Part shown: in pieces, positions 1-64,000 of the stretch
Layout of the letters: each line of letters starts with the position of its first letter
Position numbering within the stretch: position 1 is the first letter of the stretch
Source: Amycolatopsis bullii
Lineage (GTDB): Bacteria; Actinomycetota; Actinomycetes; Mycobacteriales; Pseudonocardiaceae
Reading direction: 5' to 3'
Length of the DNA stretch: 64,000 nucleotides
NCBI RefSeq assembly: GCF_014654205.1
Contig: NZ_BNAW01000018.1
Span: forward strand, 62,001 to 126,000
Notes under the pieces: generated by a model
What the model saw: only the letters and a program-made list of their open reading frames with translations
Databases searched by the model: none
What the model was told of the DNA's origin: nothing
Program-made: the position numbers and the translations under genes

Positions 1-1
1 C

Positions 2-1135
2 CACGCCCTGCGTGACTTCCGGCTCGGGCCGGAGTTCCTGCACCTGAACCTGACGCTGGGCGACTGGGCCAAGGACGGCCTGCTCGCCCTGTTCTTCTTC
101 GTCGCCGGCTTGGAGCTCAAGCGCGAGCTCGTCATCGGTGAGCTCTCCCGGTTCAAGCAGGCGATCCTGCCGGTCGTCGCCGCGATCGGCGGCATGGTCG
201 TCCCCGCGCTCGTCGCACTGGCCGTCGGCTGGGGGACGCCGGGGATCGAGCGGGCCTGGGCGATCCCGGTCGCCACGGACATCGCGTTCGCCCTCGGCGT
301 GCTCGCGCTGACCGCGTCGAACCTGCCCTCGAGCGCGCGGGTGTTCCTGCTTTCCCTGGCCGTGGTGGACGACCTCGGCGCGATCATCGTCATCGCCGTG
401 CTGTTCACGACGGGCTTCGACCTGGTCGCGGTGGCCGTCGCCGTCGCCGCCCTCGCGTTGTATGCGTTCCTGCAGCACCGCCGCGTCCGGACGCCGTGGC
501 TGTACGTCCCCCTGGCGCTGATCACCTGGGTCGCCGTGCACTCGGCGGGCATCCACGCGACGATCGCCGGTGTCGCGCTGGGCCTGCTCACCCGCGTCCG
601 CGCCGACGAGGGTGAGGCGGAGGCACCCGCGCTGCGGCTCGAGCACCGGCTCCAGCCGTGGTCGGCGGCGGTCGCCGTGCCGGTGTTCGCGCTGTTCGCG
701 GCCGGGATCTCGGTCAACGCCGACGCGCTCGGCGCGGTGTTCACGACGGCGTTGCCGCTCGCGGTGCTCGCCGGGCTGCTCGGCGGCAAGGTCGTCGGCA
801 TCCTGGGAGCCAGCCTGCTCGCGGTGAAGTTCCGGCTGGCGGAGAAGCCGCGCGGGATGGGCTGGCGGGACCTGGCCGCGTTGTCCGTGCTGGGCGGGGT
901 CGGGTTCACGGTGAGCCTGCTGATCGCGGAGCTGGCGCTGCCGGACGGCCAGAGCGAACTGGCGAAGGCGGCGGTGCTGATCGCGTCGGCGGTGGCGTCC
1001 CTGCTGGCGGCGGCGTTGCTACTCCGCCGTAGCAAAGTTCACGCGCAAATGTCCGACACTGTGTCTTCTGGGGCCGAGCCCCAGACCCCAGCCGGGGGCG
1101 AGCCCCCTGGACCCCCGAACCCCGACACGCGGTGA
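2..1135 (+). CDS. nhaA: Na+/H+ antiporter NhaA (5' end outside window)
   Basis: Sodium/proton antiporter of the inner membrane. The frame is open from base 2, so the N-terminus lies upstream of the window; 377 residues remain. Family signatures are visible: FFFVAGLELKRE near the start, ATDIAFALG (the conserved Asp equivalent to E. coli D133), VDDLGA (the D163/D164 pair that binds Na+), and GKVVGI plus GGVGFTVSLLIAELAL in the last helices. The C-terminus carries a Pro/Gly-rich tail of about 30 residues ending PPNPDTR, which looks non-conserved. TTG at 110 falls inside the conserved motif and is not the start. Family assignment is secure; ion specificity is inferred. Confidence 0.95.
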   Translation, partial: HALRDFRLGPEFLHLNLTLGDWAKDGLLALFFFVAGLELKRELVIGELSRFKQAILPVVAAIGGMVVPALVALAVGWGTPGIERAWAIPVATDIAFALGVLALTASNLPSSARVFLLSLAVVDDLGAIIVIAVLFTTGFDLVAVAVAVAALALYAFLQHRRVRTPWLYVPLALITWVAVHSAGIHATIAGVALGLLTRVRADEGEAEAPALRLEHRLQPWSAAVAVPVFALFAAGISVNADALGAVFTTALPLAVLAGLLGGKVVGILGASLLAVKFRLAEKPRGMGWRDLAALSVLGGVGFTVSLLIAELALPDGQSELAKAAVLIASAVASLLAAALLLRRSKVHAQMSDTVSSGAEPQTPAGGEPPGPPNPDTR

Positions 1136-1177
1136 CTCCGCCGCGCCCGGTTTCGCGACACATGGCACGATGACCCG

Positions 1178-1669
1178 GTGAGCAGCCCCAAGCACGAGCG
1201 CACCGGTCCCGACGGCGTGGGGGCCGTGCCTTACCTCCCGCTGTCCTCCGCCTCCGACGTCCCCGGCGACCAGTCGATCGGCCGCCTGGTCGGCGACGCG
1301 ACGCAGCACATCTCCACCCTGGTCAGGGCCGAGATGGAGCTGGCGAAGTCCGAGCTGGTCGGCGAGGTGAAGAAGGGGCTCAAGGGGGCCGTCTTCTTCC
1401 TGATCGCCCTGACGGTCTTCCTGTACAGCACCTTCTTCCTGTTCTTCTTCGCGGCCGAGGGGCTGGCCGAGTGGGTGCGGTACCGCTGGATCGCGTTCGG
1501 CATCGTGTTCGTCCTGATGCTGCTCGTCGCGGGCGCGGCCGGGTTCCTCGGCTACCGCAAGGTGAAGAAGTTCAAGGCCCCGGAGCGGACCATCGCCAGC
1601 GTCAAGGAGACCGCCGCCGCGCTCAAGCCGCAGCGGGCGCCCGAAGCCGGCGTGGCCACGCGCGACTGA
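1178..1669 (+). CDS. Phage-holin-family (Holin-X type) membrane protein
   Basis: A 163-residue protein starting at GTG. Residues 30-70 form an amphipathic, charged segment (STLVRAEMELAKSELVGEV) typical of the actinobacterial Holin-X family. Two hydrophobic helices follow, one around GAVFFLIALTVFLYSTFFLFFF and one around IAFGIVFVLMLLVAGAAGFLGY, then a basic cytosolic tail. It sits directly before an EphE-like hydrolase, as Rv3669 sits before Rv3670 in M. tuberculosis (remembered order). The name does not imply phage origin; no phage gene is near. Role unknown, probably envelope-associated. Confidence 0.8.
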   Translation: MSSPKHERTGPDGVGAVPYLPLSSASDVPGDQSIGRLVGDATQHISTLVRAEMELAKSELVGEVKKGLKGAVFFLIALTVFLYSTFFLFFFAAEGLAEWVRYRWIAFGIVFVLMLLVAGAAGFLGYRKVKKFKAPERTIASVKETAAALKPQRAPEAGVATRD

Positions 1670-1674
1670 GTGCG

Positions 1675-2601
1675 TTGCACGCGTCCCCCGACCCGTCGAT
1701 CGTCCGGCTCGACGGCCCGTGGGTCCACCGCGACGTCTCCGCGAACGGCATCCGGCTGCACGTCGCCGAGTGCGGCGACGGGCCGGTCGTGGTGCTGCTG
1801 CACGGGTTCGCCGAGTTCTGGTGGACCTGGCACCACCAGCTGACGGCACTGGCCGGCGCCGGGTTCCGGGCAGTGGCCGTCGACCTGCGCGGCTACGGCG
1901 ACTCGGACAAGCCGCCCCGCGGCTACGACGCCTGGACGCTCGCCGGTGACGTCGGCGGGCTGATCAAGTCGCTCGGGGCGCGCCGCGCCCACCTCGTCGG
2001 GCACGCCTGGGGCGGCATGCTCGCCTGGACGGTCGCGGCGCTGCACCCGCGGCTGGTGTCCTCGGTGACGGCGATCGGTGCCGCCCACCCGCTCGCCCTG
2101 CGTTCGGGCGCGGCCCGCCCGTGGCGCGGCCAGGGCCGAGCGGCCGGGCACCTCTTCCGTTTCCAGGTGCCGATGGCGCCGGAGAAGTGGCTGGTGAAGG
2201 ACGACGCCCAGGCCGTCGCGGACCTCTTCGGCGGCTGGGCCGGCCGCCGCTGGCGGTCCACCGCGGACTTCGACGGCAGCGTCGAGGCGTTCCGGCAGGC
2301 GATGCTCGTGCCCGGGGTGGCGCACAGCGCGCTCGAGTACTACCGGTGGGCGTTCCGCGCCCAGTTCCGCGGCGAAGGCCGCCGGTTCACCGACGCCGTC
2401 GGCACCCGGATCGCGGCACCGACGTTGCAGCTGCACGGCGCCGACGACACCTGCATCCTCCCGGAAACGGCGGCGTCGTCGACGCGCTGGGCGGGCCCGC
2501 ACGCCGAGCCGGAGATCTGGCCGGACGTCGGGCACTTCCCCCACCTCGAGGTGCCGGACCGCACGTCGGCGACCCTGGTGGGCTTCCTCAAGCGAGACTG
2601 A
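1675..2601 (+). CDS. Alpha/beta hydrolase, EphE-like, nucleophile replaced by Ala
   Basis: A 308-residue alpha/beta-hydrolase of the epoxide-hydrolase branch. The chosen start is TTG at 1675, six bases after the previous stop, because the open frame upstream overlaps the preceding gene. Visible: oxyanion HGF at 43-45, LRGYGDSDKP at about 71-80, the nucleophile elbow LVGHAWGG, an acid in ADDTC, and the catalytic His in DVGHFPHLE. The elbow has Ala111 (codon gcc) where epoxide hydrolases carry Asp. As read, this enzyme cannot form the usual ester intermediate. Position matches ephE (Rv3670) upstream of marP. It could be a non-hydrolytic relative. The 3' end overlaps the convergent monooxygenase gene by 14 bases. 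Confidence 0.85.
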   Translation: MHASPDPSIVRLDGPWVHRDVSANGIRLHVAECGDGPVVVLLHGFAEFWWTWHHQLTALAGAGFRAVAVDLRGYGDSDKPPRGYDAWTLAGDVGGLIKSLGARRAHLVGHAWGGMLAWTVAALHPRLVSSVTAIGAAHPLALRSGAARPWRGQGRAAGHLFRFQVPMAPEKWLVKDDAQAVADLFGGWAGRRWRSTADFDGSVEAFRQAMLVPGVAHSALEYYRWAFRAQFRGEGRRFTDAVGTRIAAPTLQLHGADDTCILPETAASSTRWAGPHAEPEIWPDVGHFPHLEVPDRTSATLVGFLKRD

Positions 2602-3676
2602 TGGCGTTCTTCGCCCGCTCCACCGACTCTTCCGAGGCCGGACCTTCGGCGTTTTCGGTGGCCAGCGCCTGGTTCAGCGCGGCGAAAGGCCGCATCCGCC
2701 GTTCGTAGGCCGCGAAGGCCTCTTCGCGGGTGCCCCGGCCGAGTTCCTGCGCGAGGACGTACGCGCCGACCAGCGCGAGGCTCGTCCCCTGCCCGGACAG
2801 CGCCGAGGCACAGTAGCCGGCGTCGCCGACCAGCACGACCCGGCCCGCCGACCAGCGGTCCAGGTGGATCTGAGCCATGGCGTCGAAGTAGAAGACGTCC
2901 GCGTCGGCCATCGCCTCCAGCAGCTTCGGCACCTCCCAGCCGACCCCGGCGAGCCGCTCGGCGATCAGCCGTTTCTGCTCCGGGACGGCCAGCCGCGGCA
3001 GCGGTTCCGAGCCGAAGCCCAGGGTCACGCGGAGCTCGGTGTTCTCCCGGACGGGGTAGACCACCCCGCCGGTGTGCTCGTGCCGGAACCAGACCTGCCA
3101 GTCCTCGAGCCCCAGGAAGTTGGCCGTCGGGAAGATCGCCAGGTACTGCCCGAGGTGCCGGGTGAAGTCCTCCTCGGGTCCGAAGGCCAGCCGTCGCACG
3201 ACGGAATGCAGTCCGTCCGCGCCGACGACCAGGTCGAACGTCCGGAAGCCGCCGCGCTCGAACTCCACGCGCACCCCGTGCGCCTCCTCGGTGAGCGCGG
3301 TGATCGTGTCGCCGAAGACGTACTCGACGCGGGGCGCCTCCAGCAGCATCGCGACGACGTCGTCGCGCAGGATCTCGAAGTCGGCGCTGTCCAGCCGTCC
3401 GCTGCTGTAGGTGAACTCCTCGGACCGGAACAGCTCGTGGCCGTCTCCGTCCACCACGGACATCCCGCGCATCCGCGTCCGCAACGCGCGCATCCGGTCG
3501 CCGAGACCCAGCTCGTCGACGACGTCGAGCGCGACGCCGCGCACGTCGATCGCCTGGCCGCCGGTGCGCGGGCCGGGCGCCCGATCCACCACAGTCACCG
3601 CCCAGCCCGCACGGGCCAGGAGCCAGGCCAGCGTGCCGCCGGCGACACCGGCGCCGGAGATCAGAACGTTCCGCAT
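2588..3676 (-). CDS. FAD-dependent monooxygenase (PHBH fold)
   Basis: A 362-residue flavoprotein hydroxylase. The N-terminal dinucleotide-binding motif GAGVAGG is at residues 8-14, followed by VVDRAPGPRTGG. The middle DG motif reads VVGADGLHSVVRR, and the FAD-ribityl motif reads VLVGDAGYCAS. No membrane segment is seen, so it is probably cytosolic and NAD(P)H-dependent. The substrate cannot be deduced; relatives act on aromatic compounds, tetracyclines or quinones. It diverges from the GntR-TetR regulator across a 109-base gap holding a perfect inverted repeat, so it is very likely the regulator's target. The pair interrupts an otherwise mycobacterial gene order and may be an accessory insertion. 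Confidence 0.88.
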   Translation of the reverse strand: MRNVLISGAGVAGGTLAWLLARAGWAVTVVDRAPGPRTGGQAIDVRGVALDVVDELGLGDRMRALRTRMRGMSVVDGDGHELFRSEEFTYSSGRLDSADFEILRDDVVAMLLEAPRVEYVFGDTITALTEEAHGVRVEFERGGFRTFDLVVGADGLHSVVRRLAFGPEEDFTRHLGQYLAIFPTANFLGLEDWQVWFRHEHTGGVVYPVRENTELRVTLGFGSEPLPRLAVPEQKRLIAERLAGVGWEVPKLLEAMADADVFYFDAMAQIHLDRWSAGRVVLVGDAGYCASALSGQGTSLALVGAYVLAQELGRGTREEAFAAYERRMRPFAALNQALATENAEGPASEESVERAKNAISLA

Positions 3677-3744
3677 GGTTCCTCCAGAGTTGTACGCTTG
3701 TCCGCGTCACTGTGGAGAACAGCCAGTTCGCAGGCCATTTCTGT

Positions 3745-3772
3745 CCTAGTACAGATGACTGTCTGTACTAGG
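3745..3772. promoter_or_regulatory. Operator: perfect 11-bp inverted repeat
   Basis: CCTAGTACAGA (3745-3755) and TCTGTACTAGG (3762-3772) are exact inverted copies around a 6-base spacer. The site lies between the divergent monooxygenase and GntR-TetR regulator, 13 bases before the regulator start. It is the obvious binding site for that regulator, placed to control both genes. Symmetry is seen directly; binding is inferred. Confidence 0.8.
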
Positions 3773-3785
3773 TCAGGAGACCGCC

Positions 3786-4667
3786 GTGAAGTACGTGGCC
3801 ATCGCGGACGAACTGCGTGAGCGGATCGCGCGCGGCGAGCTCCCGCCCGGCGCGCGGGTGCCCTCCACGCGGCGGCTCGCGGCCGAGCACGGCGTCGCAC
3901 TGGCGACCGCGGCGAAGGCCCTGGAACGGCTGAGCCAGGAAGGCCTCGTCCGCGCCGAGCCGCGATCCGGCACGGTCGTCGCCGACCGGGACCGCCGCGG
4001 CGGCCAGCGGGGGCTGACCCGCGAGCAGCTCGTGCGGACCGCCATCGCCATCGCCGACACCGAGGGCCTCGGCGCGCTGTCCATGCGCGGGGTCGCGGCC
4101 CGCCTCGGGGTGGCGGCGATGGCGCCGTACCGGTACGTGCGGGGCAAGGACGAGCTGGTGCTGCTGATGGCCGACGCCGCGTTCGGCGAGCGCGGCTATC
4201 CGGCGAAGCCGTCCGGTGACTGGCGTGAACGGCTGACGCTCGGCGGCCGGACGCTCTGGGCGCTCTTCCGGCGGCACCCGTGGCTGGCCCAGCTGGGGCC
4301 GATCACGCGGCCGCTGCCGCTGCGCAACCTCGCCGTGCACGGCGAGTGGGCCCTGTCCGCGCTGGCCGAACTGAACGTCGACGCGGCCACGCTGTGCAAC
4401 CTGCACGTGCTGTTCTTCGGCCACATCCAGGGAATGGCGGTCCACCTCGAACGCGAGCAGAGCGCGCTGGCGTCGTCCGGGCTGACCGACGACGACTGGA
4501 TGGACCACCAGGCCCCCGCGGTCGCGGCGATGACGACCGGGCACCCGACGTTCGCCAGGATGCTCGCCGACCTCACCGAGACCGGCTACGACCTGGTGCT
4601 GGACGACATCTTCGAGCTGGGCATGCGGGCCCTGCTCGACGGCCTGGCGCTGCGGTTCCGGCGTTAG
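3786..4667 (+). CDS. GntR/TetR hybrid transcriptional regulator
   Basis: A 293-residue repressor-type protein with two DNA-binding modules. Residues 1-70 are a GntR winged helix (IADELRERIARGELPPGARV, PSTRRLAAEHGV, LVRAEPRSGT). Residues about 76-130 are a TetR-like HTH (VAARLGVAAMAPYRYVRGKDEL), followed by an all-helical TetR_C_1-type ligand domain. The start is GTG at 3786 with CAGGAGA six bases upstream. It is divergent from the flavin monooxygenase and flanks the inverted repeat at 3745-3772, so it probably represses that enzyme and itself. Its TAG stop overlaps the stop of the convergent marP. The ligand is unknown, perhaps a substrate of the monooxygenase. Confidence 0.88.
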   Translation: MKYVAIADELRERIARGELPPGARVPSTRRLAAEHGVALATAAKALERLSQEGLVRAEPRSGTVVADRDRRGGQRGLTREQLVRTAIAIADTEGLGALSMRGVAARLGVAAMAPYRYVRGKDELVLLMADAAFGERGYPAKPSGDWRERLTLGGRTLWALFRRHPWLAQLGPITRPLPLRNLAVHGEWALSALAELNVDAATLCNLHVLFFGHIQGMAVHLEREQSALASSGLTDDDWMDHQAPAVAAMTTGHPTFARMLADLTETGYDLVLDDIFELGMRALLDGLALRFRR

Positions 4668-5848
4668 GCCGCGCAGGAGCCGGTGGACACGTTCGTCGTC
4701 TGCGACGGCGCCGCGTCGACCTCGGCGCGCACCTGCTCGGCCGTCAGCGTGAAGCCGGTCTCCGGGTCCTCCACCGCCGCGCCGAAGACGACGCCGATGA
4801 CCCTGCCGTCCGGGGTCACCATCGGGCCGCCGGAGTTGCCGCTGCGGATCTCGGCGCGGACCGTGAAGACGTCCCGCTGCACGGTGTTCGCCTCGTAGAT
4901 GTCCGGGCCACGGAGGTTGATCCGGCCGCGCACGCGCGCCGGCGTCGCCCGGTACGGGCCGTCGAGCGGGTAGCCGAGCACGACCGCGCTGTCGCCCGCC
5001 GACGCCGTCTCCGGCGCGAACTGGAGCGGCTCGGCCTTCAGGCGCGGGACCGCGAGCACCGCGATGTCGACCTGCGGGTCGAAGTAGACGACGCGGGCCG
5101 GGTAGTCGCCCTGGGTCGTCTCGATGCCGACGGTGTCGGTACCGGCCACGACGTGCGCGTTCGTCATCACCCGCTGCGGCGCGATCACGAACCCGCTGCC
5201 TTCGAGCGACCGCGAGCACGAACTCGCGCTGCCGCGGATCTTGACCACGCTGCCGTGCAGCTGCTGGACGATCCCGCTGCGCTGGAGCGCGGGGTCCGGC
5301 GGCGAGGTGTCCGCCGTCGGCGCCTTCTGGAACGGGTCCACGATGGACGGGAAGCCGGACGCGTCGAGCAGCTTGCGCAGCTGGCTCGGGAAGCCCTGGG
5401 CGGCCTCCGGCATGGCCTCGTTGACCTTGCCGAGCACCACCGAGTTGTTGATCGCCTTGGCCAGCCCCGGCGCGCCCGACACGGCGGTCAGCGGCGTCGC
5501 GATCAGCCACGCCACCACGAACACGACGAGGGCCTGCACGACCGCGCCGAGCGTCTTGTCGATGCCGGAGAGCCGGACCGGGTTGATCTTCTGCCGCAGC
5601 CGCCGTCCGACGTAGACGCCGATCGCCTCGCCGAAGGCGACCAGGAAGACCACGGTCGCCACCGCGAAGGCGACCTTCCAGACGGGGTCGTCGAAGAACG
5701 CCACCACGACCGGCGCGAGCTTGATCCCGGCGACCGCCCCGAGCACGACGCCGACGAGCGAGGGCAGCGCGATGATCACGCCCTGGTAGGCGCCGGACAC
5801 CCCCGCCAGCACGGCCAGCAGCAGCACCACGACATCGACCCAGTTCAC
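4664..5848 (-). CDS. marP: MarP-like periplasmic serine protease (CvpA + trypsin fold)
   Basis: A 394-residue membrane-anchored serine protease. Residues 1-125 hold four hydrophobic helices (CvpA-like) and residues about 195-390 a chymotrypsin-like domain outside the membrane. The triad is clear: His232 in MTNAHVVAG, Asp261 in QVDIAVLAV and Ser339 in RSGNSGGPM. Cys211 and Cys392 match the disulfide pair known in M. tuberculosis MarP, needed there for acid and oxidative-stress resistance. GTG start at 5848. It is the last gene of a nth, TlpA-like, NUDIX, marP operon, the same order as Rv3674c to Rv3671c. Confidence 0.93.
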   Translation of the reverse strand: MNWVDVVVLLLAVLAGVSGAYQGVIIALPSLVGVVLGAVAGIKLAPVVVAFFDDPVWKVAFAVATVVFLVAFGEAIGVYVGRRLRQKINPVRLSGIDKTLGAVVQALVVFVVAWLIATPLTAVSGAPGLAKAINNSVVLGKVNEAMPEAAQGFPSQLRKLLDASGFPSIVDPFQKAPTADTSPPDPALQRSGIVQQLHGSVVKIRGSASSCSRSLEGSGFVIAPQRVMTNAHVVAGTDTVGIETTQGDYPARVVYFDPQVDIAVLAVPRLKAEPLQFAPETASAGDSAVVLGYPLDGPYRATPARVRGRINLRGPDIYEANTVQRDVFTVRAEIRSGNSGGPMVTPDGRVIGVVFGAAVEDPETGFTLTAEQVRAEVDAAPSQTTNVSTGSCAA

Positions 5849-5852
5849 CGCG

Positions 5853-6551
5853 TCACTCCCCGCCCACTACCCGCGCTTTGTACGCGGCCAGTGCTTCGTC
5901 GAGGTCCCGGACGTCGCCCGAGTCCCAGTCACGCTCCCAACCTCCCAGGCTCAGGAGCACCGACAGCAACCCCGCGGTGAAGCCCCAGACGAACAGGCCG
6001 CCGACCTCGAAGGCCGGCCCCTTCCAGGGCGCGCCCTTCTTCTGCACGGTGAACCGGTTGGCCGGGTCGACCAGGTCGGCGATGGCGACGCGCGCGACCG
6101 ACGCCGTCTCGCCCGGGTCGACCGCGTGCACCGGCGAGGGTTCCGCCCAGTGCGCCAGCACCGGCGTCACGGCGAAGCCGGACACCGGGACGAACAGTTC
6201 CGGCAGCACCGCGACCGGCCGGACACCGGAGGGGACCACGCCGGTCTCTTCTTCGGCCTCGCGCAGCGCGGTGCCGATCGGGCCGCCGTCGCCCTCTTCG
6301 GCGCCGCCGCCGGGGAAGGCGACCTGGCCGGCGTGCGAGCCCAGCGTGTCGGCGCGGCGCTGCAGCAGGATGTCCGGCTCGCCGTCGGCTTCGCGTTCAC
6401 CGAAGAGGATGAGCACCGCGGCCGGGCGGGTGTAGGCGTTTTCGGGTGGGCTGAACCGGGTGAACGTCTTCGAATCGACCTCGGCGCTCACCTTGACCAG
6501 CGGCCGGAGCCACTCGGGAACCGACTCGGGTTCGACCAGTGGTCCGATCAC
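5853..6551 (-). CDS. NUDIX hydrolase (CoA pyrophosphatase type)
   Basis: A 232-residue NUDIX protein. The NUDIX box lies at about residues 97-120, with FPGGGAEEGD and then LREAEEETGV, which holds the metal-binding REAEEE run. Position and length match Rv3672c, annotated as a CoA-diphosphatase-like NUDIX protein; substrate is inferred from that family only. It overlaps the upstream TlpA-like gene by ATGA and ends five bases before marP, so the genes are one transcript. No signal peptide is seen; cytosolic. Confidence 0.88.
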   Translation of the reverse strand: MIGPLVEPESVPEWLRPLVKVSAEVDSKTFTRFSPPENAYTRPAAVLILFGEREADGEPDILLQRRADTLGSHAGQVAFPGGGAEEGDGGPIGTALREAEEETGVVPSGVRPVAVLPELFVPVSGFAVTPVLAHWAEPSPVHAVDPGETASVARVAIADLVDPANRFTVQKKGAPWKGPAFEVGGLFVWGFTAGLLSVLLSLGGWERDWDSGDVRDLDEALAAYKARVVGGE

Positions 6552-7147
6552 GATGCCCCCTCGACTGCCGCGCGCACCTGGTCAGTGTTCACGAACGAGC
6601 GAGGATTCGCGATGAACCGCACCTCGCCTCCGGCGGTGACCAGGTAGGACGCCGGGAGCGAGGAAGGCACCTTCAGCGCCGTCCGGACCGGCCCGCTCCG
6701 CCCGTCCCCGTCGAACACCGACGGCAGGTGCACCCCCAGCTTCGCCAGCAGGTCCAGGCCGTCCTCCGCCGGGCTCTGCACCTGGACGCCGAGGACGCGC
6801 ACGGCACCCGGCTGCTTCGCGTACTCCTGGAGCACGGGCAGCTCGGTCCGGCACGGCTCGCACCACGACGCCCACACGTTGACCAGCGCCGGAGCCCCGG
6901 CGAGGGCTTGGCCGACGTCGACGCGCACCCCGTCGCCGAGGCAGTCCGCCGTGACGCCTTCGAGCTGCTTCACCGGCCGCGCGGCAGCCGGCGCCGGGCA
7001 CGGCTGGAGCGCCGCCGCGGACCGGGCGGGCGCGAGGTCCCCCGACGGCTTCGCGGCGGTGTCGTCACCCCCGCGGGGCAGCAGCGCGACGATCAGCGCC
7101 ACCGCCAGCACGGCGGCGGCCAGCGCGAACTTGGTGACTCTCGTCAC
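6548..7147 (-). CDS. TlpA/ResA-like membrane-anchored thioredoxin
   Basis: A 199-residue extracytoplasmic thiol-disulfide protein. The start is GTG at 7147, overlapping the Nth stop by GTGA; the longer open frame further upstream is antisense-free coding of nth and was rejected. A signal anchor covers residues about 5-24 ([18 protein letters not shown]). The thioredoxin domain carries [14 protein letters not shown] with the CEPC redox pair, and later [11 protein letters not shown] with the cis-Pro region. It is equivalent in place to Rv3673c. Two additional Cys, in LQPCPAP and ADCLGD, may form a structural disulfide. Probable roles are redox folding or cytochrome c maturation. Confidence 0.9.
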
Positions 7148-7905
7148 CGAGGCGCAGCCAGGGCCAGGATGTGGTCCTTTTCGACGCCTTTGACGAGCTT
7201 CGCGGCTTCGTCGAAGCCGGTCGGGCCGGTGCCGTACGACGGGCAGTCCTTGGCCAGCGGGCAGGCGCCGCAGGCCGGCTTCTTGGCGTGGCAGACCCGG
7301 CGGCCGTGGAAGATCACCCGGTGCGAGAACATCGTCCACTCCTTGCGGGGGATCAGCTCGCCGACCGCGTGCTCGACCTTGACCGGGTCCTCCTCCGCCG
7401 TCCAGCCCCAGCGCCGGACCAGCCGGCCGAAGTGGGTGTCGACGGTGATGCCCGGGACGTCGAAGGCGTTGCCGAGGACGACGTTGGCCGTCTTGCGGCC
7501 GACGCCGGGCAGCGTGACCAGGTCCTCGAGCTTGGCCGGGACCTCGCCGCCGAAGCGCTCGACCAGCGCCGCGCCGAGGCCCATGACCGAGTTCGCCTTG
7601 GCCCGGTAGAAGCCGGTGCTCCGGAGGTAGTCCTCCAGCTCGGTGCGGTCGGCGCCGGCGTAGTCGGCGGCGGTCCGGTAGCGCTTGAACAGCGCGGGCG
7701 TGACGAGGTTCACCCGGACGTCGGTGGTCTGCGCGGACAGCACGACCGCGACCAGCAGTTCCAGCGGGGTGGTGAAGTCGAGCTCGCAGTGGGCGTCGGG
7801 ATACACGTCGTCGAGGCAACGCTTCATCCGCCTGGCGCGTCTCACGAGAGCTAACCGGCTTTCACCAGCGCCCTCACGGGGGGCGTTCGTGGTGGCAGGT
7901 GGCAC
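7144..7905 (-). CDS. nth: Endonuclease III (DNA glycosylase/AP lyase)
   Basis: Base-excision repair enzyme that removes oxidised pyrimidines and nicks the abasic site. The helix-hairpin-helix [17 protein letters not shown] contains the catalytic Lys, and [14 protein letters not shown] the catalytic Asp. The C-terminus has the 4Fe-4S ligands with spacing C-x6-C-x2-C-x5-C ([20 protein letters not shown]). GTG start at 7905 gives 253 residues; an internal GTG about 20 codons later is also possible. First gene of the nth, TlpA, NUDIX, marP operon, divergent from the small membrane gene and crp. Confidence 0.95.
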
Positions 7906-8053
7906 CCCGATAGCCTACGGGCGCCGTCGGACGAGCCGGTGACTGCACCGGTGGACGACCGACACGCCAGAGCACCACCTCGGCGCGTTTTCCGGCCGCC
8001 ATGAGCGAGGATCTGGAGTAGATGCTTTCCATCGAGTGTTTCGGGGTCCGGTC

Positions 8054-8305
8054 ATGACTGTCTGGTTCGTCATCCTGGTCCCCCTGGTGATCATGTTCTT
8101 CGCGCTCGGGATGGAGCGCGTCGAGAGCAGGCTGAAGCACGTCGCGGTGCAGGAGAACGAGGTCGAAGAGTTCCTCGAGCAGGCGCAGCCCAACGAGGTC
8201 AGGGCGCTCTACGGGCACGGCATCGGCCGTGCGCTGGAGCTGTTCCGGCTGCGTAGGCTGGGCGGACGGGCAGCCAGGCTACGCGCGCGTCGCGTGCGGA
8301 GTTAG
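8054..8305 (+). CDS. Small single-pass membrane protein before crp
   Basis: An 83-residue protein starting at ATG 8054; an upstream GTG at 8036 in frame would add six residues. One N-terminal helix (MTVWFVILVPLVIMFFALGM) is followed by a charged, Glu-rich stretch (VQENEVEEFLEQAQPNEV) and an Arg-rich tail. It occupies the place of Rv3675 between nth and crp but is shorter. No function is known. Confidence 0.7.
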   Translation: MTVWFVILVPLVIMFFALGMERVESRLKHVAVQENEVEEFLEQAQPNEVRALYGHGIGRALELFRLRRLGGRAARLRARRVRS

Positions 8306-8386
8306 GCTCCACGTTCGAACGAGATCGTTCCCGCCACGTGCGAGTCCGGCGGGCGATCTCGGGAGTACGCCCTAGACTGACGCGCA

Positions 8387-8402
8387 AGTGATCGGCGTCA
8401 CG
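8387..8402. promoter_or_regulatory. CRP-type operator in the crp leader
   Basis: AGTGATCGGCGTCACG matches the CRP/GlxR consensus half sites GTGA-N6-TCAC exactly. A TAGACT hexamer at about 8372-8377 could be the -10 element, which would put the operator at or just after the transcription start and imply autorepression. No convincing -35 was found. Consensus match is seen; autoregulation is inferred. Confidence 0.65.
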
Positions 8403-8454
8403 CTCTTCCAGCCAAGGGGGAGCGTGATCGTTTCTCGACGAGGAGGCACCCGAG

Positions 8455-9129
8455 GTGGACGAAACCCTGGCCCGTGCGGGCATTTTCCAGGGTGTGGAGC
8501 CGGCAGCGGCGGAGGCGCTGGCCCAGACCTTGGAATCCGTGGAGTTCCCCCGCGGCCATGTCATCTTCAACGAGGGTGAACCCGGCGACAAGCTCTACAT
8601 CATCCAGTCCGGCAAGGTGAAGATCGGCCGCAAGTCCCCGGACGGCCGCGAGAACCTGCTGGGCATCTTCGGCCCGTCGGACATGTTCGGCGAGCTGTCC
8701 ATCTTCGACCCCGGTCCCCGGACGTCGAGCGCGACCACGGTCACCGAGGTCCGCGCGGTCACCATGGACCGCCCGGCCCTGCGCCAGTGGATCTCGACCC
8801 GCCCGGAGATCGCCGAGCAGCTGCTGCGCGTGGTCGCGCGCCGCCTGCGCCGGACGAACAACATGGTCGCCGAGCTGATCTTCACCGACGTGCCGGGCCG
8901 CGTGGCGCGGGCGCTGCTGCAGCTCGCGCAGCGGTTCGGCAGCCAGGAGGCGGGCCTGCTGCGGGTCACCCACGACCTGACGCAGGAAGAGATCGCCCAG
9001 TACGTCGGCGCCTCGCGCGAGACCGTCAACAAGGCGCTCGCCGACTTCGCCCACCGCGGCTGGCTGCGGCTCGAGGGCAAGAGCGTGCTGATCCTGGACC
9101 CGGAGCGGCTCGCCCGGCGCGCTCGCTGA
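8455..9129 (+). CDS. crp: Crp/Fnr-family cAMP receptor regulator
   Basis: A 224-residue global regulator. Residues 1-115 form a cyclic-nucleotide-binding beta-roll with the phosphate-binding cassette [16 protein letters not shown]. The C-terminal HTH reads [20 protein letters not shown], nearly identical to what I recall of M. tuberculosis CRP (Rv3676) and corynebacterial GlxR. The start is GTG at 8455, eight bases after GAGGAGG. A CRP-like palindrome sits upstream at 8387. The gene is followed by a UUCG-capped terminator and flanked by nth, as in mycobacteria. Confidence 0.95.
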
Positions 9130-9142
9130 GCCTTCTCACGTC

Positions 9143-9172
9143 GAAGGCCCCTCGGTTCGCCGAGGGGCCTTC
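9143..9172 (+). terminator. crp terminator hairpin with UUCG loop
   Basis: GAAGGCCCCTCGG (9143-9155) pairs perfectly with CCGAGGGGCCTTC (9160-9172) around a TTCG tetraloop, 14 bases after the crp stop. No long U tract follows, as is usual in high-GC actinomycetes. Confidence 0.85.
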
Positions 9173-9191
9173 TGCGTTGACAGCAACGACT

Positions 9192-9255
9192 GCGCATACA
9201 ACAAAGAGCCGGGCGCCACCCCCGACGTGGCGCACCGGCTCTTCGTTGTATGCGC
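9192..9255. repeat. Long intergenic hairpin (about 28 bp stem)
   Basis: GCGCATACAAC at 9192-9202 pairs with GTTGTATGCGC at 9245-9255. After one A.C mismatch the pairing continues through AAGAGCCGG (9204-9212) with CCGGCTCTT (9235-9243), then GCGCCAC with GTGGCGC across one bulged A at 9234, leaving a 7-base loop. It follows the crp terminator by 20 bases. It may be a second terminator, a small RNA, or a remnant mobile palindrome; nothing in the sequence decides between these. Confidence 0.75.
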
Positions 9256-9522
9256 GGACCATCCCCCGACGATCCGCGCTCCCCGCCCTCCGGGCCAGGC
9301 CCCGACCCGTGTGCCGGAGGGAGCTGGGTTTTTCTGTGCTGTCGTTCAACCATCACGGCCCATACCCACGAATTCAAGGCCATTCACTCTCAAGGACGCC
9401 GTCTGGGCCGTTTCGTTGCAGGAGTCCACGGAGAATATCGCCGACGTTACCGGATTGAGACCCGATGCCCGGGTTCCAAGATCCACTGCGCGTCCGGCGG
9501 TGACGAAGGCGACCGGTAAATA
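9256..9522. other. Gene-free stretch upstream of MFS gene
   Basis: Together with the two hairpins before it and the operator after it, this makes a 432-base gap between crp and the MFS gene. Short open frames exist on both strands, but none has a good ribosome-binding site or recognisable protein. I see no RNA gene. It presumably carries the MFS promoter in its last part. Confidence 0.5.
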
Positions 9523-9542
9523 ACTGGTACTGACGTACCAGT
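9523..9542. promoter_or_regulatory. Operator palindrome upstream of MFS exporter
   Basis: ACTGGTAC and GTACCAGT are perfect inverted 8-mers around TGAC. The site lies 19 bases before the GTG start of the MFS gene, where a TetR- or MarR-type repressor would block transcription. No regulator gene adjoins it, so the protein must be encoded elsewhere. Confidence 0.65.
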
Positions 9543-9561
9543 CTGCGGCATACTCGTACGC

Positions 9562-10815
9562 GTGTCCCAGTCTGTCTCGAACCACGAAAGCCGCACGTCC
9601 CTCGCCGACTACCGCACCGCGCTGACGACCAGGGCGGCCCGGCGGCCTGCCGTCGCATCCGTGCTCGCCCGCCTGCCGATCGCCATGATCGGCATCTCGG
9701 CGCTGCTCTACGTCCAGCGCGAGACGGGTTCCTTCGCCGTCGCCGGGCTCGTCTCGGCCGGTTCACTCGTCGGGGTGTCGGTGGGTGCGGTGGTGCAGGG
9801 CAGGCTGATCGACCGGTTCGGGCCGACGCGGCCGCTGCTCACCGTCTCGCTCCTGCTGGCGCTGTCGATGAGCACGCTGGTCGGGGCCATCGAGACGCAC
9901 GCCGCGACCGCCGTGCTGGTGGCGCTGGGTGCGCTCACCGGGCTGACCGAGCCGATGGTCGGGTCGGCGTCGCGGGCGCTGTGGGGGCGGCTGCTCCCGC
10001 CGGGCGGTCCGCGCAACGCCGCCTTCTCGTACGAGGCGATCAGCATGGAGGTCTTCTTCATCCTCGGCCCCGGCGTGGCCGGGCTGCTGGTCATGGCGCC
10101 GTGGGCGGGCACCGGCCTGGTGCTCGGGGTCGCGCTGCAGTTCACCGGCGCGGTGCTGTTCGCACTGAGCCCGGCCGTGCGGGCGTGGGGCCCCTCTGCG
10201 GAGTCGCACGGGTCGCTGCTGGGCGCGCTGGCGAGCCCGGGCATGCGCACGCTGGCCGTCGCCGCGCTGGGCTTCGGCGTGGTGATCGGGTTCGTCGAGG
10301 TCGCCGTGCCGGCGGCGGCCACCGAGGCGGGCCACGCGTCCGTGGGTGGCCTGCTGCTGTCGGCGTGGTCGCTGAGCTCGGTGGCGTTCGGCGTCGCCTA
10401 CAGCCTGCGGCCGTGGCCCCGGCAGCTGGGCCTGCGGCTGCCGGTGCTGCTCGGCGGGTTCGGTGCGCTGGTCGCGCTGCTCGCTTGGCCGTCCTCGCTG
10501 TGGGGCCTGGCGCTGATGATGCTGCTGGCGGGCGCGTTGATCACGCCGCAGTCGACGGCCCACTCGACGACGATCGAGGTGGTCGCGCCGTCCGGGACCG
10601 CGGCGGAGGCGTTCGGGTGGGTGCTCACGGCGGTGACGCTGGGGCTGGCGGCCGGCCAGTCGATCAGCGGGTACGTCGTCGAGCACGCCGGCCCGGGCGT
10701 GGCCTTCCTGGCGGCGAGCGTCGCCGGGCTGGTGCTCGCGTTCGTGGTCTGGCTGCTGCGCGGAACGGTCCGTTCGACTGCCTCGGAACCGGTGTCTGCG
10801 CTGGTCAACGCGTAG
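9562..10815 (+). CDS. MFS transporter
   Basis: A 417-residue protein with about 12 hydrophobic helices starting at GTG. The loop after helix 2 reads VVQGRLIDRFGPTRPLL, a variant of the MFS A-motif (RLIDRFG). A second signature, FILGPGVAGLL, comes before the midpoint. Unbroken alternation of hydrophobic segments suggests an intact drug or metabolite exporter of the MFS type; the substrate is unknown. A perfect palindrome at 9523-9542 probably controls it. The next gene (DnaN-like) follows after 40 bases but looks functionally unrelated. Confidence 0.85.
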   Translation: MSQSVSNHESRTSLADYRTALTTRAARRPAVASVLARLPIAMIGISALLYVQRETGSFAVAGLVSAGSLVGVSVGAVVQGRLIDRFGPTRPLLTVSLLLALSMSTLVGAIETHAATAVLVALGALTGLTEPMVGSASRALWGRLLPPGGPRNAAFSYEAISMEVFFILGPGVAGLLVMAPWAGTGLVLGVALQFTGAVLFALSPAVRAWGPSAESHGSLLGALASPGMRTLAVAALGFGVVIGFVEVAVPAAATEAGHASVGGLLLSAWSLSSVAFGVAYSLRPWPRQLGLRLPVLLGGFGALVALLAWPSSLWGLALMMLLAGALITPQSTAHSTTIEVVAPSGTAAEAFGWVLTAVTLGLAAGQSISGYVVEHAGPGVAFLAASVAGLVLAFVVWLLRGTVRSTASEPVSALVNA

Positions 10816-10855
10816 CCCGGCGGTTTTTGTCGGTGCCGGCCGCTAGCTTGCGGGC

Positions 10856-11917
10856 ATGGACGTCACCGCGCCTGCCCACCGCCTCTCGGCGGCCGTCTCC
10901 GCCGCAGCACGCTTGCTGCCGGCCCGCGCCGGCCTGCGGCTGGAGGCGGCCGCGGCGGGGCTGACGGTCGCCGGCGCCGCTCCGGACCTGGCCGTCCGGT
11001 TCGGCTGCCCGGCGACCACCCACACCGACGGCGCAGCCGTGGTCCCGGCCGCCCCGCTGGTGGAGACGCTGAAGGTGCTCGACGCGGAGCTGGTGCGGCT
11101 GGTGGTCGAGGGCACGCGCCTGGCGTTGCGGCTGGACAACGCCCGGTTCGCGCTGCCCCTGCTGCCGGTTTCCGATGATGTTCCGGAGCCGCCCGCGCAG
11201 GTGTCCTCAGTGGACGGAGCAGCGTTCGCCGCGGCGCTGCGGATCGTCGCGGGCACGGCGGCGAAGGACGACCCGCTCCCGCTGTTCACCGGCGTCCGGC
11301 TGCAGTCCTCGGGCGAGCGGCTGACGTTGACGGCGTCCGACCGCTACCGGATGGCGGTGGCCCGGGTGCCCCTGCTGTCGCCGGGTGCGCTGGACGTCCT
11401 GGTCCCGGCGGCCCTCCTGTCGGAGGCGGCCCGGCAGGCCCGGGGCCGGGTGGGCCTGCACGTCGGCCCGGGGAGGTTCGGGGTGAGCTGGCCGGAAGGC
11501 CTGGTCGCAACGGCGGTGCTCGACGCGGGCTTCCTGTCGGAGAATTCGATCCCCTCGGGGGCGGTGGACACGACGGTGACGCTGCCGGCGGACGCCCTGG
11601 CCGCGGCGGTCCGTCGCGTGGGGGTGTACGCGGAGGACAGGCGGGTGCTGACGCTGGAGGTGGGCGACACCCAGGTCCGGCTGGCGAGCGCGAGGCAGGA
11701 CACGGGCGAGGCGGAGGAAGTCCTGAAGGCGGAGGTCAGCGGCGGCCGGACGTCACCATCGTTCCAGGCCCGGTACCTGCTCGACGCACTGGCGGCGTTC
11801 GGGAGCGAGCGGGTGGTGCTGTCGATCCAGCCGGGGATGCGGGCGTGCATTCTGCGGGCCGCGGAGGCCGGGGAAGTGGAGCTGACGTACTACCTGATGC
11901 CGATGCTGCCGAGGTAG
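10856..11917 (+). CDS. Stand-alone DnaN-like (beta sliding clamp) paralogue
   Basis: A 353-residue protein with the three-domain DNA clamp pattern. Residues 125-240 hold LPLFTGVRLQSSGERLTLTA then SDRYRMAVARV, matching the DnaN middle domain (GVxxxxxxxxLxxxATDxxRLA). The C-terminus ends YYLMPMLPR, resembling the YLLMPxRLP end of true beta clamps. It is not next to dnaA or recF, is somewhat short, and residues 1-110 are poorly conserved, so it is a paralogue rather than the replicative clamp. It may load onto DNA for repair, or have a different job. ATG start at 10856. Confidence 0.75.
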   Translation: MDVTAPAHRLSAAVSAAARLLPARAGLRLEAAAAGLTVAGAAPDLAVRFGCPATTHTDGAAVVPAAPLVETLKVLDAELVRLVVEGTRLALRLDNARFALPLLPVSDDVPEPPAQVSSVDGAAFAAALRIVAGTAAKDDPLPLFTGVRLQSSGERLTLTASDRYRMAVARVPLLSPGALDVLVPAALLSEAARQARGRVGLHVGPGRFGVSWPEGLVATAVLDAGFLSENSIPSGAVDTTVTLPADALAAAVRRVGVYAEDRRVLTLEVGDTQVRLASARQDTGEAEEVLKAEVSGGRTSPSFQARYLLDALAAFGSERVVLSIQPGMRACILRAAEAGEVELTYYLMPMLPR

Positions 11918-11918
11918 T

Positions 11919-12836
11919 TCAGGCGATTCCGAGCAGTTCGGCCAGGTCGATGAGGGCCACATCCGCGGCCGGGCCCGCGGTGAACTGGCTGACCGTCATC
12001 GCGGCGCTCCCGAAGTGCTGTTCGTAGGCCCGCCGGAGATTCGGCGACGAGCGGCCGAGCATCCACTCCACCGGCGAGTTGCTGGTTCGGAGGAACTCGA
12101 CGGGCAACTGGCCGAGGACGTAGAGCTCGGCCCGGAGCTCACCCCGCCCGAGGACGAGCCCCACCAGGTCGGCCACGAGCATGCGTTTGCGCATCGTGTC
12201 GTGCCCCTTCCAGCCTGCGCCTTTGAACTCCGCCACCCGGCGGTCGGTCTGCAGGTCGAACTTCCGGTCCGGGTCGTTCCCGGAAGCCAGCGAGGGGCGG
12301 CGGGCGATCCGCTCACCTGGTTCGAGGATCTTCGGCAAAGCGCGGATGATCATCGAGGCGTGGATGAGGTCGTTGATCCGGCCGGCGTGCTGCCGGACCA
12401 AGAGCGCCGCCTCGAGCAGTTCGTCAGTCATGCCGCCCTCGCGATCGGCGAGGTCCGCGAGGCCGGCACCCGTCAGCTCCTTTTCCAGCCAGCCGACCCG
12501 AGCGGTCAGATCCTCGGTGGTCAGGAACGCGACCATGTCGGTGAAGGCTTGCCCGAGGTCGGTCACGCCCCGCCGGCCAGTGGGTTCGTGGGGCAGCGGG
12601 CTGGTCGAGAAGCCGAGCCGCCGGAACTGGCGGATGGCGAAGTGCGAGATGAACTCGGTCCGCGCCACCCCGAGCGCGCGCTCGAGCAACTGCTTCGGCG
12701 GCCAGGCCTGGTCCCCCACGGAAACCCAGTGCTCCCGGATCGGCTCCGGCCCACCCCGGGCGGCCGCGCTCAGCACTTGGGCGCGGCTCAATGAGTGCCG
12801 CTCACCGTTGAGCACGAAGCCGATCACGTCGTCCAT
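11919..12836 (-). CDS. Uncharacterised protein, possible PD-(D/E)XK nuclease
   Basis: A 305-residue protein I do not recognise by name. Residues 1-78 form a compact domain (IGFVLNGERHSLSRAQVLSA, WPPKQLLERALG, FAIRQFRRLGF) resembling small head domains seen before some restriction-type nucleases. Residues 192-206 read KFDLQTDRRVAEFKG, a hydrophobic strand with Asp194 then Glu203-x-Lys205, the pattern of a PD-(D/E)XK core. No membrane segment is seen. Start ATG 12836 is preferred; GTG 12854 in frame would add six residues. It abuts the convergent DnaN-like gene with one base between. A nuclease or defence role is inference only. Confidence 0.55.
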   Translation of the reverse strand: MDDVIGFVLNGERHSLSRAQVLSAAARGGPEPIREHWVSVGDQAWPPKQLLERALGVARTEFISHFAIRQFRRLGFSTSPLPHEPTGRRGVTDLGQAFTDMVAFLTTEDLTARVGWLEKELTGAGLADLADREGGMTDELLEAALLVRQHAGRINDLIHASMIIRALPKILEPGERIARRPSLASGNDPDRKFDLQTDRRVAEFKGAGWKGHDTMRKRMLVADLVGLVLGRGELRAELYVLGQLPVEFLRTSNSPVEWMLGRSSPNLRRAYEQHFGSAAMTVSQFTAGPAADVALIDLAELLGIA

Positions 12837-12867
12837 GCGCAGTGAGTCGCGCACTTCCCTGCGAGTG

Positions 12868-13851
12868 CTACACCGGCTCCACCGTGCCGAACCGCTTCAA
12901 GGTCCGGATCATCGGCGCCGTCTCCACCTGCTGCACGCCCGGCAAACCGCCCAGCTCGTCGGCCAAGTACGCATACAGCGCCGCGTCGTCGCGGCAGCCC
13001 ACGTTCGCCACCAGGTTCGCCGGGCCCGTTGTGGCCGCCGCGAAAGCCACCTGCGGGTGTGACGCCAGCGCGCGGCCTGCCGACTCCAAAGCCGAGGGTG
13101 CGACCGTCAGCCACAACGTCGCCGTCAACGGGTAGCCCAGGAGCGCCGCGTCCACCTCCACGTCGAAATACAGCACCCCCGACGAGCGGAGGACCTCCAA
13201 GCGACGGCGGACCGTCGACTCCGAACGCCCCGATGCGGCCGCCAGTGTCGACATGTCGGCTCGACCGTCGTGGGCCAGGGCCGCCAGCAAGGCCGGGTCG
13301 CCCGGCTCCGGCCGGTACGGCGCCTCCGCAACCACCCGGCGCAGCTGAGCCACCTGAGCAGCCGACAGCACGCCCGCCCGCCCTGGCCATCCCGCCGGGC
13401 CGCCGGCGAAACGGCGCAGCAGCCGGTACGCCGTCACCGAGACCACCCGGGGCGTGCGGGGCAGCTGCCCCAGGAGCAGGCCGTCCGGCTGCTCGCGCAG
13501 CGGCGCCCGGACGAAGCACACGATCTCCGTGCCCGCGGACATCAGGCTCACCCACTGCGTGTCGTCCCGCCGGGCCAGCGCCGTCGCGATCGCCGCCGCG
13601 GCGTCCGGGACGCAGCGCACGCGCGCCAGCCAGTGGACCTGCCCGAGCGCGGCCGCCTCCGGGACGCCGACCACCCGGAGCACCCCGGCCGACCTCAGCT
13701 TCCGGTAGCGGCGGGCGACCGTCTGGTCCGAGACGCCCAGCACCGACGCGATGGTGCTGAACGACGCCCGGCCGTCGAGCTGGAGCGCGTGTGCCAAGCG
13801 GCGATCGAGGTCGTCGAGCAGGCCGGATTCCACCAGATCAGCGTAAGACAT
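12868..13851 (-). CDS. Lrp/AsnC-family regulator, tandem type
   Basis: A 327-residue protein with two AsnC-like units. The first HTH is at residues 13-60 (LDRRLAHALQLDGRASFSTI, VSDQTVARRYRKLRSAG) and the second at about 186-235 (LLAALAHDGRADMSTLAAAS, RSESTVRRRLEVLRSSG), each followed by a RAM-like effector domain. Duplicated Lrp proteins of this size are common in actinomycetes. It diverges from the VOC-esterase pair across 65 bases and probably regulates them. The effector is unknown, often an amino acid. Confidence 0.88.
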   Translation of the reverse strand: MSYADLVESGLLDDLDRRLAHALQLDGRASFSTIASVLGVSDQTVARRYRKLRSAGVLRVVGVPEAAALGQVHWLARVRCVPDAAAAIATALARRDDTQWVSLMSAGTEIVCFVRAPLREQPDGLLLGQLPRTPRVVSVTAYRLLRRFAGGPAGWPGRAGVLSAAQVAQLRRVVAEAPYRPEPGDPALLAALAHDGRADMSTLAAASGRSESTVRRRLEVLRSSGVLYFDVEVDAALLGYPLTATLWLTVAPSALESAGRALASHPQVAFAAATTGPANLVANVGCRDDAALYAYLADELGGLPGVQQVETAPMIRTLKRFGTVEPV

Positions 13852-13916
13852 GTCGGATTCCGGGCAGGATTTCCGCGTGGATGGAGCACCCGGGTCAGGC
13901 GCACCAAGCTGACGCC

Positions 13917-14738
13917 ATGAACGTCGACCACACGATTTTCTTGACCCGTCGCTACGAAGCGACTTGGCGGCGCTACGAAGAACTCGGCTTCACGCTCAGC
14001 CCGCCGTCGCGGCACTTCGCATCCCGCACCGACGGCGGCGAGCTGGTGCCGAGCTGCACCGCGAACCGCTGCGCCTATTTCGGCGGCTCGTTCCTCGAAC
14101 TGATCGGGATCGTTGACGAAGAAGCCGGCGATCCGTGGCGCGTGCTGCCGATCCTCGACGCCCGTGGCGACGGCCTGCACGGCTGCTCCTTCGGCGTCGA
14201 CGACTCGGAGGAAGCCGAACGCCGGCTGCGCGCAGCGGGCCTTTCCGACTCCGGCGTGCTCCGGCTGCACCGTGAGGTCGAGCTGCCCGAAGGCACCGCC
14301 ACCGCCCGCTTCCGCAGTGTCCACATCAGACGCGACCGCACACCCGAGGGCATCCTGCACACCGCTGAGCACCTCACCCCGGACTACGTCCACCAGCCGC
14401 GCTACCTCGGCCACGCGAACGGCGCCAGCGCCGTCACCCGGGTGCTGCTGGTCGTGCCCGACGACGAAGTCGCCGCCTACCGGGAGCGCTACGCCGTGAT
14501 CACCGGCGGCCGGCCACTCGTCGACATCGCCGCGGTGAGCGACCTCGACACGGTCCTGCCAGGGGAACCCCGGAAAGAACCACCGTACTTCGCGGCGCAC
14601 GGCGTCGCCGTCGGCGATCCGGCGCACGCGCGGAAGCTGATCGAGCAGTACGTTCCCACCACCACCCACCGCGGCGGATTCTTCGTCGGGGCCGAACACG
14701 CCTACGGCGCCGCGGTGTCCTTCGAGGAGGCGCGATGA
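13917..14738 (+). CDS. VOC-superfamily (glyoxalase_3-like) protein
   Basis: A 273-residue protein starting at ATG 13917. The N-terminal VOC module reads NVDHTIFLTRR, YEELGFTLSPPSRHF and CAYFGGSFLELIGI, which supplies the His and Glu of a vicinal-oxygen-chelate metal site. A second half (HGCSFGVDDSEEAERRL) repeats the fold. Reaction unknown; relatives include dioxygenases, isomerases and resistance proteins. It overlaps the next gene, a carboxylesterase, by ATGA, so both are made together, and it lies divergent to the Lrp-type regulator. Confidence 0.8.
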   Translation: MNVDHTIFLTRRYEATWRRYEELGFTLSPPSRHFASRTDGGELVPSCTANRCAYFGGSFLELIGIVDEEAGDPWRVLPILDARGDGLHGCSFGVDDSEEAERRLRAAGLSDSGVLRLHREVELPEGTATARFRSVHIRRDRTPEGILHTAEHLTPDYVHQPRYLGHANGASAVTRVLLVVPDDEVAAYRERYAVITGGRPLVDIAAVSDLDTVLPGEPRKEPPYFAAHGVAVGDPAHARKLIEQYVPTTTHRGGFFVGAEHAYGAAVSFEEAR

Positions 14739-15901
14739 TCGTCGAAACCACCACCGGCCGGGTCCGCGGTGCGCACGGGGCGTTCAAAGGGATCCCCTAC
14801 GCCACCGCGAAACGCTTCGAAACGCCGAAGCCGCCGAAGCCGTGGACCGGCGTCAAAGACGCGCTGGAAGCCGGCTCCGCCGCACCGCAGCCGCCGTCGC
14901 GCCTGGAACACGCGCTCGGGCCGATGCCGCTGCCGCAGAGCGAGGACTGCCTCAGCCTCAACGTCTTCACGCCCTCGACCACCGGGCAGCGGCCCGTCCT
15001 GGTGTGGATCCACGGTGGCGGGTTCACCAGCGGCTCGGGCGGTCAGGTCTGGTACACCGGCTCGCGCCTGGCCCGTGACGCCGACGCCGTCGTCGTGACG
15101 CTCAACTACCGCCTGGGGGTGCTCGGCTTCCTGAGCGCCGAGGGGATCCCGCCGAACCTCGGCATCGCCGACCAGCTCGCCGCGCTCGAATGGGTCCGGG
15201 ACAACATCGCCGCCTTCGGCGGGAACCCGGCCGAAGTGACCCTCGGCGGGCAGTCGGCGGGGGCGCAGTCGACGCTCGCCCTGTGGTCGGCGCCGCGGGC
15301 GCACGGCCTCGTCAAGCGCATCGCGCTGCAGAGTGCGCCACTGGGCATGCGACCGTCCACACCGGACGAAGCCGCCGGGGCCGCCGCGCGGCTCGCCGAA
15401 GCGTTGACCGGTGAGGACATCCGCACCGTTCCGGTCGGCAGGCTGATCGCCGCGCAGCTCGCGGTCCCCGGCAGGCCGGGCTCGATCGAGCCGCCGTTCC
15501 AGCTGGTGGCCGACGGCGATCTCGTCGCCGCGGACCTCATCGAGGCCGCTCCGGAAGGGCCCGCGCTGATCAGCTGGACCCGCGAAGAACTCCGCGCCTT
15601 CGTCCCCGACGCGCCGCAGGAGGTGATCGACGAGGCGAACAGCTTCTTCACCAGCGACCGGCTGGCCGGCAAACTGGGCGCGTTCACCTACCGCTTCGAC
15701 TGGCAGGCGCCGGGCAACCGGTTCGGCGCCTGCCACTGCATCGACATCCCGTTCCTGTTCGGCACCCACGACGTCTGGGACGCGCCGATGCTCGAAGGTG
15801 CCCCGAAGGGCCTCGAGCACGAGACCGGGCTGCGCGAGGTGTGGGCCGCCTTCCTCCACGGAGTGCGGCCCGCCGACCTCAGCCCGCCGAGGCTGCCTTG
15901 A
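14735..15901 (+). CDS. Type-B carboxylesterase
   Basis: A 388-residue esterase of the carboxylesterase/lipase family. Visible: SEDCLSLNVF, oxyanion WIHGGGFTSGSG, nucleophile elbow GGQSAGAQS, and a His in GACHCIDIPFLFG near residue 333. It is about 100 residues shorter than usual family members, with the loss in the middle between the nucleophile and the C-terminal His. It is translationally coupled to the VOC protein, suggesting successive steps on one substrate. The 3' end overlaps the convergent mycoredoxin gene by 23 bases. No signal peptide; cytosolic. Confidence 0.85.
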   Translation: MIVETTTGRVRGAHGAFKGIPYATAKRFETPKPPKPWTGVKDALEAGSAAPQPPSRLEHALGPMPLPQSEDCLSLNVFTPSTTGQRPVLVWIHGGGFTSGSGGQVWYTGSRLARDADAVVVTLNYRLGVLGFLSAEGIPPNLGIADQLAALEWVRDNIAAFGGNPAEVTLGGQSAGAQSTLALWSAPRAHGLVKRIALQSAPLGMRPSTPDEAAGAAARLAEALTGEDIRTVPVGRLIAAQLAVPGRPGSIEPPFQLVADGDLVAADLIEAAPEGPALISWTREELRAFVPDAPQEVIDEANSFFTSDRLAGKLGAFTYRFDWQAPGNRFGACHCIDIPFLFGTHDVWDAPMLEGAPKGLEHETGLREVWAAFLHGVRPADLSPPRLP

Positions 15902-16133
15902 CCGCCGCTTCGACCTCGGCGAACGACGGGTTCACCATCGCCTTCGAGCCCACGATCACCGTTGGGACCGTCTCGTTGCCGTTCGCGACCTCGCGGACTC
16001 GTGCGGCCGCCGCCGGGTCCTCCCAGATGTTGATCGCGCGGACGTTGAAGCCGCTCTTCGACAACGGCCTCTCGAGCGCGGCGCAGAAGCCGCAGCCCGG
16101 ACGCCAGTAGAACTCGACCTCGACGTTGCTCAT
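15879..16133 (-). CDS. Mycoredoxin / glutaredoxin-like protein
   Basis: An 84-residue thioredoxin-fold protein. The redox motif is Cys14-Gly-Phe-Cys17 (YWRPGCGFCAAL) and the cis-Pro motif is ETVPTVIVG. Size and motifs match actinobacterial mycoredoxins, which reduce mycothiol-mixed disulfides. It is the last gene of a NUDIX, MBL, mycoredoxin operon joined by ATGA overlaps. Confidence 0.85.
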   Translation of the reverse strand: MSNVEVEFYWRPGCGFCAALERPLSKSGFNVRAINIWEDPAAAARVREVANGNETVPTVIVGSKAMVNPSFAEVEAAVKAASAG

Positions 16134-16900
16134 CCGTTCTCCTCCGACCGCAAGTAGTCCAGCTGCGCCTGCACGCTCCACTCGGCGGGCGCCCACAGCG
16201 CCCGGTCGACGTCGGCGTACACGACCTCGACGACCTGGCGCGGGGTGGCGTCCGCCCCGAGCGTCTTCAGAGCCGAACGCACCTGGTCGAGCCGCTGTTC
16301 CCGGTGGGCAAGGTACTCGCGGGCGGTCGCGGGCAGGTCGGGGAGCTCCGGACCGTGCCCGGGCAGCCCGACCGTGCCGGCCGGCAGCTCGATCAGCTTG
16401 CGCAGCGACCGCAGGTAGTCGCCGAGGTCGTGCAGCACCGTCGTGCCGCGGCCGAGGATCGTGTCGCCGGTCAGCACCTGGCCGTCGAGCACCAGGGACA
16501 CCGAGTCGTCGGTGTGGCCCGGCGTGTGCAGCACCCGGAGCGAAAGGCCGCCCGCCGCGATCACCTCGCCGTCCACAAAGGACGAAGCGTCGAGGCACAG
16601 CGCGGGGTCGAACGCCCGCACCGGCGCGCCGACGCGCTCGGCGAACCACGGCGCGCCTTCCGCGTGGTCGGGGTGGTGGTGCGTGAGCAGGACCAGCTCG
16701 ACCGGACCGACCGCGGCCAGCAGCTCGAGGTGCTCGAGGTCACGGTAGCCCGGGTCGACGACCACCGCCGGGCTGGACGGCGTCGCCCGCAGCACCCAGC
16801 TGTTGGTGCCTTCGAGGGTCATGGACGACGGGTTGTTCTCCAGCAGCACCGACGCCGTCTCGGAGACCTGGCGCAGCACGCCGTAAGCGGGGGCGCTCAT
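16130..16900 (-). CDS. MBL-fold metallo-hydrolase (Rv3677c-like)
   Basis: A 256-residue metallo-beta-lactamase-fold hydrolase. The metal motif HxHxDH is present as LLTHHHPDHAEG, followed by HTPGHTDDS, TGDTILGRG and PGHGPELPD, completing a dinuclear zinc site. The C-terminal third (REYLAHREQRLDQV and on) is the helical extension of LACTB2-type proteins. It matches the place of Rv3677c next to crp in mycobacteria. Probable thioesterase- or nuclease-like hydrolase; substrate unknown. ATG at 16900 overlaps the upstream NUDIX stop. Confidence 0.88.
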   Translation of the reverse strand: MSAPAYGVLRQVSETASVLLENNPSSMTLEGTNSWVLRATPSSPAVVVDPGYRDLEHLELLAAVGPVELVLLTHHHPDHAEGAPWFAERVGAPVRAFDPALCLDASSFVDGEVIAAGGLSLRVLHTPGHTDDSVSLVLDGQVLTGDTILGRGTTVLHDLGDYLRSLRKLIELPAGTVGLPGHGPELPDLPATAREYLAHREQRLDQVRSALKTLGADATPRQVVEVVYADVDRALWAPAEWSVQAQLDYLRSEENG

Positions 16901-17715
16901 CGCGGCTCCAGGACGACTCGGACGTGGCCGTTCTCCCGCACCAGCGTCGGCGCGATCCGGACGATCTCGCGCGGCGCGGCCAGCACGTCGTCGGCGGTGG
17001 CGAACTCCGCCAGCTCGCTCAGCGTCAGCCACGTCGGCGGCATCAGCATCCGGCGGCCCTCGCGCGCGTCGGCGATGGCGTCTTCGGGACGCTGCCAGCC
17101 GGAGCTCGACGCCTCCGACGTCGCCCCGTCGGCTTCCTGGCCTTCGGGCAGCTTCGCCACGTAGAAGCGGGTGTCGTAGCGACGCGGCTCCTGCTCCGGC
17201 GTGATCCAGTGCGCCCACGGGCGCAGCAGGTCGGCCCGCAGCGTCAGGCCCGCGCCGGCGAGGAACCCGGCCAGCGAGACCTCCCGCGTCTCCAGGGCCT
17301 GGCGGGCCGCCGCGTACGGCGTGACGTCGGTGAGCACCTCGTCCGCGCCGCCCGCGAGCAGCACGCCGGACTCCTCGAACGTCTCGCGCACGGCCGCGCA
17401 GGTCAGCGCCCGCGCGAGGGCTTCGTCGCAGCCGAACCGCGAAGCCCACCACGACGGGTCCGGACCGGCCCAGGCCACCGACGTGTCGGCGTCACGCCGG
17501 TCGACCCCGCCGCCGGGGAAGACGGTCATCCCGCCCGCGAACGGCATGCCCTTGACCCGGTGCTGGAGGAAGACCTCGACGCCGTCGGCGCCGTCCTGGA
17601 CCAGGATGACGGTGGCCGCGTCCTTCGGCGTCGCCGGCGGACCGTCGGCGTTCGCGCGGGTGGCCACCCCCGCGCCGACCGGGATGTCGAAGACGAACTC
17701 CTTTGGCTGCTCCAC
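16897..17715 (-). CDS. NUDIX hydrolase with interrupted box (NUDT19-like)
   Basis: A 272-residue NUDIX protein. The box is split: FPGGGVDRRDAD supplies the first half and VRETFEESGVL the second, with about 38 residues between the GGG and the RE instead of the usual dozen or so. An insertion of this kind is typical of the NUDT19/RP2 branch, which acts on CoA derivatives. The N-terminus (AATVILVQDGADGVEVFLQH) is the normal first strand. First gene of the NUDIX, MBL, mycoredoxin operon; a 36-base palindrome separates it from the gene upstream. Confidence 0.82.
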   Translation of the reverse strand: MEQPKEFVFDIPVGAGVATRANADGPPATPKDAATVILVQDGADGVEVFLQHRVKGMPFAGGMTVFPGGGVDRRDADTSVAWAGPDPSWWASRFGCDEALARALTCAAVRETFEESGVLLAGGADEVLTDVTPYAAARQALETREVSLAGFLAGAGLTLRADLLRPWAHWITPEQEPRRYDTRFYVAKLPEGQEADGATSEASSSGWQRPEDAIADAREGRRMLMPPTWLTLSELAEFATADDVLAAPREIVRIAPTLVRENGHVRVVLEPR

Positions 17716-17776
17716 CCGGGCAACATACCTCCGGTACCCGACGCCCCGTCGCGCAGTTGTGGCATCCCGGACACAG

Positions 17777-17812
17777 CAAAAGGGGCACTTTCACGTGAAA
17801 GTGCCCCTTTTG
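17777..17812. terminator. Perfect 36-base palindrome centred on CACGTG
   Basis: Left arm CAAAAGGGGCACTTTCAC and right arm GTGAAAGTGCCCCTTTTG are exact reverse complements with no loop. It ends ten bases from the stop of the 374-residue gene, so it terminates that operon. The core CACTTTCACGTGAAAGTG recurs near 31.4 kb. Confidence 0.8.
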
Positions 17813-17821
17813 ACCGTGAAC

Positions 17822-18946
17822 CTAGGGGGCGGTCCAGCCGCGCTGGTCGCCACCGGAGCGGGACGCGCCGTTGAGCCGCATCTTCGCCGCCTCGGCCCGC
17901 TCGCGCTCGGCCAGCTCGGCGTGCAGCTCGCGCAGCAGCGCCCGGTCGCGCTCGCTCAGGCTCGGGTCGTCCAGGTCCAGCGCGGGCAGCTCGACGACCT
18001 CGTGCATCGACGGCTTGCCCGCGGCGATCTCGCGGCCCTTCTCCGGGTCCTCGGCCAGCGCCTGCCGCAGCTGCGCCACCTCGGCCGGGGTCAGGTCGGC
18101 GGTGCGCTCCGCCCGCGTCTCCGACCGCGCCTTGCGGGGCGGCTCGGCGGCGGGCGGCGAGACGATCGGCACCACCGGGGCGACCGGCTCGGGCGGCGCC
18201 GTCGTGGTGCTGCTCGACCGCATGCTGTGCCGGCTGCCCGACTCCGCGACCGGCTCCGGCGTCACCGGGGCCGGCGGCTTCGCGGGCTCCGACCGGTACG
18301 ACGACGAGCTCGACGTCGTGCTCCCGGTCACCCAGGCCGGCGACGCCGCGGCCGACGCGGCCTGGTGGTACTCGGAGTGCGCGACACCCGGACCGCTGAC
18401 CTCGACGACCGAGTGGATCCCGGCCCGGCGCAGCGCCGTGTCGACGCGGAACGCGACGGCCGGCGGGTTGCCCTCCGGCCCCAGCTCGACGAGCACCACG
18501 CGCTGCGGCAGCGCGCCCGGCACGCTGCCGGCCGGGGTGTTGCGCCACACCGCGTGCACCGAGCGGACGTCCGGCAGCACCTGCAGGGTCCGGTCGAGCG
18601 CCTCGGCGATGCCGAACTCCGGGGCGTTGTCGCCGCTGAACCGGTGCGTGTTGACCGGCTCGGTCTCGTCGACCAGCAGATCGTTCGCCAGCGTCGCGTC
18701 CGAGCGGCTCATCTCGAGGACCAGCGCCAGTTCGCGCTGCTCGGCGGAGCTGACCGGGATCCGGCCCGCGATGAGCGTGCCGGTGGTCAGCTCGACCGCC
18801 TCGTCGATGTGGGCCCGGGCGATCAGCTCACGCGCTTCGGTGAGCGCGCTGTCGTCGATCCGGCCCGCCAGGGCCAGCAACAGGTTGTGCAGGCGCAGGG
18901 GCACCGAGAACCCGTCCATGGGCGGGCCGTCGTGGACCTCCACCAT
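17822..18946 (-). CDS. Uncharacterised 374-residue protein, paralogue A
   Basis: Function unknown. Residues about 15-210 align with the neighbouring 209-residue protein (HNLLLALAGR against HELLIRLAGR; PDVRSVHAVWR against PDVGEVRQSWR; YHQAA against YHRAA), so the two are related. Residues 210-290 are a low-complexity Ser/Pro/Thr linker, and residues 290-374 a charged helical tail (AEVAQLRQALAEDPEKGREI, LRELHAELAERERAEAAKM), possibly coiled coil. No signal peptide or membrane helix is seen. It is the last gene of the DUF4177, RidA, paralogue B, paralogue A run, in a spot not occupied in the mycobacterial order. Confidence 0.7.
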   Translation of the reverse strand: MVEVHDGPPMDGFSVPLRLHNLLLALAGRIDDSALTEARELIARAHIDEAVELTTGTLIAGRIPVSSAEQRELALVLEMSRSDATLANDLLVDETEPVNTHRFSGDNAPEFGIAEALDRTLQVLPDVRSVHAVWRNTPAGSVPGALPQRVVLVELGPEGNPPAVAFRVDTALRRAGIHSVVEVSGPGVAHSEYHQAASAAASPAWVTGSTTSSSSSYRSEPAKPPAPVTPEPVAESGSRHSMRSSSTTTAPPEPVAPVVPIVSPPAAEPPRKARSETRAERTADLTPAEVAQLRQALAEDPEKGREIAAGKPSMHEVVELPALDLDDPSLSERDRALLRELHAELAERERAEAAKMRLNGASRSGGDQRGWTAP

Positions 18947-18982
18947 TGCCTTGCTCCCTCCCAGCTCGCTGGCGGGCGAGCG

Positions 18983-19612
18983 TTATGCGGCTACGAGCCG
19001 GGACCCCGCCACGGCGCCCACGCAGACCAGCTCTGAGTCGGCCAGCGCGGCCCGGTGGTACCCCGGCAGGTCGAAGCGCGGCGGGATGACCTCGACGCTG
19101 GGCTCTTCGTCGCCCAGGACCCGCAGCACCCGCTGCAGTTCGCCGGTCAACCTCGGCAGCCCCGCCTGCGCGGTGATCAGCAGGACGCGCTTGGCGGTGC
19201 CCTGCCCGACCACACCGACGTGTCGCCAGCTCTGCCGCACTTCCCCCACGTCCGGGCGCCCTCGCAACGTTGCGTGGATCAACACGGACACGGAGTCGAC
19301 CGAGTTAACCCATTCGGGCGCACTCGACGTGAATGTGTACCGGTTCTCGGAGACGTCGTCTACCCCCAGCGTCGAACTGACCTGGTGCCAGTCGGCGCCG
19401 TGCGGGATGAGACCGGCCACGAGCAGCCGGTACTCCGTTTGGTCGAGGTCGATCCTGTGCTTAAGCAAAGACCTCGGCAGGGTCCGGGCGAGGGTGCCCA
19501 TGGCGCCCTCGCCGAGCCAGTCGCGGAACCGCCACAGCAGCTGGTCGGGCAGCCGCCCGGCCAGCCGGATCAGCAGCTCGTGGGTGGACTGCTCGATGTC
19601 CGGGTCCATCAC
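18983..19612 (-). CDS. Uncharacterised 209-residue protein, paralogue B
   Basis: Function unknown. It contains only the domain shared with the protein downstream: an N-terminal helical part (HELLIRLAGRLPDQLLWRF) and a C-terminal alpha/beta part (RVLLITAQAGLPRLTGEL, LPGYHRAAL). A GTG at 19612 overlaps the RidA stop by GTGA; an ATG follows at once at 19609. Tight coupling to ridA suggests co-translation. Only the paralogy with the next gene can be supported. Confidence 0.7.
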   Translation of the reverse strand: MMDPDIEQSTHELLIRLAGRLPDQLLWRFRDWLGEGAMGTLARTLPRSLLKHRIDLDQTEYRLLVAGLIPHGADWHQVSSTLGVDDVSENRYTFTSSAPEWVNSVDSVSVLIHATLRGRPDVGEVRQSWRHVGVVGQGTAKRVLLITAQAGLPRLTGELQRVLRVLGDEEPSVEVIPPRFDLPGYHRAALADSELVCVGAVAGSRLVAA

Positions 19613-20064
19613 TGCACCTCCACGATCAGTTCGACCTCCACCGGCGAGCCGATGGGCAGCTCCGCGACGCCGACGGCCGAGCGGGCGTGGATGCCCGCGT
19701 CGCCGAAGACCTCGCCGAGCAGTTCGGACGCGCCGTTGACGACCGCCGGCTGGCCGGTGAAGCCCTCCGCGGAAGCCACGAAGCCGACAACCTTGACGAT
19801 CCGCGCGACGTTGTCAATGCCGACCAGGGCGTGCACGGCCGCGAGCGCGTTGAGCGCGGAGGTGCGGGCGTGCCCCTTCGCCTCTTCGGGGCTGATCTCC
19901 GCGCCGACCTTGCCGGTCGCGGCGAGCACGCCGTCGACGAAGGGCAGCTGGCCGGAGGTGTAGACGTGCTTGCCGCTCTGGACGGCGGGCACGTACGCGG
20001 CCAGCGGGGCCGCGACGCCGGGGAGCTCGATGCCGAGCTCCTTCAGCCGTTCGCTCCAGGTCAC
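19609..20064 (-). CDS. RidA-family protein
   Basis: A 151-residue YjgF/RidA-fold protein. Visible: YVPAVQSGKHVYTSGQLPFV with the TSGQLP signature, AKGHARTSALNALAAVHALV, and the C-terminal RSAVGVAELPIGSPVEVELI. RidA proteins deaminate reactive enamine/imine intermediates; the critical Arg of true RidA (in R-x-C/A-VEV) is not obviously present, so it may belong to a Rid2-7-like or non-deaminase group. It holds the place of Rv3678c. Three bases separate it from the DUF4177 gene upstream. Confidence 0.85.
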   Translation of the reverse strand: MTWSERLKELGIELPGVAAPLAAYVPAVQSGKHVYTSGQLPFVDGVLAATGKVGAEISPEEAKGHARTSALNALAAVHALVGIDNVARIVKVVGFVASAEGFTGQPAVVNGASELLGEVFGDAGIHARSAVGVAELPIGSPVEVELIVEVQ

Positions 20065-20067
20065 CGG

Positions 20068-20229
20068 TCAGCCCTTCGGACGCTTCAGGTAGGCGACGTG
20101 CTGCTCGCCGCTCGGGTTCGGCAGCACGGTGACCAGCTCCCAGCCGTCCTCGCCCCACTGGTCGAGGATCTGCTTCGTGGCGTGGATCAGCAGAGGGACG
20201 GTGGCGTACTCCCACTTGGTGGCGCTCAT
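20068..20229 (-). CDS. DUF4177-type small protein
   Basis: A 53-residue protein starting at ATG 20229. The sequence KWEYATVPLLIHATKQILDQ, then GEDGWELVTVLP, is the DUF4177 signature (KWEY...GWELV). It matches Rv3678A beside the RidA gene in mycobacteria. Role unknown; it starts the minus-strand operon that continues with ridA. Confidence 0.8.
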   Translation of the reverse strand: MSATKWEYATVPLLIHATKQILDQWGEDGWELVTVLPNPSGEQHVAYLKRPKG

Positions 20230-20356
20230 GAACCGGGAGCGTAGCCAAGCGGGCAAGAGCGGCGGGGACGGCCGCCGGAAAACGGGCCGCGACGCGCCGA
20301 GGTGTGTCCCATCTCACGCCCGGCACGGTCTGGCCGGGCGTCGCTAGCGTGGGCGC

Positions 20357-20605
20357 GTGGAAACGTGGCGGGTGATCGCGACGGCGCTGCTCGCGGCGGC
20401 CGGGCTGCCGCTGGTGCTCGTCGTGATGGCGAAGGTGCGTGACCGGACGCAGAGCTCCGGCAACGTCGCGCTCGGCGGGGTCGTCACCTTCACCTTCCTG
20501 GTCGTGGTGGGCGTGCTCACCCTGACCGTGCTGCCCGGGACCGTGAGCTGGGCGTTCGTCGCTGTCGTGGCGGCTGCGGTCAGCGTCATGCTGCTGGCCG
20601 GTTGA
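20357..20605 (+). CDS. Small membrane protein, two to three helices
   Basis: An 82-residue hydrophobic protein starting at GTG. Helices are around IATALLAAAGLPLVLVVMA, VVTFTFLVVVGVLTLTVL and VSWAFVAVVAAAVSVMLLA, with a short charged loop (KVRDRTQSSGN). It precedes the two ArsA-like ATPase genes by 21 bases and may be cotranscribed with them. No family is recognised. Confidence 0.65.
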   Translation: METWRVIATALLAAAGLPLVLVVMAKVRDRTQSSGNVALGGVVTFTFLVVVGVLTLTVLPGTVSWAFVAVVAAAVSVMLLAG

Positions 20606-20626
20606 GCGCTGAATTAGGGTGAAGAA

Positions 20627-21634
20627 GTGACCGCTTCCCACGCCGGCTGGACCGACGAGCTTGCCCGCGCCCGGCTGCACTTCGTCACCGGCAAGGGCGG
20701 GACCGGGAAGACGACGCTCGCCGCCGCGCTCGGCCTGGCGCTCGCCCGCGAAGGCCGCCGGGTGCTGCTCATCGAGGTCGAAGGCCGGCAGGGCATCGCC
20801 CAGCTCTTCGACACCGAGCCGCTGCCCTACGCCGAGCAGCGCATCGCCGCCGTCCCGGGCGGCGGGGAGCTGCGCGCGCTGCACATCGACGTCGAAGCCG
20901 CGCTGCTCGAATACTTCGAAATGTTCTACAACCTCGGCTTCGCCGGCCGGACGCTGCGGCGGATGGGCGCGATCGAGTTCGCCACCACCCTGGCCCCTGG
21001 CCTGCGGGACGTCCTGCTCACCGGGAAGATCAAGGAGTGCGTCGGCCGGACCGAGTCCGACGGGCGGCACACCTACGACGCCGTCGTCGTCGACTCGCCG
21101 CCGACCGGCCGGGTCGTCAAGTTCCTCGACGTCACCAAGGCGCTGACCGACCTCGCGAAGACCGGCCCGATCCGCGGCCAGGCCGACGGCGTCGTCCGCC
21201 TGCTGCACTCCGGCGAGACCGCCGTGCACCTGGCCACGCTGCTGGAAGAGATGCCGGTGCGCGAGACCGTCGAGGCCGTGGCCGAGCTGGACGGCGCCGA
21301 CCTGCGCCCGGGCGCGGTGCTGGTCAACCGGGTCCGGCCGGAGCGGCTGCCCGCCCGCTCGATCACCGCGGCCGCGGACGGGCGCGTCGACGCCTCCCGC
21401 GTCCGCACCGGGCTCGCTTCGGCCGGGCTGAAACTGCCGGAAGACACGTTGGACGCGCTCGTGGAAGAAACGGTCGAACACGCCGTGCGGGTCGCCGCCG
21501 AGCAGCGGGCCCGCGAGCAGCTCGCCGAGGCCGACCTGCCGACCCTCGAACTGCCGGACGTGACCGACGGCATCGACGTCGCCGCCCTCTACGAGCTGGC
21601 GGAAGCCCTGACCGACCAGGGGGTGCGGTTGTGA
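20627..21634 (+). CDS. ArsA/GET3-like ATPase, first of pair
   Basis: A 335-residue P-loop ATPase of the ArsA/GET3/MinD class. The deviant Walker A is [15 protein letters not shown], switch/Walker B regions read [10 protein letters not shown] and [15 protein letters not shown]. The metalloid-binding Cys triad of true ArsA is absent, so arsenite transport is unlikely. It matches Rv3679, which with Rv3680 forms a heteromeric ATPase pair. It overlaps the next gene by GTGA, as expected for subunits of one complex. Confidence 0.9.
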
Positions 21635-22752
21635 CCACGATCGACATCGACGCCCTGCTCGACGCCCCGGAGAGCCGCGTGATCGTCTGCTGCGGCTCCG
21701 GCGGCGTCGGGAAGACGACCACGGCCGCGGCGCTGGCCCTGCGCGCGGCCGAGCGCGGCCGCCAGACCGTGGTGCTGACCATCGACCCCGCCCGGCGGCT
21801 GGCCCAGGCGCTCGGCCTGCGCGAACTCGGCAACCACCCGAAGCAGGTGCAGGTCGAGGGGTTCGAGCCCAAGGGCGAGCTCTGGGCGATGATGCTCGAC
21901 ATGCGCCGCACCTTCGACGACATGGTGCGCGTGCACGCCGGGCCGGAACGCGCCGAGCAGCTGCTCCAGAACCCCTTCTACCAGACGATTTCCACGTCGT
22001 TCTCCGGCACGCAGGAGTACATGGCGATGGAGAAGCTGGGCCAGCTCGCCGCCACCGGCGAGTGGGACCTGATCATCGTCGACACCCCGCCGAGCCGGTC
22101 CGCGCTGGACTTCCTCGACGCGCCGACCCGGCTGTCGAGCGCGCTGGACGGCCGGATGATCCGGCTGCTCACCGCGCCGGCGAAGGCCGGCGGCTGGGGC
22201 CTGCGCAAGGTGGTCAACGCCGGGTTCTCGATGTTCGCCAAGGCCGTGTCGACGATCATCGGCGGCCAGCTGCTGACCGACGCGTCGGCGTTCATGCAGG
22301 CCTTCGACAGCATGTTCGGCGGCTTCCGCGAGCGCGCCCGCAAGACGGCTGAGCTGCTGCGCTCGTCCGGGACGTCGTTCCTGGTCGTCGCCGCGCCGGA
22401 GCCGGACGCGCTGCGCGAGGCGTCTTACTTCGTGGAGCGGCTGTCGGCCGAGTCGATGCCGCTGGCCGGGCTGATCGCGAACCGGACGCACCCGGTGCTC
22501 GCGAAGCTGTCCGGCTCGGAGGCGCTGGCCGCGGCCGAGTCGCTGGAGGAGGGCGACACGAACGCGCCGCTGGCCGAGGCCGTGCTGCGCCTGCACGCCG
22601 ACCGCGTCGAACTGGCGGCGCGCGAAGAGCGGCTGCTGGCCCGGTTCACCAGGGCGCACCCGGAAGTGGCACTGGCGAAGGTGCCGGCACTGGCCGGCGA
22701 CGTCCACGACCTCGACGGCCTGCGCGACATCGGCGTGAAGCTCGCCGGCTGA
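21631..22752 (+). CDS. ArsA/GET3-like ATPase, second of pair
   Basis: A 373-residue partner ATPase starting at GTG 21631. Deviant Walker [21 protein letters not shown], then [14 protein letters not shown] and [18 protein letters not shown] long helical insert (about residues 120-260, with [20 protein letters not shown]) distinguishes it from the first subunit. No canonical As-binding Cys. It matches Rv3680. A strong hairpin ends the transcript 12 bases after the stop. Confidence 0.9.
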
Positions 22753-22763
22753 CCCCGCCGCAT

Positions 22764-22816
22764 GCAGTGAATGACTCATTCCTGGCGTCGGATGCCAGGA
22801 ATGAGTCATTCACTGC
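22764..22816. terminator. Bidirectional terminator, perfect 23-bp stem
   Basis: GCAGTGAATGACTCATTCCTGGC (22764-22786) and its exact complement (22794-22816) enclose a 7-base loop. It lies between the convergent ArsA-like and whiB genes, 12 and 18 bases from their stops. Confidence 0.85.
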
Positions 22817-22834
22817 GTCTGTGCGGCAGGACGC

Positions 22835-23131
22835 TCAGCCGACGGAGACGCGTTCCTCCGCGTCCCGCTTGGCGGCTTCGAGCAGCTCCGCCCAGCTCAC
22901 CACGTCGGGGCGGCGGCGCAGCAGCGCCCGCCGCTCCCGTTCGGTCATGCCTCCCCACACGCCGAAGTTGATCCGGCCGTCGAGTGCTTCGGCGAGGCAT
23001 TCCGTCCGGACCGGGCAGCCCATGCAGACCGCCTTGGCCCGGTTCTGCTCCGCGCCCCGGACGAACAGGCCGTCCGGATCGGCGTCCCGGCAGGACGCGT
23101 TGATTCGCCAGCTCGACTGGTTGGTTTCCAT
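22835..23131 (-). CDS. whiB4: WhiB-family Fe-S regulator, WhiB4-like
   Basis: A 98-residue WhiB protein. The four cluster ligands are ASCRD, CMGC and TEC in the C-x(n)-C-x2-C-x5-C arrangement, followed by the GVWGG turn and a basic C-terminal helix (RERRALLRRR) that contacts DNA or the sigma factor. WhiB4 in M. tuberculosis is a redox sensor; subgroup assignment rests on its position between the ArsA-like pair and ponA2 as for Rv3681c. ATG start at 23131. Confidence 0.92.
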   Translation of the reverse strand: METNQSSWRINASCRDADPDGLFVRGAEQNRAKAVCMGCPVRTECLAEALDGRINFGVWGGMTERERRALLRRRPDVVSWAELLEAAKRDAEERVSVG

Positions 23132-23475
23132 ACCCCCAGCTCCCTACCCTGGTGATCGACGCACCAGCGGGGAAAGGCACTGCGCGCCCTGCCCCCGCGA
23201 GCGTGTCTCCCTCAGCTCACGTCGGTTACCCGGGCACCTCCCCGGTGCCGGTGCCGCCGAACGGAGCAGGCGAGCTCCCACTCGCGTTGATCCATCCGAC
23301 GGCTTTTCTTCGTGAGACGTTGACGGACTGTAGGGGCCCTCGGTTCCCCCCGTCGAGACCCAGAATGCCTTCCGTTACCAGATGTCACCGAAGGGGGGCT
23401 GTTTTGTCACTGAATCCACACCTGTGGAGACACGGCGTCACCGGCGCCTGAGCCGTTCCGGGTAGCCTGGCCCTC
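23132..23475. other. Divergent control region of whiB4 and ponA2
   Basis: A 344-base gap with no credible gene. It must contain both promoters. A TAGCCT hexamer at about 23463-23468, close to the ponA2 start, could be a -10 element. No strong inverted repeat or riboswitch-like structure was recognised. Confidence 0.5.
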
Positions 23476-25659
23476 GTGCGAAAAGCGGATGGTTTGTTCA
23501 AGCTCATCGGCCTCTGTCTGCTCGCGGGGGTGCTCGTCGCCGGCATGCTCTTCCCCGTCGTGGGGGCCGCCGGCGTCATGTCGAACCAGGCCAGCGAGAC
23601 GGTGGAGAAGACCTCCTCCGACCTCGCGGACATCCCACCGCCCCTGGTGACGACGGTCACCGACAACACCGGCAAGCCGATCGCGACCCTGTACAACCAG
23701 TACCGGCTGCCGATCAACGAGAACCAGGTCAACGAGGCCATGAAATGGGCGCTGGTCTCGGTCGAGGACAAGCGGTTCTACGAGCACCACGGCGTCGACT
23801 GGCAGGGCACGCTGCGCGCGGCCGTCAGCAACAGCACCGGTGCCGACACCCAGGGCGCCTCGACGCTGACCCAGCAGTACGTGAAGAACTACCTGATCAA
23901 CGTGGTCTACCGAACCGACCAGGTCGGCCAGAAGAAGGCCCAGGAGCAGTCGATCGCCCGCAAGCTCAAGGAAGCGCGGATCGCGATCCAGCTCGAGACG
24001 AAGCTGACCAAGCAGCAGATCCTGGCCGGTTACCTCAACATCGTCGAGTTCTCCCGGCAGATCTTCGGGATCGGCGCGGCGGCGCACGCGTACTTCGACA
24101 CGACCCCGGAGAAGCTCACCGTGCCGCAGGCCGCGCTGCTGGCCGGCCTGGTGAACAACCCGATCAACAACGACCCGTGGAACCACCCGGACAAGGCCAC
24201 CGCGCGCCGCAACCTGGTGCTCGACCGGATGGTCGACAACAAGAAGCTGGCCAAGGCCGACGCGGACCGCTTCAAGGCCGAGCCGCTGGGCGTGGTCCCG
24301 GACTCCCCGAAGAAGCCGCCGGCCAACTGCATCGGCGCGGGCCCGGAGGCCGGCTTCTTCTGCCAGTACGTCGAGGACTACCTCCTCAAGGCCGGCGGGA
24401 TGACCAAGGACCAGCTCTACACCGGCGGCTACACGATCAAGAGCACGCTGGACGAGCGCGCCAACCACGAGGCGAAGGTCTCGGCGGAGGCGCAGGTCAA
24501 AAAGACGCAGCAGTACGTGGCGAACACGTTGTCGCTGGTCAAGCCGGGTAAGGACCGGCACGAAGTGGTCGCGTTGGCGGCGAACCGGGACTACGGCCAG
24601 AACCAGGACGAGGGCCAGACGACGTACGCGCTGCCTGCGGGTGTCTACAACACCGGTGGTGCGGGGTCGACGTACAAGATCTTCACCAGTGCGGCCGTCC
24701 TCGACAAGGGGCTGGCGGGCATCTACTCGCCAGTGGACCTGCCGGAGACCTACACCTCGCACGTGTTCACGACCGGCAAGGGCGGGTGCAGCACCACGCC
24801 GACGGGCAAGCCCAACACCTACTGGTACTGCGTCGGCAACGCGGCCGACTACAGCAAGACCGCCGCGAATGCGACGCTCCAGACCGCACTGGCGACCTCT
24901 CCGAACACCACGTTCGTGGAACTCGAGGACCGGCTCGGCAGCACCGGTCCGGCCATCGACATGGCCAAGCGGCTCGGCATGCGCGAAACGATGGCCAGCA
25001 ACATCGGGGGCGGGCCGGTCGACCCGAAGGCGGAGCGGGACGAGAAGCGCCTGAGCCAGGCCGAGTTCTACGGCCCCCGAGGCAACAGTCCCGGCCTCGG
25101 CGCCTTCACCCTGGGCTTCAGCCCGCTGAGCGGCCTGGAGCTGGGCAACGTCGCGGCGACCATCCTCTCCGGCGGCGTCTGGTGCCCGCCGACGCCGATC
25201 GCCGGGGTGACCGACCGCAACGGGAACCCGGTGCCGGTCAAGGAAGCCCCGTGCGAGCAGGCGGTGCCCGAGGGCCTGGCGAACACCCTCGCCGTCGGGA
25301 TGAGCAAGGACGACCAGCCGGGCGGCACGTCGTTCGCCGCGGCCAACGGCGTCGGCTGGGACCGCCCGATGATCGGCAAGACGGGCACGACGCAGGGCAA
25401 CGTCTCGGCCACGTTCGTCGGCGGCACGCCCCAGCTGGCGGGCGCGGCGATGACGTTCAAGTTCGGCGGCGGCCAGGGCGGTATCTGCGACGCGGGTCCC
25501 GGCAACGTCCGCGTCTGCCCGGGCGGCGGCAACATCTTCGGTGGCAAGGCCCCGGCCCGGACCTGGTTCGGCGCGATGAAGAACATCATGGACGCCAGCC
25601 AGCCGAGGATGGAGCTTCCCGCTCCGGACCCGAAGTACACGGGCGGCGGCCCCCGCTAG
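23476..25659 (+). CDS. ponA2: Bifunctional penicillin-binding protein PonA2-like
   Basis: A 727-residue class A PBP that polymerises and cross-links peptidoglycan. A short cytosolic tail and an anchor helix (LIGLCLLAGVLVAGMLFPVV) precede the GT51 domain with Glu97 in VEDKRFYEHHGVDW and QGASTLTQQYVKNY. The transpeptidase has Ser398 (STYK), SPN at 475-477 and KTGTT at 635-639. The C-terminus is a Gly/Pro-rich tail ending KYTGGGPR; no PASTA repeat is seen, unlike the M. tuberculosis protein as I recall it. GTG start at 23476. Position matches Rv3682 beside whiB4. Confidence 0.94.
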   Translation: MRKADGLFKLIGLCLLAGVLVAGMLFPVVGAAGVMSNQASETVEKTSSDLADIPPPLVTTVTDNTGKPIATLYNQYRLPINENQVNEAMKWALVSVEDKRFYEHHGVDWQGTLRAAVSNSTGADTQGASTLTQQYVKNYLINVVYRTDQVGQKKAQEQSIARKLKEARIAIQLETKLTKQQILAGYLNIVEFSRQIFGIGAAAHAYFDTTPEKLTVPQAALLAGLVNNPINNDPWNHPDKATARRNLVLDRMVDNKKLAKADADRFKAEPLGVVPDSPKKPPANCIGAGPEAGFFCQYVEDYLLKAGGMTKDQLYTGGYTIKSTLDERANHEAKVSAEAQVKKTQQYVANTLSLVKPGKDRHEVVALAANRDYGQNQDEGQTTYALPAGVYNTGGAGSTYKIFTSAAVLDKGLAGIYSPVDLPETYTSHVFTTGKGGCSTTPTGKPNTYWYCVGNAADYSKTAANATLQTALATSPNTTFVELEDRLGSTGPAIDMAKRLGMRETMASNIGGGPVDPKAERDEKRLSQAEFYGPRGNSPGLGAFTLGFSPLSGLELGNVAATILSGGVWCPPTPIAGVTDRNGNPVPVKEAPCEQAVPEGLANTLAVGMSKDDQPGGTSFAAANGVGWDRPMIGKTGTTQGNVSATFVGGTPQLAGAAMTFKFGGGQGGICDAGPGNVRVCPGGGNIFGGKAPARTWFGAMKNIMDASQPRMELPAPDPKYTGGGPR

Positions 25660-25684
25660 GCAGCTGCTCTCCAGCACCGGCGGT

Positions 25685-25726
25685 CGTGAGTGGTAGGGCG
25701 GGTTGGAACCCGCCTTACCACTCACG
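25685..25726. terminator. Bidirectional terminator with CGTGAGTG arms
   Basis: CGTGAGTGGTAGGGCGGGTT (25685-25704) pairs with AACCCGCCTTACCACTCACG (25707-25726), one G.T pair and a 2-base loop. It separates the convergent ponA2 and kinase genes. A near copy occurs at 46776-46818. Confidence 0.85.
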
Positions 25727-25739
25727 AGGGGCTACGCGG

Positions 25740-27440
25740 TCAGCTGCTTCCCATGTCCACCAGGATCAGCGAGTTCCACCACGCGTAGAGCTTGTCGAGA
25801 TCGTCGTTCGTGGTGACCTTCGTGGACAGCAGAATGCCCGCCACCAGGTTCTTCTTCTCCGTCCACACCAGCTGGGCCGGGTCGCCCAGGAAGCAGGTCA
25901 GGTACTCGCCCGGGACCGGGTTGGGCACCTCCGCCCGGTAGTACGTGCCCCAGATCTTGGGGTACTTCTTGGGGCGGCACGCACCTTGGGCGTCGTTGCG
26001 GGTGAGGCCCTGCGTCTTCACGATGTCCTGGAAGAACGCGTCCATCGCCGCGGCATCGGCGAAGCGGAGGAACCGCGCGCCGGTCGGTTCCGGGAACCAG
26101 ACGTTGCCGATCTTGACGTCACCGACGGCCGAGGCGCCGCACTCGACCGCCGCGGCCGTCCCGGCGGGGGCCGCCGCGTCGGTGCACGTCCGGTAGATCG
26201 GCGGCAGGGCGGCGTGCAGCTTTTCGTCGCGCAGCGGCTTCGATTCCGAAGTGGACGGTCGCTCGTCCGAAGTGGCCGGTGACGGCGGCGTCGACGGCGT
26301 GGGAGATTCGCTGGTGCTCGGCGGGTTCGTCGGGCCCGGCCCCGCGGTCTGGGTCGTTCTGTCCCGCGTCACGACGTAGGTGACCACCAGCGCCACCACG
26401 ACGATCCCCGCCAGTGCGGCGCACAGCGCGATCCACCGGTTCCGCTGCGACTTCGGCGGTACGGGCGCGGCCGGGCTGACCTTGCCCGACGGCCCGGTGA
26501 ACCGGATGGGCGGTGGCGGCGCGGGGTGGAAGCCGGTCGGCGGGCCGAGCGGGATCGGCCCGGACCGGGTGGGTGGCGGCGGCACCGGGCCCGGCAGCGT
26601 CTTCTGCCACGTCGGCATCGGCGGCGCCGGGGCGGTCACGGCCGCGCGGACGGCGTCGGCGAACGCTCCCGCCGTCGGGTACCGGTCCGCGGGGTCCTTC
26701 GCCATTCCGCGCGCCACCACGGCGTCCAGCGCCGGCGGGAGGCCCGGCCGCGCGCGGGAAAGCACCGGCGGTGGCGCGGTCAGGTGCGCGCCCATCTGCG
26801 CGGCCGCGCCCTCGGCCGGGAACGGGCGGTGGCCGGTGAGGCACTCGAAGAACACGCACGCCAGCGCGTAGACGTCGACGAGCCCGGTGATCGGGGCGTC
26901 GCCGAAGCGTTCCGGCGCCATGTAGTCGAGGGTGCCGATCACGTTGCCGGTGCCGGTGATCGACGTCCCCTCGGCGGTCATCGACCGCGCGATGCCGAAG
27001 TCCACCAGGTACACGAAGTCCGCACTCGTGACGAGCACGTTCGACGGCTTGACGTCGCGGTGCACCAGGCCGTCGGCGTGGGCGGCGTCGAGCGCCCCGG
27101 CGACCTGGGCCACGATCCCGGCGGCCCGCGCGGGGTCGAGCGGGCCGTCCTCGAGCAGCTCCTTCAGGTCGCGTCCTTCGACGAGCCGCATGTCGAGGTA
27201 GAGGCGGCCGTCGATCTCGCCGTAGGCGTGGATCGGGATCACGTGCGGTTCCCGCAGCCGCGCGACGATCTGCGACTCGCGGCGGAACCGCGCGCGGAAG
27301 GCCTCGTCGGTGACGAACGGCTCGGACAACAGCTTCAGCGCGACGACGCGGTCGTGCGCGGTGTCGTACGCGCGGTGGACCTCGCCCATGCCGCCGCGGC
27401 CCAGCACGCCTTCAAGCCGGTACGGCCCGAACTGCTCCAT
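25740..27440 (-). CDS. Membrane Ser/Thr protein kinase (PknB/PASTA-less type)
   Basis: A 566-residue Hanks-type kinase. The start is ATG 27440 with GGGGAGA upstream; 35 codons of open frame further upstream lack kinase sequence. Kinase domain 6-270: GRGGMGEVHRAYD, Lys36, catalytic Asp129 in HRDVKPSN, DFG at 147-149, APERF. Residues 275-375 are Pro-rich; one membrane helix follows (WIALCAALAGIVVVALVVTY). The extracytoplasmic part has a Thr/Ser/Pro linker and a globular Cys-containing domain to residue 566 that I do not recognise and which lacks PASTA repeats. Inserted between ponA2 and the metallophosphoesterase, it could act on cell-wall synthesis. Confidence 0.9.
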   Translation of the reverse strand: MEQFGPYRLEGVLGRGGMGEVHRAYDTAHDRVVALKLLSEPFVTDEAFRARFRRESQIVARLREPHVIPIHAYGEIDGRLYLDMRLVEGRDLKELLEDGPLDPARAAGIVAQVAGALDAAHADGLVHRDVKPSNVLVTSADFVYLVDFGIARSMTAEGTSITGTGNVIGTLDYMAPERFGDAPITGLVDVYALACVFFECLTGHRPFPAEGAAAQMGAHLTAPPPVLSRARPGLPPALDAVVARGMAKDPADRYPTAGAFADAVRAAVTAPAPPMPTWQKTLPGPVPPPPTRSGPIPLGPPTGFHPAPPPPIRFTGPSGKVSPAAPVPPKSQRNRWIALCAALAGIVVVALVVTYVVTRDRTTQTAGPGPTNPPSTSESPTPSTPPSPATSDERPSTSESKPLRDEKLHAALPPIYRTCTDAAAPAGTAAAVECGASAVGDVKIGNVWFPEPTGARFLRFADAAAMDAFFQDIVKTQGLTRNDAQGACRPKKYPKIWGTYYRAEVPNPVPGEYLTCFLGDPAQLVWTEKKNLVAGILLSTKVTTNDDLDKLYAWWNSLILVDMGSS

Positions 27441-27559
27441 CGTTCTCCCCAAGCCCCCCGGCTTGAACACCCTTCTCCGGGCCGACGCAAATGCTATGCG
27501 GGAGGTTCCCCGTAACGGCGGCGAAGTCATCCAACTGTTGAGCACGTATCCTGGAGCTT

Positions 27560-28540
27560 GTGAGCACGCTCAGTAACACACGCACGTCGGGGGCGACCGC
27601 CGCGCGCCTCGCCGCGGGGACGGTGGCGCTCGGCGCCGCCACCCTCGGTTACGCCGTCGGCATCGAACGGCGCCGCTGGACCCTCCGCACCGCCGAACTG
27701 CCCGTTCTGGCCCCCGGGTCGCGGCCGTTCACCATCCTGCACGTCTCCGACCTGCACATGCTGCCCGGCCACCACAGCAAGCAGCGCTGGGTCGCCGCGC
27801 TCGACGAGCTGAACCCGGACCTCGTCGTCAACACCGGCGACAACCTCTCGCACCGGACGGCCGTCCCGGCCGTGCTGCGTGCGCTGGGCCCGCTGCTCGA
27901 CCGGCCCGGCGTGTTCGTCTTCGGCAGCAACGACTACTACGCGCCCAAGCCGAAGAACCCGGCCCGCTACCTGATGCCGCAGGGCAAGAAGAAGCGCATC
28001 CACGGCGTCCAGCTGCCGTGGCGCGACCTGCGCGCGGCGTTCGTCGAGCACGGCTGGACCGACCTGACGCACGTGCGCCGCACCATCGACGTCGGCGGGC
28101 AGCGGGTGTTCGCGGCCGGCGTCGACGACCCGCACCTGCGCCGCGACCGCTACACCGACATCGCGGGCCCGGCCGACAGCGGCGCGGCCGTCCGCCTCGG
28201 CGTGACGCACTCGCCGGAGCCGCGCGTGCTGGACACGTTCGCCACGGACGGTTACGACCTGGTCCTCGCGGGCCACACCCACGGCGGCCAGCTCCGGCTC
28301 CCGGGCTACGGCGCCATCGTCACCAACTGTGACCTGGATCGCAGCCGGGCGCGGGGAGCCTCGCGGTGGGGGGCGCACATGTGGCTGCACGTCTCGGCCG
28401 GCTTGGGGACGTCGCCGTGGGCGCCCGCCCGGTTCGCGTGCCCGCCCGAGGCGAGCCTGTTGACGCTGGTCCCGCGCGGGTCGGGCACTGATGAGCCGCG
28501 AAAGGCAGCCCCCCGTAAAGCCCGCGACAGCGTCCGCTAG
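27560..28540 (+). CDS. Calcineurin-like metallophosphoesterase
   Basis: A 326-residue metallophosphoesterase of the YkuE/Rv3683 type. Metal ligands are spread over the usual blocks: HVSDLHM, VVNTGDNLS, GSNDYYAPK, GVTHSPEP and LAGHTHGGQL. The N-terminal hydrophobic stretch (AARLAAGTVALGAATLGYAV) looks like a signal anchor, placing the enzyme outside the membrane. Start GTG 27560. Position matches Rv3683 downstream of ponA2; the tRNA-Pro follows at once. Confidence 0.9.
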   Translation: MSTLSNTRTSGATAARLAAGTVALGAATLGYAVGIERRRWTLRTAELPVLAPGSRPFTILHVSDLHMLPGHHSKQRWVAALDELNPDLVVNTGDNLSHRTAVPAVLRALGPLLDRPGVFVFGSNDYYAPKPKNPARYLMPQGKKKRIHGVQLPWRDLRAAFVEHGWTDLTHVRRTIDVGGQRVFAAGVDDPHLRRDRYTDIAGPADSGAAVRLGVTHSPEPRVLDTFATDGYDLVLAGHTHGGQLRLPGYGAIVTNCDLDRSRARGASRWGAHMWLHVSAGLGTSPWAPARFACPPEASLLTLVPRGSGTDEPRKAAPRKARDSVR

Positions 28541-28569
28541 ACTTCTCCTCGACCCGTTAAGCAGTACCT

Positions 28570-28643
28570 CGGGGTGTGGCGCAGCTTGGTAGCGTGCCTC
28601 GTTCGGGTCGAGGAGGTCGTGGGTTCAAATCCCGCCACCCCGA
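28570..28643 (+). tRNA. tRNA-Pro (anticodon CGG)
   Basis: Acceptor CGGGGTG (28570-28576) pairs with CACCCCG (28636-28642), discriminator A at 28643. The anticodon stem CCTCG/CGAGG encloses loop TTCGGGT with anticodon CGG at 28604-28606. The T arm GTGGG-TTCAAAT-CCCGC is standard. CCA is not encoded. Confidence 0.95.
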
Positions 28644-28648
28644 CGAGT

Positions 28649-28678
28649 AAGAGCCGGTGTCTTCGGACACCGGCTCTT
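28649..28678. terminator. tRNA-Pro terminator with UUCG loop
   Basis: AAGAGCCGGTGTC (28649-28661) pairs perfectly with GACACCGGCTCTT (28666-28678) around TTCG, followed by CTGGTTTT. It also serves the convergent methyltransferase gene, which ends at 28686. Confidence 0.85.
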
Positions 28679-28685
28679 CTGGTTT

Positions 28686-29468
28686 TCAGGGTCTGGTCGC
28701 CGTCACCTCGACCCAGCACTGGCTGAAGTCCCCGTCGCCGCCGCGGGTCCAGACCACGGCCGAGCGGGCCGCGCTCGCCAGCTGGTCGCGGTCGCGAGCG
28801 AACGCCGGGTCCGCGATCGCCGCGTCCAGTCTCGACTCCACGTACTTCGCCAGCTCGCGGTAGCTCATGTCCTCGCGGTACTTCGCCCGCGACGCCACCT
28901 CCGTGAAGCCCGCCCGGACGCACTCCTCCGCGATGTGCCGCCCCGCGAACGGGTCACCACCCGCACGGCGGCGCAAGAGGTAGTGACCTCTCAGCGCCGC
29001 GTCGACGTTCGCCGTCTTCGGGCGCAGGCGAGCCTTGCTCCAGTCCGATGTGGACAGCGCCAGCTTTCCGCCCGGGCGCAGCACCCGGCGCAGTTCCGCC
29101 AATGCGTCGGCCGGAGAAGCCAGGTGCTCGAACAACGCGTGCGAGAACGCCACGTCCACGCTGCCGGAGGCGAACGGCAAGTCGTACGCCGACCCGACCA
29201 CGAAGTCCACTGTGGACCTACCGGCGCGCCGGGCCGCCTGGCGGGCGAGGACCACCTGGCCCGCGTCGCGGTCGACACCCGCCACCCGGGCCTCCGCGGC
29301 CAGGCCCAGGGTGATCGAGCCGGGGCCGCAGCCGAGGTCGACCACCCACATGCCCGGCCGGAACAGGGGCTGGGCGAACACCGCGCGCTCCGCCGCCGTG
29401 CGCGCGGACATCATCGACACCGCGTCTGCACCGTAGCCCGGCGCGTAACCCTCCAGCACCCCGCACAC
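28686..29468 (-). CDS. Class I SAM-dependent methyltransferase
   Basis: A 260-residue methyltransferase. Motif I is VVDLGCGPGSITLGLA, motif II VAGVDRDAGQVV, then FSHALFEHLASP and LRRVLRPGGKLALS, the usual UbiE/Methyltransf_11 pattern. Residues 150-230 are helical and variable and should set substrate choice. The substrate is unknown. It is divergent from the S9 peptidase across 30 bases. Confidence 0.85.
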   Translation of the reverse strand: MCGVLEGYAPGYGADAVSMMSARTAAERAVFAQPLFRPGMWVVDLGCGPGSITLGLAAEARVAGVDRDAGQVVLARQAARRAGRSTVDFVVGSAYDLPFASGSVDVAFSHALFEHLASPADALAELRRVLRPGGKLALSTSDWSKARLRPKTANVDAALRGHYLLRRRAGGDPFAGRHIAEECVRAGFTEVASRAKYREDMSYRELAKYVESRLDAAIADPAFARDRDQLASAARSAVVWTRGGDGDFSQCWVEVTATRP

Positions 29469-29498
29469 AGTACGGCCAGAAGGTGGCAGGATCGAGGG

Positions 29499-31349
29499 GT
29501 GAGCACGCAGTCAGCCAACCAATATCCGCCCGCGGTGGTCCCGGACCGGCTGTTCGACGACGCCGAAGCCGAAGCCCGCTGGCGCGCCCGCTTCCACGCC
29601 CCGCGCATCTCCGTTCCCGAGTGGGCCCGCGACGCCCCGGAAGCCAACGTCTACGTCTCCAACGCCAGCGGCGTCTGGGAGGTCTACGCCTGGAACCGCG
29701 CGACGGACGAGCACCGCCGCGTCACCGACCGGCCCAACGGCACCCTGCACGCGACGCCGTCCCCCGACGGCGAGTGGATCTGGTGGTTCGACGACACCGA
29801 CGGCGACGAGTTCGGCTCCTGGGTGCGCGAGCCGTTCGCCGCGACCGAGGGGAGCAAGCCGGAGAAGGCCGTCCCGGACGTCCACGACGGCTACCCGGCC
29901 GGCCTCGAGATCGGCACGCGGCTGGTCGCGGTCGGCGTCTCGACCGACGACGGCAGCGAGCTGTTCGCCCGGATCGGCGGCGAGACGCGCCGCTTCTACA
30001 GCCACCCGGACGACGCCGGCATCGCGTCCCTGTCCCGCGACGAGAGCCTGATCGCGATCTCGCACTCCGAGCACGGCGACTCGCGCCACCCGGCGCTGCG
30101 GGTGCTCGCGACCGACGGGTTCGGGACGGTCGCCGAGAAGTGGGACGGCGAGGGCAAGGGCCTGTCCGCCCTCGAATTCTCCCCGCTGCCGGGCGACCAG
30201 CGGCTGCTGGTGCTGCACGAGCGCCGGGGCCGCGAGGAGCTGCTCGTCTGGGACGTCCGGGCCGGCACCGAGACCGAACTCGAACTGGACCTGCCCGGCG
30301 AGGTCGTCGCCGGCTGGTACCCGGACGCGCGCGCCCTGCTCGTCGTCCACTTCCACGAAGGCCGCAGTTCGTTGTACCGCTACGACCTCGAGACGGCTGA
30401 CTTGTCCTCTGTGGACACCCCGGCCGGCCGGATCGGCGGGGCGGGCGTCCGCCCGGACGGCACGGTCGAGTACTCGTGGTCCAGCGCCGCCGAGCCGGCC
30501 GCGGTGCGGGCGCGGACCACCGACGGCACCGACTCGATCCTCCTGGAGCCGCCGGGCGAGCGGGCGCCGGGGTCGGAGCCGGTGACCGACGCGTTCGTCG
30601 AAGGCGTCGGCGGGCGGATCCACGCGCTCGTCTCGCGGCCCTCGGGCGCGCCGGAAGGCCCGCTGCCCACGGTGTTCTCCCTGCACGGCGGCCCGCACGC
30701 GGCGGACGAGGACCGCTTCTCCGCTTATCGGGCGACCTGGCTCGACGCCGGGTTCGCCGTGGTCGAGGTCAACTACCGCGGCTCGACCGGCTACGGCTCG
30801 GCCTGGCGCGACGCCATCGAAGGCCGCCCCGGCCTGACCGAGCTGGAAGACGTCGCCGCGGTGCACGACTGGGCCGTCCAAACCGGACTGAGCGACCCGG
30901 CGAAGTGCGTCGTGAACGGCGCTTCCTGGGGCGGCTACCTGTCCCTGCTCGCACTCGGCACGCAGCCGTCGCGGTGGGCGGCTGGCGTCGCCGGGGTGCC
31001 GGTGGCCGACTACGTCGCCGCGTACGAGGACGAGATGGAGCAGCTGCGCTCGTTCGACCGCGCGCTCTTCGGCGGCTCGCCGGAGGACGTGCCGGCGGTG
31101 TACCGGGAGTGCTCGCCGATCACCTACGTCGACGCCGTGACGGCGCCGGTGCTCGTGCTGGCCGGCGACAACGACCCGCGCTGCCCGATCCGCCAGATCG
31201 AGAACTACCTCGACCGGCTCGGCGGCCGCGACCTGCACCACGAGTTCTACCGCTACGACGCGGGCCACGGCTCCCTGGTGATCGCCGAGACGATCAAGCA
31301 GACCGCGATCGAGGTCCACTTCGCGCTGCGGGCCCTCGGCCTGCGCTGA
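29499..31349 (+). CDS. S9-family prolyl oligopeptidase-like peptidase
   Basis: A 616-residue serine peptidase starting at GTG 29499. Residues about 30-350 are a beta-propeller of repeated segments such as PDGEWIWWFDD and HPALRVLATDG. Residues 360-616 are the alpha/beta-hydrolase domain with HGGPHAADEDRFSAYR, Ser476 in GASWGGYLSLLA, Asp559 in GDNDPRCPIRQ and His590 in DAGHGS. No signal peptide, so it is probably a cytosolic acylaminoacyl- or oligopeptidase. The open frame continues far upstream but that part is antisense to the methyltransferase. Confidence 0.9.
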   Translation: MSTQSANQYPPAVVPDRLFDDAEAEARWRARFHAPRISVPEWARDAPEANVYVSNASGVWEVYAWNRATDEHRRVTDRPNGTLHATPSPDGEWIWWFDDTDGDEFGSWVREPFAATEGSKPEKAVPDVHDGYPAGLEIGTRLVAVGVSTDDGSELFARIGGETRRFYSHPDDAGIASLSRDESLIAISHSEHGDSRHPALRVLATDGFGTVAEKWDGEGKGLSALEFSPLPGDQRLLVLHERRGREELLVWDVRAGTETELELDLPGEVVAGWYPDARALLVVHFHEGRSSLYRYDLETADLSSVDTPAGRIGGAGVRPDGTVEYSWSSAAEPAAVRARTTDGTDSILLEPPGERAPGSEPVTDAFVEGVGGRIHALVSRPSGAPEGPLPTVFSLHGGPHAADEDRFSAYRATWLDAGFAVVEVNYRGSTGYGSAWRDAIEGRPGLTELEDVAAVHDWAVQTGLSDPAKCVVNGASWGGYLSLLALGTQPSRWAAGVAGVPVADYVAAYEDEMEQLRSFDRALFGGSPEDVPAVYRECSPITYVDAVTAPVLVLAGDNDPRCPIRQIENYLDRLGGRDLHHEFYRYDAGHGSLVIAETIKQTAIEVHFALRALGLR

Positions 31350-31362
31350 CCCCGGACCGGCA

Positions 31363-31416
31363 CTTTCACGTGAAAGGTCCCTCGCGAGGGGGGGGCACTT
31401 TCACGTGAAAGTGCCC
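31363..31416. repeat. Two CACGTG palindromes and CCCTCGCGAGGG
   Basis: CTTTCACGTGAAAG (31363-31376) is followed by the palindrome CCCTCGCGAGGG (31379-31390) and by a 24-base perfect palindrome (31393-31416) with core GCACTTTCACGTGAAAGTGC. The latter touches the stop of the tautomerase gene. The set should terminate the convergent S9 peptidase and tautomerase genes; the core matches the palindrome at 17777-17812. Confidence 0.8.
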
Positions 31417-31602
31417 TCAGCGGTCCGAGTAGAGGACGCCGCCGGACGCCCAGTGGTCGGCGCCGATCTCGACCAGCGTCACCTGGACGCCTTCGGGCTT
31501 GCCGCCACAGGTGCGGACGAAGGCGTCGGTCAGCTCGCGGACCAGAGCGCTCTTCTGGGCCGGCGTCCGGCCGGGGAACATGGCAACGCTGATCATCGGC
31601 AT
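31417..31602 (-). CDS. 4-oxalocrotonate tautomerase-family protein
   Basis: A 61-residue tautomerase-like protein. Pro2 after the initiator Met (MPMISVAMFPG) is the family's catalytic base, and RTPAQKSALVRELTDAF is the following helix. The C-terminal GVQVTLVEIGADHWASGG is typical of the 4-OT fold. Substrate unknown. ATG start at 31602. Confidence 0.85.
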   Translation of the reverse strand: MPMISVAMFPGRTPAQKSALVRELTDAFVRTCGGKPEGVQVTLVEIGADHWASGGVLYSDR

Positions 31603-31634
31603 GGCGGCTCCTGCAGGTAGGTGACGCCCGGAAG

Positions 31635-32654
31635 CTAGCACCACGCCGGTATGGCGGCCGCGTACTGGGGTACCAGCCGCGCGCCCAGCGAGGCCTTCAT
31701 CTCGGCCATCTTCTTGCCGAACACCACGGACGTGCGCCCGCACCCGACCGCCCAGCGCACCGCTTCGCCGTAGAAGTGGAAGTACAGGTTCGGCCGGCCG
31801 CCGTCCTCGGGCCGGAGCGCACCCCAGTGCCGGGCGATCGGCTGCTCCGGGTGGTCGAACAACGTCGCCAGGGCGATCAGCCGGCCGGTCCGCGTGTCCC
31901 GGTACTCGATCACCCCGACGTCGGGCTGGCGCAGCAGCGCCGTCAGGTAGCCGGTGAAGTGCGGGAGCGGCACGATCGGCACGTCGTGGTGCTTGCGCTC
32001 GTTCACCCGGAGCACCTCCGCGACGGCGACCGGGTCGGCGTCCTTCCCCGGCACGAACCGCACCTCGACCGACGGGTCGGCGTCGAAGGTGCGGAAGATC
32101 TTGCGCAGGTTCTGCTTCCGCTTCCGGGCCAGGGAGTTCATCCAGTCGTCGCGGGAGCCGAACTCCGCGACGTCGAGCACGGCGACGTCCTCGGTCCGCC
32201 GCACCAGCCGGAACCGGCCGGAGACGGCGTCCTGCCCCGCCGCCCCGACCTGCCGCAGCAGCAGCCCGCCGAACCCCGGCCCGAGCTCGGCCCGCATCGC
32301 CGGGACGTACGTTTCGAGCAGCCGCCGCACGCCGCCGTCGGCGTCGTCGCCGTCGAACCACCAGCCGGGTTGCGAACTCGCGCCCGGCCCGCGGACGTCG
32401 AGACCGCCCACGCGGCCCCGGCCGGCCCCCGCGAACCGGTACCGCCGGGTGCGGGCGGTGACCCACGCGGCGCTGACCACCCCGCACGGCCGGTCCCCGT
32501 CCCGGAACACCGTGATCGGCTGCGGGGTCCGCGCGGCCCAGGCCTGCGTGGCCAGCACCTCCCAGCTCCAGTCGGCCCGGAGCCCGGCCCGCTCGCGCAA
32601 CGCCGTCCAGTACCCGGGTTCCGGGTCGTGGCGCGGGTCGAGGACGTCGATCAT
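31635..32654 (-). CDS. FemAB/GNAT-like acyltransferase, third paralogue
   Basis: A 339-residue protein of the FemAB/Acetyltransf_6 kind. The tandem-GNAT layout shows LDPRHDPEPGYWTALRERAG at the start, ARKRKQNLRKIFRTF (a basic helix), VNERKHHDVPIVPLPHFTGY, and the C-terminal block FHFYGEAVRWAVGCGRT with KKMAEMKASLGARL. It aligns end to end with the two genes upstream but is the most diverged and ends in IPAWC instead of PRPVLGR. ATG at 32654 overlaps the upstream stop. Such enzymes add amino acids (from tRNA) or acyl groups to envelope precursors; donor and acceptor are unknown. Confidence 0.75.
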   Translation of the reverse strand: MIDVLDPRHDPEPGYWTALRERAGLRADWSWEVLATQAWAARTPQPITVFRDGDRPCGVVSAAWVTARTRRYRFAGAGRGRVGGLDVRGPGASSQPGWWFDGDDADGGVRRLLETYVPAMRAELGPGFGGLLLRQVGAAGQDAVSGRFRLVRRTEDVAVLDVAEFGSRDDWMNSLARKRKQNLRKIFRTFDADPSVEVRFVPGKDADPVAVAEVLRVNERKHHDVPIVPLPHFTGYLTALLRQPDVGVIEYRDTRTGRLIALATLFDHPEQPIARHWGALRPEDGGRPNLYFHFYGEAVRWAVGCGRTSVVFGKKMAEMKASLGARLVPQYAAAIPAWC

Positions 32655-33718
32655 CGGCCCAGCACCGGCCGGGGCACGGCCACCGAGAACAGGCTCCGCG
32701 TGCCGAAGCCCAGCGCGGACTTCTCGGGCAGCATGGCCCGGCCCGCGGTCAGCTCCGGCCTGCGCGCGGCGATCATGTGGGCCACGCACTTCGCGTAACA
32801 GTCGACATAGAGACCCTTCCGGCCGCCGGCCGCGCTCGGCAGCGCGGCCCAGTGGTGGACCGCGCAGCCGCTCTCCTGGTCGATCATCGTGTTGAAGCCG
32901 AGCAGCCGGCCGTCGCCGTCGCGGTAGGTGCGGGTCAGCACGTCCGGCCGCCGGACGAGCGCGTCGAGGTACCCGGACGCGATCGGGCTGCGGGTGTCCA
33001 GGTGCAGCCCGCCGACGCGCGAGCGCTGCCCGCCCGCCCACGCGCGTTCGTCCTGCCGGGCGCGGTGGGCGTTGAGCAGCACCGCCAGCTCGTGCGGGTC
33101 GAGGTCGGTCCGCCCGAACGCCGCTTCGGTGGCGACGTCGGCGTGCAGGTACCGCCGGACCTCGGGGCTCAGCGACGCCTCCCACTCGGCCGGTGTGGCG
33201 TAGGTGTTGCGCAGCACGGCGGCCGGATCGATCTCGCGGCTGATCCGGCCGCGGCCCGTCAGCGCCGGCACCAGCTCCGGATTCATCGCCCGGTAGACCA
33301 CCCCGAGCAGGCCGGCACCGACGTACTGCCGCAGCGCCCGTTCGAACTCGCGGATCGCCTCGCGCCGCGAAGGCGCGTCGACGTCGTCGTCGAAGACGCA
33401 CGCGGGATAGCCGCTCAGCAGCGGGAGGTAGACCTCGGCCCAGCGCAGCGGGAACCGGCCACCGGACACCGGCGCGAACTCCCGCGCACCCCAGCCGCGG
33501 CACACCATCACCGACAGCGCGCCGACGACCCGGGCGCCCCGCCGGACCACCGCGAGCACCGGCGGGTTCTTCGCCAGCCACGCCTCGCGGCGCAGCAGCT
33601 CGTAGTCCCACACGGGCGGCAGGCAGCGGCTGCGGAAGGCGGCCCAGCCGTCGGGCGGCGGGTCGGTCCGCGGGTCGTGGACCGACACGGCTGTCGTCGT
33701 CGAAGCGAGCGCGGTCAT
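32651..33718 (-). CDS. FemAB/GNAT-like acyltransferase, second paralogue
   Basis: A 355-residue paralogue. Opening HDPRTDPPPDGWAAF and VWDYELLRREAWLAKNP are nearly shared with the first paralogue (HDPRVDPAPAGWTEF, VWDYELLGLEAWGARNP). The C-terminus LTAGRAMLPEKSALGFGTRS, ending VAVPRPVLGR, also matches. No membrane helix is seen, so it works in the cytosol or at the inner face of the membrane. ATG overlaps both neighbours. Copies in tandem suggest successive additions to one acceptor. Confidence 0.75.
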   Translation of the reverse strand: MTALASTTTAVSVHDPRTDPPPDGWAAFRSRCLPPVWDYELLRREAWLAKNPPVLAVVRRGARVVGALSVMVCRGWGAREFAPVSGGRFPLRWAEVYLPLLSGYPACVFDDDVDAPSRREAIREFERALRQYVGAGLLGVVYRAMNPELVPALTGRGRISREIDPAAVLRNTYATPAEWEASLSPEVRRYLHADVATEAAFGRTDLDPHELAVLLNAHRARQDERAWAGGQRSRVGGLHLDTRSPIASGYLDALVRRPDVLTRTYRDGDGRLLGFNTMIDQESGCAVHHWAALPSAAGGRKGLYVDCYAKCVAHMIAARRPELTAGRAMLPEKSALGFGTRSLFSVAVPRPVLGR

Positions 33719-34755
33719 CGGCCGAGCACCGGCCTCGGTGCCGCGGCCGCGTAGAGCTTGCGCGGCAGGAACCCCAGCTCCTCCTTGAGCTCGTTCATCC
33801 CGCGGCCCGCCGACAGCTCCTTCGCCCCGCGCTGCGTCATGAACCGCACCGCGCGGACGTAGGAATCGAAGTACAGCCCCGATCCCCGGCCGCGCTCGTC
33901 CAGCGGCAGCGCCGCCCAGTGCTGCAGGCACGGGCTGTCCGGGTGGTCGAGGAGGGTGTTCACCGCGAGCAGCCGGCCGCTGGGGTCGGCGTAGGTGAGC
34001 GTGTGCACGTCCGGCCGCCGGATGAACCGGTGCAGGAAGCCCGCGGACGGGACCGTGCGCGTGTCCAGCGGCAGCTTCCCGTAGCGCTCCCGGTGCGCCT
34101 TGACCAGGGCGGCGACCTCGGCGCCGTCGACGTCGTCGCGGCCGGGTCCACCGCGGACGACCAGCTCCGGGTCTTCGGCGATCCGGCGGCGCCGCCGTCG
34201 CAGGCTCGAACGCCGGGCGCTGGGCAGCGTCTTGAGCCAGTCCTCTTCGGACTGGAACCGGTTCTCCAGCACGGCCGTCGACTGCGCGGGCCGGACCAGG
34301 CGGCCGAGGCCCGCGGTGTGCCCCGCGAACTCCTCGTCGATCGCGCGGTAGAGGACGCCGAGGAGGCCGGGCCCGAGGTGGCGCCGCAGCGCCCGTTCGA
34401 ACTCGCGGAGCAGCGCGGCCCGGTCGCCGGCCGGGAAACCCGGCGCGAACACGATGCCCGGGTAGCCGCTCAGCCACGGCAGGAACACCTCGGCCCAGAT
34501 CGGCCGCAGCGATCGCCGTCCCGGCGCGGGCGCGAACCGCGGAGCCAGCCGCGGGTGGCAGACCAGCACGGACAGCCCGGCCACGATCTCGCCGCCGTCC
34601 CTCGCGACGGCGATCCGCTGCGGGTTGCGGGCGCCCCACGCTTCGAGGCCCAGCAGCTCGTAGTCCCACACCGGGTGCAGCCGCGCGGTCCGGAAGAACT
34701 CCGTCCAGCCCGCAGGTGCCGGGTCCACGCGGGGATCGTGGAACTCGAACCTCAT
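33715..34755 (-). CDS. FemAB/GNAT-like acyltransferase, first paralogue
   Basis: A 346-residue paralogue starting at ATG 34755. Features: FHDPRVDPAPAGWTEFFRTA, VWDYELLGLEAW, the very basic helix SARRSSLRRRRRRIAEDPEL near residue 190, and LDTRTVPSAGFLHRFIRRPD. The C-terminus has SAGRGMNELKEELGFLPRKL and ends APRPVLGR. The basic helix could bind RNA or phosphate-rich donors, which would fit aminoacyl-tRNA use, but this is inference. Coupled by ATGA to the PaaK-like gene upstream. Confidence 0.75.
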   Translation of the reverse strand: MRFEFHDPRVDPAPAGWTEFFRTARLHPVWDYELLGLEAWGARNPQRIAVARDGGEIVAGLSVLVCHPRLAPRFAPAPGRRSLRPIWAEVFLPWLSGYPGIVFAPGFPAGDRAALLREFERALRRHLGPGLLGVLYRAIDEEFAGHTAGLGRLVRPAQSTAVLENRFQSEEDWLKTLPSARRSSLRRRRRRIAEDPELVVRGGPGRDDVDGAEVAALVKAHRERYGKLPLDTRTVPSAGFLHRFIRRPDVHTLTYADPSGRLLAVNTLLDHPDSPCLQHWAALPLDERGRGSGLYFDSYVRAVRFMTQRGAKELSAGRGMNELKEELGFLPRKLYAAAAPRPVLGR

Positions 34756-35522
34756 GTCAGGACGACCGGGGTGCCGTGGCGCGGGCAGGGAGCGATCTCG
34801 CCACGCACCCCACCGGCCGGGAGGACGTCCACGAACCGCGGGGAATCCTGGCGCAGCAGGGTGAAGGCGAGCCCGCCGGCGGTGGGCCGCGCGTAGACGT
34901 GCGGCCAGTCGAGGTGCCACCGGCCGCAGTTCCCGAGTGCGCCGAGGTACCCGAGCACCGGGTCGTGCAGCACGCCGTAGGGACCGCTGTCCAGCGAGTC
35001 CAGTTCGCGGTGCGGCACGGCCTCGATCCGGTGGGCCTCGGGGACCGCGGCGGTGACCGCGGTGATGGCCTTGTCTTCGCCGACCACGAGCACGCGGTGC
35101 CCCCGGTGCAGCACGGCCGTCAGCTCGCGAAGCACCGAGGCGCCCGGCCCGTTCGGGTCCGCGACGCAGCCGCGTACCCCCTTCGGCAGGTCGGACGGCG
35201 GCCGCAGGCCGTCCGGCCCGAGCAGGACGACCAGGCTCTCCGGCCCGGGAGCCCGGGCCGTCCGCAGCACCCGGCCGAGACCGCGCGCGGGGTCGGGCCG
35301 TGGCGCGCCGCCGGCGAGCGGCACGAGGTCGACGAGTTTGTGCACAGCTTCCGCGAGGGGTGCCGCGCCGCCGTTCGTCCCGGTGCGACCGGGCACGACA
35401 ACCGGGTCCTCCCGGCCGTCGAGCGCCCAGCGCTCGCGGTAGAACGGCACCGTGGCGAACGCCGACCGCACCGCCCTGACGTAGGCAGCACGCCAGACGA
35501 CCCCCGCCCCCAGATTCCACAT
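34752..35522 (-). CDS. Shortened PaaK-like (CoA-ligase-family) protein
   Basis: A 256-residue protein that resembles the two ends of phenylacetate-CoA-ligase-type enzymes. Residues 12-33 (AAYVRAVRSAFATVPFYRER) fit the N-terminal helix, and the C-terminal DPVLGYLGALGNCGRWHLD then IAPCPRHGTP fits the region after the adenylation core. The usual Ser/Thr/Gly-rich ATP-binding loop is not found and about 170 residues of the core are missing. It may be a non-catalytic scaffold or degenerate enzyme, yet it opens a fully coupled operon with the three FemAB-like genes, so it is probably used. Confidence 0.55.
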   Translation of the reverse strand: MWNLGAGVVWRAAYVRAVRSAFATVPFYRERWALDGREDPVVVPGRTGTNGGAAPLAEAVHKLVDLVPLAGGAPRPDPARGLGRVLRTARAPGPESLVVLLGPDGLRPPSDLPKGVRGCVADPNGPGASVLRELTAVLHRGHRVLVVGEDKAITAVTAAVPEAHRIEAVPHRELDSLDSGPYGVLHDPVLGYLGALGNCGRWHLDWPHVYARPTAGGLAFTLLRQDSPRFVDVLPAGGVRGEIAPCPRHGTPVVLT

Positions 35523-35724
35523 GGCCGGGAAGTCTGCGTCATCCGCCGGGTCAGCGGAAGCACTTCGCCGGCAGGAAGCCCGAATGCCGGGTGGCTCACG
35601 ACTTTAGTCTGCGTCTGAACGGACTAATTCATCCGGATTCCCTCCCGAACGACGATCCGCATGCTTATAACTCGGCGATGCCGTAAAACGGCATGCTGTC
35701 CAACCGGATCCAACTGGGGGATTC
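35523..35724. promoter_or_regulatory. Divergent control region of the envelope locus
   Basis: A 202-base region that looks visibly less GC-rich than its surroundings. It contains the inverted repeat ATGCCGT-AAA-ACGGCAT (35678-35694) and two GCATGC hexamers. It must hold the promoters of both operons of the locus. No regulator is encoded within the locus. Confidence 0.6.
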
Positions 35725-35796
35725 ATGTTCAGCATTTGCACTGTCGGTGAGCGCGCGGACACAAATCCGGCAACTCGCCGTTGGCGCCGCAGATGA
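35725..35796 (+). CDS. Possible 23-residue leader or micro-peptide
   Basis: ATG at 35725 is preceded by GGGGG (35716-35720), a good ribosome-binding site for this genome. The 23 codons encode MFSICTVGERADT then NPATRRWRRR, with one Cys and a strongly basic end. The TGA stop overlaps the ATG of the glycosyltransferase (ATGA), the same coupling used throughout the operon. It may be a real small protein, or just a leader that loads ribosomes onto the next gene. Too short for homology reasoning. Confidence 0.45.
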   Translation: MFSICTVGERADTNPATRRWRRR

Positions 35797-36803
35797 CCAC
35801 GGCCTTTCCCGACCCGGTCGACTGTGGACTCACCGTGGTCGTACCGTGCTTCAACGAAGTTGAAAATATCGAACCGTCCTATCGGGAAATAACCAACGAA
35901 CTGGGCCACTATTCACTCGAACTTATTTTCGTCGATGACGGAAGCACCGATGGCACGCTCGCCGGTATCCGCGCGCTCGCGGCCGCGGACCCGCGCGTGC
36001 GGTACCTGTCTTTCACCCGCAATTTCGGATTCGAAGCGGCTTTCTCGGCCGGTTACCGGTATGCGTCCCGGCCGTGGGTCCTGCACGTCGACGCCGATCA
36101 GCAGTTCCCCGCCGCCGAGGCGGAAAAGCTCATCGAAGCCGCCCGCCAGGGCAACGACGCGGTCTTCGGGGTCCGCACCAACCGCCAGGACCCGCTGCTG
36201 CGCCGCTGGGGCACCGCCGCGTTCCACTTCCTCGGCCGCCGCGTGCTGCGCATCGAGATCCCGCCGGGCGCGACCGCGTTCCGGCTGGTCCGCACCGAGC
36301 TGGCCCGCCGGATCGTCGACCTGCGGCTCGGCACGCCGTACTTCCTGGCCACGGTTCCCCGGCTGACCAGCCGGTACACCTGCGTCCAGGTGGCGCACCG
36401 GGCCCGGGAACGCGGCGAATCGAAGGTCGGCTTCGGCTTCCTGGCTTCGCACGCCATCGAGCTGTTCGTCGGGTTCACCCGGAGGCTGACGACGGCGGCG
36501 TCCGCGACCGCCCTGTCCGCGGGCGGGCTCGGGGTACTGGCCGCCGCCGCGGCGGCCTTCGGGCTGCTCGGCGCGAGCGCCACGGCCGCGTTGCTGTTCG
36601 CGCTGCTCAGCGTGCTGCTGGTCGTCCTGTCGCTGACCGTGCGCTACCTCGTCGTGGTCGGTGCGGGACAGCCGCGGCCCCGGCAGTTCTACGTCCGGGA
36701 AGCGAACTTCGCCGTCGAGGCGGACGACCGGCTCTTCACTTCGGAGGACCCGGCGGGTCCCCGGCTCATCGATGTGCAACTGGGGAAAGGCGTTTCAGCG
36801 TGA
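35793..36803 (+). CDS. GtrB/DPM1-type family 2 glycosyltransferase
   Basis: A 336-residue membrane glycosyltransferase. The GT-A domain shows VVVPCFNEVENIEPSY, FVDDGSTDGT, FTRNFGFEAAFSAGY and the DxD at Asp100-Ala-Asp102 (HVDADQQFP). Two C-terminal helices (about 235-290) anchor it, as in GtrB/ArnC enzymes that transfer a sugar to polyprenyl phosphate. Start ATG 35793; an upstream TTG was rejected. The first 90 codons use A/T-ending codons more than the rest of the window, perhaps a trace of transfer. Coupled to the ATP-grasp gene by GTGA. Confidence 0.88.
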   Translation: MTTAFPDPVDCGLTVVVPCFNEVENIEPSYREITNELGHYSLELIFVDDGSTDGTLAGIRALAAADPRVRYLSFTRNFGFEAAFSAGYRYASRPWVLHVDADQQFPAAEAEKLIEAARQGNDAVFGVRTNRQDPLLRRWGTAAFHFLGRRVLRIEIPPGATAFRLVRTELARRIVDLRLGTPYFLATVPRLTSRYTCVQVAHRARERGESKVGFGFLASHAIELFVGFTRRLTTAASATALSAGGLGVLAAAAAAFGLLGASATAALLFALLSVLLVVLSLTVRYLVVVGAGQPRPRQFYVREANFAVEADDRLFTSEDPAGPRLIDVQLGKGVSA

Positions 36804-38041
36804 CGAGTTCGAAGAACGGCCCGGCGAGAACCCTGGTGATCCTGGGGGGCGCGGACGGTTCGGTCAGCACCTACGAGCGAGCGCGGGAACTGGGGTTCCG
36901 CACGCTCTGCGTCGACGTCCGGCCCGGCGCACCGGCCGTGGCGTACGCCGACGAGTTCCTGCAGGTCAGCGTGCGCGCGCCGGAGCAGATCGCGGCCGCG
37001 CTCGACGGCCGTGACGACCTCGCCGGCGTGCTGTGCCCGGCCAGCGACGTCGGCCTGCCCGCACTGGCCTGGCTGACCCGGCACTGGGGCATGCCGGATC
37101 CGCTGCCCGTGGCCGCGGTCGAGGCCTCGACCGACAAAGCGGTGTTCCGCGCCCTGTGCGACCACCTCGGCCTGCCGGGCTACCGCAGCGTCAGCGGCCG
37201 CCCCGGGCCGGAACTGGTCCACGCGGCCCAGCAGCTGCGGTTCCCCGCCCTGGTCAAGCCGGTCGACTCCTCCGGTAGCCGGGGCGTGGTCTCCTGCCCC
37301 GGCCCGGGCCGGCTGACCAGTGCGTTCGCCGAGTCGCTCGCGTTCTCGCCGTCCGGACGGCTGGTCGTCGAGGAACACCTCGACGGCACCCACTTCACGA
37401 TCGAGGCGCTGGTCGTCGACGGCCGGGTCGTCTTCCACGCCGTCACCGAACGGACCCTCACGCCGCCGCCGTTCTTCGTGACGTCGTCGCACCTGCTGCC
37501 CGCCGCGCTGCCGGCGGACGCCGAACTGCGGCTGATCGAGGCCCTCGACCTGATCTGCACCGAGCTCGGCTACCGGAGCGGGCCGCTCACGCTGGACGCC
37601 GTGCTCGGCCGCGACGGGCAGCTGTACCTCGTCGAGATGGGGGCCCGCATGGGCGGGAACGGGCTCGCGGAAGCGATCGCGCAGTGCCACGGCGCCGACC
37701 TGATCGCCGCCGGGATCGCCACCGCGACCGGCGGTGAGGTGCGGCTGGACCTGCACGAGCCGAAGCCCACCCTGGTGCACGTCCTCGCGTCCGACCGCGG
37801 CGGGCACTTGTCCCGAGTGGACGGTGTCGAGGACGTGCGCGCGCTGCCCGGGCTGGTCGGGCTCCACCTGTTCGCCGACGAGGGTTCCTTCGTCCGGCCG
37901 TACGACCAGGCGGGCCACAAGCTGGGGTACGCCGTGCTCACCGCCGACTCGGTGCCCGAGCTGCTCGCCGCGGAGAACGCGGTGCGCGGCACGCTGAAGT
38001 TCCTGCTCCACGAGCAGGACATGGCGGTACCCCTGCCGTGA
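36800..38041 (+). CDS. ATP-grasp ligase
   Basis: A 413-residue ATP-grasp enzyme starting at GTG 36800. The N-terminal pre-grasp domain reads LVILGGADGSVSTYERAREL. The ATP site has Lys153 in VKPVDSSGSRGV, an EEHLDG segment, and the Mg-binding Glu279 in LVEMGARMGGNG. The C-terminal part (about 310-413) resembles the biotin-carboxylase C-terminal or CarB-like cap. Such enzymes join a carboxylate, via acyl phosphate, to an amine. In this operon it probably attaches an amino-acid-like group to a sugar or lipid; the substrate is not deducible. Confidence 0.85.
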   Translation: MTSSKNGPARTLVILGGADGSVSTYERARELGFRTLCVDVRPGAPAVAYADEFLQVSVRAPEQIAAALDGRDDLAGVLCPASDVGLPALAWLTRHWGMPDPLPVAAVEASTDKAVFRALCDHLGLPGYRSVSGRPGPELVHAAQQLRFPALVKPVDSSGSRGVVSCPGPGRLTSAFAESLAFSPSGRLVVEEHLDGTHFTIEALVVDGRVVFHAVTERTLTPPPFFVTSSHLLPAALPADAELRLIEALDLICTELGYRSGPLTLDAVLGRDGQLYLVEMGARMGGNGLAEAIAQCHGADLIAAGIATATGGEVRLDLHEPKPTLVHVLASDRGGHLSRVDGVEDVRALPGLVGLHLFADEGSFVRPYDQAGHKLGYAVLTADSVPELLAAENAVRGTLKFLLHEQDMAVPLP

Positions 38042-39291
38042 CGGGCCCCTCCTCGGCCACCACCGCGCCGGCCGTGGCGCCGCCGCGGCCGGCGGTGGTG
38101 CTGCGGCTGCTCGCCGGCCGGGGCGCGTTCCGGCTGTCGGTCCAGCTGATGGGCCTGGTCCTGATCACCGCGTGGGGCGCCCGCGACTACGGGCGGTTCG
38201 CGAACGCGCTCGGCCTGATGACCTGGCTCAACTTCGTCCCGGGCGCGGCGGAGAAGGCCGCGCTCAAGGCTCTCCCCCGGCTGCGGCTGACCCTGGACGC
38301 GGTCGCCGCGCTCGCGGTCCGGGTCGCCGCGGTGCCGGTGCTGGTGGTGCTGGCCGCCATGGCCGTCACGCTCGTGGTGGCCCCGCGCTCGGACGCGGCG
38401 CTGTACCTGACCGTGGCGGCCTGGTCGATCTCCGGCGGCCTGCTGATGACCGTGTCCGGCCTGCACCGCCTGCGCGGGAAGTCCACATTGGACGCATTGG
38501 CGTTCACCGCCGGCTCGGTCGTCGTCGGCGTGGTGACCTGCCTGACGTGGGTGGTGCGGTGGCCGCCCGGGATGCACCTGGCCCTGCTGCTCGGCGGCCT
38601 GCTGGTGATCCTCGGCGCGTCGGTCGCGCTCCTGCCGCGGCCGTGGCTGGGCGGCGGCGGGCTGCCGGGGCACCGGCTCCTGCCGGCCTTCGGGCGCAGC
38701 ACGGTCCTGCTCGGCCTGACCGAGGTGCTCGACGTGCTCGCGACGTCGACGGTGTTCGGCGTGTTCGCGCTGTCCGGACGGACCACCGAAAGCGGCCCGT
38801 TCTACCTGGCGCTGCTCGTGTCGAGCGCGTTCTGCTCGCTGGTGTTCTACCAGCTGAAACTGCACCAGCCGACGGCGTCGTGGCGGATGCGCGGCACCGG
38901 CGCGGCGGCCGGCCGGGCCCGGGCCGTCGAACTGCTGAAGCTGGTCGAGCGCGGCGGGATCGCGTTCGCCGTGCTGCTGGCCGCCGGGCTCGCGGTGCCG
39001 TCGACGCGGGCGTTGCTCACCGACGAAGACAGCTACGTCGTGCTCGGGGTGCTCGTGCTCGTCGAGACGGCGTTGTACGCGACCGGGATCTACGCGAGCT
39101 TCCTCGTCGAAAACACCAACAGCAAGGTGCTGACGCTGACGTCGGGCGCCGCCGTCGTCTCACTGGTCGCGACCGCCGCCGCCGCGGCCCTGCTCGTCCC
39201 GCCGCTCGGGCCGGTGGGCGGGTTCGCCGCGCTCGTCTTCGCGCTCGCGGTCAAGGCGGCCGTCCTGCGCCGTCTGGTCCGCCGTCACTGA
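38038..39291 (+). CDS. Wzx/PST-like flippase membrane protein
   Basis: A 417-residue integral membrane protein with about 12 helices, starting at GTG 38038. The N-terminus RGAFRLSVQLMGLVLITAWG then YGRFANALGLMTWL is like polysaccharide flippases of the MATE/MOP superfamily (helix, loop with YGxF, helix). Charged residues are sparse in the helices. Expected role is to flip a polyprenyl-linked glycan or glycolipid across the membrane. Its stop overlaps by one base an in-frame ATG of the next gene. Confidence 0.78.
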   Translation: MTGPSSATTAPAVAPPRPAVVLRLLAGRGAFRLSVQLMGLVLITAWGARDYGRFANALGLMTWLNFVPGAAEKAALKALPRLRLTLDAVAALAVRVAAVPVLVVLAAMAVTLVVAPRSDAALYLTVAAWSISGGLLMTVSGLHRLRGKSTLDALAFTAGSVVVGVVTCLTWVVRWPPGMHLALLLGGLLVILGASVALLPRPWLGGGGLPGHRLLPAFGRSTVLLGLTEVLDVLATSTVFGVFALSGRTTESGPFYLALLVSSAFCSLVFYQLKLHQPTASWRMRGTGAAAGRARAVELLKLVERGGIAFAVLLAAGLAVPSTRALLTDEDSYVVLGVLVLVETALYATGIYASFLVENTNSKVLTLTSGAAVVSLVATAAAAALLVPPLGPVGGFAALVFALAVKAAVLRRLVRRH

Positions 39292-39314
39292 TGTCTGCAC
39301 ACTGGGAGGAAGTC

Positions 39315-41126
39315 ATGTACGTACTGGGCATCAGCAGGGTCCACGACTCGGCCGCGGCCCTCGTGCGCGACGGCGAGATCATCGCCTTCGCCGAAGAGGA
39401 ACGCTTCACGCGCGTCAAGCACGACGGCGGCTTCCCCGCCGAGGCCATCAAGTTCTGCCTGGAGCAGGGCGGGATCACCCTCGCCGACGTCGACCACGTC
39501 GCCTACTACTGGCAGCGCTGGAAGGAGGGGATCCACGCGGCCAAGGTGTTCGCCCGGTACTTCCCGGGCACGCTGGAGGTCTTCCGCAACACCAACGGCG
39601 ACGAGGGCGGCCGGTCCGCGGGGATGGTGGACACGTTCAAGACCGGCGGTGGCTCGGGCAGCGACGACTACCACGTCGGCGGCGCGGTCCTCGCGCACAT
39701 CAAGCGCTCCTACACGCTGGAGAAGGACGTCAAGGAAGCCGTCGGCTGGACCGGTCCGACGAAGTTCAAGACACACCTGGTCGACCACCACCGCGCGCAC
39801 GCGGCCAGCGGCTACTTCATCTCGCCGTGGGACGAGTCGGCCGTGCTCACCTTCGACGGCATCGGCAGCGACGGCACGGCCACCTACCTCGCGCACGGCC
39901 GCGGCGACCGGATCGTCGACCTGCGGCGGATCAAGTTCCCGCACTCCCTCGGCGCGATGTACGCCGGCGTCACCGGCTACCTCGGCTTCTACCCGACCCG
40001 TGACGAGGGCAAGATCATGGGTCTCGCGCCGCTGGGCGAGGACACCTACGTCGACGCGTTCAAGCAGCTGATCCACCTCAGTGACGACGGCGGCTTCGAG
40101 CTGGACCTCAGCTGGTTCGGGCACCACCGGACCGGCAAGCACGTGATGGCGAAGAAGTTCACCGACACCTTCGGCCCGGCCCGGCCGAAGACCCGCGTCA
40201 CGGCGGAGAACCCGGTGCCGCAGCACTACTGCGACATCGCCTACGCCCTGCAGGTGACGCTGGAGGAAGCCGGCCTGCACCTGGCCCGGTGGCTCCAGCG
40301 TGAGACGGGGTCGAAGCGGTTGTGCGTCGCCGGCGGTGTCGCGCTGAACAGCGTCATGAACGGCCGGATCCTGCTGGAGACACCGTTCGAGGACTTCTTC
40401 GCCCAGCCCGCGGCCGCCGACGACGGCTGCGCGCTCGGTGCCGCGCTCGAGGTCTCGGTCGGCAAGTACCACCGGCCGCGCCCGCGCGAGGGCTACACCT
40501 ACACCGGTCCCGAGTACACCGAGGCCGAGATGGAAGTGGCGTTGCAGGACGCCGGGGTCGAGTACGCGCGTGTCGACGACATCGCCGCGCACACGGCCGC
40601 GAAGGTGGCCGACGGCCGCATCGTCGGCTGGGTGCAGGGCCGGATGGAGTGCGGCCCGCGGGCCCTCGGCAACCGCTCCCTCGTCGCCGACCCGCGCGAC
40701 CCCGAATCGAAGACGCGGATGAACGAGAAGGTCAAGCACCGCGAGGCGTTCCGCCCGTTCGCGCCGTCGTGCCTGGCCGAGCGCGCGGGCGAGTACTTCG
40801 TCAGCGACTACCCGTCGCCGGTGATGCTGCTGGTGTTCGACGTCCTGCCGGACAAGCGCGCCGAGGTCCCGGCGATCACCCACGTCGACGGGACCGCGCG
40901 GGTGCAGACCGTCAGCCGGGAGGACAATCCGCTGTACTACCGGATGATCAGCGAGTTCGAGAAGCTGACCGGGGTGCCGATGGTGGTCAACACCTCGTTC
41001 AACGACAACAACGAGCCGATCGTGGCGAGCCCGCAGGACGCCATCGCCTGCTACCTGAAGACCGACGTCGACGCGCTGGCCCTCGGCCCGTTCTGGGTGG
41101 AGAAGCCGCGGCTGGAGGAAGAGTGA
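39315..41126 (+). CDS. NodU/CmcH-family O-carbamoyltransferase
   Basis: A 603-residue carbamoyltransferase that uses carbamoyl phosphate and ATP to carbamoylate hydroxyls of sugars or antibiotics. The N-terminal TsaD-like domain has GISRVHDSAAALV, VDHHRAHAASGYF with metal-binding His at 158, 159 and 162, TFDGIGSDGTATYL and AGGVALNSVMNGRI. The C-terminal domain has MECGPRALGNRSLVADPR (Glu445, Arg449), HREAFRPFAPS and VNTSFNDNNEPIV. ATG 39315 is chosen because GGGAGGA lies five bases upstream; an in-frame ATG at 39291 would add eight residues. Confidence 0.93.
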   Translation: MYVLGISRVHDSAAALVRDGEIIAFAEEERFTRVKHDGGFPAEAIKFCLEQGGITLADVDHVAYYWQRWKEGIHAAKVFARYFPGTLEVFRNTNGDEGGRSAGMVDTFKTGGGSGSDDYHVGGAVLAHIKRSYTLEKDVKEAVGWTGPTKFKTHLVDHHRAHAASGYFISPWDESAVLTFDGIGSDGTATYLAHGRGDRIVDLRRIKFPHSLGAMYAGVTGYLGFYPTRDEGKIMGLAPLGEDTYVDAFKQLIHLSDDGGFELDLSWFGHHRTGKHVMAKKFTDTFGPARPKTRVTAENPVPQHYCDIAYALQVTLEEAGLHLARWLQRETGSKRLCVAGGVALNSVMNGRILLETPFEDFFAQPAAADDGCALGAALEVSVGKYHRPRPREGYTYTGPEYTEAEMEVALQDAGVEYARVDDIAAHTAAKVADGRIVGWVQGRMECGPRALGNRSLVADPRDPESKTRMNEKVKHREAFRPFAPSCLAERAGEYFVSDYPSPVMLLVFDVLPDKRAEVPAITHVDGTARVQTVSREDNPLYYRMISEFEKLTGVPMVVNTSFNDNNEPIVASPQDAIACYLKTDVDALALGPFWVEKPRLEEE

Positions 41127-41824
41127 CCGTCCTGGATTCACCCGGTTTGGTCGCCGCGCTGTACCGGCGGCGGCAGTGGCTGTGGCTGGTGGCCGCCGTT
41201 CCCGCGGTGGTCACCACGCTGCTGATCATGGTGGTGCTGCCGCCGGACCAGACGCTGGACAACGTCGGCGACTGGGCGTTCAAGCTGTGCCCGTTCGTCT
41301 TCGCGGTGCTGACCGTGGCGCTGTTCCCGCGCGGGCGGTTCGGGCCGGCCCTGATCGTGTTCGCGGTGTTCGTCTACATGTCCTATTTGGACACGGAACT
41401 GGTCATGCGGGTCCAGCAGTTCGCCAGGGAAGCGCCCACGAACGACGACGCGTTCCAGCCGGTGTACCAGTTCGAGCTGTTCGTGACGACGTTCATCGTG
41501 CTGTTCGCGCTGCTGGCCTACCGCCTCGGCGGCGGCCGGACGGCGAACGTGCTCAAGGTCGGCGTCGCGTCGATCCTGGTGGTCATCTCGGGTGTGAACG
41601 ACCTGACGTTCTGGGCGCTCAACGACGTCTGGTCGGCGGGGACGAAGCCGACCGAGCTGAAGTGGGCGTCGCACATGATCGTGTTCCTCGGCGGGCCGCC
41701 GAGCGTGCCGGCCGCGGTCGCGTTCATGGCCGTGCACCTGGTGCTGGCCGCGATCGTGGTCGCGCTGCCGGTGGGGCGGTGGGTGACGGTCAGAGTCCGC
41801 GGTTCACAGCCTGCAGCTTCGTGA
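41123..41824 (+). CDS. Six-helix membrane protein of the envelope locus
   Basis: A 233-residue protein with six predicted helices (around WLVAAVPAVVTTLLIMVVL, FVFAVLTVALF, ALIVFAVFVYMSYL, FVTTFIVLFALLAY, VGVASILVVISGVND and AVAFMAVHLVLAAIVVALP). I recognise no family. GTG start overlaps the carbamoyltransferase stop, so it belongs to the operon; it may be a membrane partner of the carbamoyltransferase or exporter. The 3' end overlaps the convergent TIGR03085 gene by 35 bases. Confidence 0.75.
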   Translation: MTVLDSPGLVAALYRRRQWLWLVAAVPAVVTTLLIMVVLPPDQTLDNVGDWAFKLCPFVFAVLTVALFPRGRFGPALIVFAVFVYMSYLDTELVMRVQQFAREAPTNDDAFQPVYQFELFVTTFIVLFALLAYRLGGGRTANVLKVGVASILVVISGVNDLTFWALNDVWSAGTKPTELKWASHMIVFLGGPPSVPAAVAFMAVHLVLAAIVVALPVGRWVTVRVRGSQPAAS

Positions 41825-42416
41825 CGGCGGCCGCGTCGCCCTCGAAGCCGAGCTTCACGGCGTCGCGGCCGAACACGAACAACAGCAGGTCGACCGGGTC
41901 GCCGACCACGGTGACCGGGTCGGGCCCGGTCTTGACCGCGGCCTCGCGGCCGTCTTTCGTGCGGAGGGTGACGCCGACCGGCGCCTTGCGCAGGTTCAGC
42001 TTGGCGGCCTGCTTCGCCGACTTCCAGGCGGCGGCGTCCCGGGTGGGGTCCGCGGGCCGCGGTTCCCAGCCGGGCTGCGCCCGCCGGACGTCCTCGTGGT
42101 GCACGAGGAACTCGGCGGTGTTCGTGAGCTCGTCGAGCGGGCCGATCGCGGTGGGCCAGAACTTCGCCGGGCCGGTGCGGACCTGGCCCACGAGCTCGCC
42201 CCAGGGCTTGGCGGCGTAGCGGTCCTGCACCTTCCGGGTGTACCCGGCGAGCGCGGGCACGAGGATGCCGGGCGCGGCGTCCGGCCGGTGCTCCCGCACG
42301 ACGAGGTGCGCGGCGAGGTCCCGCGTGGTCCAGCCCTCGCACAACGTCGGCGCGTCCGGCCCGAGGTCTTCGAAGAGCGCGCTCAGCGCCCGGCGTTCGT
42401 CAGCAGCGACACCCAT
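41790..42416 (-). CDS. TIGR03085-family (DinB/MDMPI-like) protein
   Basis: A 208-residue protein of the mycothiol-dependent maleylpyruvate-isomerase-like fold. Signatures: EDLGPDAPTLCEGWTTRDLA, AAHLVVREHRPDAAPG with a metal-binding His, and TNTAEFLVHHEDVRRAQPGW carrying two more His. The three His form the usual zinc site. Function not established in this subfamily. ATG start at 42416. Confidence 0.85.
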   Translation of the reverse strand: MGVAADERRALSALFEDLGPDAPTLCEGWTTRDLAAHLVVREHRPDAAPGILVPALAGYTRKVQDRYAAKPWGELVGQVRTGPAKFWPTAIGPLDELTNTAEFLVHHEDVRRAQPGWEPRPADPTRDAAAWKSAKQAAKLNLRKAPVGVTLRTKDGREAAVKTGPDPVTVVGDPVDLLLFVFGRDAVKLGFEGDAAAVTKLQAVNRGL

Positions 42417-42464
42417 GGCCTCGACGTTACCCGCCGGTAGCCGCCCTGGCGATGTGGCGGTGAG

Positions 42465-43853
42465 CTAGTGGTGGAACGCCGTCGCCTGGGCCGGGTCCTT
42501 CGGGCGGCCGCCGAGCTGCTCCAGCTCCGGCAGCACCCGGGCCAGGTCCGCCAGCAGCAGGTCGGCCAGGTCGTGCGTGAAGCCGTTGCGGACCACGATG
42601 CGCAGCACCGCCAGGTCCGTCCGGTTCTCCGGGAACGTGTACGCCGGCACCAGCCAGCCCCGCTCGCGCAGCCGCCGGGACACGTCGAAGACGTCGAAGC
42701 CCGCGTCCGGAACGGTCGTGAACGCGAACACCGGCAGCTGGTCACCTCGGGTCAGCAACGAGAACGGCCCGAGCCCGGCGATCCCGGACGACAGGTGCGT
42801 GGCGACGTCCCGCGAAGCCTGCTGCACCGCCGCGAACCCGGAGCGGCCGAGCCGCACGAACGTGTAGTACTGGGCCGCGACCTCGGCGCCCGGGCGGGAG
42901 AAGTTCAGCGCGAACGTCGGCATGTCGCCGCCCAGGTAGTTGACGTTGAACACCAGCTCGGACGGCAGCGCGGCCTTGTCGCGCCAGAGCACCCAGCCGA
43001 CCCCCGGGTACACCAGCCCGTACTTGTGGCCCGACGTGTTGATCGACGCCACGCGCGGCAGGCGGAAGTCCCACTCCAGGTCCGGGTCGAGGAAGGGGGC
43101 GATCATCGCGCCCGAGGCGCCGTCGACGTGCACCGGGATGTTCCAGCCGGTCCGCTGCTCCAGCGCGTCCAGGGCCGCGGTGATCTCCGCGACCGGCTCG
43201 TAGCTGCCGTCGAACGTCGAGCCGAGGATCGCCACCACGCCGATCGTGTTCTCGTCGCAGCGGGCCACCGCCTCGTCGGCGGTGAGGTGGTAGCGGTCGC
43301 CCTCCATCGGGACCAGGCGCGGCTCGACCTCCCAGTACTCGCAGAACTTCTCCCAGCACACCTGGACGTTCGCGCCCATCACCAGGTTGGGCTTGCCGCC
43401 GCGGCCGTGACGGTTCCAGCGCCGCTTCAGCGCCATCCCGGCGAGCATGCACGCTTCCGACGATCCGGTCGTCGAGCAGCCCATGACGTCCGCGGGGTCG
43501 GGTGCGTGCCAGAGGTCGGCGAGGATGTTCACGCAGCGCCGCTCGAGCTCGGCCGTCTGCGGGTACTCGTCCTTGTCGATCATGTTCTTGTCGACGCACT
43601 CGGCCATCAGCTCGCGCGCCTGCGGTTCCATCCAGGTCGTGACGAACGTGGCCAGGTTGAGCCGCGCGTTGCCGTCCAGCATCAGCTCGTCGCGCACGAG
43701 CTGCAGCGCGGTGTCCGGCGGCAGCGAGTCTTCGCGCAGCCTGTCGTGCGGCATGACGAAGTCCGCGGCGAGGGCCGGGTTCGCCCCGGCGTACAGCGGA
43801 TTCGTCCCGGCCGCGCGGTTCGGGCGCTCGGCGTTCCCCTGATGCAAGACCAT
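42465..43853 (-). CDS. gadB: Glutamate decarboxylase
   Basis: A 462-residue PLP enzyme that converts glutamate to GABA, consuming a proton. The PLP lysine is in SINTSGHKYGLVYPG; HVDGASGAM holds the Asp that pairs with the pyridine nitrogen, and GCSTTGSSEACMLAG binds phosphate. ATG 43853 is preferred; GTG 43874 in frame would add seven residues. It follows dps behind a hairpin. No GABA antiporter gene adjoins it, so acid resistance is possible but not shown. Confidence 0.92.
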   Translation of the reverse strand: MVLHQGNAERPNRAAGTNPLYAGANPALAADFVMPHDRLREDSLPPDTALQLVRDELMLDGNARLNLATFVTTWMEPQARELMAECVDKNMIDKDEYPQTAELERRCVNILADLWHAPDPADVMGCSTTGSSEACMLAGMALKRRWNRHGRGGKPNLVMGANVQVCWEKFCEYWEVEPRLVPMEGDRYHLTADEAVARCDENTIGVVAILGSTFDGSYEPVAEITAALDALEQRTGWNIPVHVDGASGAMIAPFLDPDLEWDFRLPRVASINTSGHKYGLVYPGVGWVLWRDKAALPSELVFNVNYLGGDMPTFALNFSRPGAEVAAQYYTFVRLGRSGFAAVQQASRDVATHLSSGIAGLGPFSLLTRGDQLPVFAFTTVPDAGFDVFDVSRRLRERGWLVPAYTFPENRTDLAVLRIVVRNGFTHDLADLLLADLARVLPELEQLGGRPKDPAQATAFHH

Positions 43854-43883
43854 GCCACCGAACGTACTGGCCACACGCGCGCG

Positions 43884-43915
43884 AAAGGGGCCGCTCCGTC
43901 CGGAACGGCCCCTTT
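43884..43915 (-). terminator. dps terminator hairpin
   Basis: AAAGGGGCCGCTCCG (43884-43898) pairs with CGGAACGGCCCCTTT (43901-43915) with one mismatch and a 2-base loop, between the dps stop and the gadB start. Confidence 0.75.
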
Positions 43916-43925
43916 GGTGGGAAAA

Positions 43926-44402
43926 TCAGGCCTGCTGGGCCTGCCACATCCAGTGCGCCTCTTCCAGCGCCCGGGTGATCTCGATCAGCAGGTCCTGCGT
44001 GACGAGGTCGCTCTTGTCGGTCTCGTCGATGCGCTGGCGCAGCCGCTCGATGAGGGCGGCCAGGATGTCGACGATCGCGGCGACCGTGGACTCCACCGAC
44101 TGCCAGTTGTCCGGGTACTCGGGCACGCCCGAACTCTCGACGACGGTCTTGGCCTTGCCGTTCGGCGAGATGCCGATGGCGTTGGCGCGCTCGGCGACCT
44201 CGTCGACGTACTGGCGGGCGGTGTTCACGAGCTCGTCGAGCTGCAGGTGCGCGCTGCGGAAGTTCGACCCGACGACGTTCCAGTGCGCCTGCTTGGCGAT
44301 GAGGGACAGGTCGACCAGGTCGACCAGCGTCGCCTGCAGGGCGTTGCCGGTGATCTCCTTGTCGGCCTCGGACAGCGGGCTCTTGATCGGAGACTTGCTC
44401 AT
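43926..44402 (-). CDS. dps: Dps-family DNA-protection ferritin
   Basis: A 158-residue Dps. The ferroxidase site at the dimer interface is visible in AKQAHWNVVGSNFRSAHLQLDELV (His, Asp and Glu spaced as in the family) and continues with DEVAERANAIG. Twelve-mer cages of this type store iron and shield DNA from peroxide. The N-terminal tail (KSPIKSPLSEADKEI) is short with two Lys. It lies 46 bases after ohr on the same strand, giving an oxidative-stress pair. Confidence 0.92.
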   Translation of the reverse strand: MSKSPIKSPLSEADKEITGNALQATLVDLVDLSLIAKQAHWNVVGSNFRSAHLQLDELVNTARQYVDEVAERANAIGISPNGKAKTVVESSGVPEYPDNWQSVESTVAAIVDILAALIERLRQRIDETDKSDLVTQDLLIEITRALEEAHWMWQAQQA

Positions 44403-44448
44403 CTGGTTGTGATCCTTCCTCGTACTGGTTCGGACCGGGGGTGGCGGG

Positions 44449-44871
<423 letters not shown>

Positions 44872-45006
44872 GCTCAGCCTGCCTTCTGTCGCGGACGCTC
44901 CTCAACGAGCGTCTCACTGGGCACAACATCCCGCACCCGCGGAACGGTGCCCCCACATGGCAGGCATCACGTCTGGTTACGTACCCGGCGCCCCCAGGGC
45001 GAAACG

Positions 45007-45579
45007 TCATGCGGTGCGCGTCACCGCGAATTCGGCGACCTGCCGCCCGATCAGGCGAAGGGTGCGGACGCTCTTCTCGTCCGACGCGCCGCCGGCCTCG
45101 TCGAACTTGGTCTCGGCGGAGTTGATCGAGCCGCCCAGCGGGGTGGCCCAGCCGCGCAGCGCGTGCGTGATGGTGCGGAGCTGCTCGAGCGTGGTCACCG
45201 CGGCCTGCCAGCCGTAGGCGACGGCGGCGAGGCCGACCGCGCGGCCGTCGAGGTACGGGCGGGTGTCCCCGCGCAGGTCCTCGACGTAGTCCAGGGCGTT
45301 CTTGACCAGGCCGGACAGCGCGCCGTGGTAGCCCGGCGAGACGACGATGAGCCCGTCCGCCTCCCGGATGGCCTCCACCAGCCGGGTGGCGCGCTCGTCG
45401 CGCTCGGGGACACCGGCGTCGTAGAAGGGCAGCACGAGTTCGGGGCCGGTGATCAGCCGGGTCCGGACGCCCACCTCGGCGGCGCCGTCGAGCGCGATCT
45501 GCAGCGCGCGTTCGGACTGGGAACCCTCGCGGAGAGAGCCGCCGATCCCGAGCACGTTGATCGTCCTGGCTGAAGTCAC
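45007..45579 (-). CDS. NADPH-dependent FMN reductase
   Basis: A 190-residue flavodoxin-fold reductase. LGIGGSLREGSQSERAL binds the FMN phosphate, and VVSPGYHGALSGLVKNALDY is the SsuE/ArsH/MsuE-type second loop. Probably supplies reduced flavin or reduces quinones or azo compounds. It is divergent from the esterase, with a TTAC/GTAA inverted repeat at 45653-45672 between them. Confidence 0.88.
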   Translation of the reverse strand: MTSARTINVLGIGGSLREGSQSERALQIALDGAAEVGVRTRLITGPELVLPFYDAGVPERDERATRLVEAIREADGLIVVSPGYHGALSGLVKNALDYVEDLRGDTRPYLDGRAVGLAAVAYGWQAAVTTLEQLRTITHALRGWATPLGGSINSAETKFDEAGGASDEKSVRTLRLIGRQVAEFAVTRTA

Positions 45580-45705
45580 GTTTTCAGGCTAACCCCTCTA
45601 CTTAACTGGAGGACCAGACTCTGGGACCGAGGTGCCGGTCACACCTGGACCAGTTACCTACTGACAAGTAACCTCCCCTGCAGCCCTGACGCTGATGGAG
45701 GAACC

Positions 45706-46758
45706 ATGGCGATCCCGCTCCCGGTCCGCGCCCAAGCCGCGGCTTCGCAGCTCGCGTTCTGGCTGCCCACGCCGATGCGACGGGCGGTCGCGGGCCCGAC
45801 CGTCCGCATCGACGGCCAGGACCTCGCGCTCGACGCCCAGCTCCTCCTCCGGCTCCAGAAGATCGCCCGGGCCGAGCTGGTGCAGGGCTCGGTCGAGCGG
45901 TCGCGGGCCCTGCTCGACACCGGCAGGCACCTGGTCAGCGGCAAGCCGATCGAGCCGGTCTCGGTGCGGGAGATCGCCGTCCCGACGCCCGACGGGGACC
46001 TGCCGGCGACGCTCTACACGCCGGTCGGGCTGCCCGAGAAGTCGCCGCTGCTGGTGTTCTTCCACGGCGGCGGCTGGGTGATCGGCACCCGGTCGAGCCA
46101 CGACAACGCCGCCCGCTTCCTGGCCAAGCACGCCGGGGTGCGGGTGCTGTCGATCGAGTACCGGCTGGCCCCGGAGTTCCCCTTCCCGGCGGCGACGGAA
46201 GACGCGCTGGCGGCGTTCGAGTACGTGGTGGCGAAGGCGGGCGACCTCGGCGCCGACCCGGACCGCATCGCGGTGGGCGGCGACAGCGCGGGCGGCAACC
46301 TCGCGGCGGTGACGGCCCAGCAGGCGGTGCGCCGCGGCGGCCCGGTGCCGGCGTTCCAGCTGCTGATCTACCCGGCGACGGACTTCGCGCGGCGCTACCG
46401 CTCGCAGGACCTGTTCGCCGAGAACCTGTTCCTGACCGACGTGCACATGAAGTGGTTCGAAGGCCACTACGTGCCCGAAGGCACCGACCTGACCGACCCG
46501 CGGCTCTCGCCGCTGCGCGCGGAGGACCTGAGCGGGCTGCCGCCGGCGCTGGTCGTCACGGCGGGGTTCGACCCGCTGCGCGACGAAGGCGAGGCGTACG
46601 CGGAGAAACTGCGTGAGGCGGGGGTCCCGGTGGCGTTGCGGCGGCACGAGGACCTGATCCACGGGTTCATCAACTTCACCGGCGTCGGCACCCGCTTCCG
46701 CGAAGCACTGGCGGAGACAGCGGGCGCCCTCCGGCAGGGTCTGTCCAAAGTGAACTGA
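45706..46758 (+). CDS. HSL-family alpha/beta hydrolase
   Basis: A 350-residue esterase of the hormone-sensitive-lipase family. HGGGWVIGT is the oxyanion loop, VGGDSAGGNLAA the nucleophile elbow, GFDPLRDEG carries the acid and DLIHGFINF the His. No signal peptide is clear; the N-terminal 60 residues form a helical cap. ATG start at 45706 with TGGAGGAA upstream. Substrate is presumably a short-chain acyl ester. Confidence 0.9.
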   Translation: MAIPLPVRAQAAASQLAFWLPTPMRRAVAGPTVRIDGQDLALDAQLLLRLQKIARAELVQGSVERSRALLDTGRHLVSGKPIEPVSVREIAVPTPDGDLPATLYTPVGLPEKSPLLVFFHGGGWVIGTRSSHDNAARFLAKHAGVRVLSIEYRLAPEFPFPAATEDALAAFEYVVAKAGDLGADPDRIAVGGDSAGGNLAAVTAQQAVRRGGPVPAFQLLIYPATDFARRYRSQDLFAENLFLTDVHMKWFEGHYVPEGTDLTDPRLSPLRAEDLSGLPPALVVTAGFDPLRDEGEAYAEKLREAGVPVALRRHEDLIHGFINFTGVGTRFREALAETAGALRQGLSKVN

Positions 46759-46775
46759 AGCACGCGCGCGGCCCT

Positions 46776-46818
46776 CGTGAGTGGTAAGGCGGGTTAGGAA
46801 CCCGCCTTACCGCTCACG
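46776..46818. terminator. Bidirectional terminator with CGTGAGTG arms
   Basis: CGTGAGTGGTAAGGCGGGTT (46776-46795) pairs with AACCCGCCTTACCGCTCACG (46799-46818), one G.T-type difference and a 3-base loop. It follows the esterase gene and is almost the same sequence as the hairpin at 25685-25726. Confidence 0.85.
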
Positions 46819-46954
46819 ACCCGCGGGTCGATTTTCTAGAGCGCGTGACTCCACTGCTCCAGATGGGGCGTCCCCCACGCTCACGCCGCCACCCACACGG
46901 TTTCCCGCGAGGTGGCCGGGGAAATGCGAAATCAATTCCGTAATCCGCCGCTGC

Positions 46955-47563
46955 TCACAGCGGCATCCCCGCCTCCAGGTGGGCGACGGCGCGGTCGACG
47001 ATCACCAGCGTGTCGGCCTCCGGGTCCGCCGCCGCGCCGAGGAACGCGGCCAGCACCACGCCGACCACCGCGCCGGCCCAGTTGCGGACCTCGAAGTCGT
47101 CCACGGGCCGGCCGGTGCGCCGCGCGGCCAGGCCGGCCAGCACGTCGATGCCCTCGGCGAACTTGTCCATCACCGCGCTGCGCAGCTCCGGCTCGCGGAA
47201 CACGAGCCGCTGCCGCTGCCGTTCCCGCTCCCACTCCCCGGCGGGCAGCTGCTCGCGGATGAAGTTCATCGTCGCCCGCAGCGCGCCGATCGGGCTCAGC
47301 TCGGGCGGCTGCGCGACCGCGGCCTCGACGAGCAGCGGGTCGAACGGGTCGTAGAGCACCGTCGCCTCCTTCGTCGGGAAGTACCGGAAGAAGGTGCTGG
47401 GCGAGATCTCCGCCGCGGCCGCGATCTGGTCGACCGTCGTGGCGCTGTACCCCTGCTCGTCGAACAGCCGCAACGCGTGCCGCTGGATCGCGGCCCGCGT
47501 CTTGGCCTTCTTGCGCTCGCGCAGTCCTACGGGCTCGGTGGGCTCAGCCGGCGACGACGTCAT
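46955..47563 (-). CDS. TetR-family regulator
   Basis: A 202-residue TetR protein starting at ATG 47563. HTH at residues 30-60: VDQIAAAAEISPSTFFRYFP then TKEATVLYDPF. The C-terminal ligand domain is helical (DVLAGLAARRTGRPVDDFEV). Its start overlaps the end of the MFS gene by 20 bases, so the MFS gene and the regulator form one minus-strand transcript. It probably repressed that exporter, whose 5' end is now missing. Confidence 0.88.
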   Translation of the reverse strand: MTSSPAEPTEPVGLRERKKAKTRAAIQRHALRLFDEQGYSATTVDQIAAAAEISPSTFFRYFPTKEATVLYDPFDPLLVEAAVAQPPELSPIGALRATMNFIREQLPAGEWERERQRQRLVFREPELRSAVMDKFAEGIDVLAGLAARRTGRPVDDFEVRNWAGAVVGVVLAAFLGAAADPEADTLVIVDRAVAHLEAGMPL

Positions 47564-48809
47564 GCTCCGATTCTCGCGGCTGCACGTCAGCCGCCGTCCG
47601 GCCGGGCAGGAACACCAGCGCGAGCAGCGCCCCGGCGACGCCGAGACCGGCGCACACCCACAGCGTCGCGGCCATGCCGTCGGTGAACGCGGCCCGCGCG
47701 GACGCGGCCAGCTCGGGCCGGTGCAGCTGCCCGGCCACGGCGACCGCACCGGAGGCGCTGCCGCGGACCACGTCGGCGACCGGCGCCGGCAGGCCACCGA
47801 CGTCGACGCCGTCGCGGTAGCCGCTGTTGAGCACCGTGCCCAGCACGGCGACCCCGATGGTGCCGCCGACCTGGCGCAGCACCTGGATCAACGCCGAACC
47901 GGCGCCGGAACGGCCTTCGGTGAGCGCGCCCATCGCCATCGTCATCAGCGGCGGCAGCGTGGCCCCGGTGGCCAAGCCGATCACGAGCTCCCAGCCCACG
48001 GTGGCGCCGTAGCCACCCGACGGCGACGTCGTCGAACCCCACCCCAGCCCGGCCGCGAGCAGGCCGAACCCGCCCGCGACGACCGCGCGCACGCCGACCG
48101 CGGCGACCAGCCGTTCGGCGACCTTCGCCGACACCAGCATCCCGCCGATCAGCGGCAGCAGCCGGACGCCGGTCTGCAGCGCGTCGGCCCCCTGCACCGC
48201 CTGGAACAGCTGCGGCAGCACGAACAGCAGGCCCATCAGCGCGAAGGACGCGACCGTGGCCAGCACCGCGCCCCAGACGAACCGCGGCTCGCGGAACAGC
48301 GCGAGGTCGGTGAGGGGCGCGGCCACCCGCGTCTGCGCCCAGCAGAACACCGCGACCAGCGCGGCGCCCAGCCCGATCAGCCCGTACGTCACCGGATCGG
48401 CCCAGCCGTGCTCGCCGGCGTGCACGAAGCCGTAGGTGAGCGAGACCAGCCCCGCGGCCGAGAGCGCGATTCCCGTGAAGTCGATCCGGCCGCGACCGGA
48501 GCCGGGGGTGAGCGGCAGGAGGAACAGCACCGCGACGACACCGACGGCCGTCAGCGGGACGTTGATGAGGAACACCGAGCCCCACGCGAAGTGGTCGAGC
48601 AGCCAGCCGCCGAGCAGCGGCCCGAGCGGGATGCCGGCGAACATCGCCATCACCCAGGTCGTCAGGGCCTTCGCCCGCTCCTCCGGCGGGAACAGGATGT
48701 TCAGCAGCGAGAGCGAGAGCGGGATGAGGAACGCGGCGCCGACGCCGAGCCCGGCGCGGGCGGCGATCAGCTCGCCCGGGGAACCGGCGTAGGCGCACCA
48801 CAGCGAAGC
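47544..48809 (-). pseudogene. DHA2-type MFS exporter, N-terminus deleted
   Basis: The readable part starts in the middle of the family sequence: ASLWCAYAGSPGELIAARAG, LGVGAAFLIPLSLSLLNILF and FAGIPLGPLLGGWLL are in one frame and correspond to helices 3-5 of EmrB/QacA-type exporters. The remaining C-terminal helices are intact to the stop at 47544. No start codon lies in frame upstream of about 48653, which is inside helix 5. About 80-100 residues and the promoter are missing. Sequence on the other side of about 48810 belongs to another MFS gene on the plus strand. Confidence 0.75.
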
Positions 48810-48811
48810 CA

Positions 48812-49312
48812 GCGGCCCTGCGGGCGAACGGCGAGCTCGGCGTGACCGGGCTGGTCATCGCGGTGATGTGCGCGGCGTCGATCCTCGGCGGCATCCTGCA
48901 CGGCGCGGCGAAGCGGACGCTGCCGCAGGGCGTGCTGATGCTGCTGCTCGCGCTGCTGGTGGTGCCGGTCGGCCTGGCCGACCACCCGTGGTGGCTGCTG
49001 ATGCTGGCGCTGATCCCGACCAACCTGCTGTGCGCTCCGACGCTGGCGGCCACGACCGAGACGGTCAGCAGGCTCGCTCCGGCGCAGGTCCGCGGCGAGG
49101 CGATGGGCCTGCAGGACTCGTTCACCCGGCTCGGCCTGGCCGTGGGCGGCCCGGTGGTCGGCTTCGCGATCGACCACTCGAGCCCGGAGTGGGGTTTCGC
49201 GGCGGCCGGCCTCGGCGGCCTGGTGATCGCCTCGGCCGGCCTGCTCCGCCGCCGGACCCCGGCGCCCGCCCCGGAACCGGAGCTGGCCGAAACCCTGCCG
49301 CGGCCCTCGTGA
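48812..49312 (+). pseudogene. Second MFS transporter, N-terminal half deleted
   Basis: About 167 residues with five or six helices remain. The frame is already coding before the GTG at 48842 (AALRANGELGVTGLVIAVMC), then KRTLPQGVLMLLLALLVVPV and RGEAMGLQDSFTRLGLAVGG, the usual helices 7-12 of an MFS. The N-terminal half, about 220-240 residues, is absent. The tail is Pro-rich (PAPAPEPELAETLPRPS). GTG 48842 could still start a short product, but a half transporter is unlikely to work. Confidence 0.75.
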
Positions 49313-49324
49313 GTGGTGGCCTCG

Positions 49325-49705
49325 CTAACCGCAGGCGGCGCGGAGCGCGTCGAGCTTCGTGAGGTTGCGCTGCACCCACTGGGCCACGACGCCGGCGTCC
49401 TCGATGTGTTCCTTCTGTACCTGGACGTACGAGTCGGCCATGCCGAGCAGCGCGTTCTTTACGTCCTCGTCCTGGACGTGCCCCGCGAGCTCGCGCAGCC
49501 GTCGCTCCTTGTCCTCGGCGCGCGCCTGGAGCCGGGCCGGATCGACCAGCGGGTTCAGGTCGGCGAGCCCGAGTGCCTCGGTGCACGCCGCGACCTTGTC
49601 CGCCGTCCAGCCCCCCTGGTCGACCGCGTTGCCGACCTCGCTGCACCCGCTCAGCAGCAGTGCGGCCGAAGCCAGCAGCGCGGCCGTGATCCCACCCCTC
49701 GTCAT
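49325..49705 (-). CDS. Small secreted lipoprotein
   Basis: A 126-residue protein with a signal peptide and lipobox: GGITAALLASAALLLSGCSE, lipidated Cys at residue 21. The mature part is helical and charged (ARAEDKERRLRELAGHVQDE) with Cys at about 41 and 125 that could form a disulfide. No known family. It ends 12 bases from the convergent MFS fragment. Confidence 0.75.
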   Translation of the reverse strand: MTRGGITAALLASAALLLSGCSEVGNAVDQGGWTADKVAACTEALGLADLNPLVDPARLQARAEDKERRLRELAGHVQDEDVKNALLGMADSYVQVQKEHIEDAGVVAQWVQRNLTKLDALRAACG

Positions 49706-49720
49706 GGCGCCAAGGTACCG

Positions 49721-50911
49721 TCAGCCCTTGACGCAGACCACCTGCTTGAGGTGCGCGACCACCTCGACGAGGTCCGTCTGCGCGCGGATCACCGTTTCGA
49801 TGTCCTTGTACGCCGCCGGGATCTCGTCGACCACGCCGGAGTCCTTGCGGCACTCGACGCCGGCCGTCTGCGCCGCCAGGTCGTCGGCGGTGAAGAGCTT
49901 CTTCGCCTTGTTGCGCGACATCCGCCGCCCGGCGCCGTGCGAAGCCGACTGGAACGATGATTCGTTGCCCAGCCCGCGGACGATGTACGAACCGGTCCCC
50001 ATGCTGCCCGGGATGATCCCGAGGTCACCCGATCCGGCGCGGATCGCGCCCTTCCGGGTGACGAGCAGCTCGACGCCGTCGTAGGTCTCCTCGGCGACGT
50101 AGTTGTGGTGGCACGAGATCGCGTCGTCGAAGGTGACCTGCGGGAGCTCGTCGCGCACCGCCTGCTTCACCAGCGCGACCATGGTGGCGCGGTTGCGCGC
50201 CGCGTAGTCCTGCGCCCAGAACAGGTCACGCCGGTAGGCCTGCATCTCCGGCGTGCCGGCGACGAACACCGCGAGGTCGGGATCGGGCAGGTCGGCGTTG
50301 TGCGGCAGCTTGCGCGCGACGGCCATGTGCCGCTCGGCCAGCTCCTTGCCGATGTTGCGCGAACCCGAGTGCAGCATCAGCCAGACCCGGCCCTCATCGG
50401 CGCCGCCCTGCTCGAGGCAGACCTCGATGAAGTGGTTCCCGCCGCCGAGGCTCCCGATCTGCCGCGCGGCCCGGTCGTGCAGCTCCTGGACGCCGCTGTG
50501 CAGCTGGCCGAACTGCTTCCAGAACGCGTCCCAGCCGCCGACGCCGTGCACCTTCGCCGGGTTCACGGGCGTCTTGTGCAGCCCGAAGCCGACGGGCACG
50601 GCGCTCTCGATGCGCCGGCGCAGCTTGCCGAGGTCGTCAGGCAGGTCCTTCGCCGTGAGCGACGTCCGGACAGCGCTCATCCCGCACCCGATGTCGACCC
50701 CGACGGCGGCGGGCGAGACGGCGTCACGCATGGCGATGACGCTGCCGACGGTGGCGCCCTTGCCGTAGTGGACGTCGGGCATCACGGCGACACCGTGCAC
50801 CCACGGCAGGTTCGCGACGTTCTGCAGCTGCCGCATGGCCTGCTCTTCGACCGACGCGGGATCCGCCCACATCCGGATCGGGACGCGGGCGCCTTCGACA
50901 GCGGTGTACAT
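49721..50911 (-). CDS. rtcB: RtcB-family RNA ligase
   Basis: A 396-residue RtcB, which joins 2',3'-cyclic phosphate (or 3'-phosphate) to 5'-OH RNA ends using GTP and Mn2+. Metal and guanylation sites: MPDVHYGKGATVGSV, VGVDIGCGMSA, SLGGGNHFIEV, ISCHHNYV and the C-terminal SHGAGRRMSR with the His that takes GMP. Length fits the shorter actinobacterial RtcB group. No archease or RtcA/RtcR gene is adjacent. ATG start at 50911. Confidence 0.93.
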   Translation of the reverse strand: MYTAVEGARVPIRMWADPASVEEQAMRQLQNVANLPWVHGVAVMPDVHYGKGATVGSVIAMRDAVSPAAVGVDIGCGMSAVRTSLTAKDLPDDLGKLRRRIESAVPVGFGLHKTPVNPAKVHGVGGWDAFWKQFGQLHSGVQELHDRAARQIGSLGGGNHFIEVCLEQGGADEGRVWLMLHSGSRNIGKELAERHMAVARKLPHNADLPDPDLAVFVAGTPEMQAYRRDLFWAQDYAARNRATMVALVKQAVRDELPQVTFDDAISCHHNYVAEETYDGVELLVTRKGAIRAGSGDLGIIPGSMGTGSYIVRGLGNESSFQSASHGAGRRMSRNKAKKLFTADDLAAQTAGVECRKDSGVVDEIPAAYKDIETVIRAQTDLVEVVAHLKQVVCVKG

Positions 50912-51011
50912 GTTTTCCTCCCCTTGACCTGCTTACGGGGCTTAGGATCCCTCTCGAGAGCGAATCGGACAAGGCGATTTTCCGATCGTCCACTGTGGAG
51001 GGGGAACACGC

Positions 51012-51995
51012 ATGCGCCTGCTGCCCGGCCCCGGGCCCGCCGCCCGGGGGCTGGTCCCGGACGCCGACCTGACCGCCGATCCGCACCACGCCGATCCCGA
51101 GGTGGCCGCCGCCCTCTCCGCCGCGCTGGCCGGGGACTGGCACCCCGCCGCCGAGCTCGTCGCCGCCCGGCACGGGGACTGGGACCGGCGCACCGCCGCC
51201 GTCGCCGCGCTGGCGACCGCCGCCACCACCGAGCGCCAGTGGCTGCGTGACTGGCTCGCCGAGCGGGACGGCGATCCCGACGCCACCGTTGTGCAGGCGG
51301 AGACCTTCGTCGCCCTGGCCTGGCAGCGGCGGGGCGCCGCGCGCGCCCGGCACACCAGCCGCCAGCAGTTCGGGCCCTACCTCCAGCTGCTGGAATACGC
51401 CCGGGACACCGCCTGGAAGGCGGCCGAACTCGCCGGCGCCGATCCGACGCCGTGGGCGACCCTCGTCACCGTCTGCAAGGGGCTCGAAGTCCGGTACCAG
51501 CCGTTCGACGGGATCTGGTCGGGTCTGCTCGTCCGCGCGCCCGCGCACCGTCCCGGCCACAACCGCGCCCTGCAGTACTGGTGCCCGAAGTGGCACGGCA
51601 CCGAAGAACGCCTGCTCGACTTCGCGTCCGGCGCCGCGGCCATCGCGCCGTCGCTGACGCCCCTGCCCCTGCAGGCAGCCTTCGAAATGGCCATGGAGGG
51701 CACCCCGATCTGGCGCAGCAGGTACGTCCAGGAGGCCCTCGACACGGCCCTGCCCTGGTTGGACGGCGAAGGCGCCGACCACCCCGCCACCCGGGAAGAC
51801 CGCGGCTACGCGATCTACGCACTGCACCACAACGGGCGCCACGACGAGGCCGTTGCCCAGTTCCGCAAGCTCGGCGGGCACGCCGACGGCTACGTCTGGA
51901 ACTTCACGACCGACGTCACGCGGTCCGCGGATCCCGTCAAGCAGTTCGCCGCCCTGCGGTCCCAGACCTGCCGGAAAGCGGGCCGGGACGCGTGA
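51012..51995 (+). CDS. Uncharacterised helical-repeat-like protein
   Basis: A 327-residue protein of unknown function. It is rich in helices and Trp (WHPAAELVAARHGDW, WDRRTAAVAALATA, GYAIYALHHNGRHDEAVAQF), a pattern that suggests TPR-like repeats. No signal peptide, membrane helix or catalytic motif is seen. ATG start at 51012 with GGAGGGGG upstream. Divergent from rtcB across 100 bases. Confidence 0.65.
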   Translation: MRLLPGPGPAARGLVPDADLTADPHHADPEVAAALSAALAGDWHPAAELVAARHGDWDRRTAAVAALATAATTERQWLRDWLAERDGDPDATVVQAETFVALAWQRRGAARARHTSRQQFGPYLQLLEYARDTAWKAAELAGADPTPWATLVTVCKGLEVRYQPFDGIWSGLLVRAPAHRPGHNRALQYWCPKWHGTEERLLDFASGAAAIAPSLTPLPLQAAFEMAMEGTPIWRSRYVQEALDTALPWLDGEGADHPATREDRGYAIYALHHNGRHDEAVAQFRKLGGHADGYVWNFTTDVTRSADPVKQFAALRSQTCRKAGRDA

Positions 51996-52028
51996 AGGCC
52001 CCTCACCGAGGCTCGGTGAGGGGCCTTC
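51994..52028. terminator. Bidirectional terminator, 16-bp perfect stem
   Basis: GAAGGCCCCTCACCGA (51994-52009) pairs with TCGGTGAGGGGCCTTC (52013-52028) around GGC. It starts within the stop codon of the upstream gene and ends ten bases before the asd stop. Confidence 0.88.
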
Positions 52029-52037
52029 AGAACGTCG

Positions 52038-54343
<2,306 letters not shown>

Positions 54344-54571
54344 GCCCGAACCTCCTCGCGGGCCGGGCGGCTCCCTGGTGGGCACCGGAGAGCCCCCGCG
54401 TCCCATGATTTGAACTGGAGCCTACCGGGGCCGCGGCGGGCTGCCACCCTCTTGACGTGGGGCGCACCCGTCCGGCGGCGGTCTCGGAAGTAAATCTTCC
54501 GCGATGCCAACGGAATGCGCGGAGCCCTTCCGTCCGAGTGATGCAGCGCACGCCTGGGTAGGGTCGGGGTC

Positions 54572-55162
54572 GTGCGGAAACCAGCTGTGACGAGCGTCCC
54601 GATCGCAACCCTGATGGCGGAACGGTGGAGCCCGCGGGCCTACGACTCGTCCGCCGTGGTGACCCCGGACCAGGTGCGGGCGCTGCTGGAGGCGGCCCGC
54701 TGGGCGCCGTCGTTCGGCAACACCCAGCCGGCCCGCTACCTGGTGGGCGTCCGCGGCACGCCGTCGTTCGACGCGATCTTGAGCACCTTGAATTCGGGCA
54801 ACCAGGCCTGGGCGCACCGGGCGAGCCTGCTGCTGATCGGCGTGATGGTGACGACGAACGAGAAGGGCTCGGTGCCGTACGCGGAGTACGGGCTCGGGCT
54901 GGCGTCGGAGAACCTCGTGCTGCAGGCGGTCGAGCTGGGCTTGATCGCGCACCAGATGGCGGGCTTCTCCCCGGACGCGGTGCGCGCGGCCTTCTCGCTG
55001 CCGGAGGACGCGGTCCCGAAGGTGGCGATCGCGGTGGGGTCGGCGGCGTCGCCGGACGTCCTCGAGGAGGACTGGCGGATCGAGCGCGAGAAGGCGGACC
55101 GCGTGCGGCTGCCGCTGGAGGAGTTCGCCTTCACCGGCAAGTGGGGCGAGCCGGCGCTATGA
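54572..55162 (+). CDS. Nitroreductase-family oxidoreductase
   Basis: A 196-residue flavin reductase starting at GTG 54572. ERWSPRAYDSSAVVTPDQ and ARWAPSFGNTQPARYLV form the FMN-binding N-terminal part; GLGLASENLVLQAVELGL and VAIAVGSAA complete the fold. FMN and NAD(P)H dependence follow from the family; substrate unknown. The 3' end overlaps a convergent membrane-protein gene by six bases. Confidence 0.88.
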   Translation: MRKPAVTSVPIATLMAERWSPRAYDSSAVVTPDQVRALLEAARWAPSFGNTQPARYLVGVRGTPSFDAILSTLNSGNQAWAHRASLLLIGVMVTTNEKGSVPYAEYGLGLASENLVLQAVELGLIAHQMAGFSPDAVRAAFSLPEDAVPKVAIAVGSAASPDVLEEDWRIEREKADRVRLPLEEFAFTGKWGEPAL

Positions 55163-55525
55163 CGCCCCGCCCACGCGGCGGATGACCTTGGCCAGGATCC
55201 CCGACACGACCATCCAGAAGATGGCCGCGATCCCGTAGTTCACCAGCACGCGCAGCTTCTCGTCACTCGGCGTGAACAGGTCACCGAAGCCGAGGGCGAG
55301 GCTGTCCGCCCAGGACTTCACGAACGAGACGATGCCGTTCGCCGGGTTCGCCGAGCCGACCGTGAAGATCACGTGGATCACCAGGAACGCGGCGAAGATC
55401 AAGCCCACCCAGCGGACGATCGACGCCACCAGCGAGGCCACCTTGCCCCCGGTCTGGCGCCAGTCGACGGCGGCGCGCCGCGAAACGCGCGTTTCCTCCG
55501 ACGACGACTCTGCGTGCTCACCCAT
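55157..55525 (-). CDS. Small membrane protein, two to three helices
   Basis: A 122-residue protein starting at ATG 55525. A charged N-terminus (GEHAESSSEETRVSRRAAV) precedes helices VASIVRWVGLIFAAFLVIHV and NYGIAAIFWMVVSGILAKVI. The type is widespread in actinomycetes beside leuA but without a known role. Confidence 0.72.
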   Translation of the reverse strand: MGEHAESSSEETRVSRRAAVDWRQTGGKVASLVASIVRWVGLIFAAFLVIHVIFTVGSANPANGIVSFVKSWADSLALGFGDLFTPSDEKLRVLVNYGIAAIFWMVVSGILAKVIRRVGGAS

Positions 55526-55639
55526 GCCCGCAGTTTCGCACGGTGTCCCGCCGATTGCTACCCACAAGTAACTGACCGGGTAACAGTTCCACCACGGCCC
55601 GGCTTCCCTCCGCGCCCGTTCGCTGGTTATGGTGGGGCC

Positions 55640-57514
<1,875 letters not shown>

Positions 57515-57517
57515 CCG

Positions 57518-58495
57518 GTGAAGGCCGAGCGGCTGGTCGCGCTGTTGTTCACGCTGCAACGGCGGCGCAGCGCGACCGCCGCCGAGCTCGCCGCCGAGCT
57601 CGGCGTTTCCGAACGGACGATGCACCGCGACCTGGCGGCCCTGCGCGACGCGGGCGTTCCCCTGTGGACGGAGCCGGGGCGCCACGGCGGCTTCCGCCTG
57701 GTCGACGGCTGGCGCTCCGGGCTCGACGGCTTGACGGCGCGCGAGGCCGTCGCGCTGTTCGCGCTGGGCGTGCCGTCCGCGCTCGCGGGACTCGGCCTGG
57801 ACACGGCGAGCAGCGCGGCGCGGGCGAAGGTGGCCGCGGGCATGCCCGCCGAGCTGCGCGAACACGCGGCTTTGGTGGCGGGACGGTTCCACCTGGACGC
57901 CCCGGGCTGGTTCGGCTCGCCGGACGAGCCGCCCGCGCTGGCGGCGGTGGCGCAGGCGGTCTGGGCCCAGCGGCGGGTGTCGGTGTCCTACCGGCGCCGG
58001 GACAAGGTGGCCTCGCGCGAGCTGGAACCGCTGGGGCTCGTGCTGAAGGCGGGCATCTGGTACCTCGTGGCGCGGGTGGTCACGGACGATGCTTTGCGGA
58101 CGTACCGGGTCTCACGAATCCTCTCGGTGGCCTCTTCGGACGTGCCTTTCGACCGGCCCCCGGACTTCGACCTGGCGAGCTGGTGGCACTCGTCGTCGGC
58201 GGAGTTCGAGCAGGTGGCGCGGCCGGTGCGGGTCCGGGCCCGGCTGGACCGGACGGCGGTGCGGGAGCTGCGCCGGGTGTTCGGCGGGGAGCACCTGGCG
58301 GACACGGTGGTTTCGCTGGGGCCGCCGGGCGACGACGGCTGGGCCGAGGCCGAGCTCGCCCTGGAAGGGGACGAGATCGGCCTCGGCCAGCTGGTCGCGT
58401 TGAGCCCGGGGGTGGAGGTGCTGGAGCCGGCTTCGCTGCGGGCGGCGCTGGCCGGGATCGGCGCGGAGCTCGCCGCCCGCAACGCTCAGCGGTAA
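57518..58495 (+). CDS. YafY-type HTH/WYL-domain regulator
   Basis: A 325-residue regulator starting at GTG three bases after the leuA stop. HTH_11 at residues 5-60 (LFTLQRRRSATAAELAAELG, ERTMHRDLAALRDAGVP) and a WYL domain at 140-215 (RVSVSYRRRDKVASRELEPL, GIWYLVARV), then a WCX-like C-terminal part. WYL proteins bind nucleotides or nucleic acid. Tight linkage to leuA suggests cotranscription but no functional link is evident. Confidence 0.88.
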   Translation: MKAERLVALLFTLQRRRSATAAELAAELGVSERTMHRDLAALRDAGVPLWTEPGRHGGFRLVDGWRSGLDGLTAREAVALFALGVPSALAGLGLDTASSAARAKVAAGMPAELREHAALVAGRFHLDAPGWFGSPDEPPALAAVAQAVWAQRRVSVSYRRRDKVASRELEPLGLVLKAGIWYLVARVVTDDALRTYRVSRILSVASSDVPFDRPPDFDLASWWHSSSAEFEQVARPVRVRARLDRTAVRELRRVFGGEHLADTVVSLGPPGDDGWAEAELALEGDEIGLGQLVALSPGVEVLEPASLRAALAGIGAELAARNAQR

Positions 58496-58571
58496 CCGGT
58501 CGACTGGCAGCTTGGGGCCCACCACCCCGAAGCCGAGCCCCGCCCAGCGGCCCGTCAGCGGTAACCGGTCG
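58486..58571. repeat. 17-bp exact direct repeat at two gene ends
   Basis: TCAGCGGTAACCGGTCG occurs at 58486-58502, spanning the WYL-gene stop, and at 58555-58571, at the 3' end of the convergent SDR gene. The 52 bases between hold no gene. Confidence 0.8.
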
Positions 58572-59457
58572 TGTCGGCCGGCTTCCCCGCGTCCGCGACC
58601 TCCCGCATGTACCGCCACGCGTCCGGGCGGCTGCCGTCCACGTCGTCCACTCCGTACTCCCTCGCCAGCTGGCCGCTGCTCACCGTCTGGCCCGACCAGC
58701 GCTCTCGCGAGGGGTCCGCGGCCAGCGCCACCACCGTGCGCCCGCAGAACGTCGGCGTCTCCGAGATCGCGAAGTGCGGCACCCGCGCGCACGCGTCTCG
58801 CCAGTTCTCCTCCGTCACCCCGTAGTGCTCCAGCATCGCCTCCGACCGCAGGTACCCCGGGGTGAACGCGACCGCGGTCGCCCCGAACGAAGCCAGCTCG
58901 GCCGCCTCGCCGATCGCCAGCAGGTGCGCCGACGCCTTCGCCAGGTAAAACGGCAGCGAAGTGCCTTCGCGGTACTTCGCGTTGTACTCGGCCGTCCCGT
59001 CGGTCAGCTCGACGACCAGCCCGCCCGGGCGGGCGATCAGCCGCGGGAGCAGGAAGTGACTGGTGATCAGGTGCGCGTCGATGCCGAGGCGGATCATGCG
59101 CAGGCCCGCCTCGAGGTCGTGCTCCCACACCGGCTTGCCCCAGCCCAGGTGCTGGTCGCCGCCCCAGAGGCCGTCGATCAGGATGTCCAGGGGGCCGACT
59201 CGCTCGGCCAGTGCCGAGACCTCCGAAGGCACCAGGTGGTCGACGCGGATCGCCTCCGCCTCGCCGCCCGCCTTCTCGATCAGCTCGGCCGTTTCTTCGA
59301 TGGTCTCGGGACGGTCCACTTCGGAGCGTCCCGCCCGGCTGGTCCGGCCGGTCACGTACACGAAGGCGCCCGCTCGGCCCAGTTCCACGGCGATCGCCCG
59401 GCTCGCGCCGCGCGTGCCGCCCGCCACCAGGGCGACTTTTCCGGAAAGTGCGTTCAT
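58555..59457 (-). CDS. SDR-family oxidoreductase with altered catalytic motif
   Basis: A 300-residue Rossmann protein starting at ATG 59457. The cofactor motif is LVAGGTRGASRAIAVELG, followed by YVTGRTSRAG, which favours NADPH. The usual catalytic YxxxK reads FYLAK, so Phe replaces Tyr at the standard position with a Tyr one residue later; the preceding catalytic Ser region reads VELTDGTAEYN. It may use the shifted Tyr or be a non-standard SDR. Role unknown. Confidence 0.82.
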   Translation of the reverse strand: MNALSGKVALVAGGTRGASRAIAVELGRAGAFVYVTGRTSRAGRSEVDRPETIEETAELIEKAGGEAEAIRVDHLVPSEVSALAERVGPLDILIDGLWGGDQHLGWGKPVWEHDLEAGLRMIRLGIDAHLITSHFLLPRLIARPGGLVVELTDGTAEYNAKYREGTSLPFYLAKASAHLLAIGEAAELASFGATAVAFTPGYLRSEAMLEHYGVTEENWRDACARVPHFAISETPTFCGRTVVALAADPSRERWSGQTVSSGQLAREYGVDDVDGSRPDAWRYMREVADAGKPADTTGYR

Positions 59458-59588
59458 GCACCCCAGCCTCACGGCTAACCATGACAACTCCTGGCATGGT
59501 TTCGGCGAGTCTGTGGACGAGCTGTCGGGTTGCTGTGAGTCCCCGCCGATCGGGAGTGCTTCGTCAGGAGCAAGCGGTTAATGGAGGT

Positions 59589-60140
59589 GTGGACGGATCG
59601 ACGGCGGGACTGCTGGTGCTGTTCGTCGTCTCGCTCGTGCCGCTGCTGCCGACCGAGGTGACCCTCCTCGGCATGGGTATCTCGGCGGCACAGGGCGGGA
59701 CGTCGCTGGCGCTGGTGATCGCCGTGGCGAGTGCCGGGTGCCTGGCGTCCGACCAAGCGCTCTACGCCCTCGGCCGGTTCGGTGGCCGGGCGGCGCTGGA
59801 CCGGCTGAGCCGGCGGCGGAAGATCGCCGCCGGCCTCGGCTGGCTCGACGGGCGGCTGCAGCGCCATCCCCGGCCGGTGCTGGTGGTCGCCCGCTGGCTG
59901 CCGTCGGGCGGGACGCTGGGCGCCCTCTTCGCCGGATCGCTCCGGTGGCCGATGACGGAGTTCTTCACCGCCTCGGCCGTCGGCGTCACACTCTGGACGT
60001 CGTACGTGGCCTTCCTCGGCTACGCCGGCGGCCGGATCGTCACCGAACCCGGGATCAGCCTGCTGCTCTCCCTGGCTGTGGCCCTGATCCTGGGTTCGGT
60101 GATCACCTACGGCGTGAAACGGTCCGCTACAGCGCCTTGA
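59589..60140 (+). CDS. DedA-like (VTT domain) membrane protein
   Basis: About 183 residues if GTG 59589 is the start; GGAGG lies only one base before it, so a start a few codons later is possible. The VTT/DedA pattern is visible: SDQALYALGRFGGRAALDRL, LDGRLQRHPRPVLVVARWLP, SGGTLGALFAGSLRWP and several helices. DedA proteins flip or carry polyprenyl phosphate or lipids and help keep proton motive force. The 3' end overlaps the convergent peroxiredoxin gene by 14 bases. Confidence 0.75.
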   Translation: MDGSTAGLLVLFVVSLVPLLPTEVTLLGMGISAAQGGTSLALVIAVASAGCLASDQALYALGRFGGRAALDRLSRRRKIAAGLGWLDGRLQRHPRPVLVVARWLPSGGTLGALFAGSLRWPMTEFFTASAVGVTLWTSYVAFLGYAGGRIVTEPGISLLLSLAVALILGSVITYGVKRSATAP

Positions 60141-60729
60141 GGATGTCCGCCGGTTCGGTCCGCGTGACGAAGTCCGGGTGGACGTCGATGAAGCGGATCA
60201 CCCGGTCCTGGCCGGCCACGACGACCGCCGGGTGAACCAGGTCCCAGCTGCCGTTGACCTTCTCGAGGTCGGTGCCCAGCGTCTTCATCGCCTCGCGCAC
60301 GACATCGGAAACCGGGTAGCTCAACCCGAGGCTCCGCCCCACGGTGCTGCCGACGTCCGAAAGCACGGGGAACGCCAGGTCCGGCGCCGGCCCGTCCGGC
60401 TTCTGCGGGCTGATCGCCGCCAGGGTCGCGCCGCGCTTCTCCAGCTCGGGCAGCAGTTCCTGCTGGTAGGTGCGCAGCGTCAGGTTGCAGTACGGGCACC
60501 ACTGGCCGCGGTAGAACACGAGCACCGCCGGCCCGTCGGCCACGAGCTCGGCCAAGCTGGTCGCCGCACCGTCGGCTCCCGGCAGCGTGAAGTCCTCGAT
60601 CTTGTCGCCCACCTCGGCGAAGTCCGTCGCGGCACGGCGCCGGTCCGCGTCGAGGATTTCGGCGAGCTCCGGCGGCAGGGCGCCGCGGAGCTGGGTGTTC
60701 AGCCCGGTCAGGGCGGTTTCGAGCGTCAT
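60127..60729 (-). CDS. AhpC/TSA-type peroxiredoxin-like protein
   Basis: A 200-residue thioredoxin-fold protein with FYRGQWCPYCNLTL, Cys78 and Cys81, and an N-terminal 40-residue helical extension. The CPYC motif and the later SPQKPDGPAPDLAFPVLSD match the peroxiredoxin-like family (PRX_like2). Probably detoxifies peroxides. ATG at 60729; divergent from a TetR regulator across two related palindromes. Confidence 0.87.
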   Translation of the reverse strand: MTLETALTGLNTQLRGALPPELAEILDADRRRAATDFAEVGDKIEDFTLPGADGAATSLAELVADGPAVLVFYRGQWCPYCNLTLRTYQQELLPELEKRGATLAAISPQKPDGPAPDLAFPVLSDVGSTVGRSLGLSYPVSDVVREAMKTLGTDLEKVNGSWDLVHPAVVVAGQDRVIRFIDVHPDFVTRTEPADILKAL

Positions 60730-60746
60730 GGATCCCCCAAGCTGTT

Positions 60747-60789
60747 TGTACTGATCGGTACAGTGAGGCGAACTGTACTATTCAGTACA
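60747..60789. promoter_or_regulatory. Two related operators between peroxiredoxin and TetR
   Basis: TGTACTGATCGGTACA (60747-60762) and TGTACTATTCAGTACA (60774-60789) share the TGTACT...AGTACA / GGTACA pattern, 27 bases apart centre to centre. The second overlaps the first base of the TetR start codon. This is the expected TetR site arrangement for controlling both divergent genes. Confidence 0.75.
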
Positions 60790-61400
60790 TGGAGACGCAA
60801 GCGGCTTCGACCCCGCGCGGCAAGCGGACCCGCGACGCGATCGTCGACGCGGCGGCGGGACTGATGTACGTCGACGGCGTCGCGGGCACCAGCGTCGACA
60901 AGGTGCTCGCCGCGAGCGGGGCCGGGAAATCGCAGATGTACCACTACTTCAAGAACAAGGAACAGCTGGTCGAGGCCGTGATCGACCGGTATCTCGAGCA
61001 GATCCTCGGCAATCAGCCCGCGATCTTCACGCTGTCTTCCTGGGCCGATCTCGAGACGTGGACCGAGCAGCTGCTCGACGTCCACCGCCGTGCGGGAGGG
61101 CCGATCGCGTGCCCGCTGGGCAACCTCGCCGGCGAGGTCGGCGACAACCCGAAGCTCGCCCCGCTGGTCGACCAGGCCTACCGGACGTGGGAGTCCCACC
61201 TGGAACGCGGACTGAAAGCGTTGCAGGACAACGGCGAGCTCGCTCCGGACGCCGATCCGGCGAGGCTCGCGCAGGCGGCGATGACGTCCGTCCAAGGGGG
61301 ACTGCTGCTGGCCCACATCCGGCACGACCTCACGGCCCTGGAGGACGCGCTGGGCATCGCGCTGGCCTACCTCCGCACCCACGCCACACGTCGTGAGTGA
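60789..61400 (+). CDS. TetR-family regulator
   Basis: A 203-residue TetR protein starting at ATG 60789. HTH: GTSVDKVLAASGAGKSQMYH then YFKNKEQLVEAVI. The C-terminus is of the TetR_C LmrA/YxaF-like kind (GGPIACPLGNLAGEVGDNPK). It is divergent from the peroxiredoxin and overlaps one of the two palindromes, so it likely represses both. Cys in IACPLGN could sense redox state, which is only a guess. Confidence 0.9.
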   Translation: METQAASTPRGKRTRDAIVDAAAGLMYVDGVAGTSVDKVLAASGAGKSQMYHYFKNKEQLVEAVIDRYLEQILGNQPAIFTLSSWADLETWTEQLLDVHRRAGGPIACPLGNLAGEVGDNPKLAPLVDQAYRTWESHLERGLKALQDNGELAPDADPARLAQAAMTSVQGGLLLAHIRHDLTALEDALGIALAYLRTHATRRE

Positions 61401-61433
61401 GAAACAGGGTTAGCACACTGTTTCTCACTCACG
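61392..61433. terminator. Bidirectional terminator spanning two stop codons
   Basis: CGTGAGTGAGAAACAG (61392-61407) pairs perfectly with CTGTTTCTCACTCACG (61418-61433) around a 10-base loop. It includes the stop codons of both convergent genes (TetR and LysR). The CGTGAGTG arm matches those at 25685 and 46776. Confidence 0.85.
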
Positions 61434-62337
61434 AGGCGGTGAGCTGGGCGACCTCCGCGCGCAGTTCCTCGATCACCTTGGCCACCGCCGGCCGCTGCAG
61501 CGCGCCGGTGCGGCACACCGCCTCGACCAGGCGGGCCGCGCGGATTCCGGCGAGCGGCCGCCCGACCAGGCCGCTGTCGCGGCCGGTGTTCATCGTGTAC
61601 CGCGGCAGCAGCGCGATGCCGTGGCCCGCGGCGACCAGCCGCTCGGTGATCCGGAAGTCGTTGATCCGCTGCACCACGACCGGCCGCACGCCGGTGCGGA
61701 TGGTCAGCGAGCGCAGCACGTCGTCCACCGGGAAGCCGAAGTCGACGCTGATCCAGCGTTCGTCCGCCAGCTCGGCCAGCTCGACGCGGCGCTGGTTCGC
61801 CAGCCGGTGCCCGGCCGGGAGCGCGACGTCGAGCGGCTCGCGCAGCAGGGGCACCACCTCGAGGCGGCCGGAGTCGAACTCCGGTGCGTGCTCGTCGCGG
61901 TGCGCCACGACGATGTCGTAGTCCGCGACCAGGCCGGGCACCTCCGGCGGCGTCATGTCGACGTCCCGGACGTCGACCTCCAGGCCGTCGTACCCGGCGA
62001 CGCGGGACAGCAGCCCCGGCAGCAGCATCAGGCCGGCCGACTGGAAGATCGCGATCCGCACCCGCCCGCGCGGCGCGCTGCGGTAGGTGTCCAATTCGGA
62101 CTCGGCCCGTTCGAGCGCGGCGAGCACCTCGTCGGCGCGGGCGACCAGCGCGCGGCCCGCGTCGGTCAGCCGCAGGCCGCGGCCGGCCGGCTCGGTGAGC
62201 GGCAGGCCGACCTCGCCCTGCAACGCGCGCAGCTGCTGCGAGACCGCGGACGGCGTGCAGTGCAGCGCCCGCGCGGCCGCCGTCACGCTCCCGCGGTCGG
62301 CGAACTCCCGCAGCGTGCGCAGCCGGCCCAGATCCAC
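61429..62337 (-). CDS. LysR-family regulator
   Basis: A 302-residue LysR protein. The HTH is at residues 1-60 (GRLRTLREFADRGSVTAAAR then LHCTPSAVSQQLRALQGEVG), followed by the two-lobed effector domain (RGRVRIAIFQSAGLMLLPGL). Divergent from the EamA transporter with a T-N11-A-type site between, so it probably controls that transporter. Confidence 0.9.
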   Translation of the reverse strand: MDLGRLRTLREFADRGSVTAAARALHCTPSAVSQQLRALQGEVGLPLTEPAGRGLRLTDAGRALVARADEVLAALERAESELDTYRSAPRGRVRIAIFQSAGLMLLPGLLSRVAGYDGLEVDVRDVDMTPPEVPGLVADYDIVVAHRDEHAPEFDSGRLEVVPLLREPLDVALPAGHRLANQRRVELAELADERWISVDFGFPVDDVLRSLTIRTGVRPVVVQRINDFRITERLVAAGHGIALLPRYTMNTGRDSGLVGRPLAGIRAARLVEAVCRTGALQRPAVAKVIEELRAEVAQLTAS

Positions 62338-62349
62338 GCCGCCACTGTA

Positions 62350-62368
62350 CTTGAAGCGCTGCTACAAG
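62350..62368. promoter_or_regulatory. Putative LysR-binding site
   Basis: CTTG-N11-CAAG (62350-62368) has the T-N11-A spacing of LysR sites and lies in the 86-base gap between the divergent LysR and EamA genes. Confidence 0.55.
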
Positions 62369-62423
62369 GTTCCTGCAGATATTCTCGCTGGTTCTTCACG
62401 GTCGCCGTTGACACAGTGGAGGC

Positions 62424-63314
62424 ATGCCCGCTCGTGACCGTTTGCTCGCCGTGCTCGTCGCCGTCCTCTGGGGCCTCAACTTCCTGGCCATCCACGCCAC
62501 GCTCGGCCAGTTCCCGCCGGTGTTCGCGGGCGCGCTGCGGTTCGCCGTGATCGCCGTCCCGACGATCCTGTTCGTCCCGTGGCCGAAGGTGAAGGTGCGG
62601 CACCTGCTCGGCTACGGCCTGGGCTTCGGCACCGGGCAGTTCGCGTTCCTGTTCATCGCGATGGACACCGGGATGCCGACCGGGCTCGCGTCGCTGGTGC
62701 TGCAGGCGTCGGCGCCGTTCACGGTGCTGCTCGGCGCGGTCTTCCTGCGCGAACGCGTCACGCCGCACCAACTGGGCGGCATCGCGCTGGCCGTGGCCGG
62801 CATGGTCGCGATCGCGTGGCAGCAGTCCGGGCACGCCGCGCTGCTGCCGATGGTCCTGACCCTGCTGGCCGCGCTGAGCTGGGCGTTCGGCAACCTGAGC
62901 ACGCGCAAGGCCGAGCCGGACAACCCGCTGCACTTCACGCTGTGGATGTCGGTGGTGCCGCCGCTGCCGATGTTCGCGCTTTCGCTGGTCATGGAGGGCC
63001 CGGCCGCGCAGTGGCGCTCGCTGACGACGCTCGGCACGCCGACCGGGCTGACCGCACTCGGCGGGCTGACCTACGTGGTGCTGATCGGCACGGTCGTCGG
63101 ATCGGGCCTGTGGACGACCCTGATGCGCCGCAACCCGGCCGGCGTCGTGTCGCCGTTCTCGCTGCTGGTGCCGGTGGTCGGGCTGACGGCGTCGTTCCTG
63201 TTCCTGGGCGAGCGGCCGACCTGGCTGGAGGTCGGCGCCGCCGTCGTCGTGATCGCCGGGGTGCTGCTCGGCTCGCTCCGGTTCGCGCCGAAGCGGGAGC
63301 TCGTCACGGTTTAG
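62424..63314 (+). CDS. EamA/DMT-family transporter
   Basis: A 296-residue protein with ten helices in two EamA repeats. First repeat: LAVLVAVLWGLNFLAIHATL, then LVLQASAPFTVLLGAVFLRE. Second: LAALSWAFGNLSTRKAE, then VVGLTASFLFLGERPTWLEV. The two alanine/phenylalanine-rich ends with GERP/RERV are family marks. Probable amino-acid or metabolite exporter. ATG start at 62424; ends four bases into the convergent DedA gene. Confidence 0.9.
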   Translation: MPARDRLLAVLVAVLWGLNFLAIHATLGQFPPVFAGALRFAVIAVPTILFVPWPKVKVRHLLGYGLGFGTGQFAFLFIAMDTGMPTGLASLVLQASAPFTVLLGAVFLRERVTPHQLGGIALAVAGMVAIAWQQSGHAALLPMVLTLLAALSWAFGNLSTRKAEPDNPLHFTLWMSVVPPLPMFALSLVMEGPAAQWRSLTTLGTPTGLTALGGLTYVVLIGTVVGSGLWTTLMRRNPAGVVSPFSLLVPVVGLTASFLFLGERPTWLEVGAAVVVIAGVLLGSLRFAPKRELVTV

Positions 63315-63958
63315 GCGGCGGTCTCTTCCTGCTTCGGGGTTTCCGCGTCGGCCTTGTGCTCGCGGCCGAGGCGCTTCTTCATGACGACGAAGACCACGGC
63401 GCCGATGATGACGGCGGCCACCAGGCCGTACTTGGAGAAGCCGCCCAGCCACTTCTCGGCGGCCTCGCCGACGTAGTAGATGAGGGCGGTGGTGCCGCCG
63501 GCCCAGGCGATGCCGCCGAGCGCGTTGGCGATCAGGAACTTCGGGTAGTGCATGCGCAGCGACCCGGCGAGCGGCCCGGCGAGGATCCGCAGGAACGCGA
63601 TGAACCGGCCGAAGAACACGGCCCACATGCCGCGTTTGTTGAAGATCCGTTCGGCGTTGGCGATGTGCGTCGGCCCGAAGTGCTTCGGGAATTTCCGGCC
63701 GGCCCAGGCGAACAGCCGTTGCCCCCCGGTTTTCCCGATCAGGTAGCCGATGCTGTCGCCGATGATGGCCCCGGCACTCGCCACGACGCCGACCCACAAC
63801 GGGCTGAGATCGGGGTGGCTCAGCGTGAGCAGGGCGGCGCTGACCAGCACGACTTCGCCGGGCAGCGGAATGCCGAGGCTCTCGATCATGATCACCGCAC
63901 CGACGATCAGGTACACCGAGAGCGGCGGGATCGCCTCCAGCCATTGGTCGATGTGCAC
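63311..63958 (-). CDS. DedA-family membrane protein
   Basis: A 215-residue DedA (VTT) protein. MIESLGIPLPGEVVLVSAAL carries the family Glu and Pro; IIGDSIGYLIGKTGGQRLF, KRGMWAVFFGRFIAFLRILA and PLAGSLRMHYPKFLIANALG complete the signature, with four to six helices. The C-terminus is charged (KKRLGREHKADAETPKQEE). Such proteins support undecaprenyl-phosphate recycling or lipid movement. GTG start at 63958. Second DedA-like gene in the window. Confidence 0.93.
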   Translation of the reverse strand: MHIDQWLEAIPPLSVYLIVGAVIMIESLGIPLPGEVVLVSAALLTLSHPDLSPLWVGVVASAGAIIGDSIGYLIGKTGGQRLFAWAGRKFPKHFGPTHIANAERIFNKRGMWAVFFGRFIAFLRILAGPLAGSLRMHYPKFLIANALGGIAWAGGTTALIYYVGEAAEKWLGGFSKYGLVAAVIIGAVVFVVMKKRLGREHKADAETPKQEETAA

Positions 63959-64000
63959 AGCCCGTACCCCCTGGTACCTACGTCGGATCGTGTTCGCTTT

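Follow-up and report, generated by a model that had tools for sequence, protein, structure and literature searches.

The locus raises two questions, namely whether two operons that face a single control region belong to one system, and what such a system would make. Within the window, a 64,000-nucleotide stretch of the Amycolatopsis bullii genome (assembly size 9.38 Mb), a divergent two-operon block comprises nine genes plus a very short leader gene (Table 1). The gene calls agreed with the positions and divergent operons described in an earlier note on this DNA, and with its overlaps of 1-4 bases within each operon. The minus operon runs in the order PaaK-like gene, fem3, fem2, fem1 with overlaps of 4, 4 and 4 bases, and the plus operon, leader included, has overlaps of 4, 4, 4, 1 and 4 bases, all eight junctions being overlapped. 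The products of fem1, fem2, the PaaK-like gene, the putative flippase gene and the last membrane protein gene had no match in Pfam (E 0.1) or NCBIfam (E 0.01), and the block contains neither a sugar-nucleotide gene nor a recognised acceptor transferase.

Table 1 Features of the cassette and its control region, in window coordinates
Feature	Position	Strand	Remarks
Whole cassette	31609-41791		From empty-site junctions; left edge +/- ~6 bases
fem1 (F1)	31635-32654	-	GNAT/FemAB-like; sole paralogue retained in all 33 loci
fem2 (F2)	32651-33718	-	GNAT/FemAB-like paralogue
fem3 (F3)	33715-34755	-	GNAT/FemAB-like paralogue; above Acetyltransf_6 cut-off
PaaK-fold protein	34752-35522	-	Shortened (N-domain only); invariant Cys199, His203, Cys246, His249
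CTGAACGG block	35615-35622		In shared control region; mostly conserved in alignment of 34 loci
TATAAC element	35666-35671	+	Conserved in at least 97% of 34 aligned loci
Leader ORF	35725-35796	+	23 codons; stop overlaps GT2 start (ATGA)
GT2	35793-36803	+	GtrB/ArnC polyprenyl-phosphate type
ATP-grasp ligase	36800-38041	+	Carboxylate-amine ligase (ATP-grasp_4 + LAL_C2); GT2 fusion in 13 relatives
Polytopic membrane protein	38038-39291	+	Putative flippase/exporter
O-carbamoyltransferase	39291-41126	+	NodU/CmcH family
Last (small) membrane protein	41123-41824	+	Unnamed family; ~6 transmembrane helices

The same divergent gene order was present in all 33 other loci mapped (30 in Amycolatopsis and 3 in Prauserella; L016-L021 were left uncounted as they are on the same contigs as L034, L042, L041, L035, L060 and L045), and each had the PaaK-like, GT2, ATP-grasp, polytopic protein, carbamoyltransferase and last membrane protein genes, so the layout is not a product of chance. 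A search of 60 genomes yielded the PaaK-like gene in 14 (own included), every one of which belongs to Amycolatopsis, and the last membrane protein had a patchy distribution (31 of 80 Amycolatopsis genomes, own included). Among the 36 Amycolatopsis genomes common to both searches, both proteins occurred in 14 (own included) and neither in 22.

Empty sites, in which the tautomerase gene on the left adjoins the gene at 41790-42416 on the right, were identified in 23 of 52 genomes, comprising 49 Amycolatopsis genomes without the last membrane protein together with G047, G079 and G095. The 29 genomes without a close tautomerase match were uninformative, and in three the other flank was not closely matched. 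The gap between the flanks was 12-42 bp by alignment, with 168 bp in G095 where the alignment was partial. Six empty sites that were read closely placed the right edge at 41792 (five of six; 41832 in L101) and the left edge at 31603-31608, and the span outlined in the earlier note is therefore approximately the whole inserted block. G079 and G095 had an empty site between these flanks and the cassette at another place. The cassette is thus inherited as a discrete unit that moves or is lost whole. By eye, other contexts included a hemW-like/TetR pair in four loci, and still other flanking genes for A. marina, A. antarctica and Prauserella. The possibility that these genes are chance neighbours with no common pathway is contradicted by their co-occurrence and by the empty-site data, and is considered extremely improbable. 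The proposal of one system had come with the proviso that related genomes in which the operons never co-occur would count against it; instead both operons were retained at every mapped locus along with the gene set, and the block is present or absent as a whole.

Matches to the PaaK-like and GT2 genes were 259-315 bp apart across the loci, and in this shared region the TATAAC element could be the -10 element of the plus operon. The leader ORF, previously listed as a possible 23-codon ORF, was present in all 34 loci and is 21-23 codons long. Its ATG follows a purine-rich stretch (in the window a Shine-Dalgarno-like GGGGG at 35716-35720), and its peptide sequence is divergent. Its stop overlapped the GT2 start by 4 bases in 32 of 34 loci and by 1 base in L023 and L024, measured from GT2 start codons that were chosen by script in 33 loci. 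The ORF is best read as a coupled leader that would pass ribosomes to GT2 through translational coupling.

GT2 matched Pfam Glycos_transf_2 (E 3.5e-31), has C-terminal membrane segments, and its profile matched the GtrB protein sll0501 over positions 5-289 of 332 and ArnC over positions 5-278; it fell below the NCBIfam cut-offs of PgfS and ArnC. The profile matches are in line with the polyprenyl-type GT2 proposed earlier and point, probably, to a polyprenyl-phosphate sugar. The adjacent gene was likewise rightly named an ATP-grasp ligase, with ATP-grasp_4 (E 5e-12) and LAL_C2 (E 1e-14) both above the Pfam cut-off and a match to BL00235 in the PDB. GT2 and the ligase form a single 744-residue frame in 13 of the 33 loci (L047-L059, of which L047 was translated), and these 13 cases probably reflect one event. 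The fusion is the strongest sign that the ligase acts on the substrate or product of GT2.

The three GNAT/FemAB-like proteins (F proteins) had been called FemAB-like, and this label held only in part. At E 0.01, 9 of 22 aligned F proteins matched Acetyltransf_6 (PF13480) and 7 matched FemAB_like (PF04339), some below cut-off, while none of the 22 matched PF02388 (FemABX), so other acyl donors are equally possible. In the window only fem3 had a Pfam match, to Acetyltransf_6 (26.1 bits, cut-off 22), and it also matched FemAB_like below cut-off. A tree of 47 F proteins separated F1, F2, F3 and F4 by one branch each (support 100/100, 100/99, 93/92 and 92/88), and since each group lies on one side of its branch across Amycolatopsis and Prauserella, the four are old and distinct. 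Three genes is the number in the window, which has no member of the F4 group, but it is not the rule, as 22 of the 33 loci have all four, six are without F3, three without F2 and two without F4, and F1 was never lost (names in four-gene loci were given by position and checked by tree for 12 loci and the window). Paralogues that are old, distinct and singly losable would fit successive or alternative acylations.

The PaaK-like protein, modelled at pLDDT 95, has the fold of the PaaK N-terminal domain, with AjiA1 and NatL2 among the fold matches. In the best 12 matches, to PaaK-family chains of 422-434 residues, its last residue (256) aligns with residues 319-326, and by structure alignment the C-terminal domain of PaaK ligases is absent. 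The PaaK label given earlier is thus apt for the N-domain but not for a complete ligase, and the protein would more likely serve the F proteins as a binding partner or scaffold.

The polytopic protein shares 50-86% identity with the window copy across relatives, and some homologues are named polysaccharide biosynthesis or O-antigen/teichoic acid export proteins by their sources. Only these names point to the Wzx-like flippase of the earlier note, which is putative; no Polysacc_synt or MatE family match exceeded the cut-off. The carbamoyltransferase was as anticipated of the NodU/CmcH type, with Carbam_trans_N (203.5 bits, E 8e-60) and Carbam_trans_C (241.5 bits, E 5e-72) both above cut-off. 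Its solved relatives include GdmN, decarbamoylnovobiocin carbamoyltransferase and TobZ, and the motifs HHxAHA, GPRALG and NTSFN..EPIV, which we presume to be catalytic, are shared with four GdmN chains and decarbamoylnovobiocin carbamoyltransferase, the motifs having been chosen from those same alignments.

The last membrane protein, 65-95% identical to the window copy across relatives, has about six helices in its model (pLDDT 86), in keeping with the six-helix protein expected. No clear fold match was obtained by structure search of the model, and no Pfam domain or functional name appeared among the 120 matches listed of 383 homologues. Tyr115, Arg134, Asp160, Trp170, Trp181, His184 and His205 are invariant among the 24 aligned relatives, which reach down to 27% identity. 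L062, whose gene reaches the contig end, was left out of the membrane-protein alignment. Arg/Lys residues number two at the N terminus, two in loop 2, one in loop 4 and three at the C terminus, with none in loops 1 and 3 and two in loop 5. These counts suggest that the N terminus is inside and that Asp160, Trp170, Trp181 and His184 would face outward.

Of 249 Pseudonocardiaceae genomes sampled from 46 genera, 33 genomes in 7 genera carried the last membrane protein, and 20 further neighbourhoods were opened (two of them, L081 and L082, repeat the contigs of L022 and L023). Loci L075-L085 are of the type that has the carbamoyltransferase, and their F genes number two to four, including L083 and L084 with an extra epimerase gene before GT2, L084 and L085 with a second ATP-grasp gene, and L077 in which the polytopic protein is missing. 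Eight loci in two genera (L086-L093) have the PaaK-like, F, GT2, ATP-grasp, polytopic and last membrane protein genes, and no carbamoyltransferase was found within the 20 kb opened per locus. One genome, G147, holds one locus of each type (L077 and L088). All opened Pseudonocardiaceae loci share F1, the PaaK-like protein, GT2, the ATP-grasp ligase and the last membrane protein, and this survey of L075-L093 identifies carbamoyltransferase presence and F gene number as variable. Among nine of the wider loci, an ORF similar to the leader overlaps or abuts the GT2 start in five, none is present in L077 and L079, and the epimerase gene lies upstream in L083 and L084. At least nine loci have an epimerase-like gene ahead of GT2 (judged by eye apart from L083, L090 and L087), and the best solved relatives of the L087 epimerase are UDP-glucose 4-epimerases, with MoeE5 lower in the ranking.

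Beyond the family, locus L094 from another actinobacterial class encodes a relative of the last membrane protein, whose gene overlaps an ATP-grasp gene and has a FemAB_like gene and a Polysacc_synt flippase gene nearby. The L094 FemAB_like protein matched the F profile with 92% probability, its ATP-grasp protein matched that of the cassette weakly (30% probability), and its flippase had no profile match to the polytopic protein. Four distant relatives of the ATP-grasp ligase (24-27%) were located in clostridial MAGs among genes that by eye resemble surface-polysaccharide genes, and a search of these loci with the F proteins gave no match.

Taken together, we give about an even chance to the reading that the product of the cassette is a polyprenyl-phosphate sugar that is decorated and destined for the cell envelope. 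GT2 would transfer a sugar from a nucleotide donor onto polyprenyl phosphate at the inner leaflet, and the ATP-grasp ligase would join an amino acid or similar carboxylate to the sugar by an amide. The F proteins might extend or acylate the sugar, aminoacyl groups being a first guess, the carbamoyltransferase would O-carbamoylate the decorated lipid-linked sugar, and the polytopic protein would flip it. The last membrane protein, whose invariant residues lie mostly at the predicted outer face, could pass the sugar to an acceptor or trim the carrier. Several results weigh against this reading: the F proteins gave no PF02388 match, the putative flippase has no family match over cut-off and is missing from L077, sugar-nucleotide and recognised acceptor transferase genes are lacking, eight related loci have no carbamoyltransferase, the last membrane protein has no fold match, the L094 ATP-grasp match is weak and the clostridial loci yielded no F protein match. 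The earlier interpretation of the locus thus stands as to one unit, the GT2 type, the O-carbamoyltransferase and the ligase, and only in part as to the labels FemAB, PaaK and Wzx. A bolder and rather doubtful version, which would amount to a new class of envelope glycolipid chemistry, is that one bifunctional GT2-ATP-grasp enzyme directly makes an amino-acylated polyprenyl-phosphate sugar on which up to four F proteins and a PaaK-fold partner build a short peptide, followed by carbamoylation, flipping and transfer by a new membrane-enzyme family, giving a non-ribosomal peptidyl-sugar donor.

It is conceivable, as a minority possibility, that the block is instead a natural-product cluster for a secreted carbamoylated, acylated amino-sugar or lipo-glycoside with the polytopic protein as exporter. 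The patchy distribution in an antibiotic-rich family, the solved relatives of the carbamoyltransferase, the fold matches to AjiA1 and NatL2 and the match, among others, of a related-locus epimerase to MoeE5 would fit such a cluster, but no scaffold synthase, resistance or regulator gene was recognised within the block, gene content is almost fixed across the 33 loci, GT2 is of the membrane-bound polyprenyl-phosphate type, and both membrane proteins have retained the identities given above. An unlikely alternative is a lipid head-group modification, in which the F proteins (amino)acylate a GT2-made membrane glycolipid that is itself the end product, remains in the membrane and alters surface charge or permeability. 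The L094 relative of the F proteins also matched the MprF-type LPG_synthase_C (23 bits, not reaching the cut-off of 27.5), and the lack of a recognised acceptor transferase in the block also favours this idea, whereas it offers no function for the second membrane protein, and polyprenyl-phosphate sugars are usually donors and rarely end products.

If the decorated envelope sugar is correct, the cassette would be a defined, testable surface-modification unit in a family of antibiotic producers, and species with clean empty sites offer natural controls for a product hunt. No description of the block as a set was found in open-licence literature, by titles and abstract starts among the matches listed. 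Through natural fusion, an amino-acid-type ligase is linked to a glycosyltransferase of the lipid-carrier kind, and the shortened PaaK-fold protein and the last membrane protein are singled out as two groups that have no family name.

The cassette can be compared with several known systems. It shares with the GtrB/ArnC pathways the GT2 type and the expected lipid carrier, but adds the ligase fused to GT2 in 13 relatives, the F proteins and the carbamoyltransferase, and is without a large acceptor transferase, which we take GtrX and ArnT to be in those pathways. The NodU/CmcH enzymes GdmN, NovN (presumably the decarbamoylnovobiocin carbamoyltransferase) and TobZ have the same two domains and shared motifs, whereas the cassette enzyme lies in a membrane-sugar operon and its residues 76-142 are unaligned in the GdmN match. 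In contrast to the PaaK-family ligases PaaK1, AjiA1 and NatL2, the PaaK-fold protein has 256 residues only, no C-terminal domain and no Pfam match. Lipocone/VanZ domains, in the portions of the source consulted (PMC12419801), resemble the last membrane protein in being small and polytopic, in their conserved polar residues and in lying next to genes for lipid-carrier sugars, but the last membrane protein had no Pfam VanZ match and no fold match.

The closest precedent seen, by analogy, is the peptidyl-amido flagellar glycan of C. difficile. In the type B flagellin locus a FemAB-superfamily gene adjoins a PF13535 ATP-grasp gene, and, in the parts of the reports consulted, an ATP-grasp mutant made only the core trisaccharide, without the terminal Fuc3N with its taurinyl-Ala-Gly amide, as did mutants of GT3 and the cyclodeaminase homologue; no FemAB mutant could be obtained, and the exact role of the ATP-grasp protein was left undecided by the authors (PMC5207246, PMC5207245). 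That locus (CDR20291_0241-0247) shares with the cassette GT2-fold transferase, FemAB-superfamily and PF13535 ATP-grasp genes. It differs in serving a flagellin glycan, in a FemAB-like protein given as PF02388 by the authors, and in its aminotransferase and ornithine-cyclodeaminase homologues, and those parts of the text name no carbamoyltransferase, PaaK-fold or flippase gene; the cassette adds a carbamoyltransferase and two membrane proteins. The enzyme families of the cassette are known and their combination is one for which no description was found; new here are the GT2-ATP-grasp fusion, the four old F groups, the coupled leader, the PaaK N-domain protein and the unnamed family of the last membrane protein.

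Homologues of the polytopic membrane protein, the putative flippase or exporter of the cassette, were found at 45-48% identity (P0351-P0361), and those with a named source came from Nonomuraea, Acrocarpospora and Actinomadura. These homologues suggest, from protein sequence, that loci related to the cassette may exist beyond the Pseudonocardiaceae.

The core of the cassette without the carbamoyltransferase was present at eight loci from two other genera (L086-L093), most of which carried an additional, more divergent PaaK-like gene besides the first. The five of these second PaaK-like proteins that were aligned were 27-31% identical to the PaaK-like protein of the window. Among the wider Pseudonocardiaceae loci with a carbamoyltransferase, two from a single genus featured an additional ATP-grasp gene after the last membrane protein, sharing 48% (L084) and 45% (L085) identity with the ATP-grasps of the block. 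A protein of 177-182 residues was encoded at one edge of three wider loci, and the L085 copy, the sole one searched, had no Pfam match.

The A. bullii genome (G000) encodes another NodU-type carbamoyltransferase away from the cassette (L002, L003), which was 41-49% identical. A tRNA-Pro(CGG) gene is located 3 kb left of the cassette.

Coordinates of additional features in the window, the A. bullii genome and the wider loci
Feature	Source	Coordinates
177-182 residue edge protein	L077	12414-12953
177-182 residue edge protein	L083	3326-3874
177-182 residue edge protein	L085	820-1353
Second ATP-grasp	L084	13239-14450
Second ATP-grasp	L085	10899-12125
Second NodU-type carbamoyltransferase	G000:C42	21769-22731
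tRNA-Pro(CGG)	Window	28570-28644
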